From the NCBI GenBank assembly GCA_007694095.1, contig RECI01000206.1, positions 1 to 49,986 of the forward strand: DNA of 49,986 nucleotides. The letters are read 5' to 3'. Source of the DNA: Balneolaceae bacterium (GTDB lineage: Bacteria > Bacteroidota > Rhodothermia > Balneolales > Balneolaceae). This document shows positions 1 through 49,986 of this stretch, in pieces. The position numbers were made by a program, and so were the translations under genes. The notes under the pieces were generated by a model. That model made no database searches. It saw only the letters and a program-made list of their open reading frames with translations, and was not told the DNA's origin. The stretch's first letter is position 1; each line of letters starts with the position of its first letter.

Positions 1-944
1 CTGAAAAGCGGCCTTTGCTGTGAAGCGTGAATCTTTATCCTTTCAGTCTCTTCCGGGGAAAGAGGTGTAAAATCAGTCATAACCTTCAGCGCCATACTGA
101 AGAGATCCTCATTACCAGGTGGAAGAGCAGAAGTTATCGGATGCGATAGTGCAAAACGCAGGCCGTTTCGCGCTTCATCCGGGTCTTGCATAGGTTCGTA
201 CCATGCTTTGGGAAGTCTTTCTGTGGTGCCTTCGGGCCAAGGTCCTCTCACCATCGATTTTAATGCCAGGATACCAAGACCTTTTTCATGTGCACGCTGC
301 ATTACCTGGGGCCCAAAATTACCTGCATACCAAGATGAAGCGGAAAAAGGGAACATAACAGAAGCAAATTCATAACGATCCATCAGCATCATAGCTGCTT
401 CAACCGTATGGGCGGAAAATCCGATATGCCTGATCTTGCCTTCTTTTTTTGCCTCAAGGAAAGTTTCCATTGCACCACCAGGGCCAAAGATTTGTTCTAC
501 TTCTTCCGCTCGGCTCACAACATGAAACTGGTAAAGGTCAAAATATTCGGTTTCCAGGCGTTCCAAAGAACGTTCAAGTTCCATTCTTGCCCCTTCTTTG
601 TCTCTCATCTGTGTTTTATTGGCAAGGATTATATCTTTGCGATAAGGTTTCAGTGCAGGGCCGAGTTTGATTTCAGCATCGCCATAACTGGGAGCAACAT
701 CAAAGAAATTGACTCCATGATCGATTGCTTCCTTAACCCGTTGTGACGCCTCAGATGGCGTGGCATCCCTCACAACAATGCCTCCAAAACCAATGATTGA
801 GAGTTTCAGGCCGGTTTTCCCAAGCTCTCTTTTTTCCATTAAACCCGGTTTTTGTATCCTTTTAATGGTTGATAAACCCGCCGGAAACATCGTCAGCATT
901 GTTAATGCACCAGCTGATTTTTTCAAAAAAGTGCTTCTTTTCAT
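1..944 (-). CDS. Aldo/keto reductase with export signal (3' end outside window)
   Basis: The first 314 codons of an NADP-dependent aldo/keto reductase; the C-terminus runs off the window. The protein begins MKRSTFLKKSAGALTMLTMF, a Tat-like leader with KR instead of RR followed by a hydrophobic stretch, so export to the periplasm is likely. The reductase domain starts near residue 37 (KRELGKTGLKLSIIGFGG). The AKR tetrad is visible: Asp in FFDVAPSYGDAE, Tyr in the same block, Lys in ILANKT and His in YQFHVV. Start chosen at the ATG that gives the leader. A second exported family member lies at 4671-5621 on the same strand, and the lar operon lies between them. The substrate cannot be read from sequence. 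Confidence 0.9.
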   Translation of the reverse strand, partial: MKRSTFLKKSAGALTMLTMFPAGLSTIKRIQKPGLMEKRELGKTGLKLSIIGFGGIVVRDATPSEASQRVKEAIDHGVNFFDVAPSYGDAEIKLGPALKPYRKDIILANKTQMRDKEGARMELERSLERLETEYFDLYQFHVVSRAEEVEQIFGPGGAMETFLEAKKEGKIRHIGFSAHTVEAAMMLMDRYEFASVMFPFSASSWYAGNFGPQVMQRAHEKGLGILALKSMVRGPWPEGTTERLPKAWYEPMQDPDEARNGLRFALSHPITSALPPGNEDLFSMALKVMTDFTPLSPEETERIKIHASQQRPLF

Positions 945-1131
945 TTTTTTGTTATTAGTGGTTAGGGAAAAAGAACATGAGTAAAATTATTTAATAAACA
1001 ACTCCTGATAAGGTATAATGAGTTCAATGGAGGTTCAGATGGCCGTTTAAAAAAAGCTAAAGAACAGTTTTATGCACTATATTACACGGAAATATTAAGC
1101 GATGCAGGTTAAAGCGGGGTGCAACTTTGTA
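945..1131. other. Intergenic, upstream of exported aldo/keto reductase
   Basis: No convincing gene, RNA or strong hairpin seen. It presumably carries the promoter of the minus-strand reductase and the 3' end of the small membrane-protein transcript. Confidence 0.4.
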
Positions 1132-1359
1132 TCAAGCTTCAACAGTTTCTTTCTTTCTTTTACGCAACATAAACCAGGTTACTGATGAAGCTATCATAAT
1201 AATAACCGCAGCTAATACCATGGCATGCATAGGCTCTGAGAGATAGTGAATCAGTGAGTGGCCTTCTGTAGTTCCATGTCCGGGATGCGCAAATAGTGGC
1301 GTGAATCCCGACAATAGCAGAAGTATAGTAGTAATAAAGTAATTTTTGATGTTTTTCAT
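1132..1359 (-). CDS. Small membrane protein with signal peptide and HPGHG motif
   Basis: A 75-residue protein of unknown function. Residues 1-24 look like a signal peptide ending LFAHPG. The mature N-terminus carries HPGHGTTEGH, and a transmembrane helix at about 45-66 (MVLAAVIIMIASSVTWFML) is followed by a basic tail RKRKKE. The His cluster just after the signal recalls the start of HupE/UreJ-type nickel permeases, but at 75 residues this is not a permease. It is divergent from larC with about 300 bases between them. A role in metal handling is a guess from the histidines and the neighbours; no family is recognised. Confidence 0.6.
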   Translation of the reverse strand: MKNIKNYFITTILLLLSGFTPLFAHPGHGTTEGHSLIHYLSEPMHAMVLAAVIIMIASSVTWFMLRKRKKETVEA

Positions 1360-1661
1360 GGTTTCGTGTTTTTGCTTTTAAATTTAATTATGTGAATCAG
1401 ATCCAGGGAACTTGACCTCCAAAAACCAGAGTCATATAATTAGATTATTCAGCATACTTGTACATTATTATGAATTACTGAAATAGTCAAATTTCTTGTT
1501 TGTTTTTTCCGGCAATAGAATTGAATCAATTTAACCCAAAATATGATAGTGCAAAACAATCTCAATTATGTGTCAAAAATTTTACTGAGTAACAAAATGA
1601 TATCAGGTTATTTTTATTAAGGAATTCCCTATTCTTCTGATTCACCCACATAAAAACATTT
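1360..1661. other. Divergent intergenic region upstream of larC
   Basis: About 300 AT-rich bases between two divergent genes. No open frame of note, no RNA gene and no clear riboswitch fold by eye. It must hold the larC promoter. There is no Shine-Dalgarno sequence close to the larC ATG; an AAGGA at about 1619 lies too far upstream to act as one. Confidence 0.4.
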
Positions 1662-2963
1662 ATGAAAATTCTATATTACGATTGTTTTGCCGGCATTTCA
1701 GGTGATATGCACCTGGGAGCTATGATTGATGCCGGTGTAGATCCAGATTATTTGATCAGTGAACTAAATAAATTAAACCTTACAGGGTACAAACTGCATA
1801 TTTACCGGGAAAAGAGAAAAAGCATAGAGGGCACAAAAGTGGATGTGATTCTTGACAATGATTCCCAGGCTCACAACCATCATGGCCATGGCCACCATCA
1901 TCATGATCATGAACACCATCATCATCATGACCATGATCACGGTCACGCACATTCACACAAGCATGACCATCATCACCACGAACATCGAAATTTCAATGAT
2001 ATAAAAAAGATTCTCGCAAATAGTGAGCTTTCAAAGCCAACTATAAACCGTGCCCTGAAAATGTTCAGTCTGATTGCTGAAGCTGAAGCCAAAATTCACG
2101 GTGTATCGATTGACGATATTCATTTCCACGAAGTAGGAGCGGTTGACTCGATTCTGGATATTACAGGTGCAGCAATCTGCCTGGAGTATTTAAAACCGGA
2201 CAAAATTTTCTGTTCAACCATAGAGCTGGGCGGCGGCATGGTGAAATGTGCACATGGACTGATGCCGGTTCCAGCACCTGCAACGTCAGAAATCCTGAAA
2301 GGAATTCCCGTAAAAACAGGAGGAACTCCTCATGAAGCAACTACTCCGTCAGGAGCCGCGATTCTTGCTGCAAACGTAGATGAGTTTACTGATTCACTCT
2401 CATTTCGCACAATAAAAACCGCTTATGGAATTGGCCATAGGGACATGGAACTGCCCAATATACTTAGAGTACATATTGGTGAAACGGATGAAAAAGATTT
2501 AACAACCGGCGAGGCTGTAGTAATTGAATGTAATATTGATGATATGAATCCGGAATATTACAGCCATGTGATGGACCAGCTTTTCTCCGAAGGCGCTTTG
2601 GATGTTTACATAACTCCTGTTATTATGAAAAAAAGCCGGCCTGCTGTAATTTTAAGTGTCATTGGCGATATAAATCATCAGCAAAAATTATCTGAGATTA
2701 TGCTGAGGGAAACCACAACCCTCGGAATAAGGTCTTATAAAGTATCCCGACTGATGTTCAATCGGGAAATGGAAACGGTAAATACGTCGCTGGGGGCTGT
2801 TACCTTAAAAAAAGCCTGGATTAGTGGCATGCCTGTTAAATGGAAACCGGAACACGAGGATTGCAAGAGAATTGCAGTTGAACACGGCTTATCATTGCAG
2901 GAAGTATATAAAATCGTGGAAGCTGAAATCACCATGTTAAACATGAAGCCTTATGAAAACTGA
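1662..2963 (+). CDS. larC: LarC, nickel-inserting cyclometallase of pincer cofactor synthesis
   Basis: LarC inserts nickel into pyridinium-3,5-bisthiocarboxylic acid mononucleotide in a CTP-dependent step, the last step of nickel-pincer cofactor (NPN) synthesis. The family start is plain (MKILYYDCFAGISGDMHLGA), as are the downstream blocks FHEVGAVDSILDI, PVPAPATSEIL and the C-terminal ECNIDDMNPE region. Residues 71-108 form a histidine tract with 25 His in 38 residues, suited to binding or storing Ni(II). In Lactobacillus plantarum the protein is made from larC1 and larC2 by frameshifting; here one uninterrupted 433-codon frame covers both parts. The 3' end overlaps larE by 11 bases, which suggests translational coupling. 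Confidence 0.96.
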   Translation: MKILYYDCFAGISGDMHLGAMIDAGVDPDYLISELNKLNLTGYKLHIYREKRKSIEGTKVDVILDNDSQAHNHHGHGHHHHDHEHHHHHDHDHGHAHSHKHDHHHHEHRNFNDIKKILANSELSKPTINRALKMFSLIAEAEAKIHGVSIDDIHFHEVGAVDSILDITGAAICLEYLKPDKIFCSTIELGGGMVKCAHGLMPVPAPATSEILKGIPVKTGGTPHEATTPSGAAILAANVDEFTDSLSFRTIKTAYGIGHRDMELPNILRVHIGETDEKDLTTGEAVVIECNIDDMNPEYYSHVMDQLFSEGALDVYITPVIMKKSRPAVILSVIGDINHQQKLSEIMLRETTTLGIRSYKVSRLMFNREMETVNTSLGAVTLKKAWISGMPVKWKPEHEDCKRIAVEHGLSLQEVYKIVEAEITMLNMKPYEN

Positions 2964-3801
2964 CGTACTTATAGAATCTCAAAATGAAATACAGCAAAAA
3001 TATGAGAATCTTCTTCACATTTTACGTTCTCTCGGAAAAACTGCAGTAGCGTATTCTGGGGGTGTTGACAGCACCTTCCTGCTGGTGGCGGCCAGTGAAG
3101 CGCCGGTTGATGATCTGATAGCCCTAACCATGAAACAACCTTATTTCGCTGACTGGGAGCTTGAAGAAGCGATACAATTTGCCGAAGATCTTAATGTTCA
3201 GCACAAGGTTATTGAGATTCCAGTTAGCGAAGAAATGCGTATGAATCCGCATGACCGATGCTATAAGTGCAAATCTTTTACATTTACCGCATTTTGGGAA
3301 GAGATGAAAGTTTTGGGTTATGATACACTTCTTGATGGCACTATTAGTGATGATATCGGAGAGTACAGGCCGGGATTGAGGGCAGTCAGAGAACAAAACG
3401 TCAGGAGTCCTCTTAGAGAAGCAGGATTCACAAAAGAAGAGATTCGTGCTTTATGCAGGGAAAAAGGGCTCCCGGTTTGGGATAAGCCATCAAATACCTG
3501 CCTTATAACCCGCATTCCTTACAATACACCCGTTACCGCAGAAGACTTCAGGCAAATTGAAAATGCTGAACTGTTTTTGATAAAGGCAGGATTCGGAACT
3601 GTCCGTGTAAGAAAACACGATGATATTGCAAGAATTGAAGTAGAACCTCACAAAATCAACGACCTGGTTCAGCCGGCATTTATGGGAAAAGTTGTTGACT
3701 ATTTTAAAGGCCTTGGGTTTAAATTTGTGACTATTGATATGACAGGATATAAAACCGGGAGCCTTGATGCAGATATTTTGAAAAAGAACTCTTCAAAATG
3801 A
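2953..3801 (+). CDS. larE: LarE, sulfur transferase of nickel-pincer cofactor synthesis
   Basis: LarE is a PP-loop ATPase that adenylates the LarB product and converts its carboxylates to thiocarboxylates. The PP-loop SGGVDST sits at 35-41. Cysteines C103 and C106 (RCYKCK) and C183 (NTCLITRIPY) are all present. C183 matches the position of the sacrificial cysteine of the L. plantarum enzyme. As I recall, that enzyme lacks the CxxC pair, whereas three-cysteine LarE proteins bind a [4Fe-4S] cluster and can act catalytically. So this is predicted to be the Fe-S type. It is 282 residues, normal for the family. It overlaps larC upstream by 11 bases and larB downstream by 4 (ATGA). Confidence 0.95.
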   Translation: MKTDVLIESQNEIQQKYENLLHILRSLGKTAVAYSGGVDSTFLLVAASEAPVDDLIALTMKQPYFADWELEEAIQFAEDLNVQHKVIEIPVSEEMRMNPHDRCYKCKSFTFTAFWEEMKVLGYDTLLDGTISDDIGEYRPGLRAVREQNVRSPLREAGFTKEEIRALCREKGLPVWDKPSNTCLITRIPYNTPVTAEDFRQIENAELFLIKAGFGTVRVRKHDDIARIEVEPHKINDLVQPAFMGKVVDYFKGLGFKFVTIDMTGYKTGSLDADILKKNSSK

Positions 3802-4544
3802 ACAGAAATCAAATTGAAGATCTTTTGATCAGGGTTCGTGACGGCAAACTTGACATTGATGCCGCAATTAAACATTTAACAGATCTGCCTTTTAAAGACC
3901 TTGGTTTTGCCAAAATTGACAATCACCGTGAAATCAGAACCGGTTACCCGGAAGTGATTTTTGGGCAGGGGAAAACGCCATTTCAAATAAGAGAGATCGT
4001 TGAATTTCTTCTCTCAAGAGGTAATAACATACTTGCAACCAGGGTAACACCAGAAATGTTCGATGAGGTTAGAAAGATCAGCAGTACTGCTGTATTTCAT
4101 GAAGCAGCAAGGTGTATAACCATTCGCATGCGGGAACCGGTTTATCCCGATACATCGATTGCAGTAGTTACAGCAGGAACATCAGACCTTCCCGTTGCCG
4201 AAGAAGCTGTGGTTACTGCAGAGATCCTGGACAACAAAGTAACCAAAATTGTGGACGTTGGTGTGGCGGGAATTCATCGGCTTTTTGATAAAATTGATGA
4301 AATTAGGAAGGCCAGAGTTGTAATAGTAATTGCTGGCATGGAAGGTGCGCTGCCAAGCGTTGTTGGTGGCCTTGTTGATAAACCCGTGATCGCAGTTCCC
4401 ACAAGTGTTGGTTATGGCGCAAATTTCGGGGGAATTACAGCACTCCTGGGGATGCTCACAAGCTGCGCCAGCGGAATAAGTGTTGTAAATATCGACAACG
4501 GTTTTGGCGCGGCTTACCTGGCAAGTATCATCAATAAATTATAG
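3798..4544 (+). CDS. larB: LarB, NaAD carboxylase/hydrolase of pincer cofactor synthesis
   Basis: LarB carboxylates the pyridine ring of nicotinic acid adenine dinucleotide and hydrolyses the phosphoanhydride, giving the first NPN intermediate. The C-terminal half is a PurE/AIR-carboxylase-like domain, seen in IAVVTAGTSDLPVAEEA (about 115-131), the VAGIHRLFDK region and the Gly-rich VGYGANFGGITALLGML near the end. The N-terminal segment (DFGFAK-type DLGFAKIDNHREIRTGYPEVIFG) is typical of LarB and absent from PurE. The ATGA overlap with larE makes it the last gene of larC-larE-larB. No LarA-family racemase lies in this window, so the cofactor's user must be elsewhere. Confidence 0.95.
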   Translation: MNRNQIEDLLIRVRDGKLDIDAAIKHLTDLPFKDLGFAKIDNHREIRTGYPEVIFGQGKTPFQIREIVEFLLSRGNNILATRVTPEMFDEVRKISSTAVFHEAARCITIRMREPVYPDTSIAVVTAGTSDLPVAEEAVVTAEILDNKVTKIVDVGVAGIHRLFDKIDEIRKARVVIVIAGMEGALPSVVGGLVDKPVIAVPTSVGYGANFGGITALLGMLTSCASGISVVNIDNGFGAAYLASIINKL

Positions 4545-4670
4545 TGAACCGGTTTCGTATTAGCACATACATCCCGGCTGTCGCGATAAGGTTTGTGTCT
4601 TGCACTCTGCAAGCACCCAATATCTGTAAATATTTACTTTGCGTACTTCTCAACCTTCGCGGTAATTACA

Positions 4671-5621
4671 CTATGCACTGCAAAACTTCTCCAGTTCTTC
4701 CATTTGTAGTGTTGTATATGGCTTGTATTGTTTTGCAAGACGTACATTCTGATCGAGCTGTTCCGGCCTTGTGATACCAATTACTCCGGTTGCAACCGGT
4801 AAGTGGCTGCCATTTCTTCCTGCACTGAGCGAATATCCTATTGCCTGGTCCATCGTAATTCCGGTGTTAAAAATTGAGTTACGCCCGGTAAGCTTCATGG
4901 CAATGATCCCAACATCTTTTTCAGAAGCTATTTGAATGAACGATCGGGTTGCCTGAGGAGATTGATTCATTGCCATACCTGCGGCATTAATGGTCAGGAA
5001 AACACAGTCAAGGTCATACCGGTGCAGCGCTTCTGTTAGTACTTCTGTGGAATGACTGCTGATGCCAATATATCCAATTTTGCCTTTGTCGCGCAGTTCT
5101 TCCATAGCTAGAACGGCACCACTGTTTCTGTCAAGAATCGTATCAAGGGTATCAATATCGTTGATGTAATGCATCAAATAGAGATCAATATAATCTGTCT
5201 GTAACCGCTTGCAGCTATCCGCGAAATTTTTCTCAACCAGGCCTTCCCTATGCCGGTTAAATGTTTTTGTAGTCAGAAAAACTTCGTCTCGGCGGCGTTT
5301 CATCACTTCACCGATGTATGTTTCACTGATGCCGTTTCCATAAACTTCTGAAGTGTCGATATAATTAATACCGAGATCAAGTGCACGGTTTATGATTTCT
5401 ACTGATTCATCAAGCTTTCCGGGTTGCTCGATAGTACTTTGTCCACCCAGGCTCACAATGGTTACATCAAACTCGGTTTTTCCCAACCGCCTCTTTGGAA
5501 TGGGTAATTTATCAATATCATGAGCATATGCCGGGATGGGTGAACCCGCCTTTAAAAGTGTTGCACCAAGCGATGCCGCTGTTATTTTTTTTAAAAAATT
5601 CCTTCTGTCGATATGTGTCAT
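4671..5621 (-). CDS. Tat-exported aldo/keto reductase
   Basis: A 316-residue aldo/keto reductase with a classical twin-arginine leader, RRNFLKK at 6-12 followed by a hydrophobic stretch and a likely cleavage site near AYAHD. A folded NADP-binding enzyme would therefore be exported to the periplasm. The AKR tetrad is visible: YIDTSEVYGNG (Asp, Tyr), LTTKTF (Lys) and YLMHYI (His). It has a good Shine-Dalgarno sequence, GGAGG 8 bases before ATG, which supports this start. It converges on larB with about 126 bases between the ends. Substrate unknown; the same fold and orientation occur at 1-944. Confidence 0.93.
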   Translation of the reverse strand: MTHIDRRNFLKKITAASLGATLLKAGSPIPAYAHDIDKLPIPKRRLGKTEFDVTIVSLGGQSTIEQPGKLDESVEIINRALDLGINYIDTSEVYGNGISETYIGEVMKRRRDEVFLTTKTFNRHREGLVEKNFADSCKRLQTDYIDLYLMHYINDIDTLDTILDRNSGAVLAMEELRDKGKIGYIGISSHSTEVLTEALHRYDLDCVFLTINAAGMAMNQSPQATRSFIQIASEKDVGIIAMKLTGRNSIFNTGITMDQAIGYSLSAGRNGSHLPVATGVIGITRPEQLDQNVRLAKQYKPYTTLQMEELEKFCSA

Positions 5622-5629
5622 TTCATTAA

Positions 5630-5634
5630 CCTCC
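5630..5634 (-). promoter_or_regulatory. Shine-Dalgarno site of the Tat aldo/keto reductase
   Basis: GGAGG on the minus strand, 8 bases before the ATG at 5621. It is one of few strong sites in this window, where most starts lack one. Confidence 0.6.
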
Positions 5635-5762
5635 AGGTAGTTCGTTTATAACCTATATTTTAAATATAAAGATAGAATACCCTTAATTCAGGTTATTTGA
5701 AGGCTGCAAGTCTTAACGAAAAACAGTAAAAAGATGTTTATAAACAGATAATAAAAAACAGT

Positions 5763-6046
5763 TTATGATACAAACATAAAGGGTAATGCTGAGCTTCTTG
5801 CCAATGTTTCAGCTTCGATTCTGCGCGTAAAGTAAGATTTGCTGAAAAATTGAAGGTCAAAGGTTCTCTGATCGAAGACCGCTTTTCCGCGATAATCAGA
5901 AAACACAATAAAAGGGGGATACACTGATTTTAAAAGCACATCATTGTCCAGCTGCATTAAGAAGACGTTCTCAAACCAGCCCTGATAAATGTACCGATTT
6001 ACCGTCTTTGGTCATTTCAGATCTGCCCATTTTATATTCGTGGGAG
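5763..6046 (-). pseudogene. Possible frame-broken gene remnant
   Basis: The last open part (5763-5957, from ATG; open back to 6014 without a start) reads MQLDNDVLLKSVYPPFIVF and on, with codon choice like real genes here. Just upstream, two other frames give short protein-like pieces, MFKTPTNIKWADLK from an ATG at about 6055 and MGRSEMTKDGKSVHLSG, each ending at a stop. Together they could be one short gene broken by frameshifts, or chance open frames in a 470-base gap. No family is recognised. Nothing else is seen in the gap 5622-6092 apart from the helicase promoter that must lie there. Confidence 0.25.
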
Positions 6047-6092
6047 TTTTAAACATATTTTTTACATATCCCGGAATTTATTAGTTTCCGGT

Positions 6093-8108
6093 ATGAAAAA
6101 ATTCGTTCTCTCCAGGGATGACATCCAGCCTGCACAGTATACCATACCTTATGGCGAACTGCTCAATGAAGCACAGTTACGCGCTGTTATGGCTGATACT
6201 GGCCCGGTTTTACTGGTTGCGGGGGCAGGAACCGGAAAGACAAGAACACTTGTATACAGGGTTGCCCGGTTGGTGGAGGGAGGTACCGACCCTTCCGAAA
6301 TTTTGCTTCTTACGTTTACACGCCGGGCCGCGCATGAGATGCTTCGACGTGCAAGCCAGATCCTGGATGAACGCTGCCAAAGGGTAGAAGGGGGGACATT
6401 CCACCACTACTGCAGCAAACTGCTGCATCGTTATGCCCGTTACATCGGTTACCCTGAGAATTTTACGATCATCGACGCAGCAGACTCGCAGGATACCATT
6501 AATATGCTGAGGAGCCGTTTGGACACCGGCAAAATTCAATCGCGTTTCCCGAAAAAATCAACACTCTATTCTATTTTCAGCAGTTCGGTGAATAAACAGA
6601 AATCCGTGCGTGGTGTGGTGGAGGAGGAGTACCCGCAGTTTATACCACACATCAGTTCAATAGAAGAACTGTTTGAAAACTACCGCAACTTTAAGGATGC
6701 TAACTTTGTGATGGATTTCGACGATCTGCTTGTAAAAACACGCGACCTTCTGAAACAGAACAGCAATGTACGAATGGAAGCAGCCGGCCGGCACCGTCAT
6801 GTGCTTGTAGATGAATACCAGGATACCAACGCACTTCAGGCAGAATTGACAATGCTCTTCAGCAGTGTGCACCGCAATGTGATGGCTGTGGGGGATGATG
6901 CCCAAAGCATCTACTCATTTCGTGGTGCCGACCATAAAAATATGCTTCGTTTTCCCGAACTGTTTACGGGGACTCAAATCATAATTCTGGAGGAAAATTA
7001 TCGCTCAACCCAGCGCATACTCGACCTTGCCAACCGCGTTCTGAAACAGGCTCGTGAAAAGTTTGAAAAAAACCTCTTCACAAACAATGAAGAAGGCGAC
7101 CTTCCGGGCCTTGTAAAAACTGCAAATTTGAACGATCAGAGCCGTTTCATTACACAAATGATCCTGAACTTGCGCGAACATGGATATGAGTTGAATGATA
7201 TTGCCGTACTCTTTCGCAACGGGCGCGATTCGTTTGACCTGGAAGTAATGCTTAACCGGAAAAATATCCCCTATGTGAAATTTGGCGGACAGAAATTTAC
7301 TGAAGCTGCTCATGTCAAAGATGTACTGGCACACCTCCGGGTGCTCATTAATCCGAAAGATATGGTTTCATGGAACCGGGTTTTGATGCTCATTGACGGT
7401 ATCGGTCCAAAAACAGCCGAAGACTTGTTTTCCTGGGCACAAAAAGGGGGTAATCCATACCGTCCCGCGGATGCACCAAATACGAGTGATAAGTACCTTG
7501 TACAACTGAAGGCTCTCGGTGAATTGTTTTCGAAACTGAAGCAACTCGACGGCTCGGTTACTGAGCAGCTCCAGGCTGTGGTGGATTATTACTCTGTTTT
7601 TTGCAGGAAAAGGTTTGATGACCATCCCAAACGGATGAAAGACCTCGAAACCTTTGTTGATATTTCCGGCACTTACCGCTCACTGGAATCCCTGATAGAA
7701 GAGATCGCCCTCGACCCGATCGAGGCAACCGCTATTGAAACGGAAGCATCTCAAAAAGACGAAGCACCGCTAATTCTGAGTACCATCCACTCGGCAAAAG
7801 GGCTGGAATGGAAAACGGTTTTCCTGATACAGTGCCTTGATGGTATTTTGCCATCCGGTTACGCTCTTGATGATGAAGATCAGTTGGATGAAGAAGTCCG
7901 GCTTCTCTACGTTGCCGTTACCAGGGCAAAAGAGCAGTTATTTCTCACGTATCCTGCGCTCTTCCAAAGCCGGTTCGGGGATTATTTTTCAAATCCGTCA
8001 CGGTTTATTGATGGTATTTCGGACTCATACCTGGAACCCTGGCTGCTTGTTGAGGAAACTCAAGGGCTGCCAGGAGGGGAGCATGAAAAAATACAACTAA
8101 GTGAGTAA
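6093..8108 (+). CDS. UvrD/Rep/PcrA-type superfamily 1 DNA helicase
   Basis: An ATP-dependent 3'-5' DNA helicase of the UvrD/PcrA family, for repair or replication restart. Motifs in order: Q-motif region LNEAQLRAV (24-32), Walker A GAGTGKT (44-50), TFTRRAA (motif Ia), DEYQDTN (motif II, about 242-248), GDDAQSIYSFRGA (motif III), EENYRST (motif IV), TIHSAKGLEW (motif V) and VAVTRAKEQLFL (motif VI, about 607-618). It is 671 residues, near the usual 650-730, with a short acidic tail. The ATG at 6093 has no Shine-Dalgarno sequence. It stands alone, followed by a small minus-strand gene. Whether it is the main UvrD/PcrA or a paralogue cannot be told from the window. Confidence 0.93.
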   Translation: MKKFVLSRDDIQPAQYTIPYGELLNEAQLRAVMADTGPVLLVAGAGTGKTRTLVYRVARLVEGGTDPSEILLLTFTRRAAHEMLRRASQILDERCQRVEGGTFHHYCSKLLHRYARYIGYPENFTIIDAADSQDTINMLRSRLDTGKIQSRFPKKSTLYSIFSSSVNKQKSVRGVVEEEYPQFIPHISSIEELFENYRNFKDANFVMDFDDLLVKTRDLLKQNSNVRMEAAGRHRHVLVDEYQDTNALQAELTMLFSSVHRNVMAVGDDAQSIYSFRGADHKNMLRFPELFTGTQIIILEENYRSTQRILDLANRVLKQAREKFEKNLFTNNEEGDLPGLVKTANLNDQSRFITQMILNLREHGYELNDIAVLFRNGRDSFDLEVMLNRKNIPYVKFGGQKFTEAAHVKDVLAHLRVLINPKDMVSWNRVLMLIDGIGPKTAEDLFSWAQKGGNPYRPADAPNTSDKYLVQLKALGELFSKLKQLDGSVTEQLQAVVDYYSVFCRKRFDDHPKRMKDLETFVDISGTYRSLESLIEEIALDPIEATAIETEASQKDEAPLILSTIHSAKGLEWKTVFLIQCLDGILPSGYALDDEDQLDEEVRLLYVAVTRAKEQLFLTYPALFQSRFGDYFSNPSRFIDGISDSYLEPWLLVEETQGLPGGEHEKIQLSE

Positions 8109-8172
8109 TTATTACTTACCAGCAGCGATTTTATTTCAATGCCGGGTATTAGATGATGGGATTGTACCGGGT

Positions 8173-8406
8173 TTATAGCCTTCTTAGCTGCCTTTTTTGT
8201 TTAATCATGTCGGCAATAAGCCAGAGTACAGGATAAACAGGAACCAAAACCGCTAGCGTAAAAAATATGATTTGCCGGTGTGTCGGTCGGTTTTTTGATG
8301 AGATGCCAGCTATACCAGCAACCCAAAAAACAAAAAACATAAACATCAGAAAGGAAACAAATATCGACCCCGCGAATCCGAAATAGTTATAGAGAGTTTC
8401 TAGCAT
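8173..8406 (-). CDS. Small membrane protein of unknown function
   Basis: A 77-residue hydrophobic protein with two predicted helices, about 10-34 (FAGSIFVSFLMFMFFVFWVAG) and 47-66 (IIFFTLAVLVPVYPVLWLIA), and a basic tail KQKRQLRRL that should face the cytoplasm. No family is recognised. It lies convergent with the helicase and divergent from der. The hydrophobic pattern and the clean open frame support a real gene. Confidence 0.55.
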   Translation of the reverse strand: MLETLYNYFGFAGSIFVSFLMFMFFVFWVAGIAGISSKNRPTHRQIIFFTLAVLVPVYPVLWLIADMIKQKRQLRRL

Positions 8407-8579
8407 CAGCTTTCCTTAAATATTCTTAACTTAAAGCATAAAATAGTACCGGTAAAACGGTGAACGATACAAGATATTAAAAATTGACTGAGACAATCAG
8501 TTTATTTATGAAGCGGCTGTTTCAAAAAATTTTACAGCCTGCCGGTTAAATAGTTGATCAGAAAAATAAACAGAATAAA

Positions 8580-9890
8580 ATGGCTTTGACAATATCCATC
8601 GTAGGGAGGCCAAATGTTGGTAAATCTACACTTTTTAACAGGCTTATAGGCAGAAGAAAAGCCATCGTACATAATGAATCTGGTGTTACAAGGGACCGCC
8701 ATTACGGTGAAAGTTACTGGAATGGAAAAACGTTCAACGTAATTGATACCGGCGGGTATCTGCCAAGAGATGACGATGCCATTATATCCGGTATCCGGGA
8801 ACAGGTCCATATTGCAATTGATGAATCAGATGTAATTCTATTTGTTGTAGATACAGAAACAGGCATTACTTCTGATGATAAAGAAGTAACCGAGATATTG
8901 CGAAAACAGAAAAAACCCGTATTACTGGTGGTAAATAAATGCGACAATGAAGATAAATTACTTGAATCTTTCGAATTTTACGGACTTGGTTTTGATTTTG
9001 TTTTCCCGGTTTCTGCAATAAGTGGGTCAGGGACCGGAGAATTGCTCGATAAAGTTGTTGAATTATTACCGGAAGACAAAGAAGAGAATGAACTTTCGGA
9101 ATACCCGAGAATAGCATTTGTAGGGAGGCCAAATGTTGGAAAAAGCAGCTTGATGAATGCACTGTTGAAAAGCGAACGCTGCATCGTTACCGATATTCCG
9201 GGAACTACACGGGATGCTATCAACAGCCTGCTCGAGTATCAAGATGAATTTTTTATTTTGGTAGATACGGCGGGATTAAGAAAAAGAGCGAAAGTAAAAG
9301 AAAATATCGAGTTTTACAGTACTGTGAGAACCGACCGTTCAATTAAGGAAGCTGATGTGGTAGTATTGCTTCTCGATTCAATGCAAGGGTTTGATGAACA
9401 GGATAAACGCATTTTACGGGAGGCTGAAAAATTTAACAAAGGAATCATAATCGCGTTAAATAAGTGGGACCTTGTTCCGGAAAAAAATACAAACCTCCTT
9501 AAAGAATTTGAAGAATATATCTATAATAAAGTCCAGACACTTCATTACGTGCCCATAATATCCATTTCGGCCCTCACAGGCCAGCGAATAGACAAGGTAC
9601 TTGATCTTTCAAAAAAAGTGATTGCAGAACGCAGAAAAAAAATTGCAACCAGCGAATTAAATGACTTTATAGGACTTATCTTAAAAGAGCGCGCACTTCC
9701 CGTAAAAAGGGGAAGGCATTTAAAAATTCAATATGCTACGCAGGTAAAATCAAATCCCCCTGTGTTTAAATTTTTTATGAATAATCCAGAGGAACTTCCA
9801 CCCAACTACAGGAGGTTTATAGAAAACCAGTTACGAGATCGTTTCGGTTTTGAAGGTGTGCCCATTACAATGGTTTTTCGCCAAAAGTAA
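8580..9890 (+). CDS. der: Der (EngA), double-domain ribosome-assembly GTPase
   Basis: Der is an essential GTPase for maturation of the 50S subunit. Two tandem G domains are obvious. The first has G1 GRPNVGKST (8-16), G3 DTGGY and G4 NKCD; the second has G1 GRPNVGKSS (about 182-190), G3 DTAGL and G4 NKWD. The C-terminal KH-like domain follows and ends RFGFEGVPITMVFRQK. It is 436 residues, standard for the family. It starts at an ATG with the conserved MALTISIVGRPNVGKST. Single gene with about 170 bases upstream. Confidence 0.98.
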   Translation: MALTISIVGRPNVGKSTLFNRLIGRRKAIVHNESGVTRDRHYGESYWNGKTFNVIDTGGYLPRDDDAIISGIREQVHIAIDESDVILFVVDTETGITSDDKEVTEILRKQKKPVLLVVNKCDNEDKLLESFEFYGLGFDFVFPVSAISGSGTGELLDKVVELLPEDKEENELSEYPRIAFVGRPNVGKSSLMNALLKSERCIVTDIPGTTRDAINSLLEYQDEFFILVDTAGLRKRAKVKENIEFYSTVRTDRSIKEADVVVLLLDSMQGFDEQDKRILREAEKFNKGIIIALNKWDLVPEKNTNLLKEFEEYIYNKVQTLHYVPIISISALTGQRIDKVLDLSKKVIAERRKKIATSELNDFIGLILKERALPVKRGRHLKIQYATQVKSNPPVFKFFMNNPEELPPNYRRFIENQLRDRFGFEGVPITMVFRQK

Positions 9891-10038
9891 ATAACAATTA
9901 CCTGTGTTATCAGAACTTTTTATATCAAAAAAGGATTACATTAATGAACAGAATATTTTCAATATCTTTTGAATCGAAGCGTACAAAGGTTTATTTTTGA
10001 AACAAAAATTTGAAGATCATCTATAAGCAGTTCAAACT

Positions 10039-10728
10039 ATGCAAAATAATCTTGAAACTCCTGTCGCAAATCCTTTAACAAAAGATTTTCAGCGCGAAAG
10101 AAAACTCACTTTCCTTGAAAAAATTTATTTGCCAGAAATATTTAAAGGTTTGTGGTACACGTTCAAACAAATGTTTGCACCTACATTTACCATGAATTAT
10201 CCCGAAGAAAAGTGGGATCCGCCTTCCATATTTCGTGGAAGGCCGGTATTGGTTGAAGACGAAGGACAGGAGAGATGTGTTGCCTGTGGCTTATGTGCCC
10301 GTGCATGTCCGCCACTCGCGATCAGCATGCAGGCCAGTGAAAACGATGACCCCAAGGAGCGATATCCTGAAAAGTTTGAAATAAACATGTTGAGGTGTAT
10401 TTATTGTGGTTTTTGTGAAGAGGTTTGCCCTGAAGAGGCCATTGTGATGAGTAAAGATTATGATATCGTATTCGAATCGAGAGAAGACGCTGTTTATGAC
10501 AAGCAAAGATTATTGGTTCCAAAAGAAGATTTGAAAGAACGGCTTGATTATTTGCATGAATATCGAAACAATCAGTTTGGACAATTTTGGAATTTCAATG
10601 AAGAAAATAACATTCACTCCGTTAGAGACAGGGATCGTGAATGGAATACAGGCCTCTCTTTGGTTGACATGCTGGAACAGCAAAAGAAAAATGACGCCTC
10701 CAAAGCATCCTCAAACTGGTCAGTATAA
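10039..10728 (+). CDS. nuoI: NuoI-like 2x[4Fe-4S] ferredoxin subunit of NADH:quinone oxidoreductase
   Basis: Resembles complex I subunit NuoI, which carries electrons through clusters N6a and N6b. Two CxxCxxCxxxC sets are complete: C80, C83, C86, C90 and C120, C123, C126, C130. The N-terminal amphipathic part ([13 protein letters not shown]) and the stretch before the first motif are typical of NuoI. The C-terminus runs about 90 residues past the second motif and is highly charged, longer than in E. coli NuoI (180 aa). No other nuo gene is nearby. It may be a detached complex I subunit, common where nuo genes are scattered, or an assembly paralogue. It is followed after 5 bases by an unknown gene. 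Confidence 0.85.
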
Positions 10729-10733
10729 AAAAC

Positions 10734-11297
10734 ATGAACAAGGTTCGGGAGATATCAAACAGCGACATTGAAAAATTTATAGATGATGCTAATTATCTTA
10801 TCGATGAAGCCGAAGCACTTAAGTACGTTATAGATTCCGTTCCTTACGATGAGACACCACCGGGAGGCGAGTCGATCATTGACATGCTCAGGTTAATCAA
10901 TTTTGCACAAAAAGAGTACTACAAGCCAGTTACTGAAAGAGTATTTACTGAAAACAGACTCATTAAGCTAAATGAGATTACCCATTATAAAAAAGCATAT
11001 GCCGAGCATACTGATGAAAAAGAACGGGATATACAAAAAGTACTTAATAAGATCATTAAAAATCGCGCCGCAATAATAAATTTATTTTATAAGATTACTG
11101 TTATAGATTGGGAGAGAATACTTAAAGACCATTCTGGTGAGGAAATTACCCTTTTTAATTTTGTATCAGGTATGGTTAAGGAGGAGAGGGCTGCTTTAAA
11201 GAAAATTGCTGATCTTGTTCTGATTTATCAAAATGAGCTTCAAAATCAGAGGGAGATAAACAGTAAAGCGGGTCATCGAAAATTTTCTGATACTTAG
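10734..11297 (+). CDS. Unknown helical protein, weakly DinB-like
   Basis: A 187-residue, almost fully helical protein that begins 5 bases after the NuoI-like gene. The pattern of an N-terminal helix, MLRLINFAQKEYYKPVTERV, then RAAIINLFYKITVIDWERIL, a short GEEITLF turn and a last long helix resembles the four-helix DinB/YfiT layout. The metal-binding histidines of that fold are not in the expected places, so this would be a non-metal member. This assignment is an impression from pattern only. No signal peptide or membrane segment is present. Confidence 0.6.
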   Translation: MNKVREISNSDIEKFIDDANYLIDEAEALKYVIDSVPYDETPPGGESIIDMLRLINFAQKEYYKPVTERVFTENRLIKLNEITHYKKAYAEHTDEKERDIQKVLNKIIKNRAAIINLFYKITVIDWERILKDHSGEEITLFNFVSGMVKEERAALKKIADLVLIYQNELQNQREINSKAGHRKFSDT

Positions 11298-11300
11298 ATT

Positions 11301-11900
11301 GTGTGGGGACATCTATTCATTTTCGTTTCAACAGTGGCGTCAATTTATATCGTATATAAAGAATACAGTGATATTTGGCGTGATTACAAACTTTCTCTAT
11401 TAGGTGCAGGGGCAGTATGGCTGCTGAGCCAGGTTGTTTATGCTTTAGATTTTGATGCACTTCAGTCAATACCTGACATATTGCTGGTATTTGCCAATTC
11501 CATCCTGCTTACGAGCTTTTTGATACTAATAAGAATCATGAAGCCTGAATTCTTCAGATATCCATATCAATTTATATTCGTTCCGTTTTTATTGCCGTTG
11601 GCATACTTACTGGTTCTTAACTCATCTATTATGCAGTCACTGATATTTTTCTCCATACATGTAGTTTCAATTGGGGTATTTATCATATTGTCAATTGGTT
11701 ACTGGAATTACCTTAAACACTCTCCAATACTGCCAATAGCATCGATAATACTTTTGATTTTATCTTTTCTGATCTATTGGCTACTGGAAGATTTTCATAG
11801 TTTCTTGCAGTTATTTGGCCAAATTTGTCTGTCGGCGGGAATTATTTGCAGTGTATATACATTTTCCGGTGTAATAAAGAAGGTTCAAGCACATAGTTGA
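11301..11900 (+). CDS. Seven-helix membrane protein of unknown function (GTG start)
   Basis: A 199-residue hydrophobic protein with about seven helices (near 2-18, 33-50, 60-78, 88-106, 112-132, 140-162 and 167-188). The topology recalls 7TM sensor input domains without any output domain, but no family is recognised. It starts at GTG three bases after the previous stop; no ATG lies near the 5' end, and coupling to the upstream gene makes GTG likely. It probably belongs to a transcript with the NuoI-like gene and the DinB-like gene. Confidence 0.65.
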   Translation: MWGHLFIFVSTVASIYIVYKEYSDIWRDYKLSLLGAGAVWLLSQVVYALDFDALQSIPDILLVFANSILLTSFLILIRIMKPEFFRYPYQFIFVPFLLPLAYLLVLNSSIMQSLIFFSIHVVSIGVFIILSIGYWNYLKHSPILPIASIILLILSFLIYWLLEDFHSFLQLFGQICLSAGIICSVYTFSGVIKKVQAHS

Positions 11901-11958
11901 TGGAAAAAAGTGTCAGAACTACATAGAATTAACAGATATCTAAAGATGATATTATCGA

Positions 11959-12414
11959 ATGAAAAAAGGGGATAAGGCACCTGATTTTTCTTTACAAAAC
12001 ACAGAAGGAAATTATATTACACTTTCAGAAATAACGGGAGAAGGGAAGAGTCTGCTGTTATTTTTTCCTCTTGCGTTTTCCGGGATATGTACCGATGAAA
12101 TGTGCATAATAAGGGATAATATGAAACTATATAACTCATTGAAGGTCAATGTGGCAGGTATTAGTATTGATAGTTTTTTTACCTTGAGGGAATTCAAAAG
12201 AAGCAATAATTTAAATTTCATACTTCTGAGTGATTTTAATAAAACCGCTTCAAGAAATTATCAGTGTATATATGAAGATTATTACGGCATGAAAGGGGTC
12301 TCAAAGAGGGGGGCGTTCGTGATTGACAGAGATAAAACAATTCTATATGCTGAGATATTGGATCAGGATGATCAATTTCCTGACTTCAACACAATATTTA
12401 AGCACCTATCTTAA
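11959..12414 (+). CDS. Peroxiredoxin, AhpE/BCP-like
   Basis: A 151-residue thiol peroxidase that reduces peroxides. It starts MKKGDKAPDFSLQNTEGNYI, typical of the AhpC/TSA fold. The active-site block is FFPLAFSGICTDEMC with peroxidatic Cys44. It is closest in pattern to AhpE-type enzymes (PLAFTGIC in the mycobacterial protein). A second Cys at 49 sits five residues on, as in some BCP/PrxQ proteins, so an intramolecular disulfide is possible. Bacillithiol, suggested by bshC in this window, is a plausible reductant, but that is inference. About 58 bases separate it from the membrane-protein gene upstream. Confidence 0.88.
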   Translation: MKKGDKAPDFSLQNTEGNYITLSEITGEGKSLLLFFPLAFSGICTDEMCIIRDNMKLYNSLKVNVAGISIDSFFTLREFKRSNNLNFILLSDFNKTASRNYQCIYEDYYGMKGVSKRGAFVIDRDKTILYAEILDQDDQFPDFNTIFKHLS

Positions 12415-12690
12415 ATTTCTTAGTCATTGAAACTAAAATAGCCAGGAAATCTTCACCTGTAACCCGAACCATTCATGTGCTCATGTGGGGTCTTAAGGTT
12501 GTGGATGGCTATGGCTCACGCCTTGGTCGGGATCCTTTTTATGTTAGACTGACACGTATATACTCATTACGGTTTCAAAAAAATATTGATAGTTATGGGC
12601 TGAGAATTGAAGAGAGGTCATATCTAACCATACAATAACTTTACATAATATATATTATACGACATATATATACACCATATAAATGGCCTG
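12415..12690. other. AT-rich intergenic region with weak open frame
   Basis: A frame ending at 12638 reads MWGLKVVDGYGSRLGRDPFY from an ATG at 12483 and is open further upstream, but it has no ribosome site or recognisable family and I do not call it a gene. From 12640 to 12683 the DNA is almost pure A/T. An 8-base inverted repeat (GGCCTGTT/AACAGGCC, 12684-12691 and 12716-12723) overlaps the 3' end of the next gene. Confidence 0.4.
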
Positions 12691-13035
12691 TTACTTCTGT
12701 TGAACATCTAAATCAAACAGGCCATCTTCATTACAATCTATACGGATCTTGTCCAAAATGGCATCAACATTTATTCCATCAGCTACATCAAAATATTTAA
12801 TTCCATTTTTTGATTTAGTTTCTATTCTATTAACTATCCTGGATGTAACTATTACTATTACAAGCAGATTCTTCCTGCCTTTAAAATTCTCATTCATATA
12901 TTCATTAAGGCTCTCCGACTCAACACATTCAATCGGTTGATTTTTTCCTTCTTCAATAATCCTGAAAAAACCCTCGTTATTGGACTCTCTCCATTTTCTT
13001 TTCGATATCACATGAAATAGTAAATCCGGCTTCAT
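12691..13035 (-). CDS. DUF952-like protein
   Basis: A 114-residue cytosolic protein matching the shape of the DUF952 family: an N-terminal block LLFHVISKRKWRE, then an IECVESESLNEYMNENFKG segment where the family usually has an IHCS/T...F.G pattern, a hydrophobic strand LLVIVIVTSRIV and a C-terminal EDGLFDLDV part. The function of that family is not established. It begins 16 bases after the M14-family gene and may be the last gene of the RimB/RimK transcript. The match is by eye and moderate. Confidence 0.65.
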   Translation of the reverse strand: MKPDLLFHVISKRKWRESNNEGFFRIIEEGKNQPIECVESESLNEYMNENFKGRKNLLVIVIVTSRIVNRIETKSKNGIKYFDVADGINVDAILDKIRIDCNEDGLFDLDVQQK

Positions 13036-13051
13036 ATAAGTTGTTATTTAA

Positions 13052-14002
13052 TTATTGATTCTGTTGTAGTGCAATATGTAAAATTGCATCACCTTTATGT
13101 ACAACCGGACAATAATTCAGCCCTATTATCCGGCCGTTGTACCGGCTCTTAAGTTTATAGGATTCTATTCCAAATGGATCGGTGATTTCACCAATCACCT
13201 GTCTTTTCTTTACAAGATCACCAATACGTATTTTTGAATGGAATAAACCCGCATATGTTGCCCTTATCCAGGCTGATTTCTCATATATCTCTACTTTGCC
13301 GGGTTCCGGAGCACTTTCTTTCATACCCAGATATTTCATCAGCCTCATAGTACCATCAATGGCATGTTGTATTCCAAAACTATCAAATCTCAATGATTCT
13401 CCCGTTTCAAATACAAGTATATGTTTCTTCTTTCTATGCGCAGCTTTTCGGAATGATTTATCAATTAATGGTGAATGTAAAATCACAGGAGGTGCGAACG
13501 CCCTGGCAAGTTCCATGTTTTTTTCAATATCAAAGACACACCTGATTTGGGGGTAATTTGCCCTGCTTGCACCCCCTGTATGAAAATCAATTCCGATATC
13601 AATTTTTGGAATGATTTCGTTCATTATCTTGTGTGCCAATAACTTAGCCAATGAACCCTTCTTGTTTCCCGGAAAACTTCTGTTTATATCTTTCCCGTCA
13701 GGAACACCTCGAACGTTTTGAATAAACCCGTAGACATTCATCAGTGGTATAGCAACCACAGATCCCCGGTCAGGTTTAAGCAAACCGCTTGACAGCATTT
13801 TTCTTACAATCTCAATTCCGTTAATCTCATCACCGTGCAGCCCGCCCGTTAAAAGAAGAACCGGGCCGGGTTTTACCGAACGGATTACCCTTACAGGTAA
13901 CCGGATATCAGTCCTGGTCGGGAGTAGTGCAATTTCAAGAAAAAGCTGCCTGTCCTCTCCCCTTCCAATTTTTTCACCATTAATTTGTATATAATCAGCC
14001 AC
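13052..14002 (-). CDS. Succinylglutamate desuccinylase/aspartoacylase-family enzyme (M14-like)
   Basis: A zinc-dependent carboxypeptidase-fold hydrolase of the AstE/AspA family, 316 residues. The metal site is visible: H56 and E59 in [12 protein letters not shown] and H141 in IDFHTGG. The NRSFPG motif (107-112) binds substrate carboxylate in the family, and a catalytic Glu is in [11 protein letters not shown]. The C-terminal part forms the beta domain typical of AstE. The start overlaps the end of rimK by 8 bases. The combination of RimB-like protein, RimK and this enzyme is a recurrent gene neighbourhood. A likely role is removal or trimming of an acyl-amino-acid or poly-glutamate product. 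The exact substrate is unknown. Confidence 0.9.
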
Positions 14003-14933
14003 GTGGTTTAATTTTGCGCCTGTTATTTTTCAGTTTTTGCGATGATTCAACTAACATTTCTACATATTTCACAATTTCTGAAGCAATATCTTTTTTAGTT
14101 GTTTGTTCTATTCCCTGGAGTCCCGGCGATGAATTGACCTCCAACACTAGAGGACCGCGGTCAGATTGTAACAAATCCACACCAGCTACCGCCAAATTCA
14201 TGGCTCTTGCCGCTGTTAAAGCGGCTTCTCTTTCCTGTTTGGTTAATTTGATTGGCGTACCACTCCCACCCTGATGTAAATTGGAACGAAATTCACCAGC
14301 TCTTCCCTGGCGTTTCATTGCTCCAACAACCTTATTGTTCACCACAAATGCCCGAATATCTGCCCCTTTTGCTTCTTTAATGAATTCCTGAACGATAACC
14401 CGGGCTTTCATACTGTGAAATGCTTCAATAATCGATTCCGCTGCTTTTTGGGTCGGGGCCAAAACAACTCCATAACCCTGTGTACCTTCAAGAAGTTTTA
14501 CAATTAGGGGAGCCCCTCCCACGCTGTCAATAATGGTTTTGGTCTCCTTACTGTAATTAGTAAAAACAGTTTTGGGCATCCCGACTGTAGACCTGGCAAG
14601 AATCTGAAGGCTTCGAAGTTTATCCCGCGACCTTACAAGCGCCTGCGATTCAATTACAGTTGGCACTTTCATCATTTCAAACTGTCTTACCACAGCTGCG
14701 CCATAAAAAGTAACCGAAGCTCCAATTCTCGGTATCACAGCATCAACACCCGTTACCGGCTCTCCCTTATAGGTAATCGATGGCCTGTTTTGCTCTATTA
14801 CGAGATCGCATTTTAAATGGTCGAGAACCAATGCTTCATGCCCTCTTAATTCAATTGCCTCAACCAGGCGCTTTGTTGAATAAAGTGTTTTATTTCTTGA
14901 GAGGACAACTATCTTGTATTCACTGTGCTGCAT
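13995..14933 (-). CDS. rimK: RimK-family ATP-grasp glutamate ligase
   Basis: In E. coli RimK adds glutamate residues to the C-terminus of ribosomal protein S6 and can make poly-alpha-glutamate. The 312-residue protein has the N-terminal pre-ATP-grasp domain and then the ATP-grasp core: [14 protein letters not shown] (glycine-rich loop), [18 protein letters not shown] and the Mg-binding [13 protein letters not shown] near 262-274. The C-terminus has about 40 extra residues, ending basic ([13 protein letters not shown]). It sits directly between the RimB-like gene (4 bases upstream) and the M14-family gene (8-base overlap), so the three are almost surely co-transcribed. Confidence 0.93.
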
Positions 14934-14937
14934 TTAC

Positions 14938-15486
14938 TTAATCTTGTTTATATATATATTTTTTAGATACATCAACAAAAAATTTAGATGAAATAAATCT
15001 TCTGCCGATTAATACCGGATATCTCATTTCTGACCTGTCAGCCAGTGATAGCTGTATCATGGATATTTTGCCGTAAAAAACAGCCTTTTGCCTGATTATT
15101 ACCCTCTCCTCAACCAATCCATTTGAGCTTCTGACCTTTTTTACTTTATGTACCCTGCATTCATGTTGCATTTCTTCATATACCGGATGATCAGGGTCGA
15201 GTACATAAAACCTTACCCAACTGGATTTATTTTTAATGAAGAGTGATATTTTGTGACAATGTATACTTGATGTATATGCACCAGTATCGATTTTTGCATC
15301 AAGATTGAAAAGAGAAAGATTCGGAAAATCAATTTTTTCCAGTCGGCCTATAACCGGCTTTTCTTCTGAGGTACGCTGCAATGGTTTTATGTAGCTTTGA
15401 TTGAAAATGTTAAAATAAGACGTTTTTCTTTCGTGTGCATGGTTTAATTTTAAGCGACTTTGATTATGACTCTCTCTTTTACTCAT
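14938..15486 (-). CDS. RimB-like retropepsin-type protease (RimK-associated)
   Basis: Belongs to the family long labelled 'ATP-dependent zinc protease' and now viewed as a retropepsin-like aspartic protease (RimB). The diagnostic block is LDAKIDTGAYTSSIHC, with the DTGA active-site motif, and the second half has YPVLIGRRFI. About 45 basic residues precede the domain (KPVIGRLEKIDFPN marks its start). In Pseudomonas, RimB acts with RimK in turnover of the S6 glutamate tail. It is the first gene of the transcript and is divergent from the PLP enzyme at 15545, with only 58 bases for both promoters. Confidence 0.88.
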   Translation of the reverse strand: MSKRESHNQSRLKLNHAHERKTSYFNIFNQSYIKPLQRTSEEKPVIGRLEKIDFPNLSLFNLDAKIDTGAYTSSIHCHKISLFIKNKSSWVRFYVLDPDHPVYEEMQHECRVHKVKKVRSSNGLVEERVIIRQKAVFYGKISMIQLSLADRSEMRYPVLIGRRFISSKFFVDVSKKYIYKQD

Positions 15487-15544
15487 AAATTATCAAATTA
15501 GTTGGTATCAATAACGAACTGCAAGATTAAACATATAAAACATA

Positions 15545-16624
15545 ATGATTTTACCCTTTCTAATTGATAAGCCTGTTCTCCTTCTTGATGAACAGCGTTG
15601 CAAGAACAATATTCAACGAATTTTCAACAAAGCTAAAAAATCGGGTTGTACATTTCGCCCTCATTTCAAAACTCATCAGTCTAACATCATTGGAAAGTGG
15701 TTCAGAGATGCTGGTGTTCGGGGGATAACTGTATCATCGATATCAATGGCTGAATATTTTATTGAAGACGGCTGGAATGATATCACTATCGCATTTCCCT
15801 TTTTTCCTGCACAAATTAATAGATTACAAATGATTGAAAAAAATGCGGATTTGAGATTATTTATTCACTCTGCTGAACACTTAGGGTTGCTTGACAGGGA
15901 ATTAAGCCATCCATTCAAATTCTACATTGAAATTAACCCCGGATTTGGAAGAAGCGGTGTCCATTTCAATGATATTAAAAAGATAAAAAACATTATCACG
16001 GCATCAGAGAAATTTGAACACTGTACTTTTCATGGATTTTATATTCATGATGGACGAACTTACCAGGCAAAAAACCGCGAACAAATATTATCTAAGGCAG
16101 AAGTACCTCTAATGATTCTTCAATCTTTAAAAAAGAAATTTCCTGGGTTTGTTACATCCATTGGAGATACACCCTCTGCCAGTGTAATTGAAAATTTTGA
16201 CAACATTGATGAATTAACACCAGGGAATTTTGTCTTTTACGACTGGATGCAAGTACAGACAGGAAGTTGCAGCTTACATGATGTTGCACTGTTTGTAATG
16301 CTTCCGGTGGCTCAGATAACAGAACCCGGCAGGGCTATTGTACACGGCGGGGCTGTGCACCTTTCTAAAGAATTTCTAAATCATGACAACTCAATAAATT
16401 TTGGCCAGATAATTCACTATTCTGCAGGTCCGGATATAAAAAAAGCTGACGGTTATGTAAGTGCCGTTTCACAAGAACACGGTACAATATTATATTCCGA
16501 TAAAAATTTTATACCCCGTGATGCCATTTGTGTGTGCCCGATTCATTCATGCCTTACCGCAAATTTATTTTCTGAATATCACTTGCCTGACGGCCAAACC
16601 ATATCAAAAAGAATACTTTCATGA
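15545..16624 (+). CDS. D-threonine aldolase / D-serine dehydratase-type PLP enzyme
   Basis: A fold-type III (alanine racemase-like) PLP enzyme of 359 residues. The PLP lysine is K42 in FRPHFKTHQ. Near the C-terminus H334 and C336 (CPIHSC) form the HxC zinc site of the DSD1/D-threonine aldolase family. Members cleave D-threonine or D-3-hydroxy amino acids, or dehydrate D-serine; the sequence alone does not decide which. The ATG is the first codon of the domain (LPFLIDKPVLLLDE). The stop overlaps the start of the next gene by 4 bases (ATGA). Confidence 0.9.
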   Translation: MILPFLIDKPVLLLDEQRCKNNIQRIFNKAKKSGCTFRPHFKTHQSNIIGKWFRDAGVRGITVSSISMAEYFIEDGWNDITIAFPFFPAQINRLQMIEKNADLRLFIHSAEHLGLLDRELSHPFKFYIEINPGFGRSGVHFNDIKKIKNIITASEKFEHCTFHGFYIHDGRTYQAKNREQILSKAEVPLMILQSLKKKFPGFVTSIGDTPSASVIENFDNIDELTPGNFVFYDWMQVQTGSCSLHDVALFVMLPVAQITEPGRAIVHGGAVHLSKEFLNHDNSINFGQIIHYSAGPDIKKADGYVSAVSQEHGTILYSDKNFIPRDAICVCPIHSCLTANLFSEYHLPDGQTISKRILS

Positions 16625-17127
16625 GCCGGGAACTAACTGTGCTTGAAAAATACTCAAGATACTGGCCGCAAATTGTAGTGCTTAGTTTCTTGATGACTTT
16701 GATTTTTTTCATCTCCTATTTGGCTGCAACTGATTTGCTTCTGGAAGGATATCTCAGGCTTGCGGCTTTTGGTTTCTTTGCCCTCACAGTTTTAAGTTTT
16801 TTTAAAATGAAGGAAGGCCAGATTCTTATAAAAATCGAGATCACAGACGACAAAGTGGCAGTTATTCAGTATTTCCTTAGAAATAGATTGATCAAAGAGG
16901 AAGAATGGGGATTAACAGAATTACACAGCATAAAAGTAGATGAAATGCCCAATAAAACCCTTTATAATGACATACTGAAAAGTGACAGATGCCTGAAATT
17001 TCGCAGAAAAGATGAAAATAACTGGATTTATCTGAACAAGGTATACCGTAAAGTGGTGCCGCTTTCAGAAGAAAATGCACTCCAGGTTTATCATTTTTTG
17101 ATAAATGCGAAGAAGCATTTTGCCTGA
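16621..17127 (+). CDS. Two-helix membrane protein with C-terminal PH-like domain
   Basis: A 168-residue unknown protein. Two helices (about 17-38 and 42-60) form a hairpin at the N-terminus and are followed by about 100 soluble residues with alternating strands (ILIKIEITDDKVAVIQYFL...) and a final helix. This layout resembles bacterial PH-domain membrane proteins, but the match is structural guesswork. It is translationally coupled (ATGA) to the PLP enzyme upstream. Its stop codon directly abuts the stop of pssA on the other strand, with no spacer. Confidence 0.6.
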   Translation: MSRELTVLEKYSRYWPQIVVLSFLMTLIFFISYLAATDLLLEGYLRLAAFGFFALTVLSFFKMKEGQILIKIEITDDKVAVIQYFLRNRLIKEEEWGLTELHSIKVDEMPNKTLYNDILKSDRCLKFRRKDENNWIYLNKVYRKVVPLSEENALQVYHFLINAKKHFA

Positions 17128-17937
17128 CTATATACCTTCTTCAAGCGGGTCAGGGTCGTCGGTAAAAGCCTGTTTCCAGAAAATATATAATCCCAATGTG
17201 AGCCCCTTCAGAATAAAAAATGAAAATACAACCATAAGGCCAATATCCTGGAATATTGCAATAACTATAAAGTAAATGCCAAGCAAGATAAGCCTGCCCT
17301 TAAATTTTTTAATCGATTCCCGGTCAAATTTTGGGATTTTATCAAATGGTATTGTGCTTACCATCAGAAATGAAAGCAGGATCACGATTGGAATTAAGAT
17401 AGAGATTACCCCCTGGTTTAATCCTGAAAACCAATCCATCCTGTTCATAAATGTGAGATAGAATGCAGCTAGCATTATGGCAAAAGCAGGCGTTGGCAAT
17501 CCCCTGAAATATTCATTTTCACCGAATTTTGATTCTACATTAAATCTTGCAAGCCGGATTGCACCGCATATCGGTGCTAGTGCACTAAGTAATATCCCTA
17601 CAATTCCCAATTCATTAAAAGCAAAACTAAACACCAAAAAGCCAGGCGCCACAGCAAAAGAGACCACATCACTGATTGAATCAAGCTCCATCCCGAATTC
17701 GCTCGTGGCATTGGTAAGCCGGGCCATAAAACCGTCAAGCACATCGAACATTCCCGCCAATACAATAAGCCATGCTCCAACCATGAGGTTGCCCTGGGAT
17801 ATCATCAGTATGGAAAGAAAACCGCAGAAAAGGTTCATCAGGGTAAAGAAGCTTGGAACAACTACCCTGGGTATCGGCTTCATTTTTCTTTTGCGAAGCC
17901 TTTTTTTAAATCTCTTTTTTTGGATTGGATATTTCAT
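17128..17937 (-). CDS. pssA: Phosphatidylserine synthase
   Basis: CDP-diacylglycerol-serine O-phosphatidyltransferase, an inner-membrane enzyme making phosphatidylserine. The CDP-alcohol phosphotransferase motif D-x2-DG-x2-AR-x8-G-x3-D-x3-D is exact: D65, D68-G69, A72-R73, G82, D86, D90. The N-terminus is strongly basic (KKRFKKRLRKRKMK), and about seven to eight membrane helices follow. It is 269 residues, typical of the type II enzyme. The next gene upstream on the same strand is psd, the following enzyme of the pathway, so the two should be co-expressed for phosphatidylethanolamine synthesis. Confidence 0.95.
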   Translation of the reverse strand: MKYPIQKKRFKKRLRKRKMKPIPRVVVPSFFTLMNLFCGFLSILMISQGNLMVGAWLIVLAGMFDVLDGFMARLTNATSEFGMELDSISDVVSFAVAPGFLVFSFAFNELGIVGILLSALAPICGAIRLARFNVESKFGENEYFRGLPTPAFAIMLAAFYLTFMNRMDWFSGLNQGVISILIPIVILLSFLMVSTIPFDKIPKFDRESIKKFKGRLILLGIYFIVIAIFQDIGLMVVFSFFILKGLTLGLYIFWKQAFTDDPDPLEEGI

Positions 17938-17991
17938 CCTGGAAATATTGTCTTTCTTAAAATCAGACTTTTTTAATCATGCAAATCAGTA

Positions 17992-18648
17992 CTAATTCAG
18001 CTCTGCAATTACGGACTCGCCGGCGATGGTTCGGTCTCCTTCTTTAACTTTGATTACAGTACCTTGGGGAATCAAAATATCCATTCTGGAACCAAATTTC
18101 ATGATTCCAAAACGTTCGCCCGCTTCAAGCGTATCACCTTCACTGATATGATACACAATTCTGCGTGCTAAAAAACCCGTTATTTGTTTGAATAGTATTT
18201 TGATACCAGTCGGGTGCTTTACCCCAAAATGAGCGCGCTCATTTTCTTCAGAAGCATGATCCTCCCAGGCCACGAGGTATTTTCCGGGGTAGTATTTCAC
18301 ATATTCCAAATCACCTGAAACCGGGTTTCTGTTAACATGAACATCCAACGGTGATAAAAAAATACTTATCTGGGTAACCGGCCCGTTGATGTATTCATTT
18401 TCTTGTGACGGCTGAACCAAAACAACTTTACCGTCGGCCGGTGACAATACCAGGTTATCTCCTTCAGGTGGAGTCCTCTCGGGGTCTCGAAAGAAGTACA
18501 GAATCAATCCGCACAAAGCTATCAGAAGCGGATAAACGATGTACATCAGCCATACCGGGGCAAACGATATACCATACCCTGCAAGTATACTAAATGAAAA
18601 AACAAGGATGATTGTAGTAAACCCCTCTTTAGCTATTGTCATTACCAT
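17992..18648 (-). CDS. psd: Phosphatidylserine decarboxylase (short form)
   Basis: Converts phosphatidylserine to phosphatidylethanolamine. It is a self-cleaving pyruvoyl enzyme; the cleavage site is Gly186-Ser187 in MKFGSRMD, which yields the pyruvoyl group on the small subunit. Other family blocks: FFRDPERTPP (52-61), LSPADGKV (69-76) and FLSPLDVHVNRNP (97-109). Two hydrophobic helices at the N-terminus anchor it in the inner membrane. At 218 residues it is the short form, with no long N-terminal extension. It lies 54 bases upstream of pssA on the same strand. Confidence 0.95.
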   Translation of the reverse strand: MVMTIAKEGFTTIILVFSFSILAGYGISFAPVWLMYIVYPLLIALCGLILYFFRDPERTPPEGDNLVLSPADGKVVLVQPSQENEYINGPVTQISIFLSPLDVHVNRNPVSGDLEYVKYYPGKYLVAWEDHASEENERAHFGVKHPTGIKILFKQITGFLARRIVYHISEGDTLEAGERFGIMKFGSRMDILIPQGTVIKVKEGDRTIAGESVIAELN

Positions 18649-18740
18649 TAAATCGAATTACCAATTCCTGATATATCTATATTATAATTAAATCTTTGCA
18701 CACTTTACGTTTTTGGCGGTTAATACACGGTCAAACTGGC

Positions 18741-20084
18741 TTAACCTCCAAAGGTACGCAGGATATCATTAAATGTTATTAGGATGATCAGGCCAACAAG
18801 AAAAATAAACCCAAGCTGCTGGAGTCCCATTCTGACTTTTGGAGACGGCTCCCTTCGGGTAATGCCTTCATATACCAGGAACATGAAATGGCCCCCATCC
18901 AGTGCGGGTATGGGCAGCATATTCATAATAGCCAGTGTAATGCTGAGAAAAGCGGTAATATTCCAAAAACCAAACCAGCCGCCGCTTTGGGTTGCTTCCC
19001 GCGTTATATTGGCAATAGCTACCGGCCCGCCAAGGTTTTCTCTTACAGAAATATCTCCTGAAAACATCCGCCCAATACCCTTTATGATCCCGAAAAACGT
19101 ATCATTCGTGCGGTTATATCCAACTACGAGTGATTGTCCGAGATTATAATTTTTCCTTTCGATATCAAAAATATCTGCAGCGTTGAGCGACTGAATTCCA
19201 ATCCGGTTCTCTTCATCAGGTACAACCGATAATGTAACTATTTCCTGTCCTCTCATAACGTCAAACTGCAATTCGCCTTCCGCGGCCTGGATTCTTTGTA
19301 CAACCTGGAGCCAGTATGAAACCGGCTCACCATCAACCGCTACGATTTCATCTCCGTCCATCATCCCCGCCTCAGCCGCAGGAGAACCGCTCATCACCCT
19401 GAGGATTTTGCTTGGCAGGCTGTTGGTTTCGTCAATAAACCGGCCTTCACGGTTTATAAGATCGAGAAAGTTTGGCGGAGTGGAAACCGTTACCACTTCT
19501 CCATCCCTGCGAACCAGGAAACTAAGATCGCGCTCTGTCAATGAAGAAGGAGAAAAAAGCTGGTTAAAATATTCAACCTCTCTCCCATTGACGCCAATGA
19601 TTTGATCTCCCGTTTGCAGACCGATCTGGTCTGCAACAGATCCCTCCTGTACATAAATTCCCGGTACAGAATCAACGGGGATCACTGTTTCTCCGTAATT
19701 CCACGCCATACCGGTGTAAATAATTACAGCAAGTATCATATTGAAAATTACGCCGGCAAGAATTACAATGGTTCTCTGCCAAACAGGCCTGCTTCGAAAT
19801 TCATCGGGTTTTACCTCTTCACCTACAAAAGTATCATCCATAGATTCATCAATCATTCCGGCAATTTGTACGTATCCGCCCAAAGGTGTTGCCCCTATCA
19901 CGTACTCTGTATCCCCTTTCTTAAAACCAAAAATCTTTGGAGGAAAGCCGATTGAAAATTTATTCACTCTCATCTTAAAAAATTTAGCCGCAATAAAATG
20001 GCCCAACTCGTGTACGGTAACGAGGATAAAAATCGCCGCAATAAAAATGAGTATTGTAGAGGATATACTGATAATCCAGTCCAT
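18741..20084 (-). CDS. rseP: RseP-type site-2 protease
   Basis: Intramembrane zinc metalloprotease that cuts anti-sigma factors and remnant signal peptides. The first helix carries HELGH (H25, E26, H29), and the last helical part carries NMLPIPALDGGHF, whose Asp is the third ligand. Two PDZ domains lie between them (about 125-205 and 210-295). A four-helix topology is visible, and the length is 447 residues. It sits 3 bases after dxr on the same strand, the order (dxr-rseP) seen in many bacteria. The ECF sigma gene at 35679 is a possible beneficiary, but no link is shown. Confidence 0.95.
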   Translation of the reverse strand: MDWIISISSTILIFIAAIFILVTVHELGHFIAAKFFKMRVNKFSIGFPPKIFGFKKGDTEYVIGATPLGGYVQIAGMIDESMDDTFVGEEVKPDEFRSRPVWQRTIVILAGVIFNMILAVIIYTGMAWNYGETVIPVDSVPGIYVQEGSVADQIGLQTGDQIIGVNGREVEYFNQLFSPSSLTERDLSFLVRRDGEVVTVSTPPNFLDLINREGRFIDETNSLPSKILRVMSGSPAAEAGMMDGDEIVAVDGEPVSYWLQVVQRIQAAEGELQFDVMRGQEIVTLSVVPDEENRIGIQSLNAADIFDIERKNYNLGQSLVVGYNRTNDTFFGIIKGIGRMFSGDISVRENLGGPVAIANITREATQSGGWFGFWNITAFLSITLAIMNMLPIPALDGGHFMFLVYEGITRREPSPKVRMGLQQLGFIFLVGLIILITFNDILRTFGG

Positions 20085-20087
20085 GTA

Positions 20088-21242
20088 TTAAACTAAGAGG
20101 TTATTTGCGAACTCGCGTGTTTCTTTATCAATATGCAGTAACGCTTCTGATGTTATTTCCTTATTCGATTTAATATTGTTCAGTGACAACTTAATGATCT
20201 CAGGGATATGAATATAACGAATTTCCTTTTTCAAAAATCTTTCAACTGCAATTTCATTGGCTGCGTTTAAAACAGCGGGTTGAAATCCTCCTGCTTTGGC
20301 TGCCTGAATTGACAGCCCTAAGCATGGAAATTTTTTAAAATCCACCGGATAAATTTCCATATTAACATGTTGAGTATAATCAAGTGTTTGATTTGGATAA
20401 GATACCCGTTCAGGATATGTGAGCGCATATAAAATTGGCACTTTCATATCCGGAGGGCCAAGCTGTGCTTTGGATGAGCCGTCTACAAACTCAATAATTG
20501 AATGAATAATGCTTTGTGGGTGTATAACGGGTTCAATTTTTTCAACAGGCAGGTTAAACATCCATTTAGCTTCGATGATCTCAAGGCCTTTATTCATCAT
20601 TGTAGATGAATCAATGGTAATTTTTGCTCCCATATCCCAGTTTGGATGCCGAAGGGCATCTTCTACTGTGATTTTCTGCATCTCTTCTTCGGTATATTGC
20701 CTGAATGGGCCGCCACTTGCCGTAATTATTATTTTTTTTATAGTTGACTTCTTTTCTCCTACGAGACATTGAAGCATTGCGGAATGCTCCGAATCAACCG
20801 GGATTAAATTGCCTTTTTTAAATGCCGGCATTGCTGTTAAAAGTTCACCTCCTACCACAAGAGATTCCTTATTCGCCAATGCTATCTTTTTTTCCCGCTT
20901 TAATGCATGGTAGGTCGGGAAAAAACCGGAAAAACCAACCAGGCTGTTCAATAAAAAATCATAATCATATTCTTCTGCAACAGATATAAGTGCATCTGAT
21001 CCATATTCTGTAATTGAAGGTTTATGGGTCAGAAGTTCTAAAAACTGACGTTTATATTTTTCATTTCCAAGCACCACAACATCCGGCTTAAAGTGATTTA
21101 CCTGTTTTGCTAAATCACGGTAATTATTATTCGCCGTAAGTACAGAAATATGGAATAGCTGGGTTTTATGGCTTAATATTTCAAGAGCCTGCGTCCCGAT
21201 TGATCCCGTTGAGCCAAATATTGCGAGTTTCTCTTTAGACAA
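20088..21242 (-). CDS. dxr: 1-deoxy-D-xylulose 5-phosphate reductoisomerase (TTG start)
   Basis: Second enzyme of the MEP isoprenoid pathway; converts DXP to MEP with NADPH and a divalent metal. The N-terminal NADPH-binding GSTGSIG (10-16), LANKESLVVGG, the metal/substrate block PVDSEHSA, and ITASGGPFR, HPNWDMGAKITIDSSTMMNKG and the C-terminal LNAANEIAVE are all present. It is 384 residues, full length. The start is TTG at 21242 (SKEKLAIFGSTG follows), with no better ATG near. It lies just downstream of the histone-deacetylase remnant and 3 bases before rseP. Confidence 0.96.
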   Translation of the reverse strand: MSKEKLAIFGSTGSIGTQALEILSHKTQLFHISVLTANNNYRDLAKQVNHFKPDVVVLGNEKYKRQFLELLTHKPSITEYGSDALISVAEEYDYDFLLNSLVGFSGFFPTYHALKREKKIALANKESLVVGGELLTAMPAFKKGNLIPVDSEHSAMLQCLVGEKKSTIKKIIITASGGPFRQYTEEEMQKITVEDALRHPNWDMGAKITIDSSTMMNKGLEIIEAKWMFNLPVEKIEPVIHPQSIIHSIIEFVDGSSKAQLGPPDMKVPILYALTYPERVSYPNQTLDYTQHVNMEIYPVDFKKFPCLGLSIQAAKAGGFQPAVLNAANEIAVERFLKKEIRYIHIPEIIKLSLNNIKSNKEITSEALLHIDKETREFANNLLV

Positions 21243-21257
21243 AATGATTGATTGAAT

Positions 21258-21509
21258 TTATACAGAAAATAGCAAAAAGTTATTGAAACAGTGGTGATGA
21301 AATATCCTTTGCCATACGGCATGGCTGTCTCGTGTTGTATGTGCAGCGCATAAGCTTGGAAAACCGGCCATTTTTGTTTCAATTACATGCTCAGGCTGAA
21401 TAATTCGGCGAGTGATAAGATATTGATACAACCCTGAGAATTTTTCCATCGGAAAGATATGGCCCTTTGGCAGCGGAGCAACATATGATGGTGAATAACT
21501 GACTCTCAA
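21258..21509 (-). pseudogene. Truncated histone deacetylase-family gene (N-terminal fragment)
   Basis: An 83-codon frame starting at TTG. It reads VSYSPSYVAPLPKGHIFPME near the N-terminus, which matches the start of bacterial histone deacetylase/acetoin-utilisation proteins (the Y...PLP.GHrFPM.K block), and continues to a degraded 'CAAHT' equivalent of the next conserved block (about residues 50-57). The family is normally about 300 residues. Here the catalytic HH, D/H and Y parts are gone, and the frame ends in an unrelated tail directly before dxr. It starts 17 bases after the pgeF stop, so the ancestral gene was part of the aroE-pgeF-dxr transcript. A deletion best explains it. Confidence 0.7.
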
Positions 21510-21526
21510 TATCTGTTGTTTATGCG

Positions 21527-22267
21527 TTATTTTAATCCTATCAGTGCTAACATTCTGCCCGCACTCTCCCGTTCTCTGCGAAAAGAAAAAAAATCTGTAT
21601 TACCGAATGTACACTCATCTGATAATTCGATGTTCACGGGCGGGATTCCCCATGATGTCAACTGTTTTGTGATATACCCTGGTAAATCAACATGGGTTTT
21701 ATGGTACGATTTTTTGTCACAAAATTGATCGGGAAACAACTGTGCCACCTCCTCTCCCACTTCGAATGCTTTCTGCGATATACATGGACTGATATAAGCA
21801 TGAAAATTTTCCGCATTGCCCCCCTCCTTCTCCATCATGTCCAAACCGGCTGGAATTATACCGCTTACTGCACCGCGCCATCCGGCATGGAATGCTCCTA
21901 TGATCTTATTGAGAGGGTCTGCCACTAATATGGCAGCACAATCAGCCACCTGTATCCCAATATAAACGTTTTTGGTTGATGTAATTAGCCCATCAGTATC
22001 CGGATAAATTCCACCTTCAGTAATAATTTTTATCCCGTTACCGTGAACCTGTTTTGCAAGAGCCAGGTTTTCTCTTTTTAAATTTAATTGCTTCAGCAAT
22101 TTCTGATAATTCTTTTCAATCTCCTGTAAAGAAGCATTTGTAGTAAATCCGAAATTTATCCCGTCTGGATAGTCTTTTGAAGGAAAAACGCTACGGTTTG
22201 CTTTTGTGAAAACTGCTTCCAGGTGATTGTATCCTCTGAAAATGTTGGGAATAACCACATCAATCAT
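21527..22267 (-). CDS. pgeF: PgeF/YfiH-type laccase-domain protein
   Basis: Multicopper 'polyphenol oxidase' family protein. Members act on purine nucleosides, and in E. coli YfiH/PgeF edits peptidoglycan precursors. The metal-binding residues sit in KQVHGNGI, VADCAAILVAD and GAFHAGWRGAVSG, all intact. It is 246 residues, standard length, with no signal peptide. It overlaps the end of aroE by 4 bases. The histone-deacetylase remnant follows. Which activity matters here cannot be decided from sequence. Confidence 0.9.
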   Translation of the reverse strand: MIDVVIPNIFRGYNHLEAVFTKANRSVFPSKDYPDGINFGFTTNASLQEIEKNYQKLLKQLNLKRENLALAKQVHGNGIKIITEGGIYPDTDGLITSTKNVYIGIQVADCAAILVADPLNKIIGAFHAGWRGAVSGIIPAGLDMMEKEGGNAENFHAYISPCISQKAFEVGEEVAQLFPDQFCDKKSYHKTHVDLPGYITKQLTSWGIPPVNIELSDECTFGNTDFFSFRRERESAGRMLALIGLK

Positions 22268-23133
22268 ACTCTGTAAATGTGATTTTTTAATTTTTTCCTG
22301 ATTAATTTAACCGGAAATTCATTACCTGTCCAAATGTTAAAGGAACGGCTACCCTGGTAAATCAGCATGTCGAGACCATTCAAATAGTGAGAACCACTAT
22401 GACTGGCCTGTTTTAAAAATTCAGTTTCGGGAGGATTATACACCAGGTCATAACAAACTTTCTCCCGTAAGTGTGAAACATCTTTCCATTGAACCGGACT
22501 ATTTCCGGTTTGTGGCGACATTCCAAGCGGGGTTGAATTTACAATGATTGAGGCTTCAGGGGCATAATCAGTCCACAGTAAATAATCACAGACATATACA
22601 GTAGCGTAGTCGGAGTTTATTTCTTTTCCTACCGGGTTTCTGGTAACAAAAACCAGTTCGTCGAACCCTAATTTTTCAAGCCCTTTTTTAACCGCTTTGC
22701 TCGACCCTCCTGTGCCAAAGATGATTGCCCTGCTCAATTCAAGGGTATCAAGAAATTTTTCAAGCGGTTTTAAAAACCCGTAAACATCAGTGTTATACCC
22801 TGTAAGTTTGCCATTTTTTTTTGCAATCGTATTAATTGCCCCGATCTCGTCTGCTGAAGGATCGATTACATCAACCAGATCAAGCAACATATTTTTAAAA
22901 GGGATTGTAATATTGCACCCTAAAAACTCGTCACGGTTACACCACGCAGCAAACGTACTTATTTCAGCCTGCCTAAGGTTGAGGGCTATATATGTTGCAT
23001 CAAATTGGAAATGGTCCAGTGCTGTTTGATGCATTAGCGGAGACAGGGAATGGCTTACAGGATTACCAACCACAAAATAATGGGGCCTTTTGGAATATTC
23101 TGATTTTTGAAATTCTTCAAGAGTGTAAACCAT
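22264..23133 (-). CDS. aroE: Shikimate dehydrogenase
   Basis: NADPH-dependent reduction of 3-dehydroshikimate to shikimate in aromatic amino acid synthesis. It has the substrate-binding motif NPVSHSLSPLMHQ (about 24-36), the catalytic Lys in NITIPFKNML, INTIAKKNGKLTGYNTDVYGF (with the Asn and Asp of the active site) and the nucleotide loop FGTGGSSKAV. It is 289 residues, in range. It is the first gene of a minus-strand cluster with pgeF (4-base overlap), then dxr and rseP. The hairpin at 23167-23201 separates it from the SRPBCC gene upstream. Confidence 0.95.
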   Translation of the reverse strand: MVYTLEEFQKSEYSKRPHYFVVGNPVSHSLSPLMHQTALDHFQFDATYIALNLRQAEISTFAAWCNRDEFLGCNITIPFKNMLLDLVDVIDPSADEIGAINTIAKKNGKLTGYNTDVYGFLKPLEKFLDTLELSRAIIFGTGGSSKAVKKGLEKLGFDELVFVTRNPVGKEINSDYATVYVCDYLLWTDYAPEASIIVNSTPLGMSPQTGNSPVQWKDVSHLREKVCYDLVYNPPETEFLKQASHSGSHYLNGLDMLIYQGSRSFNIWTGNEFPVKLIRKKLKNHIYRV

Positions 23134-23166
23134 TCAGCATAAACAATATAGACATTCAAACAAAAA

Positions 23167-23201
23167 AAATGCGTCCCGGCGTTTTAAACCGGGACGCATT
23201 T
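23167..23201 (-). terminator. Rho-independent terminator after the SRPBCC gene
   Basis: A perfect 11-bp stem (23169-23179 with 23189-23199, core GCGTCCCGG/CCGGGACGC) and a 9-base loop. On the minus strand it is followed by seven or eight T (A-tract 23162-23168 on the plus strand). It lies between the SRPBCC gene (stop at 23224) and aroE (start 23133), so it ends the upstream transcript. Confidence 0.85.
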
Positions 23202-23223
23202 CAATACTTGCCATGATGAAAAA

Positions 23224-23697
23224 TCAAGCGGTTATTTCACTCTCAGCACTTACAGACTCTGTTTCTACATCTTTAAAAGTGTCTGATTCTGCAAGGTGTT
23301 TAAACTTTTGAAGATCTTTTATCAATTGCGCGGGGAGATCCTCAATAAATGAAGCTAAATCTTCATCAGCTTCACCAAAAAAGGTTCGATAATCCAATGA
23401 GAAATCCACCCTTGTTTTCTCACCATTGCTAAGGGGTGTGAACCGTATGGTTCCGGTTTGATTTAAATTTCCATTAATGGTAATCCATGCAAACCTTGTA
23501 TTTCGTAAATTGTCAATGATATTGGTAGTCCATTGAAACTCTTCTCCGCCAATCGTAGTTATATAGTTGAAAGTCTGGGAATTGACTTTTTCAACTTTAT
23601 CGATGCGGTGGAGAAACTTGGGAAAATGGACGGGATTGCATAATAATTCGTAAACTTTGGCTAAAGGTAAGTCTACTTCTATTCTTTCGTGCGCCAT
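23224..23697 (-). CDS. SRPBCC (START-like) ligand-binding protein
   Basis: A polyketide cyclase/dehydrase-type protein with the helix-grip fold, which binds hydrophobic ligands. The domain starts at once (AHERIEVDLPLAKVYELLCN, then PVHFPKFLHRIDKVEKV) and includes the usual GGEEFQWTTNII and TRVDFSLDYR strands and a long C-terminal helix (LPAQLIKDLQKFKHLAE). The ATG at 23697 fits the domain; the frame is open to 23781, but those 28 extra residues look unrelated. It has an acidic Ser/Glu-rich tail. It is divergent from the outer-membrane gene at 23818 and ends at a strong terminator. The ligand is unknown. Confidence 0.85.
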   Translation of the reverse strand: MAHERIEVDLPLAKVYELLCNPVHFPKFLHRIDKVEKVNSQTFNYITTIGGEEFQWTTNIIDNLRNTRFAWITINGNLNQTGTIRFTPLSNGEKTRVDFSLDYRTFFGEADEDLASFIEDLPAQLIKDLQKFKHLAESDTFKDVETESVSAESEITA

Positions 23698-23817
23698 AAG
23701 TAATTTTCGCTTCGGAAATGAAAAGTTATGATTCGGAGTTGAAATGAAAATGACTGCAGATAATATACATCCACAATGCAATAAAAATACGAATATTTGG
23801 ACTAAGCATCAATTACT

Positions 23818-25200
23818 TTGAGAATAAACATTCAAAATAGATCTCTTTTCCTTTTTTTCAAATATTTTGGTCTGCCAATTTTTATATGCTTTCACTTTTT
23901 CTTTGCCACAGTACAATCTGCTGGTGCACAGACATCGTTAAACGGTATGTATCAGAATTATAATGCCCTTCAGACTGCAGGCAACAATGAAATTATCACT
24001 GCGAGAAACAGGTTAAGGCTGCAAATGCAGCATACCCGGAGTTTTGGGGGTTTCAGGGGTGAAACTGACCTGATTCAAAGATACAATAAATCTACAGATA
24101 TCGAGATCCGTTTACGTGAATTATATATTGATTGGTTTTTTGGTGATTATGATTTGCGAATCGGGAAACAGAAAATAATCTGGGGCAGGGCAACCGGTGG
24201 TTTCATAACGGATATATTGACACCAGTTGATTTACGTGAGTTTCTTACACAAGACCCGGAGGATTTACGTATAGGCTTAACGGCGATTAACCTTACACGG
24301 TACTACGGTTCAAATTTTTTACAGATTGTGTTGAGTCCGGTTTTTGAACCGGATTTATTGCCTGAACCAGACTCACGATGGTTTCCCATTCAGATGATCC
24401 CCGGTCCGATACCGGTAACCTATAAGGGTACTGAACGTTCTACGCCATTAAAAGATGCAGGACTGGCGCTTCGCTATGGCATCCGTTCACCGTCCCGTTT
24501 AGACCTTGATCTGATGCTTCTACGATGGACTCATCCAATGCCAACATATGGAATAACATTCAGCATATTAACAGTTCAGGATATTTTGCGGGCAAATCTG
24601 AACGAATCTTATCAACATTCCTGGATGGGTGGGCTTTCGGCATCATTTCAGTTGTATGAAGACCTTTTCCTTACCGGAGAAGCACTTTTCGTAAAGGACA
24701 GGCTTTTCACTTATCTCCCTGTTTCGGTCGAAAGACTTGAAAACGCATTAACCACGCCAAACGGGGTTTTCCAATTATTACAGGATTTTGAATTCAGGGA
24801 CGACGGGTACCTGGTGAATAAACCATGGCTTAACAGCATGATCGGTGTTGAAACCAATTGGCACAATACCACTATTGGGGCACAATTTTTTGTTGAAGGC
24901 ATTCTGAATTACGAAGAAAAAATACTTCCTCAGCGCATCTTTCCATATGTTACATTCCTGGCGACCCGGAATTTTGCTCAAGACAGGCTCCGGGTGTTAA
25001 CACTTACACGCTACAACATATATGCAGAGGATTTTTGGTTTCAGCTTCAGGGTACATACGAAGCCGCCGATGGGCTTGAAATCTCTTTGGGAACCAATTT
25101 ATTTGGCGGGGATCCGGTTACGCCATTCTATGGCCACTTCAGTTTTAACAGGTTCCGTGAAAACAGTTTCATATTTACACGTATTGCATTCTATTTTTGA
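23818..25200 (+). CDS. DUF1302-like outer-membrane protein (TTG start)
   Basis: A 460-residue secreted beta-barrel. A long signal peptide ends near SAGAQT (about residue 38), and the C-terminal residue is Phe (TRIAFYF), typical of barrels inserted by BAM. The blocks DYDLRIGKQKIIWGRATGGF and ILTPVDLREFLTQDPEDLRIG match the DUF1302 family, whose genes often sit beside MMPL/RND transporters. It is followed after 71 bases by just such a transporter. Together they suggest movement of lipid or another hydrophobic substrate between membranes. The start is TTG at 23818; no ATG or GTG lies near in frame. Confidence 0.82.
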   Translation: MRINIQNRSLFLFFKYFGLPIFICFHFFFATVQSAGAQTSLNGMYQNYNALQTAGNNEIITARNRLRLQMQHTRSFGGFRGETDLIQRYNKSTDIEIRLRELYIDWFFGDYDLRIGKQKIIWGRATGGFITDILTPVDLREFLTQDPEDLRIGLTAINLTRYYGSNFLQIVLSPVFEPDLLPEPDSRWFPIQMIPGPIPVTYKGTERSTPLKDAGLALRYGIRSPSRLDLDLMLLRWTHPMPTYGITFSILTVQDILRANLNESYQHSWMGGLSASFQLYEDLFLTGEALFVKDRLFTYLPVSVERLENALTTPNGVFQLLQDFEFRDDGYLVNKPWLNSMIGVETNWHNTTIGAQFFVEGILNYEEKILPQRIFPYVTFLATRNFAQDRLRVLTLTRYNIYAEDFWFQLQGTYEAADGLEISLGTNLFGGDPVTPFYGHFSFNRFRENSFIFTRIAFYF

Positions 25201-25271
25201 CAAACAGGAATTCAAACCATCCGGAATGGGTTTGATGGTGTGTATTATCTGTAATCTATTTATTTACGCAC

Positions 25272-27566
25272 GTGAAACGCTTCGGTGAATTTATTTTAGC
25301 CAATCCCCGGCTGGTGATATTTGGACTGGTTATGATCGCATTTTCAGCGATCTACCCTGCTTTAAACATACGCACAGATTTCAACCTTGAAGGATTCTAT
25401 CATGACCGGGATATTGTTATTCAGCAATACCGTATTCTCGAAGAAGAATTCGGACGGGATGACAACACCATTATTATTGGTTTTAAAAGCGACTCCCTAT
25501 TTTCCCATACAGTACTTGCTGATTTGCACCAGATAACAAACAGATTGAATGAAATTGATTTGCTGGATGATGTTTTATCTATCTGGAACGCCCTTGAGAT
25601 CAGTGAAATTGATGGTCGACTTAGCTTTGACCCGTTTCTTGAATTTGAAAACCTCGCCGAAACGGATTTTGAACAATTGCACATCAATGTAACAAGATCT
25701 CCACTACTGCAAGGGTTATTGGTTAACAAAGAGGGAACCGCTGCTTCCATAATACTGGTGATCAATGAAGAGCTGAACTCTTACCCCAACCGGAATCGTA
25801 TTATTTCAGAAACCAACGAAATCCTTTCTGACTTCGAGAATAATTATACATTCCATATATCCGGCATCCCTTATTTTAGAAATCAATATGTGAATATGCT
25901 GAATAGTGAAATTGTAATGTACATTACAATTTCTTCCATTCTCATCATTTTACTTCTTTGGTACCTTTACCGAACCATTTGGGGTGTTTTATTTCCAATG
26001 GTTATTGTCTGGACTACCCTTCTTTTCACTATTGCCATAATACAGCTTACAGGTGGATACCTGGAGATTATGAGCAGTACAATAGCACCTATCTTATTGT
26101 GTGTAGGCGTAGCTGATGCGGTACATATGCTTGCCAAGTACGATGATGCCCGTGAGAACGGTATGGGTAAACGGCCATCAATCATTGAGATGCTAAAAAC
26201 CCTGGGTAATGCCACATTTCTTACCAGCGTTACAACAGCAATCGGCTTTGCATCTTTACTTAGCAGCACAGTGATGCCCATGAAAAAGTTTGGTATATAC
26301 ACAGCCGTCGGCGTGTTAATTGCTTATCTCGTCACAATCATTTTCCTTCCGGCAGCACTTCGTCTCTCCCGAAGAAAAAATGTGGTTAATACTCATTCAG
26401 GATCATTTTATCCGTATCTGTATGGCTGGCTAACAAAAGTTGCAGCTTTTAACAGGCTTCATTACAAAGCAATTCTCATTTTTGGCCTGGTTATCACCGT
26501 TATTTTTCTTTACGGTATGAAATCGCTCGATGTGAATGCGCGTGTTTTCGATGATATCAGCGAAGATACTCAAATTATGAGGGACAGCAGGTTTTTTTCT
26601 GAAAATATCGCACCTCAGTTTCCGATGGAGTTCATCATTGACACTGAAATTCCGGAAGGTATTTTAACTGTGGAAATGCTTCACAAAGCAGAACTTCTTG
26701 AAAAAAAACTGCTTGAATTTCCTGAAATTCACAGGGTTACCGGTATTCACACCCTGCTTAAAGAAGTGCACCGGGTAATGGCGCCAGAAGCATCAGGCAT
26801 CCAGGCGGAACTGCCGGAAACAGACGAGGCAGTAGCTCAGTACGTTCTTCTTCTTGAGATCAATGAAGCCGATGAACTTTACCGGCTTGTTGATTTTGAT
26901 TATCAAAAAATGAGGCTATCAGCTTTCACAGAAGATGCAGGTTCTAAACGAATAAATGAGATCCGGGACGAAGTTAACGTAATTCTAAGCGAACTGTTTT
27001 CTGATGATAAAGTGATTGTAACAGGTACTACAATATTAAGTGCAGACCTCACAGAGAAAATTGTTTATTCGCTTGCGTGGAGTATTCTTCTCGCACTATC
27101 GGCAATAACTTTGATTATGATGCTCTTATTTAAAAACTCACGCCTGATCATTATAGCTCTGGTTCCAAATTTAATTCCTCTTGTGATTGTCGGAGGAATT
27201 ATGGGATTTCTGAATGTTGATATCAAACCATCTACAGCTGTAATATTCACTATTGCCCTTGGAATTGCCGTGGATGACAGCATTCACTACCTGGCACGTT
27301 TCAGGATAGAATATCTGCGAAGAAAAGCGATGATGCCTGCAATTACTGCAACCACAATCCATACAGGCAGGGCTATAATTGTTACAAGTGCAATTTTGAT
27401 TGCCGGTTTTGGCACCTTAATCACTAGTACTTTTACATCTACAGCAATGATGGGGATACTGGTTTGTTCAACCATATTCTCCGCACTGTTTGCAGACCTC
27501 TTTATTCTTCCGGCTCTTTTTTACTGGCTGAAACCTGACCTTGATATTGTTGAAGATCCCCGATAA
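25272..27566 (+). CDS. MMPL/RND-superfamily transporter (GTG start)
   Basis: A 764-residue RND-type protein of the MMPL/HpnN class. Two similar halves each have one helix, a large periplasmic loop, then five helices; the first helix is at about 10-30. The TM4-like segments ILLCVGVADAVHMLAKYDDA (first half) and IALGIAVDDSIHYLARFR (second half) carry the Asp residues used for proton coupling. Members export lipids, hopanoids or other hydrophobes across the inner membrane. The preceding DUF1302-like barrel is the likely partner. Start GTG at 25272. The 3' end overlaps the end of tmk on the opposite strand by 65 bases. Confidence 0.9.
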   Translation: MKRFGEFILANPRLVIFGLVMIAFSAIYPALNIRTDFNLEGFYHDRDIVIQQYRILEEEFGRDDNTIIIGFKSDSLFSHTVLADLHQITNRLNEIDLLDDVLSIWNALEISEIDGRLSFDPFLEFENLAETDFEQLHINVTRSPLLQGLLVNKEGTAASIILVINEELNSYPNRNRIISETNEILSDFENNYTFHISGIPYFRNQYVNMLNSEIVMYITISSILIILLLWYLYRTIWGVLFPMVIVWTTLLFTIAIIQLTGGYLEIMSSTIAPILLCVGVADAVHMLAKYDDARENGMGKRPSIIEMLKTLGNATFLTSVTTAIGFASLLSSTVMPMKKFGIYTAVGVLIAYLVTIIFLPAALRLSRRKNVVNTHSGSFYPYLYGWLTKVAAFNRLHYKAILIFGLVITVIFLYGMKSLDVNARVFDDISEDTQIMRDSRFFSENIAPQFPMEFIIDTEIPEGILTVEMLHKAELLEKKLLEFPEIHRVTGIHTLLKEVHRVMAPEASGIQAELPETDEAVAQYVLLLEINEADELYRLVDFDYQKMRLSAFTEDAGSKRINEIRDEVNVILSELFSDDKVIVTGTTILSADLTEKIVYSLAWSILLALSAITLIMMLLFKNSRLIIIALVPNLIPLVIVGGIMGFLNVDIKPSTAVIFTIALGIAVDDSIHYLARFRIEYLRRKAMMPAITATTIHTGRAIIVTSAILIAGFGTLITSTFTSTAMMGILVCSTIFSALFADLFILPALFYWLKPDLDIVEDPR
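25908..25933. repeat. Perfect 26-bp palindrome inside the RND transporter gene
   Basis: GAAATTGTAATGT is followed directly by its exact reverse complement ACATTACAATTTC. It lies in the codons for about residues 213-221, at the start of a membrane helix. It may be a buried operator or a chance result of codon choice; there is no T-run. Confidence 0.6.
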
Positions 27567-28149
27567 GTCCGATAATCTGCCGGTGAATAGCTTGAGGATG
27601 GTTTGTGGCGTCTATGGTTAAAAATCGGTCTTCTTTCTTTGCAAGCTCATCGTAACCTTCAACCACCCTTTTAAAAAAATCAATACCTGAGCGTTCCATT
27701 CGGTCTTTTTGTGAATTTTGTGTACGTCGGGCAGCCATTTCCGGAGTTATTCTCAGGTAAAATGTCAACCGTGGTGTAACCTGGTGAGAGGCCATCCGGT
27801 TGAGGGTAAAAATACTTTCAAGGTCTGCTGATTTCCGCCCGTATCCCTGGTAAGCGGTTGTAGAATCAAAAAAACGGTCAAGGATTACAATTTTATTTTC
27901 ATTAAGCAGGGGAATTACTTTTTCCCTTATCAGCTGCGATCTTGCAGCAGAGAATAATAGTAATTCGGTTACAGGGTCCATATCACCCGAATCATGAAGC
28001 AATAAAGAACGGATTTTTTCTGAAATTTCAGTCCCGCCCGGTTCCCGTAATACTGAATATCCTGCTTTAACAGTATCCAGGTATTTTTTTAAAAGATCTA
28101 TCTGGGTAGATTTACCACAACCATCGATACCCTCGAATGTAATGAGCAA
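27502..28149 (-). CDS. tmk: Thymidylate kinase
   Basis: Phosphorylates dTMP to dTDP. The P-loop is GIDGCGKST (7-15); REPGGTEISEKIR, the DRFFDSTTAYQGYGR block and the lid region ARRTQNSQKDRME follow. It is 215 residues, usual length, with a short charged tail (SASKKEPEE). That tail is encoded in the 65 bases that overlap the 3' end of the RND gene on the other strand. The ATG at 28149 is the family start (MLITFEGIDGCGKS). The PspC gene ends 12 bases upstream on the same strand. Confidence 0.96.
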   Translation of the reverse strand: MLITFEGIDGCGKSTQIDLLKKYLDTVKAGYSVLREPGGTEISEKIRSLLLHDSGDMDPVTELLLFSAARSQLIREKVIPLLNENKIVILDRFFDSTTAYQGYGRKSADLESIFTLNRMASHQVTPRLTFYLRITPEMAARRTQNSQKDRMERSGIDFFKRVVEGYDELAKKEDRFLTIDATNHPQAIHRQIIGLIGDLQQYQGQVSASKKEPEE

Positions 28150-28161
28150 AATAGGTACAGT

Positions 28162-28800
28162 TTAGTTAAAATCATCCATTGCAGATACCGGTTCTTTAGG
28201 CATCACAATAGCCATGGCCAAATAAACAAGCACAAAGCTGCCATACCCAAGAAAAAGTGCAGCCACAAAAATGATACGAATTATCGTAGAGCTGATTCCC
28301 AGATATTTTGCAAGTCCTCCGCAAACACCGGCAATTTTTTTATCTGTACGGGAGCGCATTAGCTTGTGCACTTCAGCTACATCAAAACTACTGTACGATT
28401 TACCTGATTTTTGGCCTTTTTTAGGTTTGGACCCGGCATCTTTATATAAAAATTCGTCCAGCTTGTCATAGGTCTCTCTCACTTTTTCCTGTTCAACTTT
28501 TTCAGTTACCTTTTCACCTTTCGTTTTTTTGAACATCGATAAAATAATCATGAATAATAATGCCCCGCCGAGATAAGGTGATACTTTAAGAAGTGTATTC
28601 ATGAGCGGAAATGAACTGAAACCCAAAATTTCAGTTCCAATGGTGTGCCCGACAAATGCAGCTGAAATAAATACCAGTACCAATCCGGCAATTGTTGAGA
28701 TATTCCAGATACTTTTTTTTGTTTTTTTCTCCTTTTCCTCAAGAAATTCATTTAAAGTAGAGTGAAGTTCCTGATCGGTAATGTTCAGTGTTTTTTCCAT
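28162..28800 (-). CDS. PspC-domain membrane protein
   Basis: The C-terminal third is a PspC domain: LMRSRTDKKIAGVCGGLAKY, a membrane helix (IIRIIFVAALFLGYGSFVLVYLAMAIV) and a final VMPKEP. PspC proteins sense envelope stress or anchor phage-shock complexes. The N-terminal half has two further helices (about 35-55 and 70-95) and a charged linker of about 50 residues. ATG at 28800 (MEKTLNITDQELH) is chosen; a TTG 12 codons upstream (28836) is possible. It is co-directional with tmk, 12 bases apart. No pspA or other psp gene is in the window. Confidence 0.85.
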   Translation of the reverse strand: MEKTLNITDQELHSTLNEFLEEKEKKTKKSIWNISTIAGLVLVFISAAFVGHTIGTEILGFSSFPLMNTLLKVSPYLGGALLFMIILSMFKKTKGEKVTEKVEQEKVRETYDKLDEFLYKDAGSKPKKGQKSGKSYSSFDVAEVHKLMRSRTDKKIAGVCGGLAKYLGISSTIIRIIFVAALFLGYGSFVLVYLAMAIVMPKEPVSAMDDFN

Positions 28801-28892
28801 GGTACAATTCTTTAAAAAATGTTGTAATTCACTCAAGCATTAATGCCGGTATGCCATGTAATACGAAAAGGGCTTCAGGCAGTTACGCTAAA

Positions 28893-29480
28893 CTACAAAA
28901 TAACCTCTTTTTCTGTAATTAATTGATCAAGCTTTATATCAAAAATTTCGACAGGAAGCGGTTCTGAATGCAGCTGACAATCAAAAAGAAGGCCAATTTT
29001 ACAGATCTTAGTGCTACCAAGAAACCTGTCGTAATATCCTTTGCCATATCCAAGCCGATTACGATGCCTGTCCCCTGCCACCATGGGTACTATTACAAGG
29101 TCAATTTGGGAGACAGGACATTCTTTTGCGAATACCGGTTCGCGAACACCCCATCCGTTGGGCTCAAGATACTGTAACGATTCGATTTGATGATGGGTAA
29201 GCAACCCATTGTGTTCCACTTTCGGAATGACCACGATTTTATCCATCTCAAAGCATTTGTTTATGATGAAATCTGTAACTACTTCATTGTTTTCCGGGAT
29301 CGAAACATAGCAGTGTATAACTTCTGAAATGGTAAATTGTGGCAGAGTAAACAATCTCTCAGCAATAGAAGTGCTGGCATCCTGAATAAAACCTTGTTTC
29401 AGGTTTTTTCGAACCGAAATATAATGTTTCCGTAGGTTATCTTTCGTCGGTGTATCTGGCCTTTTCAAAGATGGATCCAT
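28893..29480 (-). CDS. 5-formyltetrahydrofolate cyclo-ligase
   Basis: Converts 5-formyl-THF to 5,10-methenyl-THF with ATP, recycling an inhibitory folate (MTHFS/YgfA family). The family signature VPMVAGDRHRNRLGYGKGYYDRFL (split in two here: DRHRNRLGYGKGYYDR) is perfect, and the N-terminal KDNLRKHYISVRKNL is the usual ATP/substrate-binding start. It is 195 residues. The start ATG at 29480 lies inside the end of bshC, a 16-base overlap, so the two are coupled. I looked for a 6S RNA next to it, as in some bacteria, and saw none. Confidence 0.93.
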   Translation of the reverse strand: MDPSLKRPDTPTKDNLRKHYISVRKNLKQGFIQDASTSIAERLFTLPQFTISEVIHCYVSIPENNEVVTDFIINKCFEMDKIVVIPKVEHNGLLTHHQIESLQYLEPNGWGVREPVFAKECPVSQIDLVIVPMVAGDRHRNRLGYGKGYYDRFLGSTKICKIGLLFDCQLHSEPLPVEIFDIKLDQLITEKEVIL

Positions 29481-31084
29481 TTGTGGCTATCCGGCGTATG
29501 ACCGGCAAGCTGTCTGAGGATGTTATCCCATATATCTATACCATACTTATTCATAAAGTATATAAATGCCACTTCCCTGTCCTGAAGGTTGCCATTTGGG
29601 AACAGGCTGTTTTGTATTCGCCTGAGTCTGTTTAATTGTGTCTTATCCTGCTCTTTAAGCGAACGGTAAACTTTACCTTTCAATTTATCCAATTCATTAA
29701 AATAGGAAGTAATTGCTTTTTCTGCGCTGCCCTTAAGGGTCGGGTCAATTTCTGTAATGGCTCGTATACTTCCTTCAGAACATTCGCCGGCAGTTTTTTT
29801 CCATATTGTAAAAATGGATTCTATATCCGGTGTATCAGCCCTGGATATATATACAGATTCAAGATCTTCGATTCGCTGGTTATACTCATATTTCTCAAAT
29901 GGAAGTTTATCGATGATGCGTTCAATTCCGGATTCAACGATAGCAGCACTAAACCGGGGAAGAATAATTGGCATTTTCAAATCAAACAGAGAATACAAAT
30001 CTTTCATTTGAGCATAATATGCCACCTCGCTTGGCCCGGCCACATATGCAATGCAGGGTAATAACCAGCTTTGCGTCAATGGCCTTAAAAAAACATTTGG
30101 AGAAAACCTTTGAGGATTCTTATTGATTTCATTGATGAGATCGGCATCATCCCAGTAGATATCCTTTCCTTCAATGTGCCATCTATGACCTGAATTTGCA
30201 ATTTTTTCCCTGTTTTTATCATCATCTATCCAAAATAAATTGGAGATTTGAACATAAACCTGCCTGTGGTAGCCCTTAACATTCAACTTTTCAGACCGTG
30301 TGTTAAGTGCATCAAATATTTCAGATGCTTTTTCTACGCTTTGTATTAAAGGCTCGGTTACAGCTCTTTTTGAAACTTCCGAATTTGTTCCCGCCAGGAT
30401 TAAGCCATGTTTGCCAAAAATTTTTAAAATTAGCTTGCCGAAGGCCTCAGAAAAAGTGGATCCCTTTTTGTATGTATCATCAAGTATTTCCCAAAGACGG
30501 CCGGAAAAATCTGTTTCAGCCAAAAGATGCCGAATTTCATTGCGAAATGCTTCAAAACGATCTCCAAGGATAATTTCAGATACCCTCTGATGGTTTACAT
30601 GCTCCGCATCAATTGTCATTGTTTTGATTTCATCCCGGTCAAATAAGCCAATAGCGGCGGCTTCATCGAAATCGTGATCTTCATCTGCCATCCAGAATAC
30701 AGGGACAAATGGCCGGCCATACTTTTTTTCCCAAATGTCTGCCTGATGAATGGCAGTTATGATTTTCAGAATTGTAAACAAGGGCCCGCCATATATGGTG
30801 AGCTGCTGCCCGGTTACAACAGCCAGGCATTTTTCATCTTCAAGTTTTTCAATCGATTGAAATACCTGATCATTTGCATCGAACTGACGATTAAAATCGG
30901 TAAGAATCCTGATAACTTCTTTTCTGTCACCAGGAAATGAATATTCTTCCAGTTTTTTTACCGTTTCTGTTTCAGAAAACGGATTGGTGTCAAAAAAATC
31001 AGCTAAACGGCTGAAATTGGATGTGTAATCTTTAAATAATCCGGAAAAAGGTAAATGTGAAAATGGAGTTGAAAAAATATTCAA
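29465..31084 (-). CDS. bshC: BshC, bacillithiol cysteine-adding enzyme
   Basis: Last step of bacillithiol synthesis: joins cysteine to glucosaminyl-malate. The 539-residue length and the conserved landmarks fit the BshC/YllA family: AVVTGQQLTIYGGPLFTILK (about 88-107), PVFWMADEDHDFDEA (about 128-142), FLRPLTQSWLLPCIAYVAGPSEV (split across about 348-370) and a long coiled-coil near the C-terminus. This gene is good evidence that the organism makes bacillithiol, as many Bacillota and Bacteroidota-related lineages do. bshA and bshB are not in the window. It overlaps the folate gene downstream and begins 1 base after the stop of the nuclease-family gene upstream. Confidence 0.95.
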   Translation of the reverse strand: MNIFSTPFSHLPFSGLFKDYTSNFSRLADFFDTNPFSETETVKKLEEYSFPGDRKEVIRILTDFNRQFDANDQVFQSIEKLEDEKCLAVVTGQQLTIYGGPLFTILKIITAIHQADIWEKKYGRPFVPVFWMADEDHDFDEAAAIGLFDRDEIKTMTIDAEHVNHQRVSEIILGDRFEAFRNEIRHLLAETDFSGRLWEILDDTYKKGSTFSEAFGKLILKIFGKHGLILAGTNSEVSKRAVTEPLIQSVEKASEIFDALNTRSEKLNVKGYHRQVYVQISNLFWIDDDKNREKIANSGHRWHIEGKDIYWDDADLINEINKNPQRFSPNVFLRPLTQSWLLPCIAYVAGPSEVAYYAQMKDLYSLFDLKMPIILPRFSAAIVESGIERIIDKLPFEKYEYNQRIEDLESVYISRADTPDIESIFTIWKKTAGECSEGSIRAITEIDPTLKGSAEKAITSYFNELDKLKGKVYRSLKEQDKTQLNRLRRIQNSLFPNGNLQDREVAFIYFMNKYGIDIWDNILRQLAGHTPDSHKWIHL

Positions 31085-31085
31085 A

Positions 31086-31655
31086 TCAGCCTTTCAATTT
31101 TTTTATTTGGTCCCTGATTTTGGCTGCCTTTTCGTAGTTTTCGGTTTCAATGGCCGTTTGCAGTTCATTTTCAAGAATTTCAAGCTGTGATAACTCAGCA
31201 TCGGGCTCGCGGGAAGATTTGCGTTTTTCTGTCTTTGCTGTAACGTCTTCTGTTACAATTCCGGCTTCATCCAAAACTTTTTTTGTGGTAAAAATCGGAG
31301 CCTTAAAACGGATTGCCAGAGCAATAGCATCACTGGGCCTTGCATCGAGCTCAAGATCTTCTTCATTATGCTTATAGTGTATTTGAGCGAAGAAGGTGCC
31401 TTCATTTAAATCATTAATCACAACCTTATTGACTTCAGAATCAAAACTCAGAACCAGGTTTTTTAGCAGGTCGTGCGTCATAGGCCGTGGGGGTTTAATG
31501 CTTTCGAGTTCCAGGGCAATCGCCTGGGCTTCAAAAGTGCCAATAATGATAGGTAAACGCCTGTTTCCATTTGTTTCTGAGAGGATTAAGGCGTAAGCTC
31601 CGCCACTGCTGGGGCTTGTCGACAACCCTAATATGTCCATCTTAATAGTCTGCAA
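31086..31655 (-). CDS. Bifunctional nuclease-family protein (DUF151) with UvrB/C motif
   Basis: A 189-residue protein. Residues about 5-135 form the DUF151/BFN domain (DILGLSTSPSSGGAYALIL, RRLPIIIGTFEAQAIALELE and DARPSDAIALAIRFKAPIF), found in proteins with reported DNase/RNase activity. The C-terminal 36 residues form a UVR helical hairpin (LENELQTAIETENYEKAAK IRDQI) that binds UvrA/UvrB-type or other partners. The start is TTG at 31655, supported by a good Shine-Dalgarno sequence, AAGGAG with 6 bases between GGAG and TTG. It is the first gene of the bshC transcript. Confidence 0.92.
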   Translation of the reverse strand: MQTIKMDILGLSTSPSSGGAYALILSETNGNRRLPIIIGTFEAQAIALELESIKPPRPMTHDLLKNLVLSFDSEVNKVVINDLNEGTFFAQIHYKHNEEDLELDARPSDAIALAIRFKAPIFTTKKVLDEAGIVTEDVTAKTEKRKSSREPDAELSQLEILENELQTAIETENYEKAAKIRDQIKKLKG

Positions 31656-31661
31656 CGTATT

Positions 31662-31667
31662 CTCCTT
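31662..31667 (-). promoter_or_regulatory. Shine-Dalgarno site deciding a TTG start
   Basis: AAGGAG on the minus strand. GGAG lies six bases before the TTG at 31655, which supports this unusual start for the DUF151 gene. Confidence 0.65.
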
Positions 31668-31778
31668 TTGTTAAAATCTGACGTATGGTTCTAAATTTAA
31701 CTATTTTTCGCTTGCCCTTAAACACTGACATTACATAAAGAGTTTATTAAAAATCAAATAGTTTCTAAAGAAAAATAC

Positions 31779-32201
31779 TTGAAAGCACTAATTGATGAAC
31801 AAACAATGTGGAAAATTGCAGCATCAGGTTTTGGCCTTATTTGCGGAATAGCCATAATCGCTTTTATGAACCAGCTTAACTTTATGTTAAATCCAGTTGA
31901 ATATTCTAACCATACAGTTAATGATGTACAGGAAAAAAATCTCATTAATTCCACCGTATTTCTGGCTGGCAAAATCATTTCAGTAATAGCGGGAAGCTTT
32001 TTTTGTGGTGCTGTCATTAAACTGATCTATTTTTCCATTGAACTAAAGTTCATCGTCACCGTATCCCTTGTAATGTTACTTGTGGCATTTATTGATCTTC
32101 TGGCAGCACAGTACCCTGCGTGGTTCTGGGCCATATCGATGGGAGTTTATGTACCGTCATCGATTTCGGGTTATTATTTTATCATTCAAATCAGAAAATG
32201 A
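31779..32201 (+). CDS. Four-helix membrane protein of unknown function (TTG start)
   Basis: A 140-residue hydrophobic protein with four predicted helices: about 10-32 (MWKIAASGFGLICGIAIIAFM), 58-82, 86-108 and 113-135. No family is recognised. TTG at 31779 is the natural start (KALIDEQTMWK); an internal ATG at residue 10 would remove the short soluble lead. It is followed after 21 bases by the SUI1-like gene and may share its transcript. Confidence 0.6.
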   Translation: MKALIDEQTMWKIAASGFGLICGIAIIAFMNQLNFMLNPVEYSNHTVNDVQEKNLINSTVFLAGKIISVIAGSFFCGAVIKLIYFSIELKFIVTVSLVMLLVAFIDLLAAQYPAWFWAISMGVYVPSSISGYYFIIQIRK

Positions 32202-32222
32202 ATTAAACTTACGGAAGAACAC

Positions 32223-32453
32223 TTGAAGGTAACAATACAGGTTAAACGTAATCCCAGGACAGGAAAGCCGGTAACGGTTATTTCCGGGATATTACATAAT
32301 CCACAGGTAATAAAACAACTTGAGGCAAAACTTAAAAAATCATGTGGTGCAGGTGGTTATAGTGAGGGCAAAACCATTAATTTAAATGGCGATCATAAGT
32401 TAAAGGCGGAAGATTTACTGACAAAAGAAGGGTTTGAAGTAAAGATAGTCTGA
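32223..32453 (+). CDS. Miniature SUI1/YciH-family translation factor (TTG start)
   Basis: A 76-residue eIF1-like protein. The family core is complete: RNPRTGKPVTVISGI, then KKSCGAGGYSEGKTINLNGD and a final LLTKEGFEVKIV strand. SUI1/eIF1 guides start-codon selection in eukaryotes and archaea; the bacterial YciH homologues are not essential and are linked to start-codon discrimination under stress. E. coli YciH is about 108 residues; this one lacks nearly all of the N-terminal tail and is little more than the bare domain. TTG at 32223 is the only plausible start. Confidence 0.88.
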   Translation: MKVTIQVKRNPRTGKPVTVISGILHNPQVIKQLEAKLKKSCGAGGYSEGKTINLNGDHKLKAEDLLTKEGFEVKIV

Positions 32454-32548
32454 GCTTGATATTATTAATATAATGTCAAACTTTTATCATCGTTCTACGT
32501 ATGATCAGTTTTATATTCTGGCAGCGAAAAATATGGCATACTTTGGCT

Positions 32549-34753
32549 ATGCAAAATAACGTCCTCAGGAGAGTATTCCTGGTATTTATCACTATTATTG
32601 TAGGTTCCAGTTTTTTTTCTGTGAACTTGCATGCCGAAAATTTTGAGACCGAACTGGCAGATACTGTCCGGGTTGGACTTGTATTATCGGGCGGAGGCGC
32701 CCTGGGAATTGCCCATATAGGAATTCTTGAGGCGTTAGAAGAAGCAGGTGTCCGTATTGATTACATTACCGGGACAAGCATGGGAAGTCTTGTCGGAGGA
32801 TTATATTCAATTGGCTACACAACCGCTCAACTTTCTGAAATAGCCATATCGAATAATTTTATTGATCTGTTCACTGAATCAAGAGACAGGCGATATATCT
32901 CAAATTATGAAAAATTGATTGAAGACCGGACAATCGCTTCTTTTCCAATCAATGAAAAGAGAATCGATTTGCCACTAGGAATCATATCGGGCCAAAATGT
33001 ATACACATTTCTATCAAGGCTGGCGTGGAATGTTCATGGTACAGAAGATTTTTCTCAATTCCCCATCCCCTTTGCGGCTGTAGCCACTGATTTAGAAACC
33101 GGGAAAGCAGAAGTTTTTCGTTCCGGTTATTTACCGGATGCACTCCGTGCCAGTATTTCTATCCCTTCAGCTTTTGCACCGCACCCAATAGGAGATAAAT
33201 TGTATATAGATGGTGGTTTGATACGCAATATTCCCGTACAGGATGCCATCGAAATGGGTGCTAATTATACTATTGCGGTAGATGTAAGTACTCCTCTTTT
33301 GCCAAAAGACAGTTTGAACTCTCTTGCTTCCATATTAAATCAAAGTATTATTTTCCGTATTCAGGACTATAATGTTATTCAAAAAAATTTGGCGGATTAT
33401 GTTATTGAGGTGGAAGAACTTCAACCTTATTCACCGGCTGATTTTGACAAGGCAGAGCTCTTTCTTGAAATTGGACGCAGGTATGGTAAAAAACATTTAG
33501 ACAAGTTTCGCGAAATTGCAGCCATGCAAAGTTATCCTCCCCCGCCCAGGCCCGGTGTTGGCGAAACGGGCGCCCTGCCGGTTAATGAAGTTATTATCAA
33601 TGGCAACACTCTTGTTGATGATGAGTTTATTCTCCGCCTCTTAGACTTTACACCCGGAGTTAGTATGAATCCGGATATCATTGAAGAAAAGGTAACCCGT
33701 CTGTATAGCTCACAATATATTAACCATGTTACCTACCGAATAAGGCCAAATGACGATTATTTTTATAATCTTGAAATCAATATTGTTGAAAATACAACAG
33801 ACGAATTTAGAGTAGGTTTAAGGTATGAATCTGGAACCCAGGCTTCGTTATTACTCGAAACAACTTTCAGAGACCTGCTGCACAGAGGCTCTCTTACACG
33901 GTTTGAATCTAGGCTTGGCGACAGGATGAATTTTATTGCCGACCATGTTTACTATGGCGCACTCGGATCACGTTTTGCCATGATTTCCTCAATTCAGTTT
34001 TTAACCGAAGATGTTGACTGGTTCTTGGATGGTGATGGTGTATCGCGTTTCAAAAATGAAATACTAAGGGCAGAGATCGCAGCCGGGAATTATTTCAGTA
34101 CCCAGAATCTGTTCACAATCGGAATCCGGAAAGACTTCAATAATCACACCAATAAGATTAATAAAGAATTTATCGGAGCATCGTCGGAAAATTATCATTC
34201 TTTGTACGTACGATTTATTCGGGATGACTGGAACAGACGGGGTTACCCAACATCCGGAAGAAAATTAGTACTGGAGAGTTTATTAAGTGATGAGTTATTA
34301 TTGAGTCCGGTAAATTTTACTGCGTCTCAATTATATTACAATGGTTTTTATCCGGTTCACAGAAATATCTCTTTTACAAATACATTTTGGTTTTCATATA
34401 CCACGGGACGTGAATTGCCCTGGCAATACTGGGCTTCTCCTAACCGGTTCGATCACACACTTGATTATACCCGATTCGCTGGTGCAAGAAGTTTTGAACT
34501 TACAACACGTAATATACAAATGGGTTCAATCGGAATTCAATTTGAACCATTCAGACACAGATTTATCGGTTTTGATTTTTATGCCGGCAGATTCCTTGAC
34601 AATTGGAACTTAAATATATCAGGCAACGATTTTGAATTTGCCGGGTCTATATCAGTAGGAGCTCAATCAATATTTGGCCCGCTTAAATTGATAATGTCAA
34701 CAAGCACTCTGCATACTTTCAGGGCAGAACTTCAACTTGGGTACCATTTTTGA
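32549..34753 (+). CDS. Patatin-like phospholipase fused to POTRA and outer-membrane barrel
   Basis: A surface or periplasmic lipase of the RssA/PlpD type. Numbered from a possible earlier start at 32501, the patatin domain is about 55-345: oxyanion loop GGGALG (64-69), nucleophile S93 in GTSMG, and the dyad Asp (about 237) in YIDGG. A single POTRA-like domain follows (about 359-425, VNEVIINGNTLVDDEF), then a 16-strand BamA-like barrel to the end, GYHF with terminal Phe. ATG at 32549 (MQNNVLRR) gives a normal signal peptide ending LHAEN. The next gene overlaps the stop. The patatin-POTRA-barrel layout is known in Bacteroidota and in type Vd secretion, where the domain is exported. Confidence 0.9.
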   Translation: MQNNVLRRVFLVFITIIVGSSFFSVNLHAENFETELADTVRVGLVLSGGGALGIAHIGILEALEEAGVRIDYITGTSMGSLVGGLYSIGYTTAQLSEIAISNNFIDLFTESRDRRYISNYEKLIEDRTIASFPINEKRIDLPLGIISGQNVYTFLSRLAWNVHGTEDFSQFPIPFAAVATDLETGKAEVFRSGYLPDALRASISIPSAFAPHPIGDKLYIDGGLIRNIPVQDAIEMGANYTIAVDVSTPLLPKDSLNSLASILNQSIIFRIQDYNVIQKNLADYVIEVEELQPYSPADFDKAELFLEIGRRYGKKHLDKFREIAAMQSYPPPPRPGVGETGALPVNEVIINGNTLVDDEFILRLLDFTPGVSMNPDIIEEKVTRLYSSQYINHVTYRIRPNDDYFYNLEINIVENTTDEFRVGLRYESGTQASLLLETTFRDLLHRGSLTRFESRLGDRMNFIADHVYYGALGSRFAMISSIQFLTEDVDWFLDGDGVSRFKNEILRAEIAAGNYFSTQNLFTIGIRKDFNNHTNKINKEFIGASSENYHSLYVRFIRDDWNRRGYPTSGRKLVLESLLSDELLLSPVNFTASQLYYNGFYPVHRNISFTNTFWFSYTTGRELPWQYWASPNRFDHTLDYTRFAGARSFELTTRNIQMGSIGIQFEPFRHRFIGFDFYAGRFLDNWNLNISGNDFEFAGSISVGAQSIFGPLKLIMSTSTLHTFRAELQLGYHF

Positions 34754-35382
34754 CAACCGAACACACCATTCTCGCCGAAATCGAAGAAATCATCAGGCAG
34801 ATCAGCCTCAATCCCGGTAATCCGGATCTCTATAATGATCTTGGGGTGGGTTACTATCTTGTAGGTAAATATGAGAAGTCTATTGAATCCCTGAAGAAGG
34901 CAACAGATATTGAGCCCGGGAATTATACATATAAATATAACCTTGCCAACAGCTACGCCGAAGCTGAAATGTTTGAGAAAGCCATTCATCACTATCTGGA
35001 TGTACTTGAATTGGCTCCTGATCATATTCCGGCATTAAATAACCTGGCCGATTGTTATGAAACGATTGGAAATGAAAAACAGGCACTTGATATATTTTCC
35101 TATATCACCAACATATATCCTCAAAATGCACTTGGCCATTTTAACCTGGGCAACTTCTACTTAAGAAGAAATAACCATGAGGAAGCCGCCCGAAAATATA
35201 AAAAAGCAATAGAAACGGAGCCAGGTTTTACTGACGCATATTACAACCTGGCATGGATATTATCTGAAATAAAAGCATTTGAAAATGCCTTATTCTATGC
35301 AGAAAAAGGCCTCTTAACTGTTGAAGGCCATGAAGATTTACAAAATCTTGCGCGTGAAATCAGAAGTGAGCTCGGGCAATAG
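34750..35382 (+). CDS. TPR-repeat protein (TTG start)
   Basis: A 210-residue protein made of five to six tetratricopeptide repeats (about 24-57, 58-91, 92-125, 126-159 and 160-193), each with the W/L-G-Y/A-P pattern (for example LYNDLGVGYYLVGKYEKSIE and GHFNLGNFYLRRNNHEEAAR). No signal peptide. A protein-interaction scaffold, partner unknown. It starts at a TTG that overlaps the stop of the patatin-barrel gene (TTGA), so it is translationally coupled. Its last 45 bases overlap a small minus-strand ORF. Confidence 0.88.
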   Translation: MTTEHTILAEIEEIIRQISLNPGNPDLYNDLGVGYYLVGKYEKSIESLKKATDIEPGNYTYKYNLANSYAEAEMFEKAIHHYLDVLELAPDHIPALNNLADCYETIGNEKQALDIFSYITNIYPQNALGHFNLGNFYLRRNNHEEAARKYKKAIETEPGFTDAYYNLAWILSEIKAFENALFYAEKGLLTVEGHEDLQNLAREIRSELGQ

Positions 35383-35631
35383 AATTTTCCTGTTTTTTTT
35401 CAGCCACGACCTGTTTTTGAGTACTATTTCATTTTCAAGTTCAAGTGCAAAAGCTGCCGCCATCCTTTGGTCAAATCCATCACGGGTTTTTATTAAAGGC
35501 AACGAATTAAGCCTGGATCTTATGGTACCAAATCTTACATCACCGGTAAGCCCTTTTGATTGCGTGATGCACAAACTACATGTACAAAACTTGTGATTTT
35601 GGTTCGGATTGTGAAATGAGTTGCGAAGCAT
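35338..35631 (-). CDS. Small Cys-rich protein behind the ECF sigma gene
   Basis: A 97-residue open frame 47 bases downstream of the sigma-factor gene and in the same direction. Near the N-terminus it has HKFCTCSLC (H13, C16, C18, C21), a possible zinc or redox site that is near but not equal to the HxxxCxxC of zinc anti-sigma domains. A likely helix follows, FDQRMAAAFALELENEIV, then a basic tail. Codon use looks coding, and it reads better than the plus-strand frame across the same DNA. It overlaps the end of the TPR gene by 45 bases. A hairpin sits across its start. A partner role for the sigma factor is only a suggestion. Confidence 0.45.
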   Translation of the reverse strand: MLRNSFHNPNQNHKFCTCSLCITQSKGLTGDVRFGTIRSRLNSLPLIKTRDGFDQRMAAAFALELENEIVLKNRSWLKKNRKILLPELTSDFTRKIL

Positions 35632-35673
35632 GAAGTATGAATTTCATTAGGGGTTTAGAAATTCATACTTCAT
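35630..35673. terminator. 16-bp inverted repeat after the ECF sigma gene
   Basis: A perfect 16-bp stem, ATGAAGTATGAATTTC (35630-35645) with its complement at 35658-35673, and a 12-base loop. It lies 6 bases after the sigma gene stop and touches the start codon of the small Cys-rich ORF. It is AT-rich and lacks a long T-run, so it may be a weak bidirectional terminator or a structure that limits expression of that ORF. Confidence 0.5.
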
Positions 35674-35678
35674 TTTAT

Positions 35679-36287
35679 TCAGAAAGTTTCCGACTTCACA
35701 TAATCACCAATCATTTCCTGGAGTTGTATCCTGGCGCGGTTAATTCTTGACTTAACCGTTCCCATAGCTGTTCCGGTAATTTCAGCTATTTCCTCATAGC
35801 TAAGCTGTTGTATATCTCTCAATACTATTACCTCCCTGAAATCCTCATTGAGCTCCATTAATGCTTTTTCAAGCTCTTCCATTGAGTTTTTGATGTGTAA
35901 TTCTTCATCCTGTAAGATTGTCTGATCTGCAATATCAAATTCCCTGTCATCAGGATCTGTTGAATCTGCATGAATGCTGAAGGTACTCATACGTTGTTTT
36001 TTCTTATACATGCTTTTCGCAAGATTAAGCGCAATGGTATAAATCCAGGTGGAAAGCTTAGCAATTCGCTGATATGAGTAGCGGCTTCTGTAAACTCTTA
36101 AAAATGTTTCCTGTACAAGATCTTCACAGTCTTCATGGTTATGAGTGTATCGAAACAGGAAGTTATGAAGCCTGTCTTTATAACGATGTACGATGATGTC
36201 GAAAGCCTGAACCACACCGTTTTGGAGTTGTTCCATAACATCTTCGTCTGCCATTTGGTGAAGTTTTATTACATTGGAACCTTGCAT
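35679..36287 (-). CDS. ECF-type RNA polymerase sigma factor
   Basis: A group IV sigma-70 factor. Region 2 is clear (AFDIIVHRYKDRLHNFLFRY, CEDLVQETFLRVYR, STWIYTIALNLAKSMYKKK), and region 4 has the helix-turn-helix ELNEDFREVIVLRDIQQLSY with EIAEITGTAMGTVKSRINRA. It is 202 residues, typical of RpoE-like ECF factors. No anti-sigma gene of the usual kind is adjacent; the small Cys-rich ORF at 35338-35631 is the only candidate. The gene is about 50 bases downstream of holA on the same strand. Regulon unknown. Confidence 0.92.
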   Translation of the reverse strand: MQGSNVIKLHQMADEDVMEQLQNGVVQAFDIIVHRYKDRLHNFLFRYTHNHEDCEDLVQETFLRVYRSRYSYQRIAKLSTWIYTIALNLAKSMYKKKQRMSTFSIHADSTDPDDREFDIADQTILQDEELHIKNSMEELEKALMELNEDFREVIVLRDIQQLSYEEIAEITGTAMGTVKSRINRARIQLQEMIGDYVKSETF

Positions 36288-36340
36288 GATGATACCCCCA
36301 TAAATCTGTATTGCTGTTACCGCAAAGCTGGTATTGGGTA

Positions 36341-37396
36341 TTAACCAACAATGCGCTTAATCAGCAGGAGAAATGTACTGGGGACGTCCAATGTGCTGAA
36401 GCCTTTAACAGCCCTGTCAGTATCGAGCAAGGCTTCAAAGATACCGGGCATTTCCGAAAGCCTGAATTTCGAGGCTTCCTGGAATTGAAGATTAAAGAAA
36501 TAATTGTTGCTGATGCCAAGCTGCTGTTGTACCTGCTGCTTGTTCAGCCCTTTTTCCCTCAATCTGCAAATCTGCCAGATGTTGCCAAACACATTGTAAA
36601 AGAACCCCAGGGTTTTAAAAATTTCCCCTGCGTCGTTATTACTTCTATGCAACATCTGTTCCGCAATCATGAAGGATTTTTCCAAATTCCGTGAAACTAC
36701 CGCTTCTTTTAGCTCTATGACGCTATATTCGCGATATGATTCTGTAATTTTTTTTACGTGGCCTATTTCTATGACAGTATCACTGTCTACAAAAGTGCAC
36801 AGTTTATCTATTTCAGTGGACAGAAGTTTTAAATCCTGTCCTACAAGCTGAGCCAGAACCTGGGCCGCAGGTTCACTAATTTGTTTTTGATGTGAGTGTT
36901 GAGTCCAGTCAATAATCCAGGCAGCCAGACTGTTTTCATGAATTTTTCCAAATTCATAAATACCTGTATAGTCCCTTTTTTTAAAAAAAGCCTTTCCAAC
37001 TTTTGTGTTTTTATTCGGGAACTTTGAATCAATAAGGCAGAGAATTGCAGCGGGGTTGGGTTGTTCAAAATAACTGATAAACTCCTCAAGTGAATTTCCA
37101 CCACCAGAATCGTCAAGTTTCAGGAAATCCTTGACGATTACCACGCGATATTCAGACATCATGGGATAGCTGCGTGCGATACTCAATACTCTTTCAGCAC
37201 TGCTTTCACCACCATAAATAAGGTCATAATTAAAGTCTTTCAGATCAGCGGGAAGCAGTTTCCCAATTTCATCCTGGATAAGGTCCAGAAGAAAAGTTTC
37301 ATCACCGTATAGGTAATAAATCCGTTTAAGCGGACTCTTTCTCCTGAGCTCTTTATAGAGCGAACGAAATGTGTCTAAACTTGACGTTTTGGCCAA
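36341..37396 (-). CDS. holA: DNA polymerase III delta subunit
   Basis: The clamp-loader wrench that opens the beta sliding clamp. The 351-residue protein has the HolA N-terminal AAA-like domain without a functional P-loop: IYYLYGDETFLLDLIQDEI (about 25-43), FNYDLIYGGE, and ARSYPMMSEYRVVIVKDF. Then comes AQLVGQDLKLLSTEIDKL, typical of domain II, and the helical collar domain up to the C-terminus. Length and order are standard. Identity is low in this family, but the motif set is clear. Confidence 0.9.
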   Translation of the reverse strand: MAKTSSLDTFRSLYKELRRKSPLKRIYYLYGDETFLLDLIQDEIGKLLPADLKDFNYDLIYGGESSAERVLSIARSYPMMSEYRVVIVKDFLKLDDSGGGNSLEEFISYFEQPNPAAILCLIDSKFPNKNTKVGKAFFKKRDYTGIYEFGKIHENSLAAWIIDWTQHSHQKQISEPAAQVLAQLVGQDLKLLSTEIDKLCTFVDSDTVIEIGHVKKITESYREYSVIELKEAVVSRNLEKSFMIAEQMLHRSNNDAGEIFKTLGFFYNVFGNIWQICRLREKGLNKQQVQQQLGISNNYFFNLQFQEASKFRLSEMPGIFEALLDTDRAVKGFSTLDVPSTFLLLIKRIVG

Positions 37397-37419
37397 TTCT
37401 ACTGCCTGTTAATATTTTT

Positions 37420-38181
37420 TTATTCAATACCCATCGCATACCTGATTCCACCGAGAAGGTGTAAAAGGAAGTTTTCCTCAACATACGTTTCTTTCGTATG
37501 TCCAAGGCCGGTATAAAAAGCTCTTCCACCGTCATAGTCGTGATACCAGGCGATAGGATGATTGCCCGGATGTTCACTACCTTCGAAACTGTCGGTATCC
37601 AGTTTCATAAGTACATTCACATCAGGGTTCATATTTTTGAAATTATACCACTCGTCAGTTCTTTCCCATCTTTCCGGCAAATGTGCTGTTGAAGGGTGAT
37701 TTCTATTTACAACTTCAATAACTGCCGGTAATACCGGCGGATGATTCATAAAATAAGCCCCAACCATTTCACCAAACCATGGCCAGTCATATTCAGTATC
37801 GGTAGCAGAGTGCACACCAACAAATCCTCCGCCGGATTGAATATAACTTTTAAAAGCCGCACGTTGTTGTTCATTGAAAACCGTCATAGTGGTATTCAGA
37901 AAAATGACTGCATCATAACCGGCCAGGTTCCCGGTTGTGAAATAAGATGAATCCTCGGTTCGTGTTACATTAAACCCGTTTTCCTGTCCGAGTTTTTTTA
38001 TGGCTTCCGTTCCTTCTTCAATGGAATCATGGCGAAATCCTGCTGTCTTTGTAAAAACAAGAACCGAATGTTCGGCCGACTCAGTAAACGTTTCTTCATG
38101 TATGATCTCATTTTCATTTGCACAACCCAGGGAAACTGTTGTGAGTAAAAGAAATGTGAGTAACAGGTTAAATTGCAGCAT
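37420..38181 (-). CDS. ThuA-like domain lipoprotein
   Basis: A secreted lipoprotein: residues 1-18 form a signal ending VSLGC with lipobox Cys19, so it is lipid-anchored. The ThuA-like (trehalose utilisation) domain fills the rest: VLVFTKTAGFRHDSIEEG, AVIFLNTTMTVFNEQQRAAF, GGGFVGVHSATDTEYDWPWF, the HPPVLPAVIEVV segment and PIAWYHDYDGGRAFYTGLGH near the end. This glutamine-amidotransferase-like fold is common in Bacteroidota sugar-catabolism loci, but no sugar gene is near here. The enzymatic role is unknown; 253 residues. Confidence 0.9.
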   Translation of the reverse strand: MLQFNLLLTFLLLTTVSLGCANENEIIHEETFTESAEHSVLVFTKTAGFRHDSIEEGTEAIKKLGQENGFNVTRTEDSSYFTTGNLAGYDAVIFLNTTMTVFNEQQRAAFKSYIQSGGGFVGVHSATDTEYDWPWFGEMVGAYFMNHPPVLPAVIEVVNRNHPSTAHLPERWERTDEWYNFKNMNPDVNVLMKLDTDSFEGSEHPGNHPIAWYHDYDGGRAFYTGLGHTKETYVEENFLLHLLGGIRYAMGIE

Positions 38182-38272
38182 CGGTATTTAATTTATTGAT
38201 TATGTGTTGATCCTGATTTGACAATAACATCAGCTAATAAAATAGAAAAGTTTCTTAACAGTTCATGGTTTT

Positions 38273-39349
38273 TCACAACTCATTTTGAAGCCATGTTATG
38301 GTGTCAGTTTGATCAGGTTTCCACCAAATGGGTGGAGACTGGGCTTGTGAAAGAGGTTCAATAATATACGGGCCGGCTTTCTTTCCAATAAATCCGGATG
38401 TAGAATAAACCGACTGTAATCCGTTACCGAAACGACTTACTACATTTTCCAGGGTATTAAAATCTCCCTTCACCCAATGGAGGATATATTTTTCCTGAGG
38501 TATGTCAAGATTTTCTTCGATCAAAAAATCCTGTAGCCAGGCTTGGGGAATTTTCATCGCATGATTATATGCATAACGATATTCAAGTGATTTGGGAGGT
38601 TTATTGAATTGTGGATTATTCAGCCAAAATGATTCAATATAATCTGTAAATGAACATTTTTCAGAGTTCAAATGGAATGGAGCAACAACAATCGCCACAG
38701 AACGACAACCTGAACCTCCATAACGGAATACTGCTTCCGTTAAATCCTGCATGGTTTCAGGATTGTTATCGGTTATGAAAGCAATGGAAAAATTAGCAGT
38801 TCTGATTAGTTTTGGAGTGCTGCCGGAAATAAGCATTAATTCGGATAGCCTGTCCTCAACATTTTTTACAGACTTTCCAGATCCGGAAAACAATAGTGCA
38901 TCGGCCGGAGAACCACCGGCCAGTTTATCCAGTCTGCCGGCCCATTGTGCATTTTCAATCAGTTTATGCAATTCCAGCTTGTTTATTAGTGAAGGGAGCA
39001 GATATGGGTCTTTTCTGGATAGCTTACCGATATATGTACCACCGGTCATAACCACGGCTAACAGATCATGAATTCCGACGAGCGGGAGATTTCCTGCATG
39101 TAAACATAGAATTTTTTTATTCTCCAACGAATTCAACCGCAGCCCTGAACGTTGAGCCCAGGTATGCAAATCGCCCTTTTTTAGAGTGGATTTGAGTGTT
39201 AGTATTCGGTGCTTAACATCTTCAAAACCAAAGTAGCCGCCGTTTACCGTGTTATCGATCGCCTCCCTGAGTGTAAAATTATCAGGCTGCAGCCATTCAG
39301 TAATGGCATCTGCAATGTTACTGATATGTTGATCCGTGGAGTTCATCAA
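38273..39349 (-). CDS. LuxC-like acyl-CoA/acyl-protein reductase
   Basis: Similar to LuxC, which reduces a fatty acyl thioester to the aldehyde with NADPH. It has the ALDH-like fold: KKILCLHAGNLPLVGIHDLLAV (nucleotide-binding, residues 79-99), a TGGTYIGKLSRKDPYLLPS block and the likely catalytic Cys215 in GGSGCRSVAIVVAPF. It is 358 residues, shorter than Vibrio LuxC (about 480). It is directly downstream of, and overlaps by 4 bases, the LuxE-like gene (start 39349, LuxE stop 39346). No luxA, luxB or luxD is present. A fatty-acid reductase pair for some non-luminous product is likely; the product is unknown. Confidence 0.85.
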   Translation of the reverse strand: MMNSTDQHISNIADAITEWLQPDNFTLREAIDNTVNGGYFGFEDVKHRILTLKSTLKKGDLHTWAQRSGLRLNSLENKKILCLHAGNLPLVGIHDLLAVVMTGGTYIGKLSRKDPYLLPSLINKLELHKLIENAQWAGRLDKLAGGSPADALLFSGSGKSVKNVEDRLSELMLISGSTPKLIRTANFSIAFITDNNPETMQDLTEAVFRYGGSGCRSVAIVVAPFHLNSEKCSFTDYIESFWLNNPQFNKPPKSLEYRYAYNHAMKIPQAWLQDFLIEENLDIPQEKYILHWVKGDFNTLENVVSRFGNGLQSVYSTSGFIGKKAGPYIIEPLSQAQSPPIWWKPDQTDTITWLQNEL

Positions 39350-40341
39350 TCTCGATCAATCAAAAAATTACATCCGCGCGGATCATCGATATTCCACCTG
39401 CCAAGAACTTTGAACCGTCCAGATTCATCGGCTACCCCCCTGTCGTCAGTGAGAATAAATGGGCAAGAATACACGTTTGCCAAGTCGATGATGCCAATTT
39501 TGCCTTCCTCACCAGGATTGCAAATCCTTCGGGGATTTTCGGGATCTCTGATGGTAACCCAAACCCAATTTGGTGCAGTAAACCATTCATCTCCAATGGC
39601 ATACATCTGGCTTAACAGTTCACACATACCATATTCTGAATGAATGGAACCCTGAGGGATACAAAACCCTTCGGACAGTTTTTTTCGGAGCTGTTCTTTT
39701 GTTATTTCTCTCTTGAATGTTTTCATCCCTCCCGTTTCAATAATTTCAACTGGTCCCGAAAAAGGTGATTTTCCATTCTCAATGATATCGAGCAGCCCAA
39801 AAGCTGCACCAAACAGTAAAGGTATTTTGCCATTTTTGTTCACCTGCTCTTCCCATTTACCCGGATTAAAATCACTATTTTCCCAAAAGGTTGCCAGCCC
39901 GGAGCGATCCCGGGAAATAAGGTATTGAGCCATCAAGATGAGTGAAGAATTCGGATTATCCCTGTAACCGGGCATATAACAGATCAGTGCGTAATTTTTA
40001 TCCGGGAAGTGTGTAAAAAATTCCCGGTTGATAGCTCGCTTATAAATCTTTATATCATGGATAAAATGCGAACTTTGATTCATACCGGAAGTGCCGCTGC
40101 TTTTAAAAACCACCTGGTGAGACACGCCATCAACAGAAATAATGCCCTGATTAAATGCCCTTATTGGTAACAGCGGTATTGCTTCTGGCCCTGCCAACGT
40201 TGCCCCTGTATATCCCAATGCTCCTGAAAAAAGGTTATATAGCTGGTTTTTTTCTTTTTGAAACCGATAAACTTCAAGACAACGTTCGGTAAAAGAGATT
40301 GAGCTGTCAAATATATATTCAGACCAGCCTTTTGTATCCAT
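39346..40341 (-). CDS. LuxE-like acyl-protein synthetase
   Basis: Similar to LuxE, which activates a fatty acid with ATP as acyl-AMP and passes it to its own cysteine and then to LuxC. It has the adenylation-type motif FKSSGTSGMNQSSHF (the ATP loop, about 78-92), a central HSEYGMCELLSQ motif holding the Cys that would carry the acyl group, and a C-terminal DDRGVADESGRFKVLGR segment like the A8 motif of ANL enzymes. It is 331 residues. The stop overlaps the start of the LuxC-like gene, which supports one functional unit. It begins 26 bases after the purD stop. Confidence 0.85.
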   Translation of the reverse strand: MDTKGWSEYIFDSSISFTERCLEVYRFQKEKNQLYNLFSGALGYTGATLAGPEAIPLLPIRAFNQGIISVDGVSHQVVFKSSGTSGMNQSSHFIHDIKIYKRAINREFFTHFPDKNYALICYMPGYRDNPNSSLILMAQYLISRDRSGLATFWENSDFNPGKWEEQVNKNGKIPLLFGAAFGLLDIIENGKSPFSGPVEIIETGGMKTFKREITKEQLRKKLSEGFCIPQGSIHSEYGMCELLSQMYAIGDEWFTAPNWVWVTIRDPENPRRICNPGEEGKIGIIDLANVYSCPFILTDDRGVADESGRFKVLGRWNIDDPRGCNFLIDRD

Positions 40342-40367
40342 TGTCCTGATTATGGGTTTAAAAAGAT

Positions 40368-41657
40368 TTAACCTATCCTTCTTAATCCTTTCCCGCCGAT
40401 ATCTTTACGGAAGTATTTATTCTCAAATGAGATAATATCAACATTTTTATAGGCATGATTGATTGCATCCTGAAGGGTATTTCCGCTACCGACTACATTC
40501 AATACCCTGCCCCCATCAGTAACGGTTGCCCCATTCTTTTCAGCGGTACCGGCATGAAAGATAATGGCATCTTCATCAACCTCGTCAAGACCATTAATTT
40601 CCATACCTTTGTTGTATGCCAAAGGGTAGCCTTCACTTGCCAGCACTACACAGCAGCGATACTTATTGTCAAGATAGATCGTTTTTTCGTCGAGCCGCTG
40701 TTCGGTAGTAGCCACAAACAGTTCCAAGAGGTCGTTTTCCAGTGACGGTAAAATCACCTGGCATTCGGGATCCCCAAACCGGCAATTATATTCTATTACT
40801 TTCGGTCCATCGGCCGTAATCATCAAGCCCACATAAAGAATTCCGACATATTCATATTCCTCAAGCGACATCCCCGTGATAGTCGGGTTTATGATTTCAC
40901 TTTTAACCTGTTCAAGTATCTCTTCGGTAACAACTGGTGCAGGTGAATAAGCCCCCATTCCACCGGTATTCAGGCCGGTATCCCCATCACCTGCCCGTTT
41001 ATGGTCCTGGGCATTATGCAACACATGAGAGGTGTGGCCGTCAGAAATTACAAAAACTGAAGCTTCTTCCCCTTCCAGAAATTCCTCAACAACGAGCCTG
41101 TTCGCAGCTTCGGACAGCGTTTTATCTTTTTTAATGCCAAGTAGCCGTTGTTTTACTTCATCTTCGGAGTGGCAAATAAAAACCCCTTTGCCAGCAGCGA
41201 GCCCGTCAGCCTTCAGCACAATTGGATAAGTATCCTTCAGCTGGATAAATTTCAGGGCATCATCAAAATCAAGCGAGCTGAATACTGAGTAATCTGCCGT
41301 TGGAATTTTATATTTTGTCATAAATTCCTTGGCAAATTCTTTACTGCCTTCAAGCATAGAGGCTTTTTGCGAAGGCCCGAAGACAGGCACGTCATGTTTT
41401 TTTAAAAAATCGGTAATGCCATTTACGAGTGGTTTTTCAGGGCCAACTATAACAAGTTCAATATTATTTTCCCTGATAAAAGAAAGTATGGCATCAAAAT
41501 CTGATAAAGATAATTCTACATTTTTGCCATATTGTGCAGTACCAGGGTTCCCCGGGGCTATGTAAAGAGCCCCGAGTTTTTCCGATTGAACTAATTTCCA
41601 GGCTATGGCATGCTCTCTACCGCCGTTGCCCAATAATAGAACATTGTAAGTATCCAT
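40368..41657 (-). CDS. purD: Phosphoribosylamine-glycine ligase
   Basis: GAR synthetase, the second step of de novo purine synthesis: phosphoribosylamine + glycine + ATP to GAR. The ATP-grasp enzyme is 429 residues and full length. Blocks: NVLLLGNGGREHAIAWKL (start), VVGPEKPLVNGI, FGPSQKASMLEGSKEFAKEFM, KADGLAAGKGV, LNTGGMGAYSPAPV and EYNCRFGDPECQ (metal and product site). tpiA ends 8 bases upstream on the same strand, so the two are likely co-transcribed, though they serve different pathways. Confidence 0.97.
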   Translation of the reverse strand: MDTYNVLLLGNGGREHAIAWKLVQSEKLGALYIAPGNPGTAQYGKNVELSLSDFDAILSFIRENNIELVIVGPEKPLVNGITDFLKKHDVPVFGPSQKASMLEGSKEFAKEFMTKYKIPTADYSVFSSLDFDDALKFIQLKDTYPIVLKADGLAAGKGVFICHSEDEVKQRLLGIKKDKTLSEAANRLVVEEFLEGEEASVFVISDGHTSHVLHNAQDHKRAGDGDTGLNTGGMGAYSPAPVVTEEILEQVKSEIINPTITGMSLEEYEYVGILYVGLMITADGPKVIEYNCRFGDPECQVILPSLENDLLELFVATTEQRLDEKTIYLDNKYRCCVVLASEGYPLAYNKGMEINGLDEVDEDAIIFHAGTAEKNGATVTDGGRVLNVVGSGNTLQDAINHAYKNVDIISFENKYFRKDIGGKGLRRIG

Positions 41658-41665
41658 ATGATGAT

Positions 41666-42430
41666 TTAGATAGTTTCGGAGATTTTCAAAATCTCGCTGT
41701 AACTACCAGCACTAAGGCTGGCACCACCAATCAATCCGCCATCCACATCTTTCTGGGATAATAATTCGCCGGCATTATCGGGTTTCATACTTCCTCCGTA
41801 TAAAATCCTGACTTTTTCACTGCTAGTTTCTCCCCAGTGCTGTGTGATCAAATCACGGATAAATTGATGCATTTCCTGAGCCTGTTGTGGAGTGGCAGTT
41901 TCACCGGTGCCAATAGCCCACACGGGTTCGTAAGCTATCACAAGTGTATCGGACTCATCATTGCCAAGATGAGTGAGTACAGCATCAACCTGTCGCTTCA
42001 CAACTTCCTGGTGTATTCCTTCTTTCCTCTCGGAAAGTACTTCTCCTACACATACTATGGGTTTGAGGCCATCATCAATCACTTTTTTGGTTTTTTGGGC
42101 TACCAGTTCGTCTGATTCATGAAAGTATTCCCTTCTTTCCGAATGGCCCACGATCACGTATTCACATCCGGCATCTTTCAGCATAGATGTGCTGATTTCA
42201 CCGGTATAAGCCCCGTCATTTTCGGTATGCACATTTTGTGCCCCAACTTTAAATTGAGTGCCTTCAAAAGCAGCTGCTACTGCGGGTATTGATATAAATG
42301 GTGGACATAACAGTGCTTCTGAATGAAATGATTCTTCCTTCCACTTTGCTGCAATATCTTCTGCGAGTTTTTTGGCAGCCCCGGGCGCCGCGTTCATCTT
42401 CCAGTTTCCTGCAATTAAAAATGTTCTCAT
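41666..42430 (-). CDS. tpiA: Triosephosphate isomerase
   Basis: Interconverts dihydroxyacetone phosphate and glyceraldehyde 3-phosphate. It is 254 residues, with the N-terminal FLIAGNWKMNAA (catalytic Lys13 in the NWKMN motif), IVGHSERREYF (catalytic His), the flexible loop YEPVWAIGTGETATP (catalytic Glu) and GGSMKPDNAGELLSQKDVDGGLIGGASL (phosphate binding; read as two halves). A complete, ordinary enzyme. It is preceded by the thioredoxin-fold lipoprotein gene, 9 bases away, and followed by purD, 8 bases away. Confidence 0.97.
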   Translation of the reverse strand: MRTFLIAGNWKMNAAPGAAKKLAEDIAAKWKEESFHSEALLCPPFISIPAVAAAFEGTQFKVGAQNVHTENDGAYTGEISTSMLKDAGCEYVIVGHSERREYFHESDELVAQKTKKVIDDGLKPIVCVGEVLSERKEGIHQEVVKRQVDAVLTHLGNDESDTLVIAYEPVWAIGTGETATPQQAQEMHQFIRDLITQHWGETSSEKVRILYGGSMKPDNAGELLSQKDVDGGLIGGASLSAGSYSEILKISETI

Positions 42431-42439
42431 GGTAAAAAT

Positions 42440-43801
42440 TTATTCGGTTAGTGTTGTTAGTTGTTGTAAACCCTGAACCACATCATCGTATTCGTTACCG
42501 ATGTATCTTCGAATTATGGTACCGTCGCTATTCACAAGAAAACGGGTAGGCACCCTGTTGAGATTTAAGGTTTCTGCCAATTCCTCCGCGTCGAAGGAAT
42601 TAGGTTGTATAATATTCCAAAGTTTGCTCCGCTCTTCAAAAAATGCCTGCAACATTACATCAGAGCTTGAAAGAGGGACCGTGATAATTTCTAGGTCAAA
42701 ATTTCTGTAAATCTGGTGGATAGCCACCGTTCTGTCATACTGTTGCTGGTACAAAAAATTGTCGAACCTTGTAATTTCTATTAAAAAGGGTTTACCTTTC
42801 AAGTCCTGTGTCCGAATGGTATCTCCTTCAACGGTAACAAGTGTAAGTTCCGGAAACTGATAGCCGGGTGCAAGAAATTCAATATCATAACTTATGCTTT
42901 CTGCCCATTGCATTGCCATTTCATTATCGGAGAAAGCTTTTTTGAAATCATCAAGATGGCGGTTCGCTTCGATGGTACGGGAACTGTCATACAACAGTTC
43001 AATCCGTTCCATATTAATTTCCATCCTTGTTGATAAATACTCACTCCTCTCTTCAAGATCCTGAAGAAATGCAAGCACCCTGTTAAGTCCATCCGTTTCG
43101 GCATAATATTCCGCCAGTACCTCTCTTGTAACTGCCGATAAATGATTATAGTGTTCCAACAATTGATTGCTGCGTTCAAGCATTTTTTCATTGTTCCATC
43201 CGCTTAACAATACGACTGAATTTTCACCCGAGATTTTTCCAACATGGGTGCCGGGATATTCATCAAAAAGTTCCCAGTATAAATCACTCCATTTTTCGAT
43301 CTCAATCTGAATACTGTCCTCTGCTATAACGCCGGCATTTATAAAATTGGCAACTCTTGTAAAATTTCTTTCTAATCTGTTAAGTACAGTCAACAGATCA
43401 TTTTCGTTAGATGAGATACTTGCTGTCTGGTTCACATTCGGCAGGCTGGCATCAATGTTAATAGTGTCTCCGTCGGCGAATACCAGGTTGAGGATGCCAA
43501 ACGTATTCCTGTTACGGGAAATTAAAAGTGGATATATATCATCCATTTCAAAAAAAGCATCTGCGGCAAAAAGACCGGTGGTATCTGTCACTGCAAAGAA
43601 AAGTGTATCCGTTTGCTGGCTTCCGGTAGATACAGTAGAGAGCAACTGAATTCCACTATAATCACCTGATGCATCGAGTTGGCTGTCAACTGTTATTTTA
43701 CCGGTAATATGAACCGAACGTTTAACATCCGGTTTTTCCCGTGCACAGGATAATAGTAACAAAGCCGGAAGTATCGCCAAAATCAGAAATTTATATCTCA
43801 T
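42440..43801 (-). CDS. Thioredoxin-fold (TlpA-like) lipoprotein lacking the CXXC
   Basis: A lipoprotein: signal peptide ending LLLLSC with lipobox Cys19, exported and lipid-anchored. The first 290 residues resemble the N-terminal helical and beta part of Bacteroidota thiol-disulfide oxidoreductase-like lipoproteins (HITGKITVDSQLDASGDYSG; GILNLVFADGDTINIDASLP). The last 150 are a redoxin domain: PGYQFPELTLVTVEGDTIR, then DLKGKPFLIEITRFDNFLYQ where CXXC should be, and the cis-Pro loop RVPTRFLVNSDGTIIRRYIG. The only cysteine in the whole protein is that of the lipobox. It therefore cannot do thiol redox chemistry and is probably structural or binding. Confidence 0.8.
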   Translation of the reverse strand: MRYKFLILAILPALLLLSCAREKPDVKRSVHITGKITVDSQLDASGDYSGIQLLSTVSTGSQQTDTLFFAVTDTTGLFAADAFFEMDDIYPLLISRNRNTFGILNLVFADGDTINIDASLPNVNQTASISSNENDLLTVLNRLERNFTRVANFINAGVIAEDSIQIEIEKWSDLYWELFDEYPGTHVGKISGENSVVLLSGWNNEKMLERSNQLLEHYNHLSAVTREVLAEYYAETDGLNRVLAFLQDLEERSEYLSTRMEINMERIELLYDSSRTIEANRHLDDFKKAFSDNEMAMQWAESISYDIEFLAPGYQFPELTLVTVEGDTIRTQDLKGKPFLIEITRFDNFLYQQQYDRTVAIHQIYRNFDLEIITVPLSSSDVMLQAFFEERSKLWNIIQPNSFDAEELAETLNLNRVPTRFLVNSDGTIIRRYIGNEYDDVVQGLQQLTTLTE

Positions 43802-43826
43802 AATTTAATGTACTGAATCCATAACA

Positions 43827-45281
43827 TTATTCTGTACTATCGAGCCTTGCAGCAACCATTTCTCTTGCCTGCTTAGGGTTGGCCTTGCCTTTTGATTGTT
43901 TCATCACCTGCCCAATGAAGAACCCCATAAGCGCCTTTTTTCCCTCCCTGTAACGTTTCACTTCGTCGGGGTTAGATTCCAGGATCTCATCAATGATAGG
44001 TTCCAGGAATCCTGAATCGGAAACCTGTATCAGGTTCAGTTCACCGGCAAGATCAAGGGCATCCTTATCACTTCGAATTAATTCATTAAAAATAGTCTGC
44101 ATGGCCGAGGAATTAATTTTATCCTCTAATTTAAGACGAATCAAACCCGAAAGTTGTTTTGGAGTTATACTAAACTCGTTAATACTAATACTCTTATCAT
44201 TTAAAACTCTTAAAACCTCAGTCAATATCACATTAGAAATAGCTTTGGGTTCGTCCAGAAAAACAAGTGCTTCCTCAAAGTAATCAGCCAGGTAACGATT
44301 ATCTGTAAGGATTTCCGCGTCATCCTTGTTTAAACTCAATTCATCAACAAACCGTTGAAAACGTTTATCCGGGAGTTCGGGAAGTTCGGACTGAATGTCT
44401 TCAAGAAGAGATTCGGTTACAATAATCGGTGGCAAATCAGGTTCCGGGAAATAACGGTAATCATGTGCTTCTTCTTTTGATCTCATCTGGCGGGTTTCCA
44501 GTTTATTTGGATCCCATAGCAGTGTTTGTTGTACTACTTCTCCCCCGCTCTCCACCAATTCGATCTGGCGTTCAATTTCAAAGGTGATAGCTCTCTCAAC
44601 ATTGCGGAACGAGTTCATGTTTTTAAGCTCTGTACGGGTGCCAAACTCTTTCTGCCCCCGTGGCCTGATGGATACATTGGCATCACAGCGAAGGCTCCCC
44701 TCCTCCATATTTCCGTCACAGACCTCCAGATATTGTACAATTTGTCTGATTTTCTTCAGATACTCATAAGCCTCTCTCGGAGTACGAATATCAGGCTCCG
44801 ATACAATTTCAATCAATGGTGTCCCAGCACGGTTCAAATCTACAAGTGTATGATAGGGATCCTGGTCGTGAATGGATTTACCCGCATCCTCTTCCATATG
44901 AATACGGGTAATACCAATAGTTTTTACATAATCTTCAAGTTCGATCTGAATGCATCCATTATAACAGATCGGAGTTTCATATTGTGATATCTGGTAACCT
45001 TTCGGCAAATCGGGATAGAAATAATTTTTTCTTGCGAAAATTGATTTTTCTGAAATTTTACAACCGGTGGCAAGCCCCACCTTTAATGTATACCTGACGA
45101 GATTCTGATTTAGTACCGGTAAGGTTCCGGGATGCCCAAGACATAATGGTGTAACCTGCCTGTTTGGCGCTCCCCCGTATTCTGAAGATACCGCTGCAAA
45201 TGCTTTGCTTTTTGTGAGTAGTTGTGCATGTACTTCAAGGCCTATTACGGCCTCATACTTTTCATTCGATATTGTCGACAT
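43827..45281 (-). CDS. gatB: Aspartyl/glutamyl-tRNA amidotransferase subunit B
   Basis: The kinase/transamidase subunit of GatCAB, which turns Glu-tRNA(Gln) or Asp-tRNA(Asn) into the Gln/Asn form. Conserved blocks: VIGLEVHAQLLTKSKAFA, CLGHPGTLPVLN, KNYFYPDLPKGYQISQYE, EDAGKSIHD, NRAGTPLIEIVSEPDI, YLEVCDGNMEEGSLRCDANVS, YRYFPEPDLPPI and the C-terminal YqeY-like helical domain up to GQVMKQSKGKANPKQAREMV. It is 484 residues. gatA and gatC are not next to it. A single gene or the end of a transcript; an upstream gap of 382 bases separates it from a divergent gene. Confidence 0.97.
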   Translation of the reverse strand: MSTISNEKYEAVIGLEVHAQLLTKSKAFAAVSSEYGGAPNRQVTPLCLGHPGTLPVLNQNLVRYTLKVGLATGCKISEKSIFARKNYFYPDLPKGYQISQYETPICYNGCIQIELEDYVKTIGITRIHMEEDAGKSIHDQDPYHTLVDLNRAGTPLIEIVSEPDIRTPREAYEYLKKIRQIVQYLEVCDGNMEEGSLRCDANVSIRPRGQKEFGTRTELKNMNSFRNVERAITFEIERQIELVESGGEVVQQTLLWDPNKLETRQMRSKEEAHDYRYFPEPDLPPIIVTESLLEDIQSELPELPDKRFQRFVDELSLNKDDAEILTDNRYLADYFEEALVFLDEPKAISNVILTEVLRVLNDKSISINEFSITPKQLSGLIRLKLEDKINSSAMQTIFNELIRSDKDALDLAGELNLIQVSDSGFLEPIIDEILESNPDEVKRYREGKKALMGFFIGQVMKQSKGKANPKQAREMVAARLDSTE

Positions 45282-45675
45282 TCTTTGGATTGAAGTTCAA
45301 AAAATTTATCAGCCATAAAAGATAATAAAGTATACACAGAATGTAATCACCAATATGAGGTAATAATGTTTAGTTTAACCCGGATAGCTGATTAAAATTT
45401 TGGGCCAAAATTGTAAGCAGTTTACTGTGCGTTCCCGGAGTGTATTGAGCTTAGCTTACCCTCTGACAAGAACCAATTAAGTACACCCGGTTATTCTTTA
45501 TATTAATCTTTAAACGGGTTGAAAGTATATTCAGTTTATAAATCCAACAGAAATTCAGTGTTACCTTCATCCATTATAAAAGCGCTTTTTTCTAATATTT
45601 AATCGATTCTTCTTCAATATTGTTATAATATTTTGTTAATTAAGTAGAGAACACTATAACCTTATGCATTCTGCT
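45282..45675. other. Divergent intergenic region between gatB and a secreted-protein gene
   Basis: An AT-rich gap of nearly 390 bases. No open frame, RNA gene or hairpin stood out. It should hold two outward promoters; TAATATTTTG around 45628 has the look of a Bacteroidota-type -7 element (TAnnTTTG) for the plus-strand gene, but no matching -33 was seen. Confidence 0.35.
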
Positions 45676-46473
45676 ATGAAGAATATCATAAATACACTCA
45701 TTCTCACCCTGTCGATTTCATTCTTTGTTACAATATTTGCACAATCCCAAACCCACCAGGGGTTATATATGAAACTTGAGTTTCTGGATGTTGACCGGGA
45801 GGAGATCAGTAATTTCAAAAATAACATCCAATCGGTTTTAAAACCGGTGAATGAAGCCAGAATCAATGCAGGCGCACTTAGATACTGGTATGCTTATGAA
45901 GTGTTATATCCCGGAAGCCAAAACACACCCTATAATTATGTGATTGTCACGATTTGTGATGCGTTGTGTGCATTCGAAAACATATCGGATCATATTCATG
46001 ATCAACTTTCTGCTGCTGACCTTGAGCATTTACTCCCCCGTTTCAACAGCATTATGATGCCAAGGTTTTCTGAGCTATGGAGAATCAATAACAGTGTACT
46101 GCGAACTGAAAATTCCAAACCATCAAGGTATTTTATGCTTGACTATATGCGGGTGCGGGCTGGCCTGGAGTATACCTATCAGATGATGGAGGATGACAAT
46201 GCAAGGCCTATTCATGAATACAGAATGGAAAACGGAAACATGGAAGGCTGGGAATTATTTAGTTTGATATTGCCTCGGGGAGATGAATATGGCTATAATT
46301 TTGCAACAGGTAATTATTTCTCAAATCTAAGGGATGTGGAATTTCACTTTAATGAGGAAGTAATCAGGCAGTCAAGCCCGGATGTTAATGTTGCCGAGTT
46401 TATCGAAAACGTAGAGAATGTACGGACACTGGTACGCTCGGAAGTACTGGAGTTGATCGATTACCTGAAATAA
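45676..46473 (+). CDS. Secreted protein of unknown function, perhaps two DABB-like domains
   Basis: A secreted 265-residue protein (269 if the ATG at 45664 is used). The signal peptide runs to about FAQSQT. Two similar halves seem present: each starts with a strand ending in a helix-rich region, with LKPVNEARINAGALRYWYAY and then YNYVIVTICDAL in the first, and RPIHEYRMENGNMEGWELFS and FATGNYFSNLRD in the second. This looks like a duplicated dimeric alpha-beta barrel (ferredoxin-like) domain, but the call is by pattern only. No catalytic residues are assigned. Single gene, with a possible terminator 135 bases downstream. Confidence 0.7.
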   Translation: MKNIINTLILTLSISFFVTIFAQSQTHQGLYMKLEFLDVDREEISNFKNNIQSVLKPVNEARINAGALRYWYAYEVLYPGSQNTPYNYVIVTICDALCAFENISDHIHDQLSAADLEHLLPRFNSIMMPRFSELWRINNSVLRTENSKPSRYFMLDYMRVRAGLEYTYQMMEDDNARPIHEYRMENGNMEGWELFSLILPRGDEYGYNFATGNYFSNLRDVEFHFNEEVIRQSSPDVNVAEFIENVENVRTLVRSEVLELIDYLK

Positions 46474-46492
46474 GAAACGCTATGATTTGCGA

Positions 46493-46552
46493 TAGACCGA
46501 AGAACCGATAAACCGAATGACCGATTTTTCTTTAATTGTAAATCGGTCTATC
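46493..46552. repeat. Four 8-bp direct units (ACCGA) with inverted copy
   Basis: TAGACCGA, AGAACCGA, TAAACCGA and ATGACCGA follow one another without gaps (46493-46524). After a pyrimidine/AT spacer the reverse complement AATCGGTCTATC appears (46541-46552), so the block can fold onto itself. It lies between two convergent genes. Function unknown. Confidence 0.55.
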
Positions 46553-46606
46553 AGTTCATCACTAATCAAATGATGAAAATCATGTTGGTATTAACGGCAC
46601 TTTAAG

Positions 46607-46631
46607 CGCCTAAATCGGTTTAGGTTTTTAT
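46607..46631 (+). terminator. Possible Rho-independent terminator of the secreted-protein gene
   Basis: A 6-bp stem CCTAAA/TTTAGG (46609-46614 and 46619-46624) with loop TCGG, followed on the plus strand by TTTTTATT. The stem is short and AT-rich, so it is weak. It lies between the convergent secreted-protein and agmatine deiminase genes. Confidence 0.5.
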
Positions 46632-46636
46632 TCGAA

Positions 46637-47701
46637 TTAATCGAATTTCAGTCCATACAATTGTTGTGTAATGCAATGTATGCTCCCCTGCCCCCAAACA
46701 AGGTCTGAACATTGTATCCCCTCTATATCTCTGTCCGGGAAAAATTGCCCGATTACATTAAGTGCCTCTTCATCATAGCGATCATCGTATAAAGGAACCA
46801 GCACTACACCGTTGGCAATATAAAAATTGGCATAACTGGCAGGGACAAAGTGAGAGCCATCTACAGTCAGATCGTCAATTTCTGTGACTGGAAGTGGCAA
46901 TGTTACAATATGGTAGGGCTCTCCATCTGTTTGTTTCATTTTTTTGAGAATTCTTAAATTTTCATCAAGGGCTTCAAAGTTAACGTCATCCGGATCATTG
47001 CAGACCATGGTTAGAATTGTGTTTTTATTCAAAAAACGGGATAAATCGTCAATGTGTCCGTCTGTGTCGTCTCCTTTTAATCCATCTTTGAGCCAGATGA
47101 TCTGTTTGGCACCAAGATATTGATTGAGGTAGTTTTCGATTTCAGCTTTATTCAGGTGGGGATTTCTGTTTTTATTCAGGAGTACAGATTCAGTAGTCAG
47201 GAATACCCCTTCGCCATTGGTATCAATACTCCCCCCTTCCAGGATGATACCGGTATTAAACATCTGCAGACCAAACGTTTTTGCGAACCATCCCGGCAAA
47301 GCATTGTCAGCATCAAAAGGAGGATATTTTCCGCCCCAGGCATTATAACCCCAGTTGGTAATGGCAAAATCTGTTCGTTGATTGACAGATTTTTTGACAA
47401 AGATCGGCCCGCAATCACGTGCCCAGACATCATTTACAGGAACCTTGTAGAGATGGATGTTGCCGGCGTCAATATTCATGGTTGCCAGTTTCCGGTTGAC
47501 CTCTGTTACATCCACTTCCGGATCAACAAGCAATACGATAGGTTCATACCGGTGAAGCACTTCAATAATATTGAGATAAACATTCTCTGCTTTTTGGAGC
47601 TTGTCTCCCGGCCACGTTTCCCGGTTAGACGGCCAATGTAGCTGGGTAGCCGAATGAGTTTCCCATTCGGCCGGCATCCTGTAGCCTGATGTATTATTCA
47701 T
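46637..47701 (-). CDS. aguA: Agmatine deiminase-family enzyme
   Basis: Converts agmatine to N-carbamoylputrescine (or acts as a related peptidyl-arginine deiminase-type enzyme). It is 354 residues, beginning GYRMPAEWETHSATQLHWPS. The guanidino-modifying core has NDVWARDCGPIFV (Asp), the EGGS motif with its Glu, DTDGHIDDLSRF (His and Asp) and catalytic Cys343 in GQGSIHCITQQ near the end. The family's usual partner, the N-carbamoylputrescine amidase AguB, is not adjacent here. A single gene in minus orientation with a weak start context. Confidence 0.92.
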   Translation of the reverse strand: MNNTSGYRMPAEWETHSATQLHWPSNRETWPGDKLQKAENVYLNIIEVLHRYEPIVLLVDPEVDVTEVNRKLATMNIDAGNIHLYKVPVNDVWARDCGPIFVKKSVNQRTDFAITNWGYNAWGGKYPPFDADNALPGWFAKTFGLQMFNTGIILEGGSIDTNGEGVFLTTESVLLNKNRNPHLNKAEIENYLNQYLGAKQIIWLKDGLKGDDTDGHIDDLSRFLNKNTILTMVCNDPDDVNFEALDENLRILKKMKQTDGEPYHIVTLPLPVTEIDDLTVDGSHFVPASYANFYIANGVVLVPLYDDRYDEEALNVIGQFFPDRDIEGIQCSDLVWGQGSIHCITQQLYGLKFD

Positions 47702-48027
47702 TTTTAAGACTTATTATTTTTTTTCTGCCACAAATTTAATGGATTAAAAAGTGAAAAGCTGGAGCGGAGCAACAGTACCGACCTCTCAGGATAAAAAAAG
47801 ATCAGAGCAACATTGTGATTCTCGAAAAGCGAAAAATTGACGCATACCCCGGGGCTGGAGTGTTAACGTCATTTCCCGCAAACCGATGAATAAACCTAAA
47901 AATTTAGGATTCAAAACTAATAACTCCTCATCACTGAAACCCAATAAGCTCCGAATCCATTATATTTATAGCAGGATTTGATTTTATTTCGGTATTCAGC
48001 CTGTCAAAAGTAGTAATTTTGTACAAA
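47702..48027. other. Intergenic region upstream of agmatine deiminase
   Basis: About 330 bases with no open frame of note. It contains a small AT-rich imperfect palindrome, CCTAAAAATTTAGG, near 47900. A promoter for aguA must lie here, and a small RNA cannot be excluded. Nothing further recognised. Confidence 0.35.
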
Positions 48028-48060
48028 AAAAAACCACCTGCTGAAAACAGGTGGTTTTTT
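48028..48060 (-). terminator. Strong terminator of the subtilase gene
   Basis: A perfect stem AAAAAACCACCTG/CAGGTGGTTTTTT (48028-48040 and 48048-48060) with a 7-base loop. On the minus strand it ends the subtilase transcript (stop at 48089) with a run of T. The A/T flanks make it bidirectional in principle. Confidence 0.88.
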
Positions 48061-48088
48061 GTAATAAGAATTAAACAGTTATACAATA

Positions 48089-49657
48089 TTAATAAGGCTT
48101 AATCTGTGTTACTGTATTGCCCTTGCTATCGGTCACTGTCAATTTGACGTCAGTTGGATTGGTTCTCGACCTCAACTCATTGTTGCCGGAGGCACTGCTT
48201 CCGCTCACATTTAGAGTAACTGAATCGAGTACACTGCTTCCGTTTAACAATTCGATTATGACCTGTGAAAGGTCACCATCTTCATCAGATACGGCCCAGT
48301 TAACTTCAGCTCTTCTCCATGGTCCTGATGATCTGACATTGAAATTGAATGTGTCAATAGAAGGATCATTGTCTCCTGGTTCCGGATCTGGTTCCGGATC
48401 TGGTTCTGGTTCCGGATCTGGATCTGGTTCTGGCGATCCCCCGCCGTTATCAGATCCATCAAACAGACTGAAGAGTAAATGGTTGTTCGCGGTATTGGAA
48501 TTGGTTACAATATTTTTGGTACTAATTTCTGTGATTGCATCATAAACTGCCTGAGCTGATGCATTTGAGTTGTTCTGCAGGAACAGTGCTGCCACCCCGG
48601 CTACGTGAGGAGCCGCCATACTTGTACCACTTATTGTATTCGTTGCGGAATTACTTGTATGCCAGGCAGCTGTTATGCTTGCCCCGGGTGCAAATATATC
48701 CACACAATTGCCAAAATTTGACCAGGAGGTTTTACTGTCACTACTTGTTGTGGCGCCAACTGTGTAAGCTTTAGGAGCACCTGCAGGTGAATAATTACAG
48801 GCATCTTGTGCCCTGCCAGCTATATTACCATTACCTGCTGCAACAATTGTTGGAATCCCGGCGTCAAACATTCTTCCTACTGCATCATTAACCGCGCTGC
48901 TGCTTCCTCCACCAAGTGACATGTTCGCAACTGAAGGCCCGGCAGCATTTGATGCTACCCAATCCATTCCAGCAATTACACCACTAAACGTACCAGAACC
49001 GTTACAATCAAGTACTCTGACGGCAACAAGGTTAACATCCTTGGCTACTCCATAAACAGCCCCACCTACAGTCCCCGCCACGTGTGTGCCATGGCCGTTA
49101 CAGTCACTGCCATTGCCACCAAATGCGTCAAAATAAAAATTTTGATTTGCACGTCCCTGGAATTCGTTGTGAGTATATCGAATACCTGTATCAATGATAT
49201 ATGCGGTTACTCCTGTACCTTCTGAAGTATAAACATAATTCCCATTAAGAGGTAATGATCGCTGATCGATCCTGTCGAGGCCCCAGGTTGCATTATTTTG
49301 AGTGGTTGATGCAGTCGTTACTACACCATCCTGTTCAATTCGAACTACCCGGTTATCACGGAGCAAACCACTTCTTGCAGCTTGTGAAATCTCACCTGCA
49401 AAACCCGTTAGAACGGTTGTGTATTCAAAATCAGGTTGCACACCGAATTCAGCAGCTACAGCGGAGGGATTATTTCCCGGTTTTAGAGTAACAATAAATC
49501 TACCGGGAATAGCACCATGCTTCATATCACTGGTAACATCCTGCGGGCTTACAGAAATAATATCATTACTATGCTGTGGGGCTGTAACAGGACTTTGCTG
49601 ATCACACGAAACAAACAAGATCATTGCAAATGGCAATGATAGTAGTAACTTTTTCAT
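48089..49657 (-). CDS. Subtilisin-family (S8) lipoprotein protease
   Basis: An exported serine protease of the proteinase K type. A signal peptide ends LFVSC with lipobox Cys18. An inhibitor I9 propeptide domain lies at about 48-115 (GRFIVTLKPGNNPSAVAAEF). The catalytic domain spans about 125-400 with the triad D156 (AYIIDTGI), H189 (NGHGTHVAG) and S346 (SGTSMAAPHVAG); the oxyanion Asn is in the AAGNGN region. A repetitive Pro-Glu/Asp linker (about 404-428) joins it to a C-terminal domain of about 90 residues with a strand pattern (VNWAVSDEDGDLSQVIIELL), probably an immunoglobulin-like fold. The start fits at ATG 49657. Transcript ends at the hairpin 48028-48060. Confidence 0.95.
   Translation of the reverse strand: MKKLLLSLPFAMILFVSCDQQSPVTAPQHSNDIISVSPQDVTSDMKHGAIPGRFIVTLKPGNNPSAVAAEFGVQPDFEYTTVLTGFAGEISQAARSGLLRDNRVVRIEQDGVVTTASTTQNNATWGLDRIDQRSLPLNGNYVYTSEGTGVTAYIIDTGIRYTHNEFQGRANQNFYFDAFGGNGSDCNGHGTHVAGTVGGAVYGVAKDVNLVAVRVLDCNGSGTFSGVIAGMDWVASNAAGPSVANMSLGGGSSSAVNDAVGRMFDAGIPTIVAAGNGNIAGRAQDACNYSPAGAPKAYTVGATTSSDSKTSWSNFGNCVDIFAPGASITAAWHTSNSATNTISGTSMAAPHVAGVAALFLQNNSNASAQAVYDAITEISTKNIVTNSNTANNHLLFSLFDGSDNGGGSPEPDPDPEPEPDPEPDPEPGDNDPSIDTFNFNVRSSGPWRRAEVNWAVSDEDGDLSQVIIELLNGSSVLDSVTLNVSGSSASGNNELRSRTNPTDVKLTVTDSKGNTVTQIKPY
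48378..48435. repeat. Imperfect 6/12-bp tandem repeat coding the protease linker
   Basis: Repeats of GGTTCCGGATCT and GGTTCT/GGATCT on the plus strand, coding the (PEPD)n acidic linker of the S8 protease on the minus strand. Such repeats can change length by slippage. Confidence 0.7.
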
Positions 49658-49950
49658 ATTTATAAGTTTAGGTTATGTTTAATTAATCTTGAATGCGCGT
49701 TTATGTTAAAAAAAGTTAAAGTATATAAAGAATTAAAACCCGATAATCAAGATTCATCCTTATCATAGCCGCATATTTTTTTCAAGTGTGGTGCCCATTA
49801 TGAATGTTCGGATAAAACAGGACAGTCGGTGTTTCATTATTGATTGATTGAACTACACTCACCTGGCCTGACATTTCATCATCAGTTTGACATGAATCAA
49901 GTCATCAGTTTATTTTGCCCACTTCACTATTAACGGTTGTAAGATTTAAA
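49658..49950. other. Intergenic region upstream of the subtilase gene
   Basis: An AT-rich region holding the protease promoter. No open frame or RNA gene recognised. Confidence 0.35.
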
Positions 49951-49952
49951 CC

Positions 49953-49982
49953 CAAAATTGTCATTGACCAATGACAATTTTG
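49953..49982. terminator. 14-bp inverted repeat at the window edge
   Basis: CAAAATTGTCATTG (49953-49966), two spacer bases, then its exact reverse complement CAATGACAATTTTG (49969-49982). The small loop and AT-rich stem could be a terminator for a gene beyond the edge or a dyad operator. The context is cut off. Confidence 0.4.
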
Positions 49983-49986
49983 CCCG

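Follow-up and report, generated by a model that had tools for sequence, protein, structure and literature searches.

The luxE-like and luxC-like genes described here probably encode an ATP- and NAD(P)H-dependent two-component carboxylic-acid reductase that would serve a housekeeping function unrelated to light. Both lie on the reverse strand of the window, that is, the whole stretch of DNA analysed, which is an entire contig (C246; 49,986 bases) of a Balneolaceae bacterium. The luxE-like gene (39346..40341) encodes a putative PaaK/LuxE-type acyl-AMP ligase of 331 amino acids. The luxC-like gene (38273..39346) encodes a candidate acyl-thioester reductase with a predicted aldehyde-dehydrogenase fold, of 357 amino acids from its ATG or 358 from a TTG at 39349. 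Both frames are open at these coordinates, and the original prediction of a LuxC/LuxE-like pair without luciferase genes holds. The two genes had also been said to overlap by 4 bases. They do overlap; however, the junction reads TTGATG, giving a 1-base overlap (TGATG) with the ATG start and 4 bases only with the TTG start.

The gene order around the pair is kept in three relatives (L041, L042, and L043), so the pair does not reflect a chance reading. Ahead of it, also on the reverse strand, comes an upstream housekeeping string of purD, tpiA, a weakly thioredoxin-like gene, and gatB (40368..45281), with gaps of 8–26 bases and the same order in all three relatives; the string probably forms one transcript. 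Downstream of luxC are a ThuA-like gene and holA (36341..38181, reverse strand), which are kept in L041 and L042 and were not found in L043. The neighbours had been judged uninformative about function, and within the window they are indeed housekeeping genes that do not point to a function.

LuxE matched its family profile PF04443 at 40.3 bits (cut-off 24.9) and the NCBIfam equivalog for luminous LuxE at 25.1 bits against a cut-off of 550; it is therefore a member of the LuxE family and not the luminous equivalog. The LuxE family profile aligned with the solved LuxE 7xc6_E (E = 2.6e-24, profile positions 10–325 of 330), including the carrier cysteine. The activation loop SSGT (residues 81–84; 40090..40101, reverse strand) is at its expected place, with S82 conserved in 55/56, G83 in 51/56, and T84 in 56/56 aligned rows. 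Cys324, the proposed acyl carrier, lies near the C-terminus in an RGC motif (39370..39372, reverse strand) and is a cysteine in all 56 rows, the luminous-type LuxE of L120 included; LuxE should load the acyl group onto this residue. Relative to L120, LuxE is ~19% identical and has GGMK in place of GGWK.

The AlphaFold model of LuxE (pLDDT 87) best fitted PaaK-type aryl/short-acid ligases (Z 22–23; 2y27, 2y4n, 4r1l, and others), an observation that counts against the reductase scheme. PaaK-type aryl-acid AMP ligases pass the acyl group to CoA; LuxE differs from them in its conserved C-terminal cysteine and its LuxC partner. 7xc6_E was absent among the matches listed in the fold searches, which is no evidence against the LuxE identity because the profile search does find it.

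LuxC is harder to recognize. It scored 13.1 bits against PF05893 (E = 0.043), below the cut-off of 21, and no NCBIfam model matched it; L074, a homologue belonging to a different class of this phylum, passes PF05893 with 52.3 bits. The sequence match of LuxC to the solved LuxC 7xc6_A in the PDB was not used, since two designed armadillo-repeat proteins reached similar scores. A search of plasmids with LuxC returned nothing at E = 0.01 although the plasmids examined carry LuxC genes, indicating that LuxC of the window is strongly diverged. By contrast, the predicted model (pLDDT 93) found 7xc6_A as its best fold match (Z 31.3, rmsd 3.0, 349 residues aligned), followed by an ordinary aldehyde dehydrogenase (Z 25.2). 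We thus take the protein to be a likely LuxC from its predicted fold, its co-occurrence with LuxE, and the PF05893-passing homologue L074.

The proposed reductase nucleophile, Cys214, sits in a GGxGCRS motif (GSGC214RS; 38705..38707, reverse strand), and its position is a cysteine in 24/24 rows of one alignment and in 31/31 rows of another that includes the luminous-type LuxC of L120. An AGN motif (residues 84–86; 39089..39097, reverse strand), also common to L120, is invariant in the 26 rows of alignment A1 and present in most rows of the 31-row alignment, where PGN, SGN, and PSN also occur. The activation loop and both catalytic cysteines are thus kept as first proposed, and alignment bears out the conservation of the cysteines. 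LuxC is ~16% identical to that of L120 and ~120 residues shorter, which counts against the reductase scheme; given this divergence and shortness, reductase activity is deduced from the fold and the cysteine. Overall, the pair shares with the luminous LuxC-LuxE complex (PDB 7xc6, Photobacterium phosphoreum) the LuxC fold, the LuxE family profile, the carrier and reductase cysteines, and the two-gene partnership.

A survey with Pfam PF04443 (51/247 genomes) was too insensitive, missing the source genome itself, and was replaced by profiles made in this analysis. Each gene was found in 56/58 kin genomes, and in all 40 with a completeness of at least 90% and a contamination of at most 5%; the pair, whose core status had been put forward for survey, is therefore core in the lineage. 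Across 296 genomes of the phylum, co-occurrence was near-perfect (both genes in 129, LuxE only in one, LuxC only in six, and neither in 160), these figures being counts of genomes and not of independent events. The sole LuxE-only genome (G220) carries a PF04443-strong LuxE of another type. The six genomes with LuxC and without a LuxE match count against the two-component scheme. The starts of luxE and luxC lie less than 2.2 kb apart in 41/42 genomes of the same order, in 6/17 from the rest of the class, and in 0/70 from other classes; since the separated genes still co-occur, co-occurrence does not merely reflect linkage. The pair most likely represents a conserved housekeeping activity of the source lineage and related lineages.

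Other genes recur beside luxC. A gene for a 116-amino-acid 4Fe-4S ferredoxin adjoins luxC at 15 of the 20 luxC loci fetched and in 65/70 genomes of other classes, and a simple NAD(P)H scheme leaves it unexplained. A strong copy of this ferredoxin was listed in only 5/42 genomes of the same order and was beside luxC in none, so we rejected it as a required third part. Aminotransferase and 2-hydroxyacid dehydrogenase genes, which we take to be serC- and serA-like, adjoin luxC at only 6/20 loci.

We propose that LuxE would activate a carboxylic acid as acyl-AMP and move the acyl group onto its own flexible C-terminal Cys324, which would hand it to Cys214 of LuxC, where the thioester would be reduced to an aldehyde. 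The catalytic steps are modelled on the luminous system, and a LuxE-LuxC complex and the cofactor are likewise inferred. As to the acid, a fatty acid appears the likeliest single choice, at a little under an even chance, closely followed by an acid that is smaller or heteroaromatic.

One possibility with a substantial share of our confidence is that the pair reduces long-chain fatty acids, feeding the synthesis of fatty alcohols, wax esters, plasmalogen-like lipids, or hydrocarbons. This would agree with the relationship to luminous LuxC-LuxE, which by sequence is the only solved relative of LuxE and by fold the best match of LuxC. Further, in the excerpted text of one report, Aeromonas flagellar glycosylation islands hold LuxC/LuxE genes next to genes of fatty-acid type (PMC7874193); these islands, together with RfbN of V. 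cholerae (O-antigen; excerpted text of PMC4772473), are uses of LuxC/LuxE outside light, although in the same excerpt the Aeromonas context differs in having AMP-ligase and ACP genes (PMC7874193). In our sample, genes for an AMP-binding ligase, LuxE, and LuxC follow one another at L031/L032, which form a separate branch of the LuxE tree; we label this set putative glycan-type, and one genome (G085) carries both such a set and the core genes.

Against a long-chain route, none of the loci examined showed a recognizable dedicated sink gene next to the pair, and a profile search found no wax ester synthase (PF03007) in the source genome. In the phylum, PF03007 occurred in 10/148 genomes, of which, compared by eye, five have both genes, four neither, and one LuxC only. 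Since it was not found in the source genome and shows no link to the pair, wax ester synthesis was rejected as a general sink. The plasmalogen desaturase family PF10520 matched none of the 148 genomes, a search in which the controls were silent too. The suggestion that long-chain aldehyde is made for alcohols or wax is thus not supported, with no long-chain substrate indicated and PF03007 missing from the source genome.

Within the main reductase explanation, a substrate variant to which we give comparable weight is an acid that is small or heteroaromatic, such as the precursor of a vitamin or cofactor, reduced back to its aldehyde or alcohol in salvage or repair. The nearness of the LuxE fold to PaaK-type ligases fits such an acid, as do relatives of LuxE on plasmids. 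A tblastn search found 26 plasmid records with a LuxE relative, of which 20 were listed at 27.8–29.4% identity over ~95%. The loci of this type that were examined, on Azospirillum, Pantoea, Lactiplantibacillus, Niallia, and Priestia plasmids, contain LuxE, then directly LuxC, then a short-chain dehydrogenase/reductase (SDR) gene; the unannotated locus L118 was read from its open reading frames and Pfam matches. In all six such loci, a TPP riboswitch immediately precedes the genes in the same orientation (five above the gathering score, one below it at 49 bits), and L118 additionally carries ThiW and a nucleobase-type permease. By contrast, this riboswitch was found in none of five loci of other LuxE types. 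The TPP-type LuxE are nearest to the phylum's clade by identity and in the LuxE tree, where long branches carry a warning flag and the support of this branch (89/84) does not reach the starred level.

Several points weigh against extending a small-acid substrate to the window pair. The LuxE grouping is not mirrored in LuxC: the profile built from LuxC of other classes gave luminous-type LuxC 28.9 bits and the best TPP-type 17.4 bits. Unlike the plasmid operons, the pair has no riboswitch, transporters, or SDR gene beside it, its neighbours being purD upstream and ThuA-like and holA downstream; the plasmid LuxE have GGFK where the window has GGMK, and their LuxC are 482–493 amino acids long. 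No TPP riboswitch was found at E up to 1 in positions 37000–46000 of the window, and TPP regulation of the pair itself was rejected there. None reached the gathering score in 7 luxE and 11 luxC loci of other classes (20 and 20 fetched), and by eye none lay beside luxC or luxE among the matches listed in 148 genomes; the nearest (G164) is 4–5 kb from luxC with a ferredoxin gene between, and does not fit. Nevertheless, the presence of LuxE relatives in TPP-riboswitch operons suggests that LuxE-LuxC chemistry probably extends beyond fatty acids. Judged by title, term counts, and the start of the abstract, no work on LuxE-LuxC operons under TPP riboswitches was found among the matches listed, subscription journals being outside the scope of the search. 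The name oarX denotes a TPP-regulated oxidoreductase. It was likewise not found in the literature among the matches listed.

We consider it improbable that the pair is a relict or moonlights without reductase activity, for instance through modification of LuxC or other proteins by LuxE-driven acylation. The shortness and high divergence of LuxC would allow this, but both cysteines are invariant in the aligned rows, and across the genomes sampled in the phylum the two genes are kept together. We give virtually no credence to a remnant of a bioluminescence operon, to which only homology to lux genes points, and reject it for the source genome on its NCBIfam scores (the luminous-type yardstick L120, by contrast, reaches both equivalogs), its core distribution in kin, and the lack of luxAB, in which the genome differs from the luminous system.

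The absence of luxA and luxB, as originally predicted, was confirmed by a profile search of all contigs of the source genome, to which this search was confined and not its kin. The only PF00296 protein lies on another contig and belongs to another subfamily, closest to TIGR03858 (LLM_2I7G; its 434 bits narrowly miss the cut-off of 462) and scoring far too low for luxA (47 of 600) or luxB (20 of 500). The luciferase operon beyond the ends of the window, which would have refuted the original prediction, thus did not turn up in the contigs searched. The luxD family PF02273 gave no match in the genome and likewise none in 14 control genomes, a search of low sensitivity.

A point in favour of a reductase unrelated to light comes from Riemerella anatipestifer, presumably of the same phylum as the source organism. 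In the excerpted text of a study of this bacterium, which has no detectable light, deletion of its luxE homologue (AS87_03730), highly conserved among strains, slowed growth and attenuated virulence ~80-fold (PMC4772473). Only the luxE homologue was studied in that excerpt, and AS87_03730 may be orthologous to luxE of the window. No other study of a LuxE-LuxC pair from this phylum was found among the matches listed, as judged by title, term counts, and the start of the abstract, in a search with subscription journals outside its scope.

If two-component acid reduction is correct, a pair that readers tie to bioluminescence carries out a two-gene activity conserved throughout a large bacterial group and kept even after the genes have moved apart, and once the acid is found, a core gene pair would gain a role. 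The TPP-riboswitch operons offer a class of non-lipid substrates on which LuxC/LuxE chemistry can be tested, and possibly a thiamine-salvage step not recognized before. More speculatively, and in our view rather unlikely as a whole, LuxE-LuxC might be a general acid-reducing module belonging to central or vitamin metabolism and no by-product of light systems. Its TPP branch, with its thiamine-precursor-type transporters, would reduce a carboxylated thiamine precursor to the alcohol, the SDR completing the reaction, while the phylum's core pair would be a sister housekeeping branch acting on a small cofactor-type acid and not on a fatty acid.

The luxE-like gene (39346–40341, minus strand, 331 amino acids) is the 5' member of the pair, and the luxC-like gene (38273–39346, minus strand, 357 amino acids from ATG) directly follows it. 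At their junction, TTGATG, the 4-base overlap of the original prediction holds with the TTG start and shrinks to 1 base with the ATG start. LuxE scored 40.3 bits against PF04443, above the cut-off of 24.9. LuxC scored 13.1 bits against PF05893 alone, under the cut-off of 21, and no NCBIfam model matched it at E 0.001. A scan of genome contigs named three LuxE relatives, all from Balneolaceae genomes, so that the window most likely belongs to this family.

We built alignments of relatives (26 LuxC, 31 LuxE) and compared their profiles with the PDB. The LuxE profile matched Photobacterium phosphoreum LuxE almost over its full length (E 2.6e-24), and the GC carrier cysteine lined up; the LuxC profile reached LuxC of the P. 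phosphoreum complex at E 0.011, level with designed repeat proteins. An AlphaFold model of the window LuxC (pLDDT 93) ranked this same LuxC (7xc6_A) first in Foldseek, and a second structural alignment gave Z 31.3 over 349 residues, the next entry being an ordinary aldehyde dehydrogenase (Z 25.2). For the identity of LuxC, this predicted fold is stronger evidence than the profile match. The LuxE model was nearest to PaaK-type ligases in a fold search (Z 22–23); its C-terminal tail was poorly predicted (residues 326–331, confidence below 50), which would be compatible with a carrier arm that moves.

As a luminous-type yardstick we used luxC and luxE of a laboratory E. coli plasmid (L120), presumably of Photorhabdus origin, which pass the NCBIfam luminous equivalogs (LuxC 898 bits, cut-off 750; LuxE 699.5 bits, cut-off 550). 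The catalytic cysteines that had been expected are conserved: LuxC Cys214, within GGxGCRS, is Cys in all 31 aligned rows, which include the L120 LuxC, the PF05893-positive LuxC of locus L032 and six LuxC from the plasmid operons described below, and in 24/24 rows of another set; all 56 aligned LuxE rows have Cys at position 324. Taken by its anatomy (PF04443 match, predicted LuxC fold, both cysteines), the pair is, as originally proposed, a real activation and reduction gene pair, a predicted two-component acid reductase that is core to its lineage and a divergent branch of LuxC/LuxE. Its mechanism, with the individual steps that we infer, would follow the luminous LuxC/LuxE system.

We then surveyed genomes to which kinship labels (same order, class, phylum) had been assigned. 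Among 58 kin genomes, luxC and luxE were each found in 56, the two lacking a match for each gene being 62–89% complete; each gene was present in all 40 with completeness ≥90% and contamination ≤5%, and the pair is thus core in the lineage. In a sample of 296 genomes of the phylum, which we take from the placement of Balneolaceae to be Bacteroidota, LuxE was found in 130 and LuxC in 135 (both 129, LuxE only 1, LuxC only 6, neither 160), counts that take in related genomes and are not independent events, for which a Fisher test gives no true probability. The sole LuxE-only genome (G220) carries another LuxE type (PF04443, 193 bits), which the LuxE profile reaches only at E 8.9e-10. Both genes started within 2.2 kb of each other on a single contig in 41/42 same-order genomes, in 6 of the 17 remaining class members having both, and in 0/70 in other classes, where luxE and luxC, despite co-occurring, are therefore kept together without linkage. 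A further LuxE-LuxC type, with an AMP-binding ligase gene in front, was seen at L031 (106–3819, its LuxC match spread over two reading frames) and L032 (90–3771); genome G085 holds this type together with the core genes.

Upstream of the window pair, at intergenic distances of 8–26 bases, lie gatB, a weakly thioredoxin-like gene, tpiA and purD, and downstream a ThuA-like gene and then holA. The order from gatB to luxC is kept in all three named relatives; thuA, holA and a sigma gene follow the pair in two of them (L041, L042) and were not found there in L043. These neighbours are housekeeping genes and name no substrate, in agreement with the earlier view that they give no answer. In other classes, a gene for a 116-residue 4Fe-4S ferredoxin (a representative passes PF12838 with 30 bits vs a cut-off of 27) adjoins luxC in 15/20 fetched loci by clustering, divergently in all 15, and in 65/70 genomes by position (for example, L074 5931–7499). 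Within the same order, a strong ferredoxin copy was listed in 5/42 genomes, next to luxC in none. No clustered neighbour of luxE exceeded 6 of 20 fetched loci. Aminotransferase and 2-hydroxyacid dehydrogenase genes stood beside luxC in 6/20 loci of other classes. Elsewhere in the window, we noted a 269-residue protein matching nothing in Pfam or NCBIfam (45664–46473, plus strand), whose counterparts in L041 and L042 (50–51% identity) also adjoin gatB; a patatin-like phospholipase with a POTRA domain (32501–34753, plus strand) and the TPR protein behind it, two proteins that L041 retains; and the bacillithiol biosynthesis protein BshC (29465–31084, minus strand), so that the lineage may use bacillithiol.

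Next, we considered the proposed uses. A wax role lost ground, since no wax ester synthase was found in the genome (10 of 148 phylum genomes have one). Searches for luxD and plasmalogen desaturase gave no match in the genome, and all control genomes were equally silent, so that these searches weigh neither way. The claim of long-chain products went beyond the evidence for the pair. The absence of luciferase genes was confirmed: no luxAB pair was found, and the sole PF00296 protein of the genome, on contig C29, is nearest TIGR03858. In the portion of PMC4772473 available, deletion of a Riemerella anatipestifer luxE homologue slowed growth in TSB, lowered invasion, attenuated the strain ~80-fold and raised 12 translation genes, its authors leaving the role open; the available portion of PMC7874193 places LuxC/LuxE beside fatty-acid-type genes in Aeromonas flagellar glycosylation islands.

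A tblastn search of 72,556 plasmids with the window LuxE returned 26 records, 20 of them listed at 27.8–29.4% identity over ~95%. We opened five loci from this search and a sixth among the 42 records that the Lactiplantibacillus LuxE retrieved. In 6/6, which are not independent as two are Pantoea, LuxE has LuxC immediately behind it and an SDR next, in two of them after an ABC transporter. The hosts are Azospirillum, Lactiplantibacillus, Pantoea, Priestia and Niallia (three proteobacterial and three Bacillota records), and four of the six carry transporters (ThiW, ABC, nucleobase-type permease). A nucleobase-type permease precedes LuxE in Lactiplantibacillus, and the unannotated Niallia record runs ThiW, nucleobase-type permease, LuxE, LuxC, SDR. 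The Azospirillum transporter binding protein is NMT1/THI5-like in Pfam (SsuA-like under the NCBIfam cut-off), which made us suspect thiamine precursors and search Rfam. In 5/6 loci, a TPP riboswitch above the gathering score stands immediately upstream, in the same orientation (two in tandem in Niallia); the Priestia match fell below that score (49 bits, E 4e-8). The operons with their upstream riboswitches span L115 8679–14815, L116 1390–6321, L117 8706–12313, L118 6688–12280, L119 8707–12252 and L122 6827–12834. No TPP riboswitch was found in five control loci of other LuxE types (L120, L031, L032, the Priestia ACP-linked L121 and the Streptomyces L123). The main text of a riboswitch-regulon survey, in the portion available, lacks the terms 'reductase', 'oxoacyl' and 'acyl-CoA' (PMC3766115).

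In a tree of 56 LuxE, the phylum clade joins the TPP clade, apart from the luminous type and others, on a branch (89/84) below the starred support level and with long branches flagged. Compared with the window LuxE, TPP-type proteins average ~25% identity, L031/L032 20% and the luminous type 19%. Directly preceding Lys207 stands Met in 45/45 rows of the phylum family; all 6 TPP-type rows have Phe there, and the 5 others Trp. Judged from sequence profiles, LuxC does not repeat this grouping, the other-class profile scoring 28.9 bits on luminous-type LuxC vs 17.4 on the best TPP-type LuxC. No TPP riboswitch was found near the window pair or in 7 luxE and 11 luxC loci of other classes, and among the TPP matches listed for 148 genomes, read by eye, none lay at either gene. 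With the TPP lead, more kinds of acid become conceivable for the pair, and none is assigned. For the plasmid operons, the simplest reading would be that an imported thiamine precursor is taken from acid to aldehyde to alcohol, and they possibly represent an unrecognised thiamine-precursor salvage step.
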